Positions 1 to 64,000 of a stretch of 64,000 nt of DNA are shown in pieces (positions within the stretch are counted from its first letter, which is position 1; every line of letters starts with the position of its first letter). The notes beneath the pieces are model-generated. The model was not told the origin of the DNA. It did no database searches and was given only the letters and a program-made list of their open reading frames with translations. The stretch comes from Pempheris klunzingeri. Its lineage: Eukaryota; Chordata; Actinopteri; Acropomatiformes; Pempheridae. The DNA lies in contig NC_092034.1 in assembly GCF_042242105.1 (NCBI RefSeq), positions 16,253,644 through 16,317,643 of the forward strand. Direction: 5' to 3'. Position numbers and translations under genes: made by a program.

Positions 1-352
1 AACCCTGTCCATCCCTTTGTCCAGACTAATCCAACGCATCACTGTGTGACTGTAACATACATCACACTTTGTATTGAGACTGCAGTGCTTCTAGCTCCAG
101 CCCTGTGGTTGCTTGGTGAGAGCGAGGCAGAACTGTGTGGCTCATTACAGTCAGTGTTTGTCAAAGGAAAGTAACATTCCTCAGCTTCAGAATGGAGCTA
201 CTGCACTAAGTCCTGACGGCCCCTGTGGTTCCTGCATACCTGCTCCTGCACACCAGCCTGCGAGGGGGAACTTTCAGCAGCATTTTGACTGAAAAAAGAA
301 GTGCAGATTAGAGGATCACATCAGACCGGTTGGAAATTATTTAAAAGTCAGA
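1..352. other. 5' flank of the BMP-family gene
   Basis: No coding exon or recognisable repeat is visible here. The stretch presumably holds the promoter and 5' UTR of the ligand-type gene that starts at 353. No TATA element or other decisive promoter motif could be picked out. Confidence 0.4.
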
Positions 353-2160
353 ATGGTCCGAGGAATCTGTTTGGGATTTTTTGACGTGATGCTGGTCTTC
401 CTCCTGCTGTGCTCCGTCACGGGCTTGCTGCTGATGGATCACCGCAAAGATGCAGAGGATGACCAAGAGCTCAACAAAGCCATTTTGGAAATGTTACATA
501 TCGATAAACTGTCTGCGAGCCATCAGTCTAAGCCACATCCCTACATGAGGAGGATCTATCACCGCTTGGACTCGCTGGAGGCTCCGGACTTTGGGGGTTC
601 AGATGGAACACTGGTGCAGAGTTTTCGGAGTGTTGTTGGTGAGGATTTGAAAGGAATGATCGTCTTGTTTTAAAGCAATGATTGTGTCAGTTATTCTGAT
701 CATGGGAAGTGATTTTTCACATTTCCAGTTTGATTGTGCAATAAATGACTCAAAAATGTGCATACATGAAATCCAGCTGTGAACACAACAGCACACAGTC
801 AGCTAATGTGGTAGCAAACAGTTGCATGTGTATACATTCATCCAACAACTGTAGAACTGATGGGGAGTTTTAGCTCTGCTTTGGTCTGCCCCAACCCCTG
901 AGAAACAAAAAGACAGCATCAAGGTTATTTCGTCAGACTTGATCGAGCTCCCTCAGAGTGACAGAAGACATTACACACCTGTTTTTACAAGCTGACAGAA
1001 TTCAGCAGGACGATTAAAGCTGAGCTTGATAAGTCCAACTTGTGGAGGGCTACTTTAACTTTGTAATCTTTTCCAGTGTGAAGATGTTGCTTCAGCAAAA
1101 TGCACAGCCTAAAACCAGAGCTAGTTCTGCCAACAGATGAATTTAGAATTCAACTTAATCGGCCATACTGGTGATCCGTTCAGCTTTTCTACGAGGACAC
1201 AGCAGGTGGAACCGAATCTTTCTAATTTGGACTCATCAGACCAAAGAACAAATTTCCACTGGTCAGACGTCCACTCTCTGCGTTTCTTGGCCCGATTCTC
1301 CTTTTCTTGTTCCTCCTCAGTAGTTTCTTCTTTGCAGAAATGTGACCATGAAGGCCTGTTTCACACACTCTCCTCTGAGCAGCTGATGCTGAGATGTGTC
1401 TGCTGCTTGAACTCTGCGATTTCTGAGGATTTTACTTCTAATGAACCCTGCACAGCACAGCTGATGGTCTTTTGTTTACCACATAGTTTTGATGTCTTCA
1501 ATATTAATCTACAATGTAGAAAATGATCAAAATCAAGAAAAGCCATCGATTGAGAAGGTGCGCATCTAAAAATCTAAATCTGTGTTGCATGTATGAAAAT
1601 GAGTCTTTCAACCATCCAGGTCCACATCGTGCTCCTCCAGGGTGGATCTGGTTCAATGTCAGCAGCCTGAACCCCTCCATGCTGGTTGCGGAGTTGGTTC
1701 TGTTCAGGAAAACCCTCCACCCCCGTCCCATCAGTGTGACCGTCACCCTGCACAGTGTAACAGGTTCACTGGGAGCTCAGACGGAGAGTCCTGCCCTCGA
1801 GGAGAGACTGCTGACCCTGGACCAGCGGCCCTCGTCTGGATATGACGTGTTTGATGTGTCAACTGTTCTGGCCGAGAAGCCTCTGGGGGTGGTGGGCTTT
1901 CAGCTCCGTTACACCGACGAGAGCGGGAGTCTGGTGCTGCATGAAGCCCTGACACAGAGTCTTTATTGTCTGAACAGAGGCGCTCTGAGTGAACCCTTAC
2001 TGGTGCTTTACCAAGCACCCCCCCCACGCGCCTAACACGCTGCACTGATGTTTTTTGTTCAAACGTGTCCAAGCAATGCAGCGAGGACGTGATGGTGAGA
2101 CTGAAGTGTTGCAACTTTGACACAGACAAACATTTTGCAAAACTGAATCCACAGAAATAA
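353..2160 (+). pseudogene. BMP/TGF-beta family ligand gene with the mature domain largely deleted
   Basis: Two exons join cleanly: 353-638 (donor GTGAGG) and 1620-2035 (acceptor CCATCCAG), giving 233 codons. The product has a hydrophobic signal segment (about residues 10-27), a BMP-type PHPYMRRIY motif (61-69), and a prodomain core beginning GWIWFNVSS (103-111, with an N-glycosylation site) and ending LLVLYQ. This pattern matches BMP-class propeptides. The frame then stops at 2033-2035, after a run of eight C. No furin site or cystine-knot domain follows in frame. In another frame, 2026-2160 stays open and reads PTRLT..., then SKQCSEDVMVRLKCC, which resembles the last ~30 residues of a mature BMP ligand. 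I infer an internal deletion that removed most of the mature domain plus a frame change. A poly(A) signal follows directly. An ADMP-like ligand is possible but unproven. An assembly error or a genuine prodomain-only gene are alternatives. Confidence 0.7.
1150..1575 (-). mobile_element. Decayed Tc1-like transposon fragment
   Basis: The plus strand carries the antisense of a Tc1-family transposase: a segment reading like 'ggactcatcagaccaaagaac' (near 1229) and the 'atgaaggcctgtttcacaca' region (near 1348). It ends in the characteristic Tc1 terminal stretch 'ctacaatgtagaaaatga' (1509-1526), followed by 'gattgagaaggtg'. Much of the transposase is missing and no continuous transposase frame survives. 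The relic occupies the 3' part of the single intron of the BMP-family gene, ending about 45 bp before its exon 2 acceptor. Confidence 0.7.
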
Positions 2161-2161
2161 A
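2156..2161 (+). terminator. Poly(A) signal of the BMP-family gene
   Basis: A canonical AATAAA lies about 120 bp after the in-frame stop and overlaps the stop of the shifted C-terminal frame (2158-2160). This placement, directly at the end of the ligand-like frame, supports a very short original 3' UTR. Confidence 0.55.
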
Positions 2162-2227
2162 CACTTTGAGTAACTGCTTTTTGTCAATATTCTTACGTCA
2201 GGGGGTCTAGGAACTTGTAAAAGGCAC

Positions 2228-2450
2228 ATCAGAATCAGAATCAGGATCAGAAAGTTTTATTGTCATTGCACCAGCAGTGCAACGAAATTTGTTGTGCTAA
2301 AAAACCTACAAATACACTTTGTGACACACACACAAACATACATTCACTCATTCACTTGTGCATCAATAATAAATAACAATAAAAAGGCATAAAGATGCAG
2401 ATGCACATGCAGTCTAAGCAAGTGTGCATAAGAAAGCAAAGTATCCTTAT
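2228..2450 (-). repeat. Teleost LINE-tail-like interspersed repeat
   Basis: It starts with AATCAGAATCAGGATCAGAA followed by 'ttttattgtcattgcac' and 'agtgcaacgaaattt', a stretch that recurs throughout teleost genomes, usually as the reverse complement of a LINE-like 3' tail. Family assignment is from memory of the pattern. Confidence 0.5.
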
Positions 2451-3897
2451 CAATATCAGCCGTGCACTGTTAAACATCCTAAAATGTCAAAATAGGTGGA
2501 TCTCCAAAACCTCCCAAAAGTGACAAATGAGTGTTTTCAGTTAGTTAGGTGCAGACACATGTTTGGTCAGACTTAGGCACCAAAACTAGCTGGTCAGGCC
2601 CAGGAGAGGATCACTGTGTGGGTTAGAATAAGTGCATTATTTATAGAGGCCAAGTACGTCACATGACGTACGTGAAAATGATGTGATGTACGTGAGCTGT
2701 GGAACACACATGATGTAATTTACATTAAATGATGATGCTGAAGTAAGTCTCCTGGGTGAAATGCTGACTCTGACATCACCTGAATTCCTTGTTTGCTTCT
2801 GATTAAAACTAACACCGATTAATATTAATGTAGATTAATACGGCCACTATAGATCGCCAACATTGGTCGCTTTAACCCCTTTGAAAAAAACCATCACTTG
2901 TTTTTGGTCTGAGGGTGGGCTGATATTAATAACATTATTATTCTAAAGAAAAAGAAGAAGAAAAAAACTTTATTTTAATTAGGATTTTATTTTACTTACT
3001 AAAATAATCAGTGCTAACACATATCACTGAGTGACTCGTGAAAAGTAATATAAAGATATAATAAATGAAAAGACAAAACAGTGAAAGAGAGAAAAGGAGT
3101 GGAGGAACATTGATAAATAGTTACTCCTACAGGACACAAGGGGGCGCCGTGTCCTCACCAATGCAAAACACCTGAACCCAAACTTATATAGATATATAGG
3201 TATAGATAATGGATGGATGGATGGTCTGCACATTATCACACACCTTTCTGAGACTCCACTGATGTATGTCAATAGAGATGTGATGGATGTAATGCTGCTA
3301 CTACATATAAAGCTATTATTCTTCCACCACTCACTGTAAACCAGCTCACTTGACCTACATTGTACCTTTGAGACTGCTTTTCCCATAAAGAAGGTAACAC
3401 TTACCCTTCAGTACCATCACCTTTCCTTGTACACAGTTCTTACATTGGCTACAATAGATATCCAGAAAATGTGGAGTGGACATATGGAGCAGCAGAAAGT
3501 CCTGCAGCGCTCCCAGATCCCTGATCCAGCAAGCCCTTCATGTGTTCATCATATGTGACCATGACTGGCTCATTGATCTTCATCAGGGCCACCCACACAT
3601 CACCTGGGGCGTTGCTTCTTTTTCAGCCTAAAGATAAATAAAAACACATAATTCATGCATGAAAGGGTTCAAATGAATGAGTAGGGGGGGGGGAATTCTC
3701 TACTTGTGACTTCAGTATGTTTAGTATGTCTTGATGGTGATGATGATTATTTTTATTGTTATTATTAATCTTATTATTGTTGTTGTTGTTGTTACGTCAT
3801 TGAACACACAGGAAATGTGTCATCATTCCTCCTGATACGATTGGCCGCGGCCTCAGTCGCTCAAGCCTTTTCTCAGCCAATCATCGACGACCTCCCG

Positions 3898-3945
3898 CAG
3901 CAGCGGCAGCGGCAGCAGCAGCGGCAGCAGCAGCAGCAGCAGCAC
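3898..3945 (+). repeat. CAG/CGG triplet tract upstream of tspan5
   Basis: An interrupted (CAG)n tract with CGG interruptions lies about 310 bp upstream of the tspan5 start codon, inside the presumed 5' UTR or proximal promoter. It is open in several frames (poly-Gln, poly-Ala, poly-Leu), which explains the long low-complexity reading frames here. I do not regard those as genes. Confidence 0.8.
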
Positions 3946-4035
3946 CGCCTCCTGCAGGCGCAAACTGTCCAGAAAAACGGAGCGGCTCGTTTTTATTCTC
4001 CGGTGGAACTGCGTCAGCATCAGTCCGCATTTCCA

Positions 4036-4053
4036 GCCTCTCTCTCTCTCTCC

Positions 4054-4086
<33 letters not shown>

Positions 4087-4094
4087 TGTGTGTG
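4036..4094 (+). repeat. Compound (TC)n-(TG)n microsatellite
   Basis: A run of CT dinucleotides passes directly into a run of TG dinucleotides about 160 bp before the tspan5 start codon. Length polymorphism is likely. The position suggests it lies in the 5' UTR or core promoter. Confidence 0.85.
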
Positions 4095-4242
4095 ATGCTC
4101 CCTCCGCACCTCTGAAGCGGCTGCGCGAACACTGACGGCGGGCGGACGGAGATGCTTCCCCGGGGCGCTGAACCTGTTCCAGCGCGCACACAAAGCCTGT
4201 GAAGCAGGCCGTCCTTTCTCCTCACGCTCTGACGGCGCGCCG

Positions 4243-5576
4243 ATGATGCTTAAACATGTCGGGGAATCATTTCAAAGGCCACGAAGTCAGCTGCTGCATC
4301 AAATACTTCATTTTCGGATTCAACATCATGTTTTGGGTATGTTGGTTTTTATTTTTTTTATTTTTATTATCATGAATCTGCGCATCTCCGCCTCCCCAGG
4401 TCGGTTATTATCACGGCCTGCAGGGAGGAAGGCCGCGATCACCGCCGCGTCTCTCCGCCTCTCCGTGCCACCGTTACCACCGGAGCTCCTGTCGGTCCAG
4501 TCGTGTCCGGATAAAAGCAGCAGACAACGAGGGGAGCTAATCGGCTTTTTTTTGTCCCAGAGCTTTGAGCTTCACTGTCGGCCTGCGGGCTTATCATCCA
4601 GGCTCGGCTTCATGTCGCCTCACTGGCACACAGTGCTCTGACAGCAGGACGCGGCCAAGACCCTCCAACTTCCACCTCTCAGTGCCTTCAGGCATGACGT
4701 AATATGTCTTTAAAAAAAAAAAAAGTGATGTCATTCATGTCAGGTTTGTAGAGGACAGAGCACGTGATCATAATATCAGAGCAGAGGGGGGGGGGATTAA
4801 GGCTCTGGTGTTGTGTGTGTTACTAATAATGCTGATTATGGTTGTTATTATTATTATAACAGTGGTGGATCAGTATACCTGAACATCAGCTGTACATCCA
4901 GCAGAAGCCACTTTAACATGATGTAAAACACAGAAAAGCAGTCAGTGTCCACATGTTGGGGAGATTAACTCGACTGATGAATCATCTGATGAATTCAACA
5001 CTGTTTCAGTCAAGGTTGTGCTGTAGTTCCCATGGATCACCTCATACACGCTAAATAATGCATTTCACTGAGAGAACATTACTTTTTGAAGTTGGAAAGG
5101 AGGCCGTGACACACAGGATCAATCTGATGTATGATACCAAGCTGTGACCTGGTCCGATGCCTGTCGTTATCCTGTAAATAGCCCGATGTCCCTCTGCATC
5201 ATGTGCAGCCCTCTGGTGCAGCACTTCTCCAGTCAGAGGCTGCAGAGCTCTCAGCACGTGTGTCCTGCCGCCTTCGGGTGGCTGCAGGGACCTACAAACT
5301 ACAAAAAGAAGTTTTTTGAATTGAAAAATTGCTCTAAATTTTCAGGTGTGACTTCATTTAAAGGGCGAACGTACAGTGAAAGATATCCAGGACTGGTGTT
5401 AGGTCACACTAAGATAGAGAGAGAAGACAAGATGGGATAAAGAAGGTGGTGAAAGCTTGGCTGACAGCCACCATGTCACCTTACATCAACACCTTTCCAG
5501 TTATTTGACGTGACTGTCATTTCTTTCAGCTTCTGGGCATGGCCTTAGTTGGAATCGGACTATGGGCATGGAGTGA
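4243..5576 (+). promoter_or_regulatory. Upstream ORF overlapping the tspan5 start
   Basis: A tandem ATGATG at 4243-4248 precedes the tspan5 ATG (4256) by 13 bases and is out of frame with it. In the spliced transcript the frame runs through exon 1 (to 4336) and stops at a TGA at 5574-5576 in exon 2, giving 46 codons. If the transcript begins upstream of 4243, this overlapping uORF should lower tspan5 translation. The first ATG has a weak context; the second has A at -3. The transcription start is not known from sequence. Confidence 0.4.
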
Positions 5577-8500
5577 GAAGGTAAGTTATTGTTCAGTCTC
5601 GACCAGTCAATCTATATTTCTACAGATTCATAACAGAAGTTAATAAGGACTTTTTTTTTTTATCAAAGGTCAACGTGATGGTAAAGTTTTTCTTCTGCAA
5701 TAATCAGTATTATTATGTCAGCAATGGATCCCATGACTTACATGTAAGGGTATCAAGGTGTCACTTCTAGAGGAAGCCCCCCCCCCCTCCAGCTTTAGTT
5801 TGTTGTTTTGGTGTCGTAACCTGCAAACTATGAAAAAAAAAACTCATTCATCTCATTTCCAGCAATAAAACAAAAGAATGTAGCTTCCAGCAGCTTCTCT
5901 CTCTCTGCCCCCTATGTTGGGCCAAAAAAACCACTAATGGCAGCTTTAAAGTCCTTAAAGTTCTTCAGTTTTTGCAGACGTAAATCCCAGTGGGTGTCAC
6001 TCGCCGTAGCATCCTGGCTCACGCTCAGCTTGTTGTCGTCGTTGTTCTCCGTCTCTCCCCCCCCATCCAGGGCGTTCTGTCCAACATCTCATCCATCACA
6101 GACCTGGGGGGTCTGGACCCAGTCTGGCTCTTCATGGTGGTCGGAGGGGTCATGTTCATCCTGGGCTTCGCAGGATGCATCGGAGCGCTCCGGGAAAACA
6201 CGTTTCTACTCAAGTTTGTAGGTTCCGTGATGCAGATGATGATGAATGATGGGGAAATGTACGGTTTCGCAAACGTCCTCAGTATCTGTCGTCTTCTGTT
6301 GTAGTTCTCCGTGTTTCTGGGCATCATCTTTTTCTTGGAGTTGACGACAGGAGTCCTGGCATTTGTCTTCAAGGATTGGATTAAAGACCAGCTCAACCTG
6401 TTCATCAACAACAACATCCGGGCGTACCGGGACGACATCGATCTACAGAACCTCATTGACTTCACTCAGGAATATGTAAGTTTAACAGAATAGCAGATAG
6501 TCGTTAAGAAATATATCGATTTACAGCTGCAGAGCTGAGAACTGATAGTTAAACAAAATGATATTCACACAGATTCTAGTTACTGGCAACTTCTGCTTCT
6601 TCTGCTCTGTTTGCTTCTGTGATCTTAAACAATGAATACGTCAGCTAGTTTTTCTCTCTTCTGCCTCCTCATCCTCATCTTTGCCTGTATTTGATCACAG
6701 CTTTGGTTGTCTGTCAATAGTGCTGGCAGTGTACTCACCAGAGTAATCATAGCAGGGAAAGGAGCAGTCAGACAATTACACATTCAGAGCCAGAACCGTT
6801 TTGTTAGGAAGTCAAAGTGAGTGTGAATGTCATACTGAGATTCCACTGAGTGGTGTCATTAATGATGTTAACATGTTCCCACGTCTCGGCATCTCCAGCA
6901 GTAAATTACCTACATCTCAGCAGTACTTACACGTGCAGCGGTGGTGGATGCAACTAAGTACATTTAGTCAAGCACTGAAGTACTGAGCTGAGGTACTAGA
7001 GTATTTCTGCTGATTAATCCTCCAGTACACTTTTTACTTGATCTAATCAACAAATACATCCTGAGGTATCGTTAAACACTCAGCTACGCAGCATATAGAG
7101 AAACAGAATTAGCATGACTTCTCAAACAAAGAAGGGAGGAGAGGAATCATTTATTAAAGGTAACGTAACATAAGTAAACATGTCAGTAATCAGTGGGCTG
7201 GTGTTCAGTGCTAACCTAAACCATCCATCCACTGTCTATAGCGCTTATTCTTAATCCCAGCTGACATTGGACTGATCACCAGTCAATAATCAATCAATCA
7301 ATCTTTATTTACACACAGAGACAGACAACCACTCACACCTACAGGCGATGTAGAGTCACCAGTTAAGCTGCATGTGTCTGTACTGTGGGAGGAAGCTGGA
7401 GAACCCAGAGGAAGCCCACAGTCATGGGGAGAACACACAGACTCCACACACCTACAGGCTCCAGGCTCAAAGAGCAAACTACATTTCTTAACCTAAACCT
7501 AGTCTAAACCAACCAAAACCAAGAAGACCCCAAGCTGGGGGCCTGTAGGGCTCATGGTGTTGTCCATCAGCACCATTAAAGCCATGCTCACACTGACTGT
7601 GTTCATAATTAAAATAGAATTATTGCAATAGATAATACTTCTAATAATACTTCTCATAATCTAATTGTATAATATATAAATCGTCTGACATGGCCTTTCT
7701 CTATAAAATACATGTAGCTTCTAATCCTTTTCTACTTCTACTGGTACCAGAGTATTTATCTCTTTAACACAGTGCCTGGCCAGCAGCCCTGTGAAGAAGG
7801 TTATGTAAGGTCATGCAAGATCTAGTCGTTTTCATCAAGTCCGCTTGTGGTGGTGCGTTTAATATTGTCCACAAATAGAGGAAATGTTGATGTAAAGGGC
7901 CCTTTGACGTGTTTTGTCCTCTCTGGCTGGCTGCAGTGGGAGTGCTGCGGGGCGTTTGGAGCGGATGACTGGAACCTGAACATCTACTTTAACTGCACTG
8001 ATGGGAACCCCAGTCGGGAAAAGTGTGGCGTTCCCTTCTCCTGCTGCACCAAGGACCCGGCGGTACGAGCCCCTCACTCTGCACGCACACACACACACGC
8101 TTTATGGAATGGCTTCATAAGGGGCCGTTCCAATGTCGCGTCTAAAGACACCTGGAAAACACCGTCCGAGGGGATCGTGCTGCTGTCACTGTCGCTGCTG
8201 CCGTTACTAAGCAACTAGAGAGTTACTCACACGCACAAATCACAAGTGGTGTGTGGCGATCTGTTAGTTTGGCGGCTTCACTGCTCAGTTTGTCTGTAGA
8301 AAAGAAAAAAAAAAGAATGATTTTGCAGCCAGATGTTGCAAAAAAACTAATGTGCGCTGTGGTTAAAGTTTCTTCCTTCTGATCGCAGGAGGACGTAATA
8401 AACACCCAGTGTGGATACGACGTTCGAGCTAAACCAGTAAGTAACGTGACTCACTCACTCTTTCACGTCTCCCACACCTGCCCCAGTAGTGTGTAAAGCT

Positions 8501-9008
8501 ACTGATAGCCGTAATTAAGTCTCCCAGAAAGAACAGCAATTCTTCAAGCTTTTCCAAAGTCAGATCAAAAGATGGAAATCAAAAAAAGTCACGTCACCCA
8601 TGTGTCCAGTGCAGTTTTTACCACTGTAACACACGACGACAGATGAGTGCAGTCAGAATGAGAATGTTAAGGTGACTCCTGGAGATGCTGTTCTCGCAGG
8701 ACTCCGAGCAGAAGGACTACATCAACGTGAAAGGCTGCGTGCCGCAGTTTGAGAAGTGGCTGCAGGACAACCTCACCTTGGTGGCCGGGATCTTTATAGG
8801 AGTTGCGCTACTGCAGGCCAGTCCCTTTCATGTGTTTAACCCTCACAGCGGCTGACAAAAGACAAAAGATTGGAAACCAAACTATCATTCCGTTTCTCGT
8901 TTTTTTTAAAACTGTCTAATGGTTTTTTTCCTTCGTCCACAGATTTTTGGGATCTGTTTGGCCCAGAACTTAGTGAGTGACATTGAAGCTGTGCAGGCAA
9001 GCTGGTGA
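4256..9008 (+). CDS. tspan5: Tetraspanin-5 (TspanC8 group)
   Basis: Eight coding exons: 4256-4336, 5530-5580, 6071-6217, 6305-6475, 7937-8062, 8389-8436, 8700-8816 and 8943-9008, totalling 268 codons plus stop, the usual TSPAN5 length. Tetraspanins are four-pass membrane proteins; TspanC8 members bind ADAM10 and direct its exit from the ER and its substrate choice (Notch and others). The product shows the juxtamembrane SCCIKY cysteines (12-17), [12 protein letters not shown] after TM2, and a large extracellular loop with CCG (153-155), FNCT, PFSCC, TQCGYD and KGC: eight loop cysteines, as in TspanC8. It ends in [32 protein letters not shown] and the neighbour rap1gds1 favour tspan5 over tspan17 or tspan14. 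All splice sites are GT-AG except the donor after 8816, which is GC. The start is fixed by MSG and the conserved N terminus. Confidence 0.96.
6500..7936. other. tspan5 intron 4
   Basis: Non-coding. It contains a relic of a teleost repeat with the motif 'agtacatttagtcaagcact' (near 6956) and a reverse-oriented SINE/LINE-tail copy at 7203-7470. No extra exon is supported. Confidence 0.6.
7203..7470 (-). repeat. tRNA-derived SINE-like teleost repeat (copy A)
   Basis: It reads 'ccatccatccactgtctata ... cagctgacattgg ... cagacaaccactcacacctacagg ... tgtactgtgggaggaagctgg'. The same order of blocks, in the same orientation, recurs at 25330-25560 and, in the opposite orientation, at 55655-55980. 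The ATCCATCC end is the 3' tail of the element. Confidence 0.65.
8817..8942 (+). other. tspan5: GC-AG intron of tspan5
   Basis: The protein alignment [11 protein letters not shown] requires exon 7 to end with CTGCAG at 8816. The intron then starts GCCAGT and ends TCCACAG. Using the nearby GT at 8821 would add bases that break the conserved LLQIFG sequence. This is therefore a GC-AG (U2-type variant) intron of 126 bp. Confidence 0.8.
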
Positions 9009-12000
9009 GAAACTGCTCTTTGTTCTTAGTGCTTCAGTTCATGTATCTCATGTATCCTCATACATGCAGCACTGTTTATCCCTTTGAAGCACTCTTCCCT
9101 TGATTTGCTCCCATCGTTTTGTTTTATTCTTTCCATTCCACAAACACGAGGCAGTGCAGCTTTTTGTCGTGGTAGAAATGCTGGAAGTGTCTCTCAGGCC
9201 CATCTTTGTACGTTATGGCAAAGTTCAAATTGAGAGCACTGTTTTTACACATTAAAAACTAAAGTATATGTGTGTCTGTGTGTGTGGACACTAGTCACTG
9301 CACACACACATCATTAACAAAGCTCTAGATGATGGATTTTGGCTTTGTTTGGGACTCATCTGCCCCTGAGAGGACAGCCAAATTTTCTTTTAAAGGAAGA
9401 ACAAAGAATAAAGCAATGATTTTCATAGTCAGCAAAAAAAAAAAACAACAATTGTCTGAATGATATTTAGAATAAAAACAAGAAAAGAAGTCTGGAAAAG
9501 TGGAATGGTGACACAGGGACCTTTGGAACCTTTCTTTTGAAAGGACAAAAGCAGGGATAAAGAGTGATCTTGCTGAGCTTTACTATCACGATGCCAAATC
9601 TCACCTCACACCTCATTCTTCCTCCTCCATGCTTCGTCAGGGTGCCCCCCCCTCTCTCCATGCGTCGACTCCCACCACACTCCAGCAAGAAAGCATCGGC
9701 TTACCACTCATGAGACACACACGCGCACACGCTGTATGTGTGTTTGTAGCCGGTGGGTGTGATGGATCCATCTAGTCACTGTTGTGTGTTGAGCGCTGAT
9801 GTGATTGGGGGGATTTTCTCTGTCTGGTGTTGACTAAGGTCCAAATCTGTAAACTTGGAGCTGTTGCACATTTATTCTACCTTTCCTGTGTGCTGTTGGG
9901 TAAAAGTGTGCCACTGGAGTCATTTTATATTCGTTTAAATGCATGATTTAAAAGAAAACAGGTCAGTGGTGGGTAGGCGGGTTATTGATTATTGATTTAC
10001 GCATCATCATATTTATTTATATGAAATCATTTCATGACATGAAATGATTTAAGCATCCAGCAGAGTGGTGGGTTTAACTAAAACAAGTGAACCACTAAAG
10101 TCATCAGAAATGTGTTAACGAACCCAGCTTTCATTTGTTGTACTAAATATAAAGGCTCAGTCCCACTGGGGGTGTCTGCAGCACCCAGTCTAGCTAATGT
10201 TTTAAAAACCCCATCAGAAGCATTGCAGCACGTCAGGGAGGAAGGTAGTCTAGCAGCACAGAGCAGATGAGGCGGGCAGGAAGTCAGAAAAACAAGCGGC
10301 AGCAGAGAATCCGGGCAGTTTTCAAAATAAAAGCCTTTCAATCGTTCACTCCACTACCACATCAATATTACATTAGAATCAGCGGCACCAGGCCTCCCAG
10401 TGGTTTAACAACCAAGCTGAGGACGGAGCCCAAATGCGACGCAGACATGCCAGGTGGTATCTCAGGGTAAGTCTTTCTCTCAATGACTAATAGCCTCAGA
10501 CTGACCTGCCATCGACCTGTTTTCACAGCAAACACAATAAGATTCTAATTAGAGTTCTAAATATTTCTGCCTGCCTAACATATTACTATATTAATGCTTT
10601 TCTTCTCCCACTGTAGCATTCACATTCAGTCTCCATGTAAAGATCACTTTATTATTACTTAAGTAGACTTTTGACGATGATGTCTCAGCACCAAAGCATC
10701 ATGACCCCACCAACACATAACAGCTTTAAGAATTGGTTAATAATTGAACACTGAGTTCACGAGTACTCCAGTGACACTTCCCATATGCAGGACTAGAGAG
10801 TCAGGAAAACTGTAAATGAAGCATTGCTTCCTTTCTCTGTGCAGCATTTCCTGTTATTTCAGTATTTGGCAACTTTTTGCCAGCTATTGCAACAGTTTGT
10901 TCTTTTTTTTAAAGTTATTATGGCGAACTTTTCTGTGCAACACACACTAGCTGTGTCAAGTAACGCTTGTAGCACCCACTGTAGGTGTTATACACGCGAG
11001 CGTAGCTGCTTATTCTGAAGCAAAATGTGATAAAAGCATCGATATTCTGGATGGCTGTCGCCTGTCAGTGCTTGGAAATAGGACCGTTTTGCATCCTGAG
11101 CGGTCAGGATGCTGCAGTGTGTGTTGCCTCTGAGTTAATGTTAAAGTTAAGTTTAACATCTAGACAGACAGCTGTGTTAATCACAACTGATCTGATCTGA
11201 GACCCTTTTCTAGCCATTCTTTTTGTATGATCACTTATGAAGGTAGTAATGTGCTCAGTCAGGATGTAGGCACAGATAGAAGAAGATAATCGCTCCTCAG
11301 ACCTTTGTGGCAGCAGCCAACCATTGCTGACCACCACCCCATCTGAACGCTGCTTCTCAATTCCCAGAACTGTACGATAAGAATGTGGCTTCATATGGAG
11401 TCCAGACAAAACTGGCATCACCATGCAGATACAGCTACCAAGTCTGCATCTGGACCTTTGGGGATATTTGGGTTGTGTGGACTGAATGACGAATCAGGAA
11501 AAAAAAAAAAAAAAGAAAGTTGCATGTTGATCTAGAGTTGGGGTGGTTGTGCGTTAATAAGCTGTCACGTGACTTAGACAGTGGAAGAAAGAAAGGATTG
11601 TCTATTCACTGTGATTCTGTCCAGCTGAATTTATTATTTCTATTTCTGTCTCGTCGTCCTGAATCTCTCTCTCTCTCTCTCTCTGTAGTTTAAACTGCCG
11701 ACCCTTTGCAGGAAACCCCAGCCTTAACCCTCAACCCTCCGCTCTATTTTCTGCTTCTCGTTCAACCTTTACTTTACAAGTGCAGAACAGCACATGGGTG
11801 TTGGAGTATTGTTAATTAGCAAATGACGTATAGGCTGTCTAATGAGTTCAGCTTTCCATCTCCTCTTTTCCAGTTTCTTTACATAATGCTGAAGCAGGAT
11901 TTTCAAATCCTAACAGGTAACATTTCCTTTCAATGAAATTGAATGCAGCTGTATATTGAGTGTGATGGACAATAACATCAGTTATATTTGATCTCATTTG

Positions 12001-13967
12001 TTTTTTGTTTTTTTTAGCTCCGGGTTTGAATGCGCCTCCTTGAACCACATCAAGAGGACTTCACTGATCACTTTCACCATTTTTGTTCACTGAACCAGCA
12101 CCTTTTCAAGGCACTAATGTGTGAAATGTTCTGTATATAACACTACTGTGTGACTACTGTAAAAAGATCATCGTTGGATAGGGTGGTTAAACATGCACTA
12201 CATGCAGATCGTCGCAATGCTCCACTTTTGATAGCTACGTGTAGGGTGTAGGAGTTTTGATACATCTTTTTGATATTAGATCGGTATTTTTCACTGTGGA
12301 AATAACGCTCCATTGCTACACCCGTCACGTAGGACTGTGAAATAGTTGTGTACAAGAAACTGAGGATCTGCTTATTTTAAAGTGCTTAGTTCGTGTGTGT
12401 TTCCACCACTTGTCCGGGACAGAGGCACTGGTGGCCGCCGCTCACGAGGTTAGGAAACTTGTACTTGTTTTTGAGCCGAAAAAAGGATGCCAGCAGCCTC
12501 CAGGATTCCTTCAGCCGCATAAATTCTCATTTAATCGATAATAAGAAGCGTTTTAATTGGTTTTATCCACAAACTTGTTGTTACAGTTGCACTAACAATG
12601 AATTCTAATTCCTGTTCTTGTGTATTTGTACAAACTGTCAAGATGAGCATGAAAAGCAAATGCTAACAAGTGACTTAACTGAGTACTGAGTGTACTTTTA
12701 TTCCCCCCCCCATTACTTAATTCTCTACCACTATGTAGCTCCACTGGTGCCCCCATCTTCCGCCAACACGGGACAGGTTCTATTCTGGTCCGCGCACGTC
12801 ATTTTGAACAGTTTGGGGCATTTCAACCAAAAATAAATTGGTTTGGAATCTAAAATAAATCGGTTTCCAGTTGGGACCAAAGAACGGCAGGTTGTCCTGG
12901 TCTACCTGTTGTGCGGCAAACCGTGACATCATCAGTGGGCAAAACTGGCGGAAATGCGGCCTAGTTTGCCAGATAGAACCAATGTTCCAAGAATTGTGAA
13001 CAGAACCAACTGAAGAACTAGAGCTCATTTGGTAGAAAAGTGTATCTGTGCTACAAATTCTTTGAACCGCGGTCGGATGAGCCACGACGTCACTTCTGGG
13101 TCTAATTATTGGCTGAAATGTTTCACCGTAAACTAGAACCTGGCACCGTGTGTGTGCGGTCACACGTTACCTGATTTAAATCCATTTTTATTTGAAACCA
13201 CTTTATCGAGCTAGAGTTCTGGAATGGCAGCATGTGTGTGTTTTGACGACATTTAAAATGTGACTTTTGTTTGTGGTTCACACGTCTCTACCAGTACAAC
13301 ACAAGTAGTGGGACGATGCTGTCGGTATGTCAGAGCAGTTATTGGTTGCTTCTGTAGTTCTTCCTCCTATTGATGCTGAAAAGCAATCCTTTTGTAGTGC
13401 AGTCATGTGAGTAATGGAATGGGCTTGAAACATCTCAACTAATCCTTTCAGTGAAATTAGTTTTTTTTTTTTTTTTTAGTATTTCCCAAATTAAGAACTG
13501 GAAAAGGTCAGGTTCAGGCACAGGTATTGGAAACTTATACCTTACTTAAACTTAGAAACTTTACTTTACCTTAAACCTTATATCCCATACAAGGAAGTAA
13601 CTGAAGCTACTGAGAGTGTGAAAAATGAATGAAATTTTATTTAAAAACAAGACTAGTTCAGCATATTCACATCCTGATACACATGACTACGAAATATACG
13701 TAGCTGTGACCTCACCGCCATTTAATGTCATATTTTGGTTAGAAGCATCATCCTGTAACTTTTTTTTGTCCAATAGGTTCCACAGAGCGTTTCCTTCCCA
13801 CTGTCGCCTCATGCCTGATGAGGGGATGCTTGAATCCTTAACGTTGAATCGAAAAATGTCCCGCTGGACCATAAACTCATTTGTCCAACATCTTGTAATC
13901 TAAGCCCAGCACCTACATCACAGCCCATGTCTAACAACAGCCTATTAGGGGCAAAACCCCAGCTACT

Positions 13968-14200
13968 TCAATCAGTCAATCTTTATTCATATAGCACCAA
14001 TTCATACCAGCGTTATCTCAAGACTCTTTCCACAAAGAGCAGGTCTAGACCAAACTGTTTAATTAAGAGAGACCCAACGATTCAGGAATTCAACATTAAG
14101 GATTCATGAATCCCCACATGAGCAGCATCAGATGTTATATTAGGCAACAGTGGCAGGAAGAACTCCCCTTTAACGGGAAGACACCTGGAACAGAAGCATT
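13968..14200 (+). repeat. Teleost interspersed repeat, 'CAATCTTTATT ... AGGTCTAGACC' family (copy 1)
   Basis: The blocks 'caatctttattcatatagca', 'caaagagcaggtctagacca', 'attaagagagacccaacgat', 'catgagcagcatcag' and 'acagtggcaggaagaactcc' recur in the same order at 52860-53035 in an slc1a1 intron. Two diverged copies in one window show an interspersed element, probably a LINE 3' part. Confidence 0.65.
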
Positions 14201-15238
14201 ATATTAGGACAGGGCCTACAGTTACTGAACTAACCTGCAGGGAAAGTATATTTTTGGCACTTTGTTTCGACATAAGACATTTTCTGGACTATCGTGGTTT
14301 CGTCATGATTGACTGTGGTAACAAAGGGCAGTCCCCTACGGCTCTGTTCTTACTTGGATGAAAACCAATTTGCTGGCAAATGTATCCCATGATTGTCTTG
14401 TGTTCACTGTGTATTCTGATGCAGAACTGATCAGTAATTACAACATCGGATAAACAAAATCCAGCCCTGAGATTAAATCTAAAATTTGGAAATAAAAATT
14501 GTTCGGATGCTGATTTTCCATCAGTGTTTCTTTCTGTGGTGGTCTAAAGGGAAAACAAGCGTCACTGGTTTCGTTGCAGAGTTTTTACAGTATTTTATCA
14601 GCAAAGCACGTTCTCCTCAGGCCGTCTAGATGGACAACGTACATCTATTTAGGAAATGAGTACGTTTGAAGCTCCTTACAAAGGGATCAGCACTGCTTTT
14701 GATACAAAATATTTATTGTACACTTAAATCGGTTTTGTAATCTCCCTGGGGCGTTTGGCAGCGAAACCTTCAGTACTAATGAGGCCTAAAGATAAATAGA
14801 CTGTTCACTCATCATTACCTGGACCATTTCCAAGATCGTTTGGAAGATCACAGTACATCCCACCAACATTATAACTACCTCCTTTGGTTTCCTTGTCTCA
14901 TTTCCTGTTGATATTTGGACTGGTATTAATATGGAGTAAAATGAATCAATAAAGTTGACCAAAAAAACTAAACATTGATCAAAGTGGGTTTTTTTTTGTT
15001 GTCCATGTTTTTGGCACTTCCCAGTTTGTTTATGCATTGCACCTCCCACACACCATGTGTCTAAATTCTCTTTATTCCAGACTTGACTTGCCGAGAGGAA
15101 CAACAGGACATGTTTCACAGAGAGAACACCTGATGAAAAATATATTCAATATTCACAGTTCACGCTGAACGCAGTGCTGACTTGATATTATAGCCATTAG
15201 TCATTCTATTTATTTTGTTCTAAGATTTGGTTTGAATT

Positions 15239-15556
15239 AGAGCTGCAGCGACTAGTTGCTAATCAATTAGTTGCTAAATATTAATCACCAACTATTCTGA
15301 TAATTGTATTAATCGTTTTGAGTCATTTCTTAAGAAGGAAATGTCCAGATTCTCCATTTTCAGCTTAAAAGAGAACATTTTCGGGTTTATTCGCTCCTCT
15401 ATGACAATACTTGGAATATCTTTTGACGTTTGAGGACATCAGCTCGGGCTTCAAGAAACGGCAATCAACATGTTTCACCATTTCCTGACACAACGGTTAA
15501 GAAAATAATCCCCAGATGAATTGGCGAAGGAAACTACAGTGAGCTGCGGCCCTAGC
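15239..15556 (+). repeat. Nonautonomous DNA-transposon-like teleost repeat
   Basis: It begins 'tagagctgcagcgactag' and ends 'gagctgcggccctag', so the ends are imperfect inverted repeats. The interior ('ttaatcgttttgagtcattt', 'ctcctctatgacaatacttg') matches a very common teleost repeat rich in ATTAAT/ATTAGT. I could not find a clean target duplication. A more decayed relative may lie at 47610-47800. Confidence 0.6.
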
Positions 15557-16579
15557 TGAGATAACGCTGGAATAAAGACATCAGTCGTGACCAGCTATCA
15601 TCTTTTAATTATCTGCTGAGTTACAATCCTCCAAATGTACAACTCATGACATTTACAACAAACATTTAAGTTTATAGTATTTTACGCAGTTACTATGAAT
15701 ACATCTCCACTGGCATGTGTCTGTAGAAGAGCACAAATCTGCTAAATAACCATTCATACCTTAAAAAAACAAAAGCATGGGCCCAGATCAGGTAATACAC
15801 CATGGCATGTTAACAGGGTGTGGGAACAGTGTCGGATGTGCCGACATGTGCATGTTAGCAGAAATCCCTTTGACTAGAAAAACCAACTGTCGTACATGAG
15901 GAGAGAACTGTCCTCTGGAAGGAGGGGAAGGGGGGGGGGTGCTGTGGTGGTGCTTGGGTGGTTTTTAAAGAGCACAAAACAGTGTTATATGTTTGCGTTC
16001 AGTTTGCCGTCTCTCACAAGGTCCCAGGCTTGTGCTGCTCCGCGCTGCAGACCCAGAGCAGTACATTCACAGCACACATACAAACTGTACATACACTTAT
16101 GGATGGGGGCTGCTGTAAAATGACACTCCCTGGGTTTCTGGCAGAGCGCAGCAGTTCCTTTATCTTGTGTGAATCTTGAACCTAAGCTGTAGTACCTCAG
16201 TCTGCTTTTCTGGAATCATCATTTCTCCACCATCTCCTGTCGGTCCAAAATACTTGAAAATACATTTTGGAATAGATTTCATTGATAATAGTTTTTGCCC
16301 ACAGTGCAACAAACAGGAATTTTATCTGCAGGAATGTGGTTGTGCAAAGTATCAAACAATGATTAGTCAAACAGTAAGTGGATTGATGTTCGGATCGTTC
16401 GATAAATACATATAAGATGGGAGAAAAATAGTCCCCAGTGGATGCAAAGTAACAAAACATGATCGAAAAACACTTGATCTGATTTTACATTTGACTTGAT
16501 TTAGGCTGACCAAGAAAGGTCTCAGGAGTCAATACCAACCAAGGAAATGGTTTGTCATTTTGACCACTCAAATCGCTTC

Positions 16580-16730
16580 TCCGTGACATACTCATTCACC
16601 CATTCACCCATCGTCCATGCAGGAGGAGGCCAAGTTGTACGTGGAGACTTGGGAGGGGCCAGAGATTGAACCGCCGATCTTCTGATTCCGACGGACGGCC
16701 CACTCTGACCTCTGAGCCACAGCCGTCCCG
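16580..16730 (-). repeat. tRNA-derived SINE (family B, copy 1)
   Basis: Read on the minus strand it has 'ggctgtggctcagaggtcag', 'gggccgtccgtcggaatcag' and 'agatcggcggttcaatctct', i.e. a tRNA-like A-box region and the B-box GGTTCAATC. Related copies lie at 49950-50290 and 62705-62850. If the rap1gds1 3' UTR runs past 16.6 kb, this copy is inside it in sense orientation. Confidence 0.6.
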
Positions 16731-17994
16731 AAATCAATTATGTTGCAAAAACGACAGAGTGCGCCATCTTTGATTGTCTGTGGTTTGTACTCACTTCTGA
16801 GATCTTTCTTATTCAGACTAAATTACAGTTTTTGTTACTTTGTGCCCACTGACATCGTTTTTCACGTTATGTCCCGATCGATTGCCACACAGTGCACCTT
16901 TCTCTGTACAGAGCTCCTGCAGAAGTTGTACATGACTGTGGCTACTTAGACAGGTTGAACATAAACGTGTGTTTCCATTTGCATTGATTATTCAATTCAT
17001 AATTCTCTCTTTTGGTCTTGAATTTAACTTGCCTGCACTTAGCTGAACTGGACCCTACTAACACAAAGGTAGGCTTGACTGCAGCCTTGTTCTCCACTAT
17101 ATTTCCTTCACCTGCTCACATGACTCTTTCAGCGATAGGATAGCAACTCGAAGGGCCTCTAACTTAACGGTAAAGCTTCTGGAGCAGTGGGATTGTGTTT
17201 GGACAACCGTGGAATTAAAAATCTGCCCAAATATCTAGATCCAAATCTGAAGGAACAAGTGCAAAAAAGGTGTGTACAAGACTGGAGGTGTCAGTGGAGG
17301 AAGGCAGGCTGAACTTTGAAGTAAGCAAGTGATATAGAGGTAAAATGAACACTGTCACACCTTCAATAGGACTAAAACATGCACAGTCTCTAGTCAATTT
17401 ATACTCAAGCTACATGGGACACGACTGGGCACACCATGGATGGCTGCTTAAAAATGAAAGAAAAATCACAACAGGAAGGGCTTTTTTTGTTTTTTGTGCA
17501 CGTTTTTCAGTGGTAGGTAACCGGGGGGGGGGGTGGTATCACAGCTATGGGTGCAACAGAATGTTGTCTCTTATCTATTGCGTTAGGCTTTTTATGGCGC
17601 CTCGGCTCCCGTGGAGCTACTTGTAGTAGAAGATGCATGCGCATGTAGAGGTGGGGACCAGGCTTAGACTGATGATGCCAGTGGTGCCCAACTCCAGACA
17701 AATCACTCCATTGAGCATTCTTGTAACTCAAACTCAGATTTTATGATTTGTGTACAAGCGTGAAGTATTGGTGTTCCAAATTGTCATCAGTCTAACCCTA
17801 GTGGGGGGTGAACGGGGGTTAAGATTCTGGGGTAGAGACATGACTGTACGTTTGGCTGGCAGTTAACGCGACATGGTACCTTGGCACATGACGATGGGGC
17901 ACAGGGGACAGCAGTCATGAGGTGTCTTGGGTGATTAGGTGTTCAGGCAGGCATTTGGGTGAATGGATGTGGATGGGGGGTCGAACACAGTCAT

Positions 17995-20900
17995 TTAGCT
18001 CTGTGCAGTTAACCGCTGCTCTGTGAGTGACGCCTGGTGAGATACCGTTTTGTTTTCATGAGCCCGCAGCTTGGACACGACGTCGATGAATGCCAGGCTT
18101 TGAACTTCTTTGTGGAGGGGCTCTGAAAGAGAAAGGGTGACCAAAAAATGAAGTAAGTCATTTAGAAATCTTTCAAAAGTTCATATGTGTTAGCATTAAG
18201 AGACGGCTTGTTAATATTTGTATATGGAGGCGTGTATCTCACCTGAGCCCATGACTGCACAGATGAGGATCATAGAGTTGTACTTGATCTCCGGTGCACT
18301 CCTCACATCTGAGAGCAGCTTGTGGAGCACTGACACCAGGCTGGCTCCTACAAAGTCCTTCTCGGCTGCAACTGAAATCCAGTAAGAGTCTCAGGGTCTT
18401 ACCGTGATGAATGTGACAGCATGTTTATGTTCCCTACAGTGTGTGCTCCAAAGCAACAGAGCAGGTTTACTTTGCACATTTCATAAATAACGCAGGCCAA
18501 AGCACATTCGCAAGTACAAAGCGAAAATGTCTTCAGTATTCTTGCAGTACTCGGTGAGCCTAAACTCATCCAGATATTGTCAGAAGAAAATGTCAAAAGT
18601 AAGAAAAAAGGATGTCATTTAGTCAGTAACTCTCAAGCCGTCTTTCATCATATGCAAATATATAATATAATAACTGAATTACACCTTACCCAAATCCAGC
18701 CCTGCTATGAGACCCAAAGCCACCAGTGCTTCATTCTGCATAATCATGTGCTCACTGGTTGCCATGGTAACTAAGTGCTTGACGCCTCCTCCCTGGATGA
18801 CCGTTCTAACGACTTCCTGAAATCCACACACACACAAAAAAAAAAATCCTGAAATATCCTTTCAGATACAGAAATTCCAGTCAATTACAGACAATAGTGA
18901 ATAAATAACATTTGGTAAACAGACTATCGATACGTCTTTCTTTCTGTTTATCATGACAAATTCTGTCGAGCTGCAGGGTGGGACAGAGAACATGTCATTA
19001 AATGATTGATCACAGATGCCTAAGGCCATGTTAAACTTACACAGTAGTAATCTGAAGAAATGATCAAATAGCCCTTTCTTTAAAATCATCAAAAGCCATC
19101 TTTTCTTCATTAAGCAAATTCTTATTCAGATGTTCTACCATTAGACGTGAGCAGCTTTGTATGAACTGCATATGAAACATGGGGTCTGACCTTGGACTTG
19201 CTGTGTCGAATGAGGGCTGACAGGAGCCTGTTGGACTCGCCCATCACTCCCGCGTGATCTTTAGCTTCACACCACTCTACTAGCCTCTCCACAAGTTTCC
19301 CGTTGGTTCCCAGCTGGTCTGCGGCTTCAGCTGAAACAACGCACACAGTGCACAGGACAGGAGTTCTGACATGTATTGTGTTCAATGTCACCAAAGTCCA
19401 GTAAAAAGCTGAAAATGTGTACCAAAACAGTCACTCCTTACTGCACTTCATTTGGTCCACTCTCTTTGAAAAGATGGAAGTTATCGTAACAACTAATAAC
19501 ATTTCTATTTCACTCTGATTATCAAGACTCCCTGTATATGAAACCATCTGTCCAGTGTCGGGGCCTGGCAGCAGCTACCGTATTTGTGAGTCTTTATGAC
19601 TCAGAATGAAGGCTCTTAGAATCTGGGCTGCCAACAATCTATTGATTACCGAACCCTAGACAGAGGGTTGGGATAACTTTCACAGGGACTTCAAACTTAA
19701 TCAGCTGGTATGAATACTGGAAAGGACCATGTTTTAAGAAGATTAATTATGGATTTTACATTCACAGTCTTTAATGTGCTGTCTAAATTGATATATTGCA
19801 GTCTGTCATGGATTTGGTGCAAAGACAAAAGGACTGGCTTGCAGACAAAATCTCTACCTTGTGTGTCAATGAGCATGCGTAATGTCCCCAGGAGTTTAAA
19901 CTGGACTGGAGGCATCTCTGACTGCAAAAACTTCAACACTACGTCTGCCACTCCAGCTGACAGCATCTTGGACTTGTTTACCACTGGAGGGAGGAAACAA
20001 GGTAGATTTAGGCAGCGGCACAAACAACATACTCCAACAAACAAACCGAGGATTTACTGGTGAATCGACGCCTCTCAAACAGTTCAAAATAAACCTTTCA
20101 AGATTAAGAGGTGAGCTCCTTTATGTTTGATGTTCTGATGTAACGGCTCACCAGGTATGGCCAGGTTACGCAGGGCACTCAGTGCCGCATGCTGAACAGT
20201 GACGTTGCCTTCTTCAACGTGCCGATCCAAAAGCTCCAGTAGCCTCTGCACAATACCAGTGTCCACCATGTGGATGCAATTCCCATCTACACACAGAAAT
20301 ACAAACAAGATGAGTGGATACCTTGATGTTGAACATAAGACTTCAACTCAGCATTCACAAAGCTATTACTCTCACCCATAATGACTACTGCATGTAATAT
20401 TATATAAACAGTGTTACTGTTATCGGTCAGTCATCACTTCTACAAAAAGATTTAAACATTTTTGACTCAAGTTTATTTATCCTGAATTTACTGTTTCCAA
20501 CCTTTGTCAACTTCAGGCTCTCAGCTGACAAGATAAAATTACAGAAAAATAGATTCAGCTTTTGTTCTTGTACATTACTGTTATTTGGCTGCAGCAATGT
20601 CCATTTACAGGGGAGATAAAGGTTTTGGTTGGTAACAGTAAAACCTACCGTTGCGAGCAAAATTAGCGATGGCCAGAGCCCCGGCGAGCTGCAGCTGGTG
20701 GTTATGAGATGGAATCCAGGACAGGACCTTCTGAAAGACGCTGCCCTTTCCTCCCTCAAACAGTTTCTGCATGGACTCGTCTACACAGCAGGAATAAGAG
20801 CGGTTACTGTACAACACTCGTCAGTGTTACTGACAGCAGCTCAGTAGGTGCAGATGAATAAGATTACTTTTGATCATTCTGTGTTATAAGGCAGCAAGAG

Positions 20901-22627
20901 GATTATTTCCACTGGGGATGGTGAGGACATGTCCTGCTCACTTTTCAAAATCCTGTCTCTGTCCCCCACTTTTATAGTTTCATAGACACAAGTATGAAAC
21001 TATAAAGGTGGGGGCCAAATACAGGAGTTTGACTGTCTAGCTGTCACAATCCACATGAGAGAAAGGTGTAGATAAAAAGGCTGATTCACTCGTCTGAGTG
21101 ACTTCAATCATTACAGTGCGCTCACAGTTATCAGCTTACTGAGCAGCAGCGAATGTTACCCAGAGTGCTTTGTGGACATTCAGAGGGAAAACTGTACTCA
21201 GGGCTGAACTGAGCACTGGCACCATCTCTGCTTTACAGTATGTGTGTGTGTGTACTTCTACACATTTTTAATCTAGTGATATTTTTAAATATTTTTTAAT
21301 GAATCCAGTGAAGTGTTTGTCACATTAGTGATGACAGACTGTACACTACACACACACACACACAGTGACCTGATCTGGGCATTATGGGATGAGATTGTTT
21401 TGAATAGAAACGTTGTCGATCACCTTCCACTTGATTTATAAGGTGCTGGTGGTAAATATGCAAATCATTGCTTATAAGGAAAAATAAAATCTTTACATAA
21501 CGGTTGAATTATTAATCCTCTACAACAGTGCCGGACAGAAGACATTTATATTTTCTGGTCATATATGAAGTCAGTTGGGGGGGTAACCTTTCCCCCACTG
21601 GTATCCTTAGTACATCTAGCTTCACGATCTGTGCAGCAACAGTAGTCTGACAGCTTTAATTACTGTCAGCTTCATATATTCATACTCAGCTGAATATGGG
21701 TGCCTGTGCATATAGTGCGTCCTGGAACTGGATAAATATGTGTTTTTAAACCCTCATCCATCCTAACCCCATGTAGCTGAAAATACAGTTCACTGTTTCA
21801 ATATTACAGTGCTCAACAGTATTCACAATGTTACAGAACACATCAACTGCATTAAATTAGTGGTATAACTGGCGATACTAAAACCTGCCTATTACCAGTC
21901 AACATGGAGCCGTTTACCTCCCAACAGCAGAAGAACCATGAGGTCAGAGGCAGTCTTGAGCTGGGCGATGTCCTCCTCCCTCTCTCCATCTACAGTCTGC
22001 GCCACCACTTCCAGGAGACACTCCACCAAGCCTGCCTCCACCAGCTGCAGCTTTATCACATCTGGCAGGGGGAGGACGGTGAGACCACGGTAAGCAGTTC
22101 ATACTGGAACAAGCTGCTGCTGCAATACAGTGCATCATGATACCCGTTATATGATATGCATCATGTGACGCAGTGAGGGCCCAGCACACTAACCTGACTG
22201 TACAGCATATAATAACTGGTTTGTTAGGCTTTAGGTATTCAGCAAGTCTCATTAACCAGGATTCCACCCAAATGTAGCAAAGATTTTAGCCAAATTCATG
22301 CATGTATCCATCCTCCATGCTACTGTGTGGTGCACACAGGATAAACAGTTGGTGGCAGTAATTCCCAAGTCAGTTACCATTAAACTATTGCAGAGGAAAA
22401 AGAGACAATGAGATGACTTACTTAATGGCTCACATCAAACCTCAAACAGTGGAAAACAGGATGGATGTGGTGGAAATATGAAGCTACATGAGTATACAGA
22501 ATATCTCTACAACCCAGCAGTGGGGAAAAGTAACTACGTACTGTTAATCAAGTATTGTATTGTTCAGTTGTTGTCTCTCCAGAAAGCTAATGAACAACAT
22601 GCAGCATGCCAAATGAAAGGGATGGAG

Positions 22628-22666
<39 letters not shown>

Positions 22667-25600
22667 AACATTTCTCTAGAGTAAAGATAAGTAGGACGTT
22701 GTCCTGGAGACTGACAATGTAGTAGCACCTAGTGTGCCTGGAATGGTGATAACAACCATGAGACTCTCTCTCTGCTGTTAAAACACACACGCTGACAAGT
22801 TTGAAAAAGAGCAGCAGAGCAGACGCAGGGGCTGTCTGCCATGACTGTGCAGTTAGCACCTAGCCGGGAAAGCATGACTCACACTCAGAGGATGAGTTAC
22901 TGTAGATGGACATGATTCTCATCTGAAACCATGAGACAACACTGCCGCCTCTGCCTATGCAGTGGATATGGCCTTTTGGAGAACTTATTAGTATTATAAA
23001 GGATCAAAGAAAAATCACATTACCATTTTCAGCAAGCGGAGCCAAAACCTCAAAGATCATTTCCTTCTTCTCGTGCTCCGTCTGCTTCTGGAAAAGCCGC
23101 ACCAGCTCCACAGCAATATTGGTGGAGGCAAACTGCTCTTTGCTGGATTCTAAAAATACCAGAGAGGAGCATCACAGGCTTGTCACGGGAGAGAGGAAAT
23201 ACTCTCCTCTACATGGACATCTTACATGCATTCCATTTAGGTTCATGATTACATTTCCCTAAAGGATCTATAAGTTCAACTTAAACCACAACAACTTCTG
23301 CCATGGCTATTTTCAAAATGTTCAGACGTTGTTTTGGTGAGTAAAAAGGATACTGGGATATAGATCAGAAATGGTGCCTTCGCCTCCAAGGATCTGAGAG
23401 GACTTATTTTTGTGTCTTTGATTGACAGCTGAGCTGGGACTGGCCCTAAGACACAATCAAACTTGCACTAGTTTAGCCAAGGACAGGCTCTTCTTTACCA
23501 GCTGTGTTGAAGAACAAGAACCACACCAGCAAGTGTCTAAACTAATACATGTTGACGTTTGCAAAGTGATGTTGGCAGTGCAGTTTTACACATTTTAATA
23601 GATGGTGGGAAGATGTTCTAGATAATGCCGGCCATTTTGGAGTAGTTGGTAGGTTCGTTAGCTTAGCTAAACAAGTATTTAAGCATACTCACCAAGCTCA
23701 GCCAAATTCCCAAAGGCAATTAGACACATTTCTGTCAAGGCTGTGTTATGGGAATGGATGCCAAGCAGTTTCACCAGAGTGGGAATCACACCCATGTTGA
23801 TCAGCTGGGCTTGTAAGGAATCTGTGAAAAAAAAAAAAAAGAAGATACACAGACAGGCAGTCGATCGGTTGTTGTTATGTTGAGTGTTTTGTGATAAGTT
23901 ATTATATATTATTAACAAGTTATTTGATCCTATAAAAAGGGGGTGTGGCAGATTGACCGCCGCTCTGAGCAAAGTAGTCGCTGATAGTTTCCTCCATTTT
24001 TGGAGGAGTATGAGAGTAAAGAGTAGATCGCAAGATTAGAGCACCCATATCCGGCAGATTTAGGTTTCATTGTTGTACAGTGGGAGGAAGTGGAGACGCC
24101 TCATTCACTACAGTATATGGCCAAAGTCAACAAAGTCGATTTACTTTACTCCCAAGTGCAAATCCACTAATTACTGCAATTCCATCGTTTCCATTAACTG
24201 AAATCTCTACAAAATTTCACATCATTTAAAATCCTACTGGTGATGGTGCCTGACGTAAACAAACATCAGATTTTGTTGATTAACTGATATCACTAATTCC
24301 GTTTTCTTAATTTATGGGCCTTCTCTACTACTCCTGCTGTTACAGTACATTTAGCATTTGGGAAAATCACAATAAAAAGGACAGAATTGTTGACCCTGGG
24401 GTGAGTATATACAGTTACAATGTGCAAGAAGACTGGAGTTAGGTCGATCAGGACAACAATTAAACCCTTGCAATGGTGAATTGTTATTTAGTGCAGGTTT
24501 CACAAACAAATCTGCATTAAATGATATAATTCAAATTCACCCACAACCTGGTGTCAAGGCCCTCTCCACGACAGTAGGGTGAGCCAAGTAAATTTCACAT
24601 TTTAGATTCCCAAAACCTTAAATTAAGTGTAGATGCATTTGCTATATGATGGCAAGAAATAGTAGAGCTAGAAGACATAACCACAGAGCAGAGAGCATTT
24701 ACATTTTTTAAACCAGAGTGAATGAATCAACGCTGGCAGAAGACAACAATGGGGAGATGAGAAGAACAGAAGAGAAGGAAAAAGTACGTTAAAAGCCTTT
24801 AAAACAATACTCAAAAACAGCTTTTCAAATGTATTGAACGACAGTCAGAACTTATAAAGAAGGATAAGCTAAACCCTTAAAGACCACATATAAAAAAGGG
24901 GGAAAGGGAAAGAAGCAATTACATAATAATGTTTAGACTTTCAAATATTAACATTTTCTGCCTTGCAACAATTAAAACACATAATGAATGATGGAATATA
25001 TTAGTGCTTATTAAGCAAGGGGCAAGCCACACTGTGCTAATCCAAATAAATGACTGAATCAATAAATAAGTAAACCATTTTGGGCAGTTTATATCTTTAG
25101 AACCTTTTACACAACAGTGGATTATCCTACTTCCTGTATACCGTTTACCAGTGATGAAAATATATTGTAACTATTTCCTCCAGTGAGAGTTACTGTTAAC
25201 ATCTGCTGTAACACCAGTGTTGATAGGGGACGTGGTGTAACCATTTTACTTGTAAATATGTAAAAACATAAATGATCATGAATAGTAATTGGAGAAAATG
25301 CAGCATTTCTTTAATTTATTTGTGACACCCAGTCCTATCCATCCATCCATCGTCCTTATGGGTCATGGGGGGCTGGAGCCGACCCCTGCTGCCATTGTAT
25401 GAGAGGTGGGGTACACCCCGGACTGGTCGCCAGCCAATCACAGGGCCGACACACAGAGACAGACAACCACTCAGACTCACACCTACAGGCAATGTAGAGT
25501 GACCAGTTAACCTGCATGTGTCTGTACTGTGGGAGAAGCAGAGCCGGAGAACCAGTGGAGATCTCCACTCAGAAACGGTCAAGGTTCAAACTGCAACCGC

Positions 25601-28600
25601 AACCCAATCTTGCTGTAAGGCAAGAAGGTGCCAGATTCCAAAATATTGTAGATAAAATGCACAAAACCCTGTTTTTCCAAGACCTGTCCCAGTAATTCAT
25701 TACATTCCCTGACTTTCCTTGTCTGGGAAAGACCCTGATTGTTGCCATTATGTAGTCAGTCCACCAGTAGGCACTGACAAGTTTAGTTTTACATTGTAAA
25801 ATGTCCTGACTAGTAGATATCTTAATCATATTTTTTAAAACAAACATTCAAGTGATTCTAGTGAAAAATGAAAAATATTGATTAATATATTCTTAAAACT
25901 CTGTAATATCTATATCTGCAGGAACAACCATCAGCCATTATAAACAGAATACCACGGCTGTCACAGGGATATCTTCAATATACTTAAAGAGACTCTTATT
26001 CTATGCACTTAATTCATTGTTAGTCAGTGGCAAGATGTCACACCATTAGCTACAGTGGACATGAAGAGTCCGCTAGATGCTGAAAGCTGCAGAAAGCCAC
26101 AAAAAAAAAAATCATCCATTGCAATGCAACTAACAACGTCCCAACGAGCCAAACAGATTCAACCATCTCCCAGTGCCAAAGGACACGATGGAAGACACAC
26201 TGCTGTCAACAAGCCTCCTCATCATAAAGACAAACTGTAGAGTACAGTTGTCCAGAAATAAATATATGTACAGGAACACAGTGGAGAGTAAACTCTCCCT
26301 CTAATTCATTCATCTTATCTTAGCTTTCTTAAATATCACAGTAACCTGCTGGCAACAAACACTGAATAAAAGTCAGAGGCATGTGGAAGAGAAAGGTGAC
26401 TGTATGGAAACTGGGCTGAACAGCAGGATAAACAGCAACCTTTCTAAGCATGGAAACAAAATCTGGGTAACATGACCTTTGTCTACGGTCTTTTTAGGTG
26501 AAAATCTACACAAAGCTAGAGATAAGATTGTTACTTACCACTAGATTGTTGGATTAATGTATTTCTAAAACATTTTACACAAGTTATCAAGTTCAGAAAT
26601 GTTCATAAATGCAAGATCACAGTAAAGATATCAATCTCATGTCTGTGTGATAAATACAAAGGTGGAGTCAGGTTATGGTTATCCTAGCTCGGCATAAAAG
26701 TGTGGAAGCGAGGGGGGGAGGGGGGAAACAGCTAGCCTGGCTTTTTTCAAAGTTCAAAAATGCCCCTACTGACACTTTTAAAGCTCACTGATTAATGCTG
26801 TATCCAAATACATGAACAGAAATGTAACAAGACTGAGAGACTACAGCCATGCTAGCTGCTCTGTGAGGCCACACGAGCTAAATGCATTTAGAGAATGCCA
26901 ACATTTTCAGAGAATGTAAAAATGCTGATGCACAGTTTAATCCTAACTACGGTCATCACGTCAGTTAGTGTGTTAGCATGCCGACATTTGATAATTAGCA
27001 TCCAACAAACAGTACAGCTGAGGCTGAATGGATTGTCGTTAGGTTTGCGGGGTCAAAAACGTACTAAACAAATGTGGAATTCTGATCTGATGGCGGCGTA
27101 AGAGGAAAAGGCAAAGGATCACCAAAGTTATCACGGTTTACCCTGAAGGGAACATGAAAGTGTATGGTGATTCTTCCCCTAGTGATACAGTGATATACAA
27201 GCTATAGGAGAGGTCACTAAGATGCATAACATGGGAACCTTGAATGTAAGGATGACTGAAAACTGGCTGGTGGCGCCAGGCCACTATTCTAATGGGGACC
27301 ACTGGAGTCATTAGAATTCACCTGGGGACCATGAAAGTCTACAATTTATCAATCCAGTCTTTGATGAGATAATTCAGTCTGGACCAAAGTGGCGGACCGA
27401 CAGACTGACATCTCCATCCCTGAAGCCATGTGCTGCTAGCATTGCTACAAAGCAAGGAGAGGAACTTGCTAATGGATACGCTCCATCTGCTGACTCTATT
27501 AAGAATACAAACTTACAGAAGCAAAGTAGGGGGAGGGGGGGTGGCGTTGCTTCTATTAAAGCCGACTCTCAGCGAATATTAATAGCTGCAGATTACCTCA
27601 GAGGTGAAGTTGAAAAGCAACAGAGAGCATGGTAGAAAGATCAGGAGAGAGGTCAGTCCGAGAAAGGCAAACATAGAATCTTCTGGTACAGTTAAAGCCT
27701 ACGGTCTCATGACAAAAAAAATAATAATAATGTGACGTGTGATGTGATCGTCTGTGTGTAAGAAAGAGAACATCCGCTGATTAGTTGAAATTGATTAACA
27801 GTTGATCTTGGGGGAAGATGATCATTACCATTATCATTGCTATAGTTCATCAGCATGCCACAAAAGACAGTCAAGAGCTTCTCATTTTCCGGCTCAGTAT
27901 TTTGGGAGAGGGATTTAATGTGTTCAGCTACTATCTGAGCCCCTCCTGCCAGGTCAACTGCACTCCTGCCCTCATCTGCAAAACAAAGAGGCCAGGACAC
28001 AAATCAACCACAAAGAAAAGAAAGAAAAGTAAAGAAAAGAAAAATAACCACAACCTGAAAAATACATATGAAAGCAATGTTAAATAAGCAGTACAAAAAC
28101 AAACAAGTCAATGCAAACTAAGGCTTTAAAACAGTCTCTGTGCTGAATCAAATAAATGTAAAGGAAATTATCATGATCACAACCATATGACATGAAAGAA
28201 ATCCACATCCAGGTCCTGTGTGTGGAGTTGGATTTATTTGACACCACATTGACAGTGATGGCCATAATTCTTGCCTTTTCTTGTATACATTTCTTTCCAC
28301 AGTTTGTGTAGCAAGAGATAGAGCAAACTCTCTCCCTGCGCAGTTTAGTAAATACAATTGTTCTGTTGCAGCCAAGAATTAAAAAAAAATAAATCAACCC
28401 CCTCAAAAACAGCAAAGTGCAATCTTGGTAAAAGGAAAGATGCTTGAATAAGCAGACATGTTTGGCACAATCAGGCCTTTGTGCACTATGCCCACTTCAA
28501 GTCCACTTTACCTTACACAATAAATGCACACTAGGGATGATTGTCTCTCTGGGAGGGCTTTGTCTGGTAAAATAGCTGCCAAAGGAAACATTATGAGTCA

Positions 28601-31600
28601 ACCTTCACAGCATCAGTGTGTGTGCTACTTTCATTTACTTGTGGAGGCATGCCGGACCTGGATTCTAAACAACACGCCATGTGCATAACATTTCCTGTTT
28701 TGAAACCATACGAATGGCATTTTTTTTTTAAGAATTTACATACAAATTAATGCAGGTATCGTTTGACTGATTAAGTCTTGATACTACTTGGTACTGGGTT
28801 ATTTCAGTCGATATCTTACAATCCCTGCCCTAATGCTGATTCAGAAATGTGTTTCATGTGAAGGCGGTGATGGGACTTAAATGTGAAATCGTAATAAAAC
28901 GATACTCAAGTGACAGTAGTCCCGGCAGGAACTTGAGTAGACTGGCTGGTGTTGAATTTAGCAATGTCTAGTCCTTAGTTTCCTCAAAGGTATTTGTCTC
29001 ATTTCTGACTAAACATCTGTTAGTTGTATTCAAGACCATTCAGATCTATGTGTTTGGCTACAAAAAGCTAATTAAAAATCATAAAGAGTGATTCAGGCTG
29101 CAAGCCATATTTCTTGTTTTGTGTTCTTTTGAGGACTCAATATGTTTATGGTCTGGAGGTCTGAGAAAACACTGCAAAGTTTCTGAGAGTTTGGCAAACA
29201 GCAGTTCAACCAGCTTGGTTTGTTAGCCGTAAAGGCCCGAGTCATACAACTGCAACATGGTACAGAATATCCATAACAGCAGAGCTTAAGTATATAATAT
29301 ATATAATAGTACATATAAACGGAGTCTGGCCAATTTGTTGGTTAGACAGTATTATCAGCTGATGTTATGTAATTACAGACATCAGTGTCTGACAATATAT
29401 CTGCTGATAACTTTTGTGTGTGGTCATTTAAAACAGTGTATCCATTACCTCCGCTGTCCACCAGACAGCACTTACAAGGAATTCCTGTCCAATGTAAAAA
29501 TCTATCAAAGATATGTTATATCTTTATCAGAAATACACTGGGTGTATTTACAGTGAAAAATGAATGTAGGCTGATATATTCGGTACTGATCACAAACAGT
29601 ACACTACTGTTTGGGCTTTCATCTCAAAAAACACTAAACATAGCATAGGAGCTCATGCCTACCAGACTAGAGCTAGTGTTGTATTGTGCATGGCAAGGTT
29701 CATCATCAACATTAATATTTGTTCCTTTAAGTTCTGGAATAAAAACCCTTGAATATAATGCAGAATTTGAACCATCATGCTTGTAAAAAGTGTTCACGAG
29801 AACCTGATAGATCATAGCTCTTATTACTCTTATTTGATTAACCGATCAGTTAATTGCTGTGTTATTGTCAGAAATCCATTTTGAATGTCTGTCTCAGGGT
29901 GAAGGAGAAGGAGGCTTCAGTCAACTGTCAACTTCCCAATCAGAAGAAGCCACAGTGGGTTCCATCCTGCTCACGGGAGACTGGACCACCACCTTACTCT
30001 TGCAGGGAAACCAGAAGTCATGGGAACTTGCCCATCCAGTCTGGTCTTTGTGGACTCTGTGGTTTGCTTTCTCTAAAGAAAGTCAAGCGGTTTGGTGGTG
30101 GTTGGACAGCATCTCAACGCACCGCCAACAAGTGTCAAGTGATGATGTCATGTCTCCCATGACGTAGTCGGTTTTGCTTGCTTTATCTAACTGTGAACTC
30201 CAGGGTGCACTAATTCTGTTTGGGTATGAAGCGGCTGAGATGAAGGTCAGTATTTCCAAGTTTACGGCCATGGGACCATGTGGATGCCTCAAGTGAAGCT
30301 GCAGCTGTTTTCAGACTCTTTCTGCACGCTCGGTTTCAGAAGAACGGACCAATCTGCTGCTTTGATCTCATCTTGGTGTTTGGAGGAGCTGGTGTTAGTG
30401 ACACCACCGAGGTGGATTCAGAAGGTTTGGTCTTTTCTCAATAGTTTGGTGGTCTGTAGGCACACCAGGGAAACATATTTATGCTGAAAAGATATTAAAA
30501 AGGAATTTTTCCGGAGTATGGGACCTTTAATGAAGCAGACAACCACAATCTGTTCCTTTTGGTGTGGACAACCAACTGCAGCGTCTCCAAGGAGAGGCTG
30601 TCCAAAAGTGTGTGCTGTTATCCCCACTTGTACAATTCATCATATCGAAACTATGAAGACATACAGAAGAATTCGTGCAGGAAGATCAGGAGGAGGCTGT
30701 GATGGCAGAGCTTTGGCTCCATCTTGGAGTGTGGCCTTTCAGAGCAGGCAGAAATAAGTGTTTCTGGCATATCGCAAGATTTGTTTGAAGCGCACTGATG
30801 CCTTTAGGGACGGGGAGAGGAGCCCGGCCATCTAGAAGGAGCGAAGAGTGGAACTGCTGCTTCTTCACATTGAGGTGAAGACTTGACATTGAGGTGAAGA
30901 AGACATCTTCATTAAAAAAAGATGTAAAACTGCCAAACCAAGTCTGAATACATGTCAAATTACATACAATTTGTGACATGAAAAGGCTCTAGCTTGTTTG
31001 AAAGTTGTTTTTTTCATGTCATCAAATGTGAAAAATAATTTGAAAGTAAATAATTCAAGTCATATCGAAGTAATTCTTTCTATACCGCTGTATGTAATGT
31101 ACTGTGTACTGTGTTTAGTGAGTTGACTCACTAAAAATATGCAGTAGCAGTAGAGTTGAATGTTGTACTTACTGAAAGTGATTTCAAGCTCCCATATTAC
31201 AGTGTGTTTCTTTAAGGTTGCGAGCAGCTGCTTCACCACAATCTCCCAGTGCGTCTATCATAAAACCATGCCAGCTTACAGAGACCCCCCTCCACCCAGA
31301 CAAATGTCACATCCCACTAGATTCCACAGATGCCCCGCTTTTCAACAAGAGGAGAAACTATGCACTAGAACTGACAGCTGTGATTAAAGCCTCTAAAGCT
31401 GGCAGCAAAATCAGGCTTAAACTCTGTCGCTCTTCCCCGAGGTCAGTACTCAAATACTCCACTGGTCTAGTCACTAATTAATTTTCTTAAAGCAGATATC
31501 TCAAGGTGCCAAATGTCGCATTTTTGAACACAATCATGTTGTTGTCAGTAATTTGAAGACTGCAAATGAGCATGTACTAAGCTCCCGTTCTCAACAAAGG

Positions 31601-34600
31601 TTTAGAATGGGATTTCATTACGTGCAGCACACATAGAAATATCTGATCTGCATCAGCAGCTGTAGAATGTAAGTCTAGGTTTAAGAACAAAGGGAACATT
31701 AACATGCTACAGCCTCGCTGGTGTGTCCTGTCGTTCTAACCTGTTAGTAATGTCTCTATGTGTGTAGCTGGTGTGATCAGTATGTAATCATGAGATGTGT
31801 GTAAGTGATGCTGATTTGCATTGTAGTGTAGAGTTACCACATATACCACATATATTTTCAGTATATACTGTCAGTGTTCCCTAAGCAAAGCAGACTCCTA
31901 CTTACGGCTGTCATAACAGATGTTGCCAAGTGCTCGGCCTGTCTGAAGTAAAACCTCCTGGTCGGTGGAGTTTAACAGCTGAATTAGAGGAGGGATGAGG
32001 CCGGCTTCCACACAGGGACTCCGCATGAACTCTAAGAGAGGGAAAGGCGTTGGATTACAGTATGTCATAATTGCTGGAAGGAAGTTAAGAGCACCAAACT
32101 GCTACATTACTCACGTTTCGTCAACTTTATCGTTAGTATGTGTGGTAAATGTGTGGGGGCTACGTGATCAAGATATGCAGAGAACAAATAAATTGGAACT
32201 CAACAAGTAAAACATCATTAAAAAAAAAAAAATCCAAAAGTGAAATCCAAAATGAATGTGATCCATTAGTACATTCTTCCTGAACCATCCTTATTTTGGG
32301 ATGTAGATGAATTTAGAAGACCAAATTCAAGGGTATTATTCTGTTCATCCTCATCAAATATAGAACTTGTGTTTGGCTTATCATTGTTTATTTGTTTTTA
32401 TGGATTTTGCTTTTGGAAAGACTGGTAAGTACAAAGACCCAATATATGCAAAACAGGGCCCAGGTTCGCCTAGTCTGTTTTATTTATTTTACTTATGTAT
32501 AAGTGTGGGTGTGCATGTATGTAATGTATATATGTGTAAAAGTATGTATGTGTGTGCGTGCGTGTATGTATATGTATACATAATTTATTTTTTTTTTATT
32601 ATTTTTTATTATTATTTTATACCTTTTTTGTGCTTAGTATTATGTTATTTAGAAATGTATAGTAATGTATGTATTTGCACAAGCTATAAAAATCGAAATA
32701 AACATTTTTTTTTTAAAAATCTAAAAAAAAAAAACAGGGCCCAGGTTTAAAAATCCATGTGCTATCAAGTTAAAAATCCATTAACTTAAGAGCACATCAG
32801 CTAATCCGAAATGTGTAGTTTAAAAGCAAAACATTTCTATGGAGAAAATCTGACATTGCTGTCACATGTTTAACCCATACTCTTCTTAATCCTCTACTTC
32901 ACGTTTAAAATGTTATAAAATCCGATTCGCCACAATCAGCATACATCATTTACCGTGTTGCAGTTAATGTCTGCTGTTATAATGTGAGGTATAATCTTTT
33001 GTCTGCACTGCCGAATCCACCTTTCCTTCCTGCTCATGCAACATTAATAATTAGGTTGTTGAAAATTAAATGTTAACATGTTGCACACTTGTTTTAACAA
33101 AACATTGATACTGATACTGGTTAACTGGCCATTGGACAAGCAAAATAAGTGTCCATATTGTTATCAATGCTTTGTTTGCATGACAAAATATGAGACAAAA
33201 AAATGCAGTACGTGGGTTCACTGCAAAGCCCCCCAACCCAACTGGTGCAGCTTTAAACAATTAAGTCAGTTCAATATGTCAGACAGAAAGGGAGTTGTCT
33301 TTAGCCCAGCAGTCTCTTGGCTGCTTGCAGGCATTTCCAGAAGCGGTGACAGTTAAATGCCAGTGGGCTGTTGCCAAGCTTGGCAAACTGCTGGGGAGTG
33401 ATCATTAGCTGCAGTCTTGCAAGCTTCTAAAATTCCATTCATTATGCTAACCTTTTCTGGTCCCGAGTTCTAAACTTTAAAAGCCCCTCCTGTGCTCACA
33501 CAGAGGCATTATAGAAAATGGAAGCTCTCAGACACCGCAGTTATGTAAGGTTTGAGTGCTTACACAATAACCTCACAGTCAGTGACACTTCAGCTTTGAA
33601 ATGCCAAGGAGCTGCTAAAACAGTGGTCTGAAATGGTCTGTCAATAAAACGTGCTAATGTTTCATTCTTCAAATATTTCAGTTAATAGTAGCGTTCTAAA
33701 ATACCCGTGACTACCAGGGTTCAACTGTCCCACCAAATCATGTATTCATGAAGGAAACATGTAAAAACAAAAAGGATGAGAGCAAAAATTGAATACTGAC
33801 GAATGGAGGAAAGGATGTTCCTGGGTGGATGGGCTTGGAAACCGAACCTCACCATTTTTGGCCACCTCAGCTATGATGTTGGCTACTTTAGGGGTGCAGG
33901 AAGACTGGGGGTTTAGCAGGGTGGGCAGCAGGGGAAGAACGGCCATCTCCTGGATCTTCACACTGGCCTCTGTGTCTGCAGGAGAAAAAAAGAGAATGAA
34001 TTTCGATCACACCGATGCATGCTTTTGAGAAAGAAAAGGTGCTCGAGTATTCTCAGTGTCAGTGCTACATCCATAAAGCTTTCCAAGGGAAGGCACTGCG
34101 AGACATTACTGCGAGCAGCTTGCTCGTTCTTACAGGCATTCACAGAATATATCCTGTATACTCTGAATGACACTGGATTTTGTGTTTTTGTGATGGACAA
34201 ACTATGTAATAGACATGGTTTCTAAACGACATACACGCAAATAACAATATAGCCCAAATATATCTAATCATTATATTCAGCCAATATCACCTCAATATCA
34301 TGTTGCGAACCCCGCCTCTCACCCAATGTCAGCTAGGATGAGCTCCAGCCCCGTCACCCTTAAGGATAAGTGGTATAGACAATGGATGGATGGATCATGT
34401 TGCGATTTATCATACATGTTTAGCTTGACTAGTCATGAGGAGAACGGATTGGCCAGAGGGGACATAACATGAAAAGAGGCAATCAAAAGTGGAGGAGAAC
34501 ATTCAAATGTTCTTTTTATCCACTGTACGATAATAGTGATCAGGTTGGTTTAATGTGTGGCAGACTGTACAATACAACCCTTACAGTGTTCATTCTGAGG

Positions 34601-37600
34601 CATGTCAGAGTGTGAAATGACACACGGTAGTAGAATATTATATGCAGGATGTCTATATAGAAGCACATATAGATATTACAAAGCTTTGGCCATAGTGCTA
34701 GCACTGCTTTGACACTGTCAAATGTTAATGTGGCTAAAGATTTCACCCCGTTTCTCTCATATTTGTCCGGGACAGCCCTACATCACATGTGGGGTGTAAG
34801 GGTATTTCTACTGGTCTGTCCTCCAAACACTTGACCAGGATTTCAGCACGATGCTGAGGAGACAACCAGGAAGAGAGGTTTACTTCCAATGTTTGACTTG
34901 GCCAGTCTCCCTGTGCATCTTTAACCCCATCCTGGAGCTTAATCAGCAAATGTTTGATCACTGTGGTAAAGGAACCACTGGTCTCCATTACAGGCTCATT
35001 TCACAGTGGTCGTGACTCTCAAAAAATGTATCTGCTGATTTATAGGCGTCTCTCTTACAGTGTAAGTCTATGGAAAAACACGATGCTACTGGGCCGGATG
35101 GCTGGTTTGGCTCAGGAGGTTTTGAAACAGTGATGACTATGGTCAAAAACAGATCTGCTATACAGTCACCTAGAGAAGAATAGCTGAGTCAACGGCAAAA
35201 TGTATGAGTAAAATTACTGAGCAGTCCAGCAAGGACTGTCACGTGGCCAAAAAACGTGTCAGTGGGCTTTTACAGTATACAAAGAAATTCAATTAGTGCA
35301 ATGCAGATATGATATATCAAGCTAACAGCTGGAAGCATTAATCAGAGGGTTTAAAATCAGATGACAGCTGTTACTTTCACTTGAATCATTCAGAGAATAT
35401 ATTGCAGAAATGTTACTAGGTCCACAGTAGGCAGATTGTCAGACAGACTTTCATGGAAAACCTGGAAAAGGAGGCAATGGACTGAACACACCAGGTGGAA
35501 ATCAGTCTCTACTCACTGTTGTTGGCAAGCGCCTTCAGGAGACAGTCCAGGCAGCTCTCCACGCTGTCAGTGGCACTGTCTGTGGATGCTAGCTTCAGCT
35601 TCTCTAGGGCTTCGCTTAGGTTGTCTGAAAACAGAAACATTTCATGAACAGGAGTTGAAAAGTTTTTACTTTAGGAACATGATATTGAAAAGCTGAAAAT
35701 GACAAAAGGAGCGACGGAGCCGCGAAAAATCTGGTGCAAGTCGGTCGTTGGCCCGCAAGGGCACATGGGCTGCAAAACACATCGAGTCCAGACACCTGAG
35801 TTGTTGCACATGTGTTTTCACACAAGAATCCTTCTGAAATGTGGAGCTCACTGGAAAGTCCAGATCAAATGTTTTAAAGGTAAGCCACGCTTGGGAGTTT
35901 GAAAGAAGGTGTCAAACCTCAGCAAATGTACCAAACCTGTGAGCAAAAACAGATTGAAAAGCCTCTTCAACCGACACGGCTGTGACATTAAATGTGCCAT
36001 ACTAGCAAAAATTATGTTCCAGTATCTTGTGTAGCCCTGTGGTACACTGGCAACTTGTCCAATGTGCGTTGGGGGTGAAGTTCCAACCCCCTGCATGCCA
36101 CAAAAGAATAAGCGGTTAAGAGACCGACAAAAAAAAATGTTTGGGATGTAGGTCACCATCAGCCACAAATATTAAACTTTTTTTAATCTACTGTATTGTA
36201 CACAGATCTACTAAGTCACATTTAAATGCCCCCCCCCCCGTTGAGTATATTGTTCCTATTTTCAAACTTCCTCGTTTCATTTGTACATATTCTTTACATC
36301 TCCTCCTGTTTATATTGCTGCCACTTTTCCTGCTGCAACGCTGGAAATGTCCCTGCTGTGGGACTAATGATGGAATATCGTATCCTACCTTGCTGAACTC
36401 TTCACCTGCATCTGCTGTTACCTAGGGTGACGTAGTGCTCAACGCTGATGCACACGGGAAGTTAAGCAAACAAGTGATGGCTAACTCATGATGGTATACT
36501 ACTCTAAAATAATCCGAACAAATGAGTCATTAGCTAAGACCAATAAGTGGGAAAAGCCCTACTTAACCCCTAACCTCTGACGACAGTTGAGAGGAAGCAA
36601 AACCAGCAGCAGAGTCTAAAAAGTGGGTACATTTATGTCATTCTTATTTTGTGGCACATGCCAATTCTTGGTGGTAAAGCAGTGCTGACTGTTGGGATGT
36701 CGCTGCATTTCTACTGAGTATGTTGTTCATGAAATCACACATGTTGCGCCGGCGAAAATCCTCTCCCACAGACATATGCCAGGGGTTTGGTGAGAGTATT
36801 CCACAGGCAGTAAAATCATCAGGAATTAGCTGGGGGATTTGTGCTTTGACACACGCTGCACACCCTCTGATCAGTTTACTGCCCTCTGGGAGTTGCTTCT
36901 GGCAAAAAGAATATTTACAAAAAAAATCCTTCATTCCCAGTGCAACTGACAATTCTAACATCACCTGTGTCATAGAACGTACGAAGTGATAAACTGATAC
37001 ACAGCACCCCATAAACTACAGAGCAATATACACTCGTTGTTTTGAATGTTGTGTATGATGTCTTTTTACAGTCTCTGTAGTCTCTGATAGCTATCTGATC
37101 ACAAAAAATGTGTGTAAAAAAGTGTAAATGCATCCATTTTTGATGTTTACAATAATCTACAATGTAGAAAATAATGATAAAAAAAAAAACATTGAATGAG
37201 AAGGTGTGCCCAAACCTTTGACTGTGGTCAAAGTGGCGATGACACTAAAACGAGAGTAGCATACCGTCAGCCACTTTTTGAATTCTTGCTTGCATGGCTT
37301 ACATTGTTTCTTCACTGTAAAACTGACTATCTACCTGTATTTTGTAACCCTTGTGATGGAGCTGCCAAGCTGCTCTACTGTATATCTCTGCTTCTCTTTA
37401 CTTCATTATGAGAATCCAGGTAAGAAATCTACTGCACTGCCAGCCGTGTTCACCCACCACAGACAATGAATCAATGATTTATAACTGCCGTGCATCCATC
37501 ACATGCAGCCAGGTTCCTGTTACTCCTATTAATCAGCGAAAGGAGCAAATTACAAATTGCTTATTTCCTCATAACATCATTTAGTTAGTTTTCACTAAGG

Positions 37601-38764
37601 GCCCTTCTCACAAACATCTAATAGAGGTGCATTTCATGATATGTGTCAGCTCAGAGCAATGTCTCCTCACTGGATCTATACTTCCTATTTACAGTCTGAT
37701 GCAAAGCAGCCACATCAATCATGCAACAAATAGGTTGAACAGCTTACAAATAACAGAAGGATGCTTCTTCACTAGATCTAAACAGCTCTGTCACACACCA
37801 GTCTGACGTACTACTTTCTCCTATATTTTATATTGATCACTGATAGAGAAGAACATGTATTTTCATTATATGAATCGCTAAGAATTGATACAATAACAGT
37901 GGGAATTTTCTCAACTATCATCCCAGCATTATATCCACTTGACTAAGGATTGCAGACACTGTGGCAGTGACCTGGTTGTTGCTGTGTTGCACAACCCACA
38001 CATCCATCCACCACCACCCCCCACCCCACCCCTCCATCAATAACACATGCCTCCAATCAAACGAGAATGGACACTGCTTTTCCTAAGTGATAGATGGAGG
38101 GATCAAATCTGGTGAATCTCGAGCGTGATCGCGTGTCATGTTTGTAGCACATCTCCTTCAGAGACAGGACGACCACAGGACTGCGCAAAAACAAGCAGCA
38201 CTCGCCTTCAATGAGAAGCAGAAGCAGTAAAATTGTAGAGAGCGGTGCAGCATAAACTGCAACACAAAGTGGGCTGCTAGATCCTATTGCATAACAGCTG
38301 TGAAGATGGAGGAGTGCTATCTACACCATCAACAGCACTGCCATTTCAGGTGGGGGGTGTACAGTCACTTAGAAACTGGGACCATCGATCCCATTCAAGG
38401 GATCATCCAGCTGAATGACAACATTTTCACAGCTGTTATAGCTAAAAGGGAATAAACGACGAGCGCCGAGAGCGGGCGGTGGATGGAGAGTCAGGGAAGG
38501 TACCCCACCCGAGGACCGCCGCTGGCACGCGCACGCACGTACATATGATTTAGCTCCACTCAGCTTTTTCCGGAGGGACCACCGTTATTAACCTCTGGGT
38601 AATAAAGCAGAGCACGGTGCTGAGTGGGAAATACACCGAACGTATAAAACATAACGTCAAGCACCAGCCGCGCGCCACTTGCAGGCGTCTACACAGCGGA
38701 AACATGTAAAGGTTTGGTTAGCTAGCTAACCGGGTTCAGAGGGGCTAGCTGTCTACTCACCCAT
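17995..38764 (-). CDS. rap1gds1: Rap1 GTPase-GDP dissociation stimulator 1 (SmgGDS)
   Basis: Fifteen coding exons, in transcript order: 38764-38761 (only ATGG), 35624-35517, 33975-33853, 32031-31906, 27975-27829, 23821-23693, 23149-23024, 22061-21918, 20780-20649, 20286-20152, 19983-19858, 19330-19191, 18816-18690, 18371-18243 and 18122-17995. They total 1824 nt, or 607 aa, the length of the long human isoform. All use GT-AG sites and stay in phase. SmgGDS is an armadillo-repeat protein that binds prenylated and pre-prenylated small GTPases (Rap1, RhoA, Rac1, K-Ras) and escorts them or stimulates GDP release. Matching blocks include TPKVANIIAEVAKN, LLQTGRALGNICYDS, LLTVFCGMLMNYSN, GGKGSVFQKVLSWIP, LAGALAIANFARN, KLVERLVEWCEAKDHAGVM and LLSALIRHSKSK. 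No signal peptide or membrane segment is present, as expected for a cytosolic protein. The gene faces tspan5. Confidence 0.96.
20963..21014. repeat. Near-perfect 22-bp inverted repeat in a rap1gds1 intron
   Basis: The arm CCCCCACTTTTATAGTTTCATA (20963-20984) pairs with 20993-21014 around an 8-nt loop. There is one difference, which would be a G-U pair in plus-strand RNA. It lies in the intron between the exons at 20649-20780 and 21918-22061. It could be the folded-back relic of a small inverted-repeat element or a structured RNA. Confidence 0.75.
22634..22665 (+). repeat. (GA)n microsatellite
   Basis: A pure AG dinucleotide run in the rap1gds1 intron between the exons at 21918-22061 and 23024-23149. 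Confidence 0.9.
23822..27828. other. rap1gds1 intron 5
   Basis: A 4-kb intron with no supported exon. It contains the SINE-like repeat at 25330-25560 and short purine-rich or homopolymer tracts (for example near 26100 and 26710). The rest is AT-rich and unassigned. Confidence 0.6.
25330..25560 (-). repeat. tRNA-derived SINE-like teleost repeat (copy B)
   Basis: It starts 'ctatccatccatccatcgtc' and continues 'gggctggagccgacccctgc', 'ccagccaatcacagggccga', 'gacagacaaccactcagact' and 'tgtgtctgtactgtgggaga'. This is the reverse complement of the copy at 55655-55980 and parallel to copy A at 7203. Confidence 0.7.
27829..27975 (-). other. rap1gds1: 147-nt in-frame rap1gds1 exon (candidate cassette exon)
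   Basis: This exon is exactly 49 codons long with matching phases on both sides, so skipping it would keep the frame and give a 558-aa product. In human the two main SmgGDS isoforms are 607 and 558 aa and differ by one armadillo repeat (ARM C), which alters preference for prenylated versus unprenylated GTPases. Length and position (starting at about residue 121) fit that cassette. Skipping in this fish is inferred, not shown. Confidence 0.7.
27976..31905. other. rap1gds1 intron 4
   Basis: No host exon is supported. The stretch 30220-30900 carries a decayed LINE reverse-transcriptase fragment. Other sequence is AT-rich and unassigned. Confidence 0.6.
30220..30900 (+). mobile_element. Decayed non-LTR retrotransposon (LINE) fragment
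   Basis: The block 'gaagcggctgagatgaagg' to 'tttccaag' (about 30229-30261) reads EAAEMKVSISK, like the conserved reverse-transcriptase segment EAAGM.IS.SK of fish LINEs. Further on, 'gcccggccatctagaaggag' and 'gaactgctgcttcttcacat' (about 30820-30872) match blocks found downstream in the same element. The frame is broken many times. Confidence 0.5.
32450..32747 (+). mobile_element. Retroposed insert with 17-bp target-site duplication and poly(A) tail
   Basis: The 17-mer AAAACAGGGCCCAGGTT occurs at 32450-32466 and again at 32731-32747. Between them lies a 264-bp insert ending in AATAAA (near 32696-32702), a T-run, and a 12-A tail directly against the second copy. An A-rich junction, long target duplication and 3' tail are the marks of LINE-mediated target-primed reverse transcription. 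The insert is AT/GT-rich and has no recognisable coding content. It may be a truncated LINE or a retroposed 3' UTR. It lies in rap1gds1 intron 3, antisense to the gene. Confidence 0.85.
34305..34400 (+). repeat. 3' tail fragment of the SINE-like repeat
   Basis: It contains 'cacccaatgtcagctaggat', 'gagctccagcccc' and 'aaggataagtggtatagaca' followed by ATGGATGGATGG, the same tail as at 55885-55980 and 51463-51503. Confidence 0.7.
35625..38760. other. rap1gds1 intron 1
   Basis: A 3.1-kb first intron with no coding exon. It contains a short Tc1-type terminal fragment (37148-37225, 'ctacaatgtagaaaataatg ... gagaaggtgtgcccaaacc'), the same end as in the relic at 1509. Near the gene start (38440-38760) the sequence becomes GC- and CpG-rich. 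Confidence 0.6.
37148..37225 (+). mobile_element. Tc1-like transposon terminal fragment
   Basis: 'aataatctacaatgtagaaa' followed by 'cattgaatgagaaggtgtgc' and 'ccaaacctttgactg' matches the terminal ~80 bp of Tc1-like elements and is closer to consensus than the copy near 1509. Confidence 0.65.
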
Positions 38765-39160
38765 CTCAGCAGGCTCTTGTTACGCTAAATAAATAGGAGT
38801 GTTCTCTCTCCAGCTGTAAGAACAGTCGTAGCGTTACTAGCCAGAGGCTCCGGTTTCTCCACACTGTCCGTCCCTTAAACCGCCTTAAACTGGTGAAGTT
38901 AGCGGGTGAGCTAGGTAGTCAAGCGAGCTAGCCAGTTGGGTAGCGACAGCAGCCACCGGGGCCGGTAGGACACTCCCGCTCAGATGGATGCGGTGCGGCG
39001 GTACAGCGGCCTGTACACCGGGTGACTACCAGGCTAACACATCCAGCTTCCTCTCATATCCACACTGACAGGCAGGACCTGCTGGCTAGCTGGCGCTCCC
39101 CTCGAAGACTGGCTCAGTCTGACATGCCACAGTAAAGGCTGCAGGATGGGAGTAAGAGCG
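38440..39160 (-). promoter_or_regulatory. rap1gds1: CpG-rich promoter region of rap1gds1
   Basis: This stretch is far richer in CG dinucleotides than its surroundings (for example 'gacgagcgccgagagcgggc' at 38458) and straddles the first coding exon. It therefore likely contains the transcription start and 5' UTR. No TATA box is obvious. The exact start cannot be set from sequence. Confidence 0.5.
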
Positions 39161-39239
39161 GGACTTCCGGTCAGAGCCTTCAAAATAAAAGCAGTTCAAG
39201 GAGGAAACCTGAGAGATGTCTAAAAGCAGGAGCCAGTCA

Positions 39240-40260
39240 TGGCTGGGAGTACATTTACTCAAATACTGTACTTAAGTACAAGGTATTTGTACTTTGCTTG
39301 AGTATTTCATTTTATTAGAGCCAGAGCACCGAGTGTGTAACACCCGGCGAGGACCCTATTGTAATTCAAATAATAATAATAATAATGATTATTATTATAA
39401 TCATTATTATTATTATTATTATTATTGTTATCATCAAACACACAGGAACTCTGGCATTTTGCATAATATGTCAAAATTTTGTGCATTTTGGGCCTTTTTT
39501 TGGGGTCATAAACGGTCGAACCAGTCCAAGGCCGTTCATCCGATCCACCTCAAATTTGGCAGTCTTGTAGGCGATGACTTAATGATGAAAAGTTTTAAAA
39601 CTTGTGTACAAAAGGGGCCTCAAACTTCAGTTTCTCGCCATGAAACAGGAAGTGGGTTATAAATGGGCTGTAGATGGTCAAATCTGGACGAAGCTTATCA
39701 TGTTTGATGAGAGTCCGGCCCTGAACAGAACTATAGGACAATATTCACTGACACTCATAGCGCCTCCTAGTGGCAATAAGAAATGTCATGTTTTACTCTG
39801 TGACACTGAGGAGATGAATGAGCAGATCTACTTCAAAATGCTGTCAGATTACCCTAAAGGCTTTGATGAAGCTTTTTTGCAAAAACTGCTATAGCCATAA
39901 CTCCTATCTTTACCAAATTTACTGTGCTTTATGACCCCCTGCAATATTTCAACGAAGCAGCCCCCGCACTATATTTGACTACATTTACGTGCTTTAGTGA
40001 GTTTATAGAGAATTAGGAGACCTACAAAAAAGTCTCTTGGAGCCATGTTGCAAACCCAACAGGAAATCCCTTATTTTTAATTAAGTGTCAGAATCTTTGG
40101 CCATTCGGAGGGGTTGTAAATTGTTAAACTAGTCCAAGGGGATTAATCAGATCCACCTCAAACCTGGTCAGTGTGTGGCCAAAATCTTAATGAGGAAAAT
40201 GATCAAAGCTCCATACAAAACTTTTAGGCAGTGGCAGTGGCATTGAATTCCCAAAACAGG
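39240..40260. repeat. Unclassified teleost repeats with an internal duplication
   Basis: It opens with the common 'agtacatttactcaaatact' repeat, then an (ATT)n run (39368-39428). Two diverged versions of one block follow: 'ccagtccaaggccgttcatc ... gatccacctcaaatttgg' near 39520 and 'ctagtccaaggggattaatc ... gatccacctcaaacctgg' near 40130. 'agcgcctcctagtggcaat' (39758) is another motif common in fish repeats. No transposase or reverse transcriptase is recognisable. Confidence 0.45.
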
Positions 40261-40733
40261 AAGTAATACATTTTATTTATAATGCACTTTATATTTGGAG
40301 GTACAAATCTCAAAGTTCAGCTTCATGTGACATAGATCATTTCATTTAATGATTAAATGAATTAATGATTTTATTCATCCTTTTGCCTCACTTTGCACAA
40401 TGTGTATGTGTATTATATCGCTTCTATTTTTATACCTCATTAAATAAATTTCATGGCTCATCAGTGGCTACTTATAATCCAATAATATAACTTGTGAAAT
40501 GTACTTTTCTGCATAGTGAGTACTTTTGATACTTTAAGTATATTTTGATACTGATACTGTCCCTCCAAGAGGTGATTACTACTGATGATCAATGGGACAG
40601 GATAATCAAACATATGGATAATAAGGAGAAAAAGGACAAAAGATCGGGAGCTATTGTTTTAAAGAGTAACTAACAGCCTAACTTTGGTATTTTTAAACCA
40701 GGGCCCAATTTTTACATAGTATGCACTTGATTG

Positions 40734-41735
40734 CAGTGGCGGGCCGTTCATTTTACACCTGGGCCTTCAGTGGCGTCCTACCTGAATCAGACCACCTCTT
40801 AATACCATCATTATGACGTCACGGCTATAGAAACCATCAGTATTATACAGAAAGGCAGTGTAACAGGACGCTGCACCGCAGACAGGTATCTCATGTTAGG
40901 AGAATGAATGACGTCACTAAAGCAAGAAACCCAATTAAAAGAGTTCAACAAGTCACCAAACTCTCTAACCACCGACTCGGCTCCAAACACAGAGTGGTTC
41001 AGTTGCCAACACCAGACATTCTCAGCAACACACTCTGCTCCTCGGAGCAGAGTGTGTTGCTGAGGGTACCGCTCGTAGTTGCTGACCTGAAAGTGGCGGA
41101 CGAACCCTTTTCCCGGCTGGGACAGGCTCGCTAGCTTCGGGGGGGGCCGGCATTTCCTCAAAATGTCCAGCTTTTCTTGGAAAGTCCGCCTTGAAAATGG
41201 ATTTCTAAGTAGATCTGCGACCAAATTAACATCTTCTCCTCCGTCAGCCATTGTGGGTTAAAAAAACTGCTATTAATACTTAGGATGATGATAAAGTTTT
41301 AGCTCGTGCAGGTCGCTACAGATAAGAATCGCTAGCTTTGGCTACGCTCTCTGACCAGCCAATCAGAGCACGTGAAAATACTGACGTCATCGTACACCTG
41401 CTAGAAGGCCCTGGGGTCACCAACTCAAAATCTGATTGGTTAAAGCAACAGTTTGATTGTGATGTATTTTAAACTACGGGCGCCTGCACTTTAGATTCTG
41501 AAGGCCTCAGGGCAGATTTCTTTGACCCTGGCAACACATGATGGCTGAAATATGATTGGATAAAAGCTCTAATATAGACATACACTGCTGGATACAGAGA
41601 CGCGCTATGAAATGAAGAGCATAGACTATTAGGAATAATCTAAAATGATTAATGGGAAAATATTAAAACGTAAATCAGTGATTCTGAGTTTAGGCCAGCA
41701 GAGAAGGCCTTGCTGGCCCTGACGGCCCACCACTG
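40734..41735 (-). mobile_element. hAT-type DNA transposon, internally deleted
   Basis: The ends are inverted repeats: CAGTGGCGGGCCGT at 40734 and, reversed, CAGTGGTGGGCCGT ending at 41735. The 8-bp target duplication CTTGATTG is perfect on both sides (40726-40733 and 41736-41743), the hAT hallmark. Inside, a minus-strand frame (41251 down to about 41050) encodes the N-terminal part of a ZMYM1-like hAT transposase: 'DLLRNPFSRRTFQEKLDIL' then 'PPKLASLSQPGKGFVRHFQ' and 'SNYERYP'. The catalytic remainder is absent, so the copy cannot be autonomous. The perfect duplications suggest a fairly recent insertion. Confidence 0.92.
41021..41064. repeat. Perfect 21-bp palindrome with 2-nt spacer
   Basis: CTCAGCAACACACTCTGCTCC, then TC, then its exact reverse complement. 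It lies inside the hAT element at the point where the transposase similarity ends, so it may mark the deletion junction. Confidence 0.95.
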
Positions 41736-42475
41736 CTTGATTGTTAGTTACAAAAAGTTATCCTTTAACACTAGCCTGAAAAGCAGTGTTTTGCCACTGT
41801 GTGCGTTTGGGTGTGCTCAGAAAATGACCCCTTTTACCACCATTAAAAACAGAGATAACACAGTGTCCTGTCCACCTGTGCCTCTCTGCAGGAAGGTGAA
41901 AAGTTCAACATCTCAGGAAAGATAAGGCTTTTGAGGTCTCTCAAATGGTTACTGCTTATTCTTTCCTCTTTTTTCCCACCTTAGAGCTAAATTTAAGTCA
42001 ATATAGACTAACAAAATGACATCTGTCTTGAGGAGCAGACACACAGTTTTACAACTACATGCAGTACATAACATGCAATACAGAAGTGCATTTTTCATTC
42101 TAAAAAATCACAGCCCAGATTTGACCTTAACTGAAGCTGCTACAAAGGAGAAAGAAAGAGGAAGTCAGCTGCTGTACTTATATACTGATCCTCCTCAGAC
42201 AGCCAGTCTGGTGAGCATGGCGTGATTTGTCCATCGAGGGGTGCTGTGATACCAGCAGACAGCTAAACATGAAGCTTCATATCCACTTTCAGATCCTGAT
42301 GAATCTTTTTCAAGTCTTATATGCGTCTCTTATGGTGTTTGTCATGTCTGCCAAGTAGCATCAAATATGTCCAGTTTCAGAACTAAAAGTCCTGAAAGAT
42401 ATTACCCAAAACCAGAGGTGGAGTAAGTACATTTATTATTTAGTATTGTATTGTACAAGAACATATAATAACATA

Positions 42476-42530
42476 TATGAAAAAAAATATATATATACAC
42501 ACACACACATATATATATATATATCTAATG
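42476..42530 (+). repeat. (AT)n/(AC)n microsatellite
   Basis: Alternating TA and CA dinucleotide runs in the intergenic interval upstream of slc1a1. Confidence 0.85.
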
Positions 42531-42808
42531 CATCCATAAGATTCTGGTATTTCTTGTTCTATAACTATTGGTTCATGTGTTTTCAAGTGAAAGTCGGGTG
42601 CTTGTCCATAATCAGTGTATTACCAAAAGCAGATAGCAGTCAGTATGCTCTGAGTTTGGAGAGGCAAGCTGGTGGCTCAGACGCTAACATATGTTAGCCA
42701 CATACAAAAAAGTTCCAATATCCATCGATGCTCTCTTCCAAGCCACCAGAACCCATTGGCAGAAGCTGTAATCTGCACTTGTTAAAGCCCCAAACTCAAA
42801 GCAACTAG

Positions 42809-43764
<956 letters not shown>

Positions 43765-46700
43765 ATGGACATGATGGGCAACAAAGAGCGACGAAGGGTG
43801 AATTTCAAAAGCTTGCTGAGGAGGAACTGGCTTCTCATTGCCACCGTCTTATCAGTGGTGCTCGGTATGTGGAAACCCCTTCATGTCTGCTCATGTGTTC
43901 TCAGGGAGCGAGACGCTGTCACGCAGCTCTCACCTCTCTTCACTGCTGTTTCTGTGTCCATCCTTACATGTCACTGTTGATTTAATCAGCCTCCGCATCA
44001 GCTGGCCACCGCTTGGCTGAGCAGCATCAATAAATGTGTGTTAAGGGAGTCTTGCTTTCCATCACTGTTTTCTATAACAGAGGGTAGGATGGGCTGCTTA
44101 GTGCGGTTTCACATGAGACACAGCCTCTGTCCTCTCCCATCCACCCCCCCCCCTCCCTGCGTCTGGACGTGTCTCAGTCAAACGTGACCAGACTGAAGGG
44201 ACAGCTGATCCCGGGTCTGTGTTGGCTGCTCTGTAGAGGCTCTCAGCAGGTGGCAGGTCTTCAGATGAATGTTTTTTAATGAGTTATTACAGGCGTTTCC
44301 GTCAAAAGGGATTGTTCCCTTTTTAAGGGGTTTTGGAGATCAGCATGTTTTATGAGAGCAGGATGAGGAGCTGGATATCAGTCTCATGCCTGCGCGTTCA
44401 TTTCAGAGCTGCAGTCAGGGGACAGTTAGCGTAGCTTAGCACAAACACTGGAAACAAGTGTGGAAAGCTAGCGTGATCATAAATGCGTCTTGTAAAACCT
44501 CAAGCTCGCTGACCAACACAAACTTAATGAATGCTCATCCGTAATGTAAACTGCTTGCAGTCTTAATGCTAAGCTAGGCTAAACACATCCAGACTCCCTC
44601 TGCCATAGTGCTCAAAATAACATCAAAAATATAAATGCTTTACTGTTCTATTCAGCCCAAAAGCAGTTATGCAAATGCATGCTTTTATCAGAGCACAACT
44701 GACCCTGTATTTGTCTGTGGCTTTTTTAACACTGAGTAACCATCAAATTGTTTTATTATTACCTGTATTCACATAAAGCAGGAATGTTGGGCTTTATCAC
44801 ATCATTAAGGGTTGCAGCAGCAACAGACTTTGTATCATGGCCCATATTAGCTTTCCACACTGTAAAAAAGTCTGTATATTCAGAGGGTTTAGTTTTTTTA
44901 GTTTAATCTTTGAGATGTGTGGTCAGTCTGTGCTAATGAACTTCTCTCCAAGCCTTGATCTTGTCTTAAAGCAATAATTAATTAACCAATTAAGCAGTTG
45001 ATTAATGGATTGTTTAAGAGGAGATAATCCTGTTATTATTATTTCTGATGACTCCAACAAGGTCATTTTATATAAAGTGCCCATTTAAATCTTTTTTTTT
45101 TCTATTTGTAGGACACAAGATTCAATTTTCATTTCATTTTTGTTTAGATTTAAACGTTAGTTCACTCATTTCCACTTTGCTGTATTCATTTTATTTAAGC
45201 CAACAAGCTTATAAAACAGGCAAAAAAGAATTAAAATAGATTTTTTTCCTCACTGAGAAATACAACATTTTAAGAGCGAACATTATGTTTTTCTACAGCG
45301 TAGCTTATGTCTCCTTCTCCCTCTGGAAACACGATCATGTGTTTGTGTTGGACTTTTTCACCTTTTATTTCCCACCTACCTTGAAACATTCAAACCCACT
45401 CAGAGAGAATGATCTGTTCTGTAAGTTAATGCTCTTTCCTCCATACATCGGCCAAGGTCGGATTACCGTCCAGGAAAGACTCCACATCCCCGGGTCACGA
45501 GTGGCAATAGGTTTGGGTGATTTATAGTAAGTCGTTCATAGTAGACATTGTGGCCGTGGCCAAATATATTTGGGGCTTCCATGTTTATTACAAGGGCACA
45601 AGTGAATGCAGCAGTTTCACGACATTAAGTCGTAATGGAATTGAGGATAAATGCAGCCAAAAGGGTATTTGATCCAAAAGTATTAAAACCCTCAGAGACA
45701 GGAGCAACTTTTATATGTAACGTTGGCTCTCTGCAGAGCTTTGTCTGGTCATGGGTCTTTGAGCATATTGTAAGTTTTTTTCCTGCCAATTTCCCGTGGT
45801 ATTTTTGACAAAGCAAGTAAGACTGATGATAATAATAATACATTATATTTATAGGTGCCTTTCAAAACACCCAAGGACACCGTACAAGACACAGATAAAA
45901 ACAAACAGCAAAAATATTCACTCAGGAGGACAGCAAGTATTTTGTAATGGCTCAATGCTCTGTGTTTCCTGTCTGTAATAGTGTGTGTCCTTTTTTTTGT
46001 TATGTTTTCATGCCCTGGAGGTTTAGGATACAGCAATAAAGTCACTCACTCCTAGTTGTTCTTTTACCTTTATGACATCACGAGAAAGCCTCCCAGGTCG
46101 CTTTCTTGCATTTTTGCTTTGAAATCAGTGAACTGATTTCATAAAAATCCATTTGAAAGGAACATTTTTGTTGCTTTGTCATTATTTGTAGCATTTCAAG
46201 GACTCACTATTCTTTGTTTTGAGCTCAGTAAAGTTGAAGGTCGAGTTTCAAAACACCATCAGTTGGCTGGGAGTGAATCTAGTGAGTCTCCCTGATTGAT
46301 CATGATGAGAATAATGATTTACCTGCCGCTTCAGCCCAACCTGTGCAAGAACTGCAGTTCAGAGCCGTGGCTATCACATGCTGATGTGCGCCATGCACAG
46401 GCAATGTCAGCTTGACATTGACCTGGTATTTTCCGTTGAATAAGGAGGGGATCCTAAACAGATTTCAAAAACAGGAACTGCCCAAGAGTCCGTGCTTAAA
46501 CAGAAACAGCAGGAGCTTGAATGAAACACATAAATCTAGAAAAACAAATGATACTGCATCTGCAACACCATCGTCGCCTGCAGTGTTAAAGTTTTAGCTT
46601 CAACACTTCTGTCGTTTAGCAGCTATCTTTGCCTGTGAGTGGCAACATTAAAATACCGTCACTGCTGCTGCTGCTGTTAATGCAGTTGTTCGGGTGTAGC

Positions 46701-49700
46701 CGGCACAGTTGGGAAAGGACCAAACGGCTGAATGTGACAGGTTGAGTGAGTTTGCGAGGGAGTTCCTGTCCTGTTACATGGGGCGCTCCACGTCCACAGA
46801 TTCCAAAGAATAGGTCACATTCTTTTACAAGCATCTGTGATGGTGGTCTGGTGTGTGTGATAACACTGGAGGTCATTTTTGGGGTGCATTACTGAAATCA
46901 TTCAGTGGGATGAGGGGTTTATAGCTCGGATACATAATTATATGTGTGTCGAGCCTCATGAATTCTGTAAACCTCACTGACCTGTGATATTGTGTTTCTC
47001 ATGCGGAGAAAATTCTCAACTCATTTCATTGACATTAAACCAATTTCAGTGTTCTATATAATGAAGTTGGACTGCACCCGTCCACCCTGCCTGACCCGAG
47101 TACAGTGCATATGGTCGTCTGCTCTGTGATCTGAGGACATGCAGGTTTTCTCCAGAAGAAAACCAAGAATTCTTCATAGCTTCACGTCTTTCTCTCAACC
47201 TCTCAGGGATAAGTTTGGGCGTCGTGGTCAGAGAGTATGCGTCCCTCTCCCATCTCCACAAGCAGTATTTTGGCTTTCCAGGAGAGATCCTCATGCGAAT
47301 GCTGAAGCTTGTCATCCTCCCGCTCATCATTTCAAGCATGATAACAGGTAACGTACATGCCCACTTCCGACTTTTAAGACTTTCATGTGAAAGAGTTCTT
47401 GTTCTGTCATAACTGTTCCCTAAGCTTTGTGTTTTAGTTGCTTAACCGTAACCGTTGATGATTTATTTGCAGTAACTAGTGGGCAACCTTTCACCTAACC
47501 ATAACCACACCATGGCTGCGAAAAAAACAAAACACTTTGGCCTTTCACATTAAAAAAAAACATCATTATTATTTGATGGTTTTCCATATTTTTTCAGTGC
47601 ATGGACCATAGGACTAAAACAGTTAGCTAACTGATTAATGAATCCATCATCTGGCAATTATTTGGTAATTCTTCATGCAAAACAATAAACACCCGCTACC
47701 TCCAGCCCACAAAACGTAAGAATTTTCTGCTTTAACAATGATGAACATTTCACTATTTTTCAACAATGACTAAACTATTCATTGTCTTTGTCATAAGTAA
47801 TTTGTTTCAATCTGGACAGGACAACAGGGCAAATGATTCATGGCAGAACTTGTTTGCTAGCTAAGTCAGAATAAGATAATACTGAAAGACAAAGAGAAGG
47901 ATGTTACAGCTGCAAACTAATGCAGCTACACACTCCAGGTAAGTGTTGAAAAATGCCATTGAGGAGCTGCATTACATCCTCTCTGAATAATCCCTTCACC
48001 TTGTTCACTGCAGCGTATCCAGGCTCCCTGTTTAAATGGAATTAGGCCTACAGTAAGAGCAGTTCATCCTTCTAGCTGCAAAATGAACCATTACATGGTA
48101 TATGTCACAGAGGTAGTGATACAGTAATGTTTATCCACGGTAGCAGTTCCTGAATTGGTTATTATACATATTTTGTTCTACTTAATCTTCTATCTGCATT
48201 TCCCTGGAGTTTGCCCCACCAGCATACCATTATTTCTCACATGTGCCATAACATAATATAGGAATCAGGCTTGAAGTCCTCCTTTTCCTGCTCAAACAAG
48301 CATGCAGAGGAGGACAGAATGTGTTGTTGCTCGTTCTCTGGTGCAATATGCTGCTTTAGGTTTATGTGAACTATAAACAGTAAACAGTAAAATTTTATTC
48401 CTAAAAGGCATCCTGATGGTCTTCTTATCTTGAATGACCTAAATGATGTAATCCTAAATATAAATGAAAAGATGAATCATGTAAGAATCAACAATAACAA
48501 GTCTTATCACTTGCTATCTGTATTCCGTCTTATTCATGTATTGCTACGCAGACAGAACAATGGGCGATATATGGTTAATAAAGTAAAGTAATTTTAAAAA
48601 AAAGAATATTCCATTTCAAGCATTGCATGATGAGTGATAGTTTAGAGAACAGTGGTTATCAAAATTTACTGAATCACTGAAGCTAATGAAATATAAAGTT
48701 TTTGGGAGATCATCTCATTGATCAACATGATTAGCTATTTGTGATAAGTTAGTGTCAAGGACCTAGACAGTGACTTTGGTATTGTTTAGAAGTCACTTTT
48801 AATTCAAAACCAAACAAACCAAAATCAAATTCAAGCTGGAAAATTGCAATTTTGTGTGATTTTCATCTGATCATATTTACTTTTGACAGTTTGGATTGCA
48901 AATGTGCTTTTTGTCCACAGGTGTTGCAGCTCTGGACTCCGAGGTATCAGGAAAGATCGGCCTGCGAGCTGTCATTTATTACTTCTCAACAACCATCATT
49001 GCAGTTATTCTTGGTGAGTTGATATTTTCCCACTTTTGTCTCTCGTCTAGTTCTTTGGTAACACTGTTTACGCTACCTCCTGTTTTTTTTAGGCTGCTTT
49101 ACAGTTAAGCCACCCAAAGGATGTTATGTAAAACTGGTAGCTGATATGAAAACTGCTGTATATGAGTTAGATTTTTCATTAGAGCGTGCTGAGTGGTGTC
49201 ATCCTTTGCAGGCATTATACTGGTGATGACCATCAAACCAGGAGTCTCTCAATCAGCTGACCACATTGACAGAGCTGGGACCATGCCCAATGTCACGACA
49301 GTTGACACACTCTTGGACCTTCTCAGGTGACCTTCGCACTGCATCATAGAAACTGTCAAATTCTTAGAACCATGAAGGGAAAGAGAGTGCAGAGTCCTGT
49401 TAGTCTGAAATTGAAATACTTGAGTTGTGGTGCTGAGTCAGTAATTATGCCGTTATACAAACTGGATTGTACATGTTGTATCCTAGCCTCCTCCCGGCTG
49501 AACCCCAATGCCTTCCCATGTCTCTTTGTCTTTTGTTATGTCTTTGTAGTCTCAATATGATACAAATTCTACAAATGGAGAAAATGACGTCTGCTTTGTC
49601 ATTCAACTAAAGCTGGGCATACACTGTACGATTTTAGCCTATTTCCAACTCCATGTTTGAGCTGCAGGACTCATTTTAGAGTTGGATTGAATTTCAGCTT

Positions 49701-52700
49701 TGTTGGACATTGTTACCAAGCAGTGCACAGGGGGGGGACCAAGGACCAATCAACAGCTCCCAACCATCCATCACTGGGCCTGTAGAGCGTGACAAACAGA
49801 CCGTATAAGTGCTATTGCGACAGCTGTAAAGTACGCAGAGCATAGCTAGCTATCAAGTTAACAATGCGCAATGTACAGCCATGCTGTCCTCATCTTCCTA
49901 GACACTGATATGGCACCACCTCTTTTTTCTTTTTTAAAGCGGTTGGCACAGTTCAAATTTGGGATAAATGGGTTGGCTCAGAGCGAGTTGTCCACTAATG
50001 GGAAGATTAGCAGTTCGATTCCCGGCTCCTCCAGTACAGCAATACTAAAGTATCCTTGGACAAGATACTGAGCTCCAAATTACTCACTCACACTCTGTTC
50101 ACACACATTCACACCCTCTGTGTGAATGTGTGTGAACAGACATTCTCATTCACGCAGGGTGTGAATGTGAAGCAGGTTGCAAGGTACAGTGCATGAATGG
50201 CGTCCGAATTGGTGAATGTGAATGTGAATGTGGTGTTAGTGTGTCGAGGGCTTGAAAGGCCCAGTACAAGTGCAGTTCATTTACCATTTGACAACTCAGA
50301 GTTAGATCAACTCTGACACTTACACCAACATCAAATGGGAAGTTAATTTGGATCATCAGAAAGTGTGCTGAAATGATGTACAGCATGTGCTGAAAAATCA
50401 CAGCATTCTTTTGACATCATCTTGGCATCCCTGAGGAAGGCATCTTTTGACTTTAATTACAGCGACCCATCTACAAGTAATGACTGTAGTGCACATCTTT
50501 GATTTGCGTCTTTCTTTTACTTCCAATCTTGTCCCCTATCAACAGAAACATGTTTCCAGAAAATCTGGTGCAGGCTTGTTTTCAGCAGGTAAGAGGCTTT
50601 CATTCATTCATTGAAAGTCATTTGAACCTACCTCAGATAAGTGCAGTATGTATAGTAGGTAGTCATTCCAACTGATGTAGTCTGATATTGTGAAATGTGA
50701 CCACTACACTATAGTACAAGACCAAGCGCAAAGAGTTGGAACCGCCAAAAGCTTCAGAAGACAACACCACAGTTCCACCTCTAACAACTACTATCATGGC
50801 AGTTGTTGAGGTAAGCGTGCAAATTGTTGTGTTCACGTGGAGCAGTCAGTCCCTTGGTGCTTAATGCATTGTCTCGTTTGTCATGTTCGGTGTCTTTCTC
50901 TGTTGGGAACGTCCATCGACTGCTAGGTTTTGATCTTTTCCAGACAACAGCGTGTCCATCAGGTGCACTTCAAGTGTCAGGCAACAAGCATCTGATCTAA
51001 ATGCATTGGAAAACTCAATGATGTGTCATAAGTAGCCCTCAGTCATTGGGCTGTGATGCTGTAGGGGACATTTGCACAGCTCATCATTGAGTCTTTAGAG
51101 TCCGCTAATGTGATGTTGAAAGCAGGTTCGTGGCCTGGTCTTGGTTAGCTGATTCAATTGCCTCCTTGTTTCCTCTCTTGGCAGAATATAACCAGGGACT
51201 ATAAAATCGTCGGGACATATTCCGATGGAATCAACGTATTGGGACTCATTGTGTTCTGTGTTGCCTTTGGCCTTGTCATTGGGAAGATGGGCGAGAAGGG
51301 ACGTATCCTCCTGGAATTTTTTGATGCCTTGAATGAAGCAACCATGAAACTGGTCCAGATCATTATGTGGTAAGTAAAAAAGATTCACAGGTGTGGGCTT
51401 CCAGAAGGACAACATTTAATTAGAGGATACTTAGAGGAAAATATTCAATATTCTCAAAAAAAGACCCTTAAAGATAAGTGGTATAGAAAATGGATGGATG
51501 GATTTACTAATTGGTTGATCAACTTATCATTTTAGTCATTCATTTTTATTCTTATTATTATTCATTTTAGTCCAAATGGACAATATTTGCTGAGATCTTG
51601 GATTCGATACCCTAAAGGATTCAAATTTCGCTTGTTTTTTCAGCTACATGCCAGTAGGGATCCTGTTCCTAATAGCTGCTAAGATTATTGAGGTGGAGGA
51701 CTGGGAGATCTTCAAGAAGATGGGTCTTTATATGGTGACGGTGCTGAGTGGGTAAGCTGTCCTATTACTCTGTATCCGCCTGTTCCAGACACTGGAATTT
51801 ATGGTTGGCATTTGGGCTGATTCTCCCTCCAGTGATACAGTAAAAGCTGAGCTCTGTGTAGGCACTGATAAGCGCCAAGGACATTTAAAACTGCTCAACC
51901 TGCAGATGCCATAATGAAAGCTTCGCTCATTCCTATAAATCTAAGTGACACTATTAAAGACTTACAGTAAATCCCTTACAGTTGAGTCATAGGGTTGGTC
52001 CAAGGCTCCGATATGTGCATGCACATGTTCACACTGTTCTGCGATGTCTTGTGATGCATTACTGCTTTACGACTGAATCATAGATGATCAACAGAAAAAG
52101 ACTTCTTGAGTCAAAGTAAAGCACAATCCTACCTTCATTCAAAGGCCTTCATATGGCTGTGTGTTCTTGGTTATTTGATCAGAACCAACAACAGACTGGG
52201 ATCACATCAGCAGTTAGAATCAGAGTCAGAGTCGTGCTTGTAATGCAGTATAGAGTGATTCCCTTCAAATACATTGTTCTACAATCATTTCTGTTTGGTC
52301 TCTCAGTTTAGCTATCCATGCCACCATTTGTCTGCCCCTTATCTTCTTCGTCATTGTGAGGAAGAACCCGTATACATTCACACTGGGAATGGCTCAAGCC
52401 CTGGTGACAGCACTCATGATCTCCTCCAGGTCAGAATCCACTGGCATCCTTATTCTGCCCGTAAAGCCAAGTCATACTCTGTATATTTTAACACTAAGGT
52501 CACAGTACTGAAGCCAACCTCTCTCCTGTCTTCCAGCTCTGCCACCCTGCCTGTCACTTTCCGATGTGCCGAAGAGAACAATTGCATCGACAAGCGGATC
52601 ACGCGCTTTGTCCTCCCAGTGGGTGCAACCATTAACATGGACGGTACAGCGCTCTATGAAGCCGTGGCTGCCATCTTCATCGCCCAGCTGAATGACTATT

Positions 52701-54295
52701 CTCTGGATGTAGGCCAGATTGTTACTATCAGGTGCATCATACTTGTTCAGGAGCAATTCTAACTGCAGAGTGTGATGCTATAAAATACAACTCGTGATGC
52801 TGTAAAATGCAATTGCTGTTGACAAAAGGTAGACATTTCCTGCTGACTCAACCGATCAACCAAATCAATCTTTATTAAGATAGTGCTCATTCATAACGCT
52901 CAGTCCACTTTTCATAAAAAAATAGGTCTAGACCAAAATCTTTGATTAAGAGAGACCCAATGGTTCAAGAATCCAAAATTAAGGATTCAAGAATCCTTAC
53001 ATGAGCAAGCATCAGGTGACAGTGGCAAGGAAAAACTCGGGGGGCGACCACGATCCACAGGAACCTGAGAGATGAGAAAGCACAAAAAGGCTTTCTCCTT
53101 CATGTTCTCCTTCATGCTCTACTTGGCTATGGTTAGAATAAAGTAAAATATAAATATAAATAAAATAACACCCTTTGCAACCATCTACCCCAACGTCCTC
53201 CTGACAGAGTTTTGTTCTGTTTTCGCTCCTGATGGACAACGGTATTAACTTACACGAGGGCTTTGTTAGTTTAACGTAAACTTATATCAGTCTTGCTGTC
53301 ATTTTCCTTGGGAGGACAATGTCACAACCTTTTGAGTTCCATTTGAGGACAGGACCACACACACACTCATATTCCTAGAGATGCCCTATGGGAATGTAAG
53401 ATTGCAGCTTAATTTGATATCAGTGTTCACTGATTTGTGTCATTAATATGCTTAACTTTCACATTTCATTACCTTCGCCAAGGTGCTGTTAATATAATGC
53501 ACTCTTATTTATGTATCTTATCTGTTTATCAGCAGGATTATGGAAGAACTGCAGGCCCCATTTTTATGAAACTTTGTCTCGGGGTGTAGCATGGGCTTGA
53601 GGAAGAACCCATTACATGTTTGAGATCTAGATCTGACTCAAGAACAAGAAATAAAATTGTCCAAATTGTAACACTGATACCTATGGCAGAGTGAATAGTG
53701 TGGTGCGACTTGTTGGACTTGGCGCAGATCTGCACTGTGTGAGTGCCCCTCTGGTCTCTGCATGTTATGAAGAATATTTACAACGTTGTGCCTCTTTGTT
53801 TCAGTATAACAGCAACAGTTGCCAGTATTGGAGCAGCAGGAGTTCCTAACGCTGGACTTGTCACCATGGTAATAGTCCTAACAGCTGTTGGATTACCTGC
53901 AAGTGATGTCACTCTGATAGTTGCTGTGGATTGGCTGCTGTAAGTTTTTCTGTTGACCCTCTCTTTGGACTGTTTTTCCTACCTTTCCTAATAAACATTT
54001 GAAATTCTAATTTAAGAGTGATGCTGCATATTGACTTTGAGTGGTTTGTTCCAGGGACCGGTTTCGCACTATGATCAACGTTCTTGGCGATGCTTACGGA
54101 GCCGGTATTGTCCAGAAACTATCCAAGAGGGAACTGGAGAGGATGGATTTGACATCAGACGTGGATGTCGCCAACCCTTTTGCTCTGGAAGCCACTTTGG
54201 ATGATGAGGAGTGTGAAAAGAAATCTTATGTAAATGGAGGCTTCACCGTTGACAAGACTGATGCAATCTCCTTTACTGAAACCTCCCAGTTTTAG
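43765..54295 (+). CDS. slc1a1: Excitatory amino acid transporter 3 (EAAT3)
   Basis: Twelve coding exons: 43765-43864, 47207-47347, 48921-49013, 49212-49326, 50546-50588, 50715-50810, 51185-51369, 51644-51751, 52307-52429, 52537-52731, 53805-53939 and 54055-54295, giving 524 aa, equal to human EAAT3. All are GT-AG and in phase. The start sits in a strong context (CACCATGG). EAAT3 takes up glutamate, aspartate and cysteine with Na+, H+ and counter-transported K+. Visible elements: [12 protein letters not shown] and [12 protein letters not shown], a variable glycosylatable loop (NTT, NIT), HP1 serine string (333-336), NMDGT (368-372), HP2 ASIGAAGVP (406-414), and DRFR in TM8 with the substrate-coordinating Arg (449; human 447). 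The C terminus SYVNGGF...TSQF is diagnostic of SLC1A1 and is a PDZ ligand. Two HP2 positions differ from human (V405, N415). Confidence 0.97.
43865..47206. other. slc1a1 intron 1
   Basis: A 3.3-kb first intron with no supported exon and no clear repeat beyond AT-rich 'attaattaacc' sequence near 44980 and a short (TAA)n run near 45830. First introns often hold enhancers, but nothing specific is visible. Confidence 0.5.
47348..48920. other. slc1a1 intron 2
   Basis: No coding exon. The stretch 47610-47800 ('agttagctaactgattaatg', 'ttcactatttttcaacaatg') looks like a decayed relative of the repeat at 15239-15556. Confidence 0.45.
49950..50290 (+). repeat. tRNA-derived SINE (family B, copy 2) with a palindrome
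   Basis: The head has a tRNA-like A box ('ggttggctcagagcgag') and B box ('agttcgattcc'), followed by 'cggctcctccagtacagcaa' and 'atccttggacaagatactga', typical of a teleost tRNA SINE. A perfect 20-bp inverted repeat lies inside at 50095-50139. It sits in slc1a1 intron 4. Confidence 0.7.
51463..51505 (+). repeat. Tail fragment of the SINE-like repeat
   Basis: 'acccttaaagataagtggta' followed by 'tagaaaatggatggatgg', the same 3' tail as at 34365-34397 and 55938-55975. It lies about 95 bp after slc1a1 exon 7. Confidence 0.65.
52855..53035 (+). repeat. Teleost interspersed repeat, 'CAATCTTTATT ... AGGTCTAGACC' family (copy 2)
   Basis: 'caaatcaatctttattaaga', 'aataggtctagaccaaaatc', 'attaagagagacccaatggt' and 'catgagcaagcatcaggtga' parallel the copy at 13968-14200 block by block. 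It lies in the intron before slc1a1 exon 11. Confidence 0.7.
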
Positions 54296-57200
54296 CCTCT
54301 GTCTGGCTCAGAGGAGCAGAGAAAGTGCCATGCTGCTATGGATGTGAAATGGAGACCCTTCTATCATGTATCAGTCCCATGACGAAAGAGGAAAACTATC
54401 CAACCAGACCCATCCAAGCTCAGACATCAGCAAAAGCACGTTTACAACCACGACTAGATTAAAGTGCTTCCTTCTTACACTCAAATTGTGCCAAGGTTGA
54501 GAAAAGTCACTTTTCTTTTGAATAAGAGTGTATTCTTTCTTGGAAAGATGCACTCAAATGATTAGCTGAGTGTGTGTGTGTGTGTGTGTGTGTGTGCGAT
54601 GACATTCTTTTTGGATGTATCCAAGTTGTATGTATGTATTTTGCAAAAACAAGAAAATATGACTTCAACACAAGTAAAATCAAAACAATAACCTGAATGT
54701 ATAATCCTACTTTATTTGCTCTTTGATTAGATAATTATTCTCTAAAATGTCTGTATGATGTTTTTTTGTGTGGCTGTTGTTGAATGTCTATCCCATAATG
54801 CACTGTTTGTACATCAATCTGTATACTTAAAGTGTGCCAAACATATTAAGAGTTTTTTCACCAAGCTGCATGAAGTAATATGTCAAAGAAATGCTAATTG
54901 TTGGCTGAGACTGGAGGTGATTAACAAAAGTTTAACAAGTCATTGAACACTGAAATTTGTTTTATTTCAGAACCAAATAACTAACATTCATTGATTTATT
55001 GAAAAACAGAGTTATCATATCATATCATATTTAGGTAGCATGAGGAAAGATTACTGTACATTTAGATACCCCAAATTGTAACTTCTCTAAAAAGCATATT
55101 TTAATTGTCACTTAATGGAATAATGTGTCAATAGTCAGATAATCAGAGTGTCTTTTTATGTGCTTTTTCATAATTTAACAACTATATTTGGTGTAGTGTC
55201 AAAATATGTTCAAATGCTCTAAAATCAATGGCTGAGCCATGGCAGCGATGTGTCATAAGCTTTCATCTAATACAAAACTATTTACATTTTATTTGGTCAG
55301 GGATTGAAGGCAAAGATCCCAGCCGCTCCTCTCCACTGTGTTCTTCGAATGGTTCTACCAGGCTCTACCGTACTTAGCTTCTGACATAAGTGTTGGTCCC
55401 TTGCTTATGATGTGGTGTATACTGGTGTGGTGGAGTAGGCATAGGGATCAGGATAAAGAAGGGTTCAGGTGTTGGGGTGTAGGAGTGCTTAGATTCAGGT
55501 ATGGAGGCAGGGGTGCGGTCAGGTGGTTGGGTTTAGGAATACGGCAGGAGGGTGGTTAAGGTTAGGGTAATGGGTGTGTATAGGTTAAACATTCGAGCAG
55601 ACCAGGGTTATGCTGCAACAACACAACCTTGAGATAACCATGTCTATTGGTCCAAAACACTGTGGTGTTTGGGGGCAGTGGTGCGGTGGTCAGCACCATT
55701 GCCTCGAAGCAAGAAGGTTCTGGGTTTGAATCCACTGGCCGGCAGGTTTGTGGTTTGAACCTTGAACTTTTCTGTGTGGGTTTTCTCCTCCACTCTGGCT
55801 TCCTCCCATAGTCCAAAGACATGCAGGTAAATTAGTGACTGTAGGTGAGAATGAGTCCGCCCTGTGATTGGCGCCCAGTCCAGGGTGTGTCCCACCTTTC
55901 GCCCAATGTCAGCTGGGATTGGCTCCAGCCCCCCAGCGACTCTTAAAGATAAGAAGTATAGACAATGGATGGATATTTCATTCTTTTCTGACATTTAGGC
56001 TGAGGATGGCGAAAGAGGAAAGCTAAAACAGTGTCCAAAATAGGGTTCTTCTTCAAGGGATCTGTAATGTGCTCAGTTGAATTTATGCTAATCAATCCAC
56101 CAAATTTTAGTAGATCTTTTGGGTGGGAATGTGGGCTCGATAATGGCAATAATCTCAGCAGTTGTTTTTGAAATACTCTTGCTCCGGACAGACAGACATT
56201 CATTAGAACACCAGCGAGGGTAATGCTTTGAGGAAAATGTCACATATTATACAAATGTCTGTAATGCTGTTTTTCTGTTGTATATATAGTACGTTTGAAT
56301 GTATGTATCAAGTGTTCCCATCGCTGTTCCCAGCATGATAATCAAAATCGTTGCTCCAAGCTAATAGAGGTGTGTATTCTAGAAACAAGAGACTGATCAG
56401 ATCTACACGGTTGTCATTCAGTATGAGACAATTACAAACTTCTACTTCGTAGTTTGTCGCTCAGTTTGTGGTAGAAATTAAACTGCTGGAGTAGTTGTCA
56501 GCACAACATTGTACTGTATGAAGTTAGAAGTCAGACATGCCCGTTTTAGTGGCCCAGGTTCGAAAAAAATCATGTCAACACATGGGATTTCCTTTTATCT
56601 GTGTACTTTACCAGAACAACAGCTAATGTGTCATAACTTAACAATGTCAGTAGCTTGGCTGGTGTCAAATATTAGCCACTGCAAAACCTACTCTTTAAAA
56701 ATTGCTAGGTAACCTTACTATATTCAGAGGTCCAGCGTGTGGGATTTTCTTTGCTATTGTGTCAATATTTTGAAATGTTAGTCACTGCCTAGCATAGAAC
56801 AAGTTGCTGCAAACGCTACTTTATCTTTCTGCTTTATCCTTAACAGAGTATCATGCAGATGTTTTGAAAAATCACACTGTTCATTTTCAGAATAATAAAA
56901 ATGTTCAATAAAGTATTGGTGTTTACAGAGTGCTGTCAGGTTCGATAGGCTGGTATTAAGTTACTACTGGGGATAACACATCTTACTTGGTAAGATGTAG
57001 AAGAGTTGTTCCATTATTTTTCACCAAGAGGTGAAGGTTCATGAGGTGAAGGTCATGTCTGGAATGAAGTGGAACTCTCAGTGTCTTCATTTATTTGTCC
57101 CTACGCTGCCAAAAGGGCCACATTTGAGATAAAATGAATGGGTGAATGAAGGTGCTTGTTTGTAATTCTATATCAGCCCTCACGAATCAGGTTATATTCT

Positions 57201-57360
57201 ACATTTCAAAAGCACACCAGCAACTGGCAACCAACCTCATTCTCTGTACAGACTGTACCACTTGAGTATCTACAGTATATGAATCAACATGCACTACATT
57301 CTGTGTAACTGCAAGCAAATAAAAGAAAGTTGCTCATTATTTGTCTGATGTTCACTATAG
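54296..57360. other. slc1a1 3' UTR and downstream interval
   Basis: No coding exon is supported. A (TG)n run lies at 54571-54596. Two AATAAA signals at 56895-56900 and 56908-56913, followed by a GT-containing stretch, are candidates for a long 3' UTR end, but an earlier site cannot be excluded. A full SINE-like repeat lies at 55655-55980. Confidence 0.45.
55655..55980 (+). repeat. tRNA-derived SINE-like teleost repeat (copy C, most complete)
   Basis: The head 'ggtgcggtggtcagcaccat' and B-box-like 'gggtttgaatcc' are tRNA-like. The body has 'ggcttcctcccatagtccaa', 'agacatgcaggtaaattagt' and 'aatgtcagctgggattggct', and the tail is 'gacaatggatggat'. It is the opposite orientation of copies A (7203) and B (25330). 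Confidence 0.75.
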
Positions 57361-57369
57361 AGAGTAGTT

Positions 57370-59400
57370 CATTCTGAGTGATTCCAAAAGATGAGGTGGC
57401 ACAGAAGGGGCCGGTTGGGAGCCAGGAAGGAGAAGGAGTGGGGTTGGTCAGTTCCTCGTGCACATGGAACTGAAACGTCACGCAACCCATCCTCCTCAGG
57501 GCTGTATGACGACGCTACAGCTACCACCGGAGAAAGGCGTGTTTGTGCTCCGGTAACTCCCACATGGGAATCATCACAAACAAAGTACTTCATCATATTA
57601 ACGTGACACACACAAAACCTTTTCTTCCTATCCGGCGTTCTAATTGCATAATCTGTATCACTCAATCACGCTCAACCTCATAAGGGCCACACAACTTTGC
57701 CTGAAGACTGGAATCAACAATAGGTAACACGACTAAAATGCGGTCACCTGGTTGAAAAGTGCGACTGCGAGCTCTCTCATCATACTGTTTTTTTCATTTT
57801 AGACTGTGCAGCGGAAAATGAATCGCAGGCCGCCTCACAAGCAGTGTGGAACCTCTCCCTGAAAGAACTCACATAGTCTAAAATGCTGTGTGCAGGACTG
57901 GGCCTGTCCGCAAGCCACCTCTCTCGCAGCAGTCGCAGCGTGTGTCCAAAAACCAGCTCAGCCGGACTAAACCCAAGAGACCCATGAATTCATGAAAACA
58001 ACGCAAACAATAGCAGAGGCAGACCCTCATCCCACTCCCTTGAAATCTCTCCAGTGCGCCATGACCCTCCAGGTGATAGGCACTAGAGATCTGATGCTTA
58101 AAAGACAATTCTGACATGACCTGTGCAAAAACCTTGGACATAATTTAGATCCCTGATCTGTTTGAATGCATTTTGGCAAGCCAAAGGTAGAAAAGAACTT
58201 AGCTAGGGCGTTCACCGCGGTTTTGGCCCTCAAAGTGTGCAGCGTGACGGCCTCAGGGAAACACGTGGTAAGCAGATACTGGTGCCCAGCCTTAGTGTCT
58301 GTTATGACATGCACAAAGGGTTCGTCAATTACCAGTATAAGATGTAAAGGAGTAAGTGGGATAAACCTGGTTCGGTTTTCCAGTTACGTGGCAGACATGA
58401 CAAGATTGACAAAATTTGGCAACATCAGATTTCAATCCCGGCAAAAAATGTTGGAATACCCAATTATAAGTCTTCTTAATCCCCAAATGACTGGACATGC
58501 CATGGTCACAGGGAAGACTTGACACCTGAATCCAGAACTCTTTTGGCACAACTACCTGGGTAACTATGTATATTACACTCCATCCCAAAAGCCAGGGAGC
58601 ATTTACGCATCAACACACCATCCACAAACAAGTAAATCACAGGCCATGGAACATTTTCTAAACCCTGAGCCGCAGGCAAACAGGTCGCCAATGTACTATC
58701 GCCTTGTTGAGACTTAATAAGCTGATCTGATTTATGGCCAAACACGAATGGCTCTCATCTGGGACCACGTCAACAGAAACAGGTTCACTTTTTACCTCTG
58801 TAGAGGGGATGATTAAACCATTAGGTGCGCTCAAGAAAGAATCAGACAGGTCCACTGGGTCATCGGGTTTACAAGCCTGGGCACGTGTCGCGACGCTCGC
58901 TGGAAAAACAGGCGGTGCGCAGTAGTGCAGTGGGAATGTGAGTTACTTCAGGAGTGGTAGCAAACACTTTGTCTCCAGCCAAATCATGAGATCAACCCCT
59001 GCAACAGGCGGCTGATTTCGTACCCCCACTAGCACTGGGCCAGACACAAAGGAGGAGGAGAGTGTAGCTGCGTAAATCAGTGCGTACTCATATTTGCTCA
59101 ACATACTCAACACCAGCAGGTCCGAACCACAGTATGACTAGTCAGAAAACGGCAGAACACCACAGCAAACCAAAGAATGTTTTGCCCCAGTCAGAGAGAG
59201 AAACCCCTGTGAAATGAAAGGCTTAAATTCACCATCAATCTTTTCTTTTGGCAACTCATGTGTAGAAAATTCATGTCATCTTACTGATTCAGACTGAATC
59301 CGTCCTACAGCAGAAGGGCTTTCACCCTGCCGCTGTTCTTTCTGCTTCACACAAATGTGGCCACAGAAACAAAAAGACTTACGCAGGCTGTAAGAGCCTC
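57370..59400 (-). mobile_element. Decayed Ty3/gypsy-type LTR retrotransposon
   Basis: Minus-strand frames show pieces in the usual order. A cysteine-rich gag-like knuckle lies near 59340-59380, a possible protease-adjacent stretch near 58940-59030, the integrase zinc-binding HHCC region at 58400-58560, and integrase core stretches at 57880-58314 with a TDQGS aspartate motif and, after a frame break, an ALERF glutamate region. A post-integrase segment (TPDRKK ... VCHVN) lies at 57600-57650. Several frame breaks and stops interrupt it, and the reverse transcriptase expected between protease and integrase is missing. No LTR pair was found. It is dead. Confidence 0.75.
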
Positions 59401-61620
59401 CAAGCGACAGGCTCGACTCCCATATCAACTGAGAGCACAAATTTCAGGAGGGAGGCAGAAACAGGGGTTTTCTAATCTGCTCCAGCTCTCACATTTCAGA
59501 TTTGAAGACATAAAAACTACATCAAGGTGTTCAGCAGACACTCTGGTCTCCAGTGGTGTCAACGTTCAAGCCATGACAGTCACTGTCTTCAGCTGAAAGC
59601 TGGATTTTCAGAGAACCTCAGCTGAAACCCCAGTGAAGTGACCTGCGTGAGCCATGAGTGACTCAGCAGGTACCATCACCATGGCAACCACAGCTGAATA
59701 AGATAAGCATTCACTGGCTGTAGGAAATCCCAAATCATGGACGCTTAAGCCATGTACTACCACTAGTGATGCACAGCTGAGGGAAATCAGTTAACTAGTG
59801 AAATCTGACACACCCATGCACACATACAGATTCACATACAGACAAACAAATGTACACGTATTGACTTCCAACCAAGCAACAGGAACTCTGCTGGAGGCAG
59901 ATTTTCAAAATAAAAGCCCCCGTTTTTCAAAATGACAACCCCTCAGGTGGTAATTAGTGACACATCTTTTCATGCAATATGAAGTTTCTCATTTATTCAG
60001 AATTCAGCAATCCAGTTTAGAGTCTGCCTTTCAACTTCCTCACCTTTCCAACTGCTCCTACATATATTTTGGATATCGTTCAACTTTTGATTCATGTTCA
60101 ACCAATTCAGAATATTCAACTTTATTCAAGCGTTACGATCATTTTTCAACTCCGATCTACTGCTGCTCCTTGCTTAAAAAGTGCTATACCAATAAAGTTA
60201 TTATTATCATTAGTGTTAGTGTTACTATCATTGTAATGCTATATGGTTAATGCTTAAATGATGTTTTCATCAGTTTCATCATTTATTTTGACATTTCAGT
60301 TGATTTGCCACATATTTCTATATTGTAAATATACAGTGTAATGTCTCTTGCCTGTTGTGTAGGTAGGATTTTGACTTATCCAAAGGCTTCACCCATTGTG
60401 GATGCATCCTTCCAAATAGGGGTCCCCCAAAAGGGTATTTATCATTGTGGGGAGGGGGTTAAGTCGTGCACAGCCATGCCATGAAGAGCCGTGACCAGGC
60501 GAGTCACACTGGCACAAGTTGATTTTTCTGTGGTGGTGCAGTTAAAGGCGTTACCTAGCTTGCTCACCTTGATCACACTTCCTAACACTTTCACCGTCTT
60601 TGGAAGCACAGTTAGTGTAATAACTGTTTGCTATTTATAGCATCAAAGACCAAGCAAACTGCGCTGTCACTAAGGCCTATAGTTACCACACCAAAATAGA
60701 GTTCTGTTTCAGCAGCCATTCTGCAATAGATCACAATGTTCCTGATAGAGCCGGTGCTTTCCACAGACACAGAGAGCAGCTATTCCTCTGATATATGGCA
60801 GTCATTCACACAGGGCGGCATCGTCATAGACACAGTTAGCTTTTAATGACCTTCTGGTGATTTACCTGAGGACTCCACAATGTCAGCTTGATAGATTGAT
60901 GGGAGAGGGACTCATGACATCAAACTCATACCCCAACCTCCAGGTTTATTTGAACATAGTTTGCCAATCATTAACACAAAGTCTGCCAGCATTTATCGAA
61001 CCTCAACAATGAAATATCTCTGGCTCTGACTCAGCTGTCCTAACTTTGCATTTACGGTACAGAATGTAAAATCAACCATGACTAAAGAGTTATAATCTCA
61101 ACATACTTATTTAGTTTATTGACTAAAAAACAAATTCATAACATTAGTCATTTAAATATATTATATTATTATTATTATTAAATATATTACACCCAAAGAA
61201 TTGTGTCAAAAGTGTCGGCTGCTTTGAAAATGCAACATCATGTTTTCCCACTATTGTTATCTATCAAGGAAACTGGGGGAAGGAGACATTTTGTTTTTCG
61301 ACTATTACATTTCTGAATCAAAGGTCTTCGGTGCATTTCTTGAGTGATCGATGCATCAAAGTTGCAAAGTTGAATGCATATGTGTACTAGCTCAGAATGC
61401 AATTCTTACTCAGATAACCAAGCATGGCAACAACCCAGTGAACAAAATGACAAACAGTGGCCAGACTAAATGGTAACAAGTCTAACACCACTTAAACATA
61501 GAACAAAGCTGTGATATCTAACAGAGACTCTAATAATACGTATTACTTACACTGACAAGTTGGTGCACAGCTTTTTGCCTTAGTGCAAACACTTGAAAAT
61601 TTTTTTTTTTAAACTTAGGC
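59401..61620. other. Intergenic interval without recognised genes
   Basis: No coding exon, known repeat or RNA gene is supported. It has an (ATT)n run near 61161-61180 and otherwise unassigned AT-rich sequence. Confidence 0.5.
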
Positions 61621-61644
61621 AATTACTGGGAAAGCTTCTGATAA

Positions 61645-62166
61645 ATGTTATTATCTGGACTTTTTTTTACATTCTCTATCTTTGTAGTTGTTATACTGCA
61701 CATGTTGATATTCAAAAATAGTCTGAAAAAGGACCTGCTGTGCTGGCCTGCTCTGTATAAGACTGCCAGGGTCAGAACCTTGGAGGTGGTCAGCACCACC
61801 AAAGAAGAAACCTCAGCAGGCACTGCTACTACTGACAAAGATACCTCAGCAGGCACTGCTACTACTGACAAAGAAACCTCAGCAGGCACTGCTACTACTG
61901 ACAAAGATACCTCAGCAGGCACTGCTACTACTGACAAAGAAACCTCAGCAGGCACTGCTACTACTGACAAAGATACCTCAGCAGGCACTGCTACTACTGA
62001 CAAAGAAACCTCAGCAGGCACTGCTACTACTGACAAAGATACCTCAGCAGGCACTGCTACTACTGACAAAGATACCTCAGCAGGCACTGCTACTACTGAC
62101 AAAGATACCTCAGCAGGCAGACGTGCATCAGCTGTTAGCTACAAGTGTGTGAACCACACAACTTAA
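61645..62166 (+). CDS. Hypothetical 173-aa ORF: hydrophobic N terminus plus Thr-rich 11-residue repeats
   Basis: An uninterrupted single frame. Residues 1-24 (MLLSGLFFTFSIFVVVILHM...) look like a signal anchor or membrane segment, followed by a basic Lys/Arg stretch. From residue 55 come nine copies of an 11-residue unit (E/D-TSAGTATTDK) and a partial tenth, and the frame ends NHTT. Ser/Thr density in the repeats would suit O-glycosylation. I do not recognise it. The start context is weak, no splice partners or promoter were identified, and the opposite strand is also open through the repeat. It may therefore be only a minisatellite that happens to be open. Confidence 0.25.
   Translation: MLLSGLFFTFSIFVVVILHMLIFKNSLKKDLLCWPALYKTARVRTLEVVSTTKEETSAGTATTDKDTSAGTATTDKETSAGTATTDKDTSAGTATTDKETSAGTATTDKDTSAGTATTDKETSAGTATTDKDTSAGTATTDKDTSAGTATTDKDTSAGRRASAVSYKCVNHTT
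61807..62118 (+). repeat. 33-bp minisatellite, nine full units plus a partial
   Basis: Nine near-identical 33-bp units (61807-62103) and a 15-bp partial. The visible variation is at the third base: GAA in units 1, 3, 5, 7 and GAT in units 2, 4, 6, 8, 9. This shows a 66-bp higher-order dimer with local homogenisation at the 3' end. The unit length is a multiple of three, so both strands remain open. Confidence 0.95.
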
Positions 62167-62704
62167 TCGCCATGAAATTTGTCTCAAAAGATAAAAACTT
62201 GGATTCATAAACATGTATGCAATTTCATTTAAAGAGCCAATTTACAATACGCTCTGATAAAATACCTCGAGAGTACGCACCTCATACCCTCAGATGATGT
62301 CAGAGTTCAGTGATTATTTTTGCCGGGGCCATTCTGTGCCACTATTTCAATGGACTCTCAAACCTCCTAATAACAATACGCAACATGGGGGGGGATATTA
62401 GTGGGGATATTAGACATGCAGTAAAAACCCGGTGCTGGGAGGATGACTACTGTTTGGAGATGTACTAAACTTAGCTCTTCTCTGCCATCTGCTGGCTACA
62501 TATGAAATGAAGCTGTGAGGTTTGTGCTTGCAGGCTCAGCATGCTGGTGACATCCCAGTCAGAAGGGCCAGGGTGTGCAGAGGCCTATTGAAATGCGCCT
62601 ATGATAAACCTCCTGCTGGAACCATAAGTGTTGTATTTGATCTTCTGGAGGGAGTGACATGAGGCAAAGACACTGTCTGAAAGGAACAGGTGTTCAAAAA
62701 CAAC

Positions 62705-62850
62705 GGCAGGTTTAGTTGCTGTAGTTGTGGGTCGTCCATCAATTGGAAGATCGCTGGTTTGATCCCCGACTTGCAACTTCAGTGTGTGAATGTGTGTGAA
62801 AGAACAGTCTCCTCCAAGTTTGATTCCTCCTGTGTGAGTGGGTGAATGAG
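62705..62850 (+). repeat. tRNA-derived SINE (family B, copy 3)
   Basis: 'gtgggtcgtccatcaattgg', 'aagatcgctggtttgatccc' and 'tgtgtgaatgtgtgtgaaag' parallel the copies at 49950 and 16580 (reversed). Confidence 0.6.
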
Positions 62851-62854
62851 GATT

Positions 62855-62905
62855 GAGTAGTAGTAGTAGTACTACTAGTACTAGTAGTACTAGTAGTAGT
62901 AGGAC
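62855..62905. repeat. Palindromic (AGT)n/(ACT)n trinucleotide tract
   Basis: Runs of AGT and ACT alternate and change direction several times (AGTAGTAGTACTACTAGTAC pattern). Much of the tract is self-complementary and could fold into hairpins or cruciforms. It directly follows the SINE copy at 62705. Confidence 0.85.
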
Positions 62906-64000
62906 TTTCAGTAGTCACAATGACTAGAAAGCCATTTAGTTTGTGCTGATTTGGCCCAGTTATGATAAACCTTACACTTTTCTGTCATTAAACAGAAATT
63001 CAGCATACTTTTAGTGGTGCCTATGTGCCGAAAGTTTGACCAATTTACCAAATGTATAGATGTTTTATGTTAGAATTGTTAAATAATTTAAGTTTACTGT
63101 TTTCGTGTAGTTTATTGCTAAAAAAAAGTTTTATATATTACATTTTTTTTCTAAAAAAGGTCAAACTTTGAATGAACCTATGAAAGGTTCCCTTCTGGCA
63201 TCGAGTCACATATTCTACTCTTTACCGTGGGAACACTGGGGTAAGTGTTGATCAGCTGAGCGCTCAGTGATGGCTGCTTTGGTAGAAAACTCCAACCTTG
63301 GAACAACACGCTGTGAAAAAGAGGAGAGAGAAAATATTTGCAGTGTACCGACATGATGATCATCGAACATCATATTTCCCAACTATTCTGGTTTGAGGCC
63401 AACTGATTTGCATTAGAAGTTCCAACGGTGTCTTAGATGGCATCATTTAGCATACGGTCTCTTAAAAAGAGAAGGACAGAACCAATGTGGGCTGTGGGAA
63501 TAAGAAACGCCGGACATTTCCCCCCCCACTACAAACACACACACTCTTCTGTTACGTGATGATAAAGGTCATTCTGGCTTGTGTGTGGACAGGAGGGAGT
63601 AGGAGAAAGGTTTGAAGAGTCTGCAGTTAAAGGTGAAATTAGAACTAGTGGAGCGGAGAAGTATGAAACAAACCTCACCTGGAGACATCAGCTGGACCAG
63701 GTCAACGCTGACCACCTCATCTGGAGATAAAAGGTATGAAGTCGAGAAAGATTCACAGCATCTTTTATATCAAGACCATCATCACTACAGTAGTTTCAAA
63801 CTAGTAAACTGGCAGTAGCTGTTCTGTAGCAGCCGTGTGGACATAGATACATAAACATTATACTCGTGTCAGAGGGTCCTCATGTGGAGCTCAATTTCTT
63901 GGTCTTAAAGGATCATTTCAGCAAACTAATGGACCGAAGCAGAAGCAGCGCGGCAACTCCCATGCTCTGCGACGTAAAACGACTGTTTTTGTCAATGGAG
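62906..64000. other. Terminal interval, no supported gene
   Basis: No exon could be tied to a known protein. A plus-strand frame at 63612-63818 contains a GT donor-like site at 63733 and may belong to a gene continuing beyond the window, but nothing identifies it. Confidence 0.35.

Follow-up and report, generated by a model that had tools for sequence, protein, structure and literature searches.

The window analysed here is a 64-kb stretch of contig C23 (16253644-16317643) in a Pempheris klunzingeri assembly of 646 Mb and 439 contigs. Near its left end lies a two-exon gene (353-638 and 1620-2035; Table 1) whose translation gives a product of 233 residues. As the preliminary description had stated, the start codon, the splice-site context, a hydrophobic leader and a stop following LLVLYQ and eight C are all present in the sequence. 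The ATG has an A at -3 and a G at +4, the donor GTGAGG lies directly past 638, and the acceptor CAG lies directly ahead of 1620. Exon 1 carries the motifs ILEMLHI, YMRRIYH and TLVQSF, as read in translation and aligned to paralogues from the same genome. The coding part of exon 2 runs from 1620 to 2032, with the stop codon at 2033-2035, and the product ends in LLVLYQAPPPRA. There is no internal stop or frameshift in the translated prodomain frame, the product has one N-glycosylation motif, and the order of motifs after the hydrophobic leader matches that expected for a BMP prodomain. G+C content is 0.57 in exon 2 versus 0.43 in 2036-2157, a fall expected of flanking or untranslated DNA, except in the core 2066-2112, where it is 0.53.

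Table 1. Features at the left end of the window (positions are those of the window).
Feature	Position	Strand	Description	Basis
Coding exon 1	353..638	+	ATG, hydrophobic N-terminus, N-terminal part of prodomain	Translation, paralogue alignment, hydropathy, start context
Phase-1 intron	639..1619	+	GTGAGG...CAG	Splicing predicted from sequence
Dispersed repeat in intron	1174..1562	.	Resembles a remnant of a Tc1-type transposase in a minus-strand frame	By eye
Coding exon 2	1620..2035	+	Arm part of prodomain to LLVLYQ, then APPPRA, TAA stop	Translation, profile E 6e-9
Run of eight C	2018..2025	+	Site where linker, furin site and mature domain are expected	
Shifted frame, claimed C-terminal relic	1993..2160	+	Likeness to ligand C-termini at or near chance level	
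AATAAA hexamer, like a polyadenylation signal	2156..2161	+		Direct sequence reading
tspan5, coding exons	4256..9008	+		Name and end by eye

The downstream neighbour, tspan5, has a close second copy at C3:12084009-12091141 with 72-91% identity by exon, which perhaps derives from the fish genome duplication; no TGF_beta matches were found beside that copy. Part of the intron repeat (1174-1419) recurs at 75-83% identity in at least 39 other genomic places among 40 scored of 749 candidates, and a Pfam search with the repeat frame 1174-1562 returned no match. Two tandem arrays lie farther to the right. One, at 42900-43264, consists of 59 copies of the 6-base unit CAGGTA (86% matches) and sits about half a kilobase ahead of an slc1a1-like gene, counted to its first coding exon; gene name and exon were assigned by eye. 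The other, a minisatellite at 61805-62119, comprises 9.5 copies of a 33-base unit (97% matches), and its frames are open on both strands because the unit length is divisible by three. To the left of the window, a frame resembling the first exon of a FREM-type gene was recognised by eye (at about 8163 in the reverse complement of L064, on the minus strand); it provides a useful left synteny anchor for the locus.

The product was compared with known prodomains at several levels of sensitivity. No Pfam family, TGFb_propeptide (PF00688) included, matches the window protein at E<=10, whereas a control search with human BMP2 returned TGFb_propeptide at 9e-50. A PDB sequence search with the window protein likewise found no match. 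Despite the silence of Pfam, the BMP-like character that had been proposed for the prodomain holds up against a profile of nine prodomains from ligand genes of the same genome, with exon ends placed by eye: the window protein scores 21.8 bits (E 6e-9), the best shuffle reaches 7.4 bits, and none of 2000 shuffles equals it. A six-sequence profile built from family prodomains, in part taken from PDB, gives 9.4 bits (E 3.3e-5), again with none of 2000 shuffles equal to it, although the best of them reaches 7.8 bits. By comparison with its paralogues in the same genome, the window prodomain is of BMP type, with a homology that is remote at the sequence level. In keeping with such distance, a tblastn comparison of the prodomain with the ligand loci retrieved from this genome gave a best, non-significant E of 0.79, and a genome-wide prodomain search at E<=10 returned only the window gene itself.

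Pairwise comparisons pick out particular relatives, whose names are our own assignments from C-termini and gene structure. The best is an ADMP-type prodomain on C15 (22443350; z 8.7), followed by a BMP16-type prodomain on C4 (from 12026808, L071; z 6.7) and a second ADMP-type prodomain on C20 (16156192; z 4.2), with 0 of 1000 shuffles matching in each case. The other six of the nine prodomains (BMP2, BMP4, GDF3 and three nodal-type) do not rise above shuffles (z <=1.5). An initial pass restricted to in-frame upstream stretches of 33 loci had also placed the BMP16-type locus at the top (z 6.6), with three others at z 3.7 to 4.2. The arm part of the BMP16-type protein aligns to window residues 105-226 with a score of 73, and this gene, like the window gene, has two coding exons and a phase-1 intron just past an SF motif. 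It differs in that a basic stretch leads into a complete mature domain, and its identity to the window protein is about 25%. The ADMP-type genes share the phase of the first intron and nearly its place; unlike the window gene, they spread the prodomain over more exons and possess a mature domain (exons by eye).

Intron phase is identical, and intron position agrees within one codon, in all five paralogues examined (BMP2-, BMP4- and BMP16-type and both ADMP-type), with paralogue donors inferred from consensus. The window gene, with two coding exons and a phase-1 intron right after a [VI]RSF-like motif, has the BMP2/4/16 gene structure. The earlier suggestion of an ADMP affinity is borne out by the best pairwise prodomain score, but not by the exon layout, which is of BMP2/4/16 type and not the multi-exon ADMP type. 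A weak tree leaves the window gene unplaced, on its second longest branch (2.94). Exon 2 was also modelled as a single sequence, with low confidence (pLDDT 54.8). In a Foldseek search with this model the first three matches are pro-myostatin, at E 2.6e-3 to 6.4e-3, but they superpose poorly (TM 0.28-0.29, rmsd 14-16); the fourth is an unrelated fibronectin domain, and none of the 879 matches attains E 0.001.

A furin site and a mature domain, which should follow this prodomain, were looked for and not found in the window. None of the 66 assembly-wide matches to Pfam TGF_beta (PF00019, E<=1e-3) falls within the 64 kb, and the sole match on C23 sits about 12.4 Mb away. When a mature-domain profile of 25 genes from the same genome was run against the window, the best frame, at 22362 and 20 kb away from the gene, had an E of 0.15; in the interval between the gene and tspan5 the best frame had an E of 6.1. 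No furin-type RXXR site occurs in the 233 residues. Searches of the 646-Mb assembly, using the DNA of exon 2 in one case and the entire prodomain in the other, found this locus only and no near copy, so that no second haplotype carrying the lost part has been assembled. Elsewhere, a mature-domain fragment on C13 (7170831-7171243, L028) is close in sequence to the tail of another locus of that chromosome, L049, a tail that we take to be of GDF5/6/7 type. The fragment has a shortened C-terminus that has lost its final cysteine, and looks like a decayed duplicate.

A shifted frame (SKQCSEDVMVRLKCC) exists at 1993-2160, and its translation agrees with the preliminary description, which had taken the portion from 2026 to 2160 to be the tip of the mature ligand, offset by one base from the prodomain frame. 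The best case for this reading is a colinear alignment with the human GDF5 tail (PTRL...CC). In the most favourable test, a pairwise comparison with six human tails, the frame ranks 26 of 2849, and among 659 length-matched frames 15, the frame itself being one of them, score as high or higher. Four other tests place it at or near chance, an outcome that the preliminary description had itself named as a refutation. When compared with 45 C-termini from the same genome, it is equalled or exceeded by 405 of 1500 random 143-base segments and by 224 of 800 GC-matched ones. It ranks 1784 of 2849 frames against a 12-sequence tail profile and 718 of 3390 against the mature-domain profile, and its DNA finds no match better than E 0.92 among 69 loci. 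Random segments thus resemble TGF-beta C-termini as well as this frame does, and we treat its likeness as chance, one weakly favourable pairwise test notwithstanding. With that likeness falls the argument built on a one-base offset of a relic.

The locus is best explained as a growth-factor gene that broke recently; a gene for a stand-alone carrier protein is less likely. We infer a former mature domain, its deletion, the recency of that loss and the lack of function in the remaining product; taken together, these make up an account of a former BMP-family ligand gene about which our confidence is evenly poised. The ancestor would have been a BMP-family ligand gene, placed by prodomain similarity in the neighbourhood of BMP2/4/16 or ADMP. 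A deletion extending from at or near the C-run, which is likely its edge, would have taken the linker, the furin site and the whole mature cystine-knot domain. Any transcript would then encode only a signal peptide and prodomain, with no signalling part, and the locus would represent a loss-of-function allele or a unitary pseudogene. The prodomain frame would still be open because, at the pace of neutral decay, little time has passed since the loss.

Simulations of neutral decay bear on this last step (4000 draws each; indels, where included, assumed to be 0.12 of substitutions). With indels, the frame remains open in fractions of 0.34, 0.11, 0.04 and 0.005 of draws at 0.01, 0.02, 0.03 and 0.05 substitutions per site, respectively. 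When indels are left out, the frame lasts much longer, which speaks against the preferred reading: the corresponding fractions are 0.80, 0.63, 0.51 and 0.33, with 0.12 at 0.1 substitutions per site. The deletion is probably recent, because under the model used a neutral 233-codon frame would soon close. A recent deletion accommodates the open frame without extra assumptions; long retention under selection accommodates it too. An intact prodomain frame is equally expected of a prodomain-only gene under selection, and to that extent counts against the reading as a broken gene.

Such a gene would have lost its mature domain while selection maintained a secreted prodomain that acts on other BMP-family ligands, either holding them or competing for matrix sites such as fibrillin. 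We consider this rather unlikely, even though the start, the splice-site context, the hydrophobic leader, the N-glycosylation motif and the 233-codon frame are all intact, since a young broken gene covers the same facts without invoking a new function. The strong divergence of the window gene, as judged by its branch in the weak tree, suits relaxed constraint as well as it suits a new role. Xenopus nodal-related 3 retains its mature domain, whereas the searches of the window gene turned up no such domain. That protein nevertheless offers a precedent within the TGF-beta family, to judge from a title in the reference lists of PMC3348924 and PMC406387, which describes the nodal-related 3 pro-region of Xenopus tropicalis as essential in BMP regulation. 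In PMC4482570, BMP prodomains are described as forming complexes with mature growth factors and directing them to fibrillin; the same source contrasts them with the prodomains of TGF-beta, GDF8 and BMP-10, and suggests that they do not act as inhibitors in their own right. Published roles of this kind make selected retention possible but, because of that suggested lack of inhibition, do not favour it.

The remaining explanations question whether a mature domain has been lost at all, or lost entirely. It is improbable, though less so than the two possibilities that follow, that the assembly or its consensus is in error and that the true chromosome keeps a linker and mature domain dropped at a GC-rich stretch around the C-run. 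The break does coincide exactly with the eight C. However, a linker and mature domain amount to some 350 bases, and losing so much unique sequence is unlike the usual homopolymer error. The window contains 0 N and lies within a record of 18.65 Mb, exon 2 has no near copy elsewhere in the assembly, and the one evident mature-domain fragment among the 66 TGF_beta matches, that on C13, bears a GDF5/6/7-type tail. We regard it as very unlikely that a single deletion left a true mature tip out of frame at 2026-2160. The colinearity with the GDF5 tail and the coding-like G+C of the core at 2066-2112 speak for such a tip, but it does no better than chance in four of the five comparisons, and a tail far more diverged than the open prodomain is ill-suited to one event followed by neutral decay. 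Least credible of all, and close to negligible in our estimation, is that the gene is whole, with the mature domain encoded by an exon farther downstream. The ADMP-type genes of this genome do seem, by eye, to carry the mature domain on a separate exon; nonetheless, the window yields no match to TGF_beta or to the fish mature-domain profile, the 62 kb downstream of the gene included, and tspan5 begins as close as 4256.

Among published work on ADMP, excerpts of PMC5979292 report that some 2R species have two copies of the gene and that admp2 of tilapia is enriched in the ovary, and those of PMC3711925 place ADMP together with CD320 in the chicken and the zebra finch; the present locus is not described in these excerpts of either paper. 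The two published copies fit the ADMP-type genes on C15 and C20, and this suggests that the window gene is a further, different gene. A literature search, beyond whose reach most subscription papers lay, found no pairing of tspan5 with ADMP or with bmp16. If the truncation is real, the locus documents the loss of a BMP-family signal beside tspan5 in a fish lineage. If selection maintains the open prodomain, the locus would offer a natural example of a prodomain of the TGF-beta family at work with no ligand, and would allow the action of a prodomain on its own to be tested directly.
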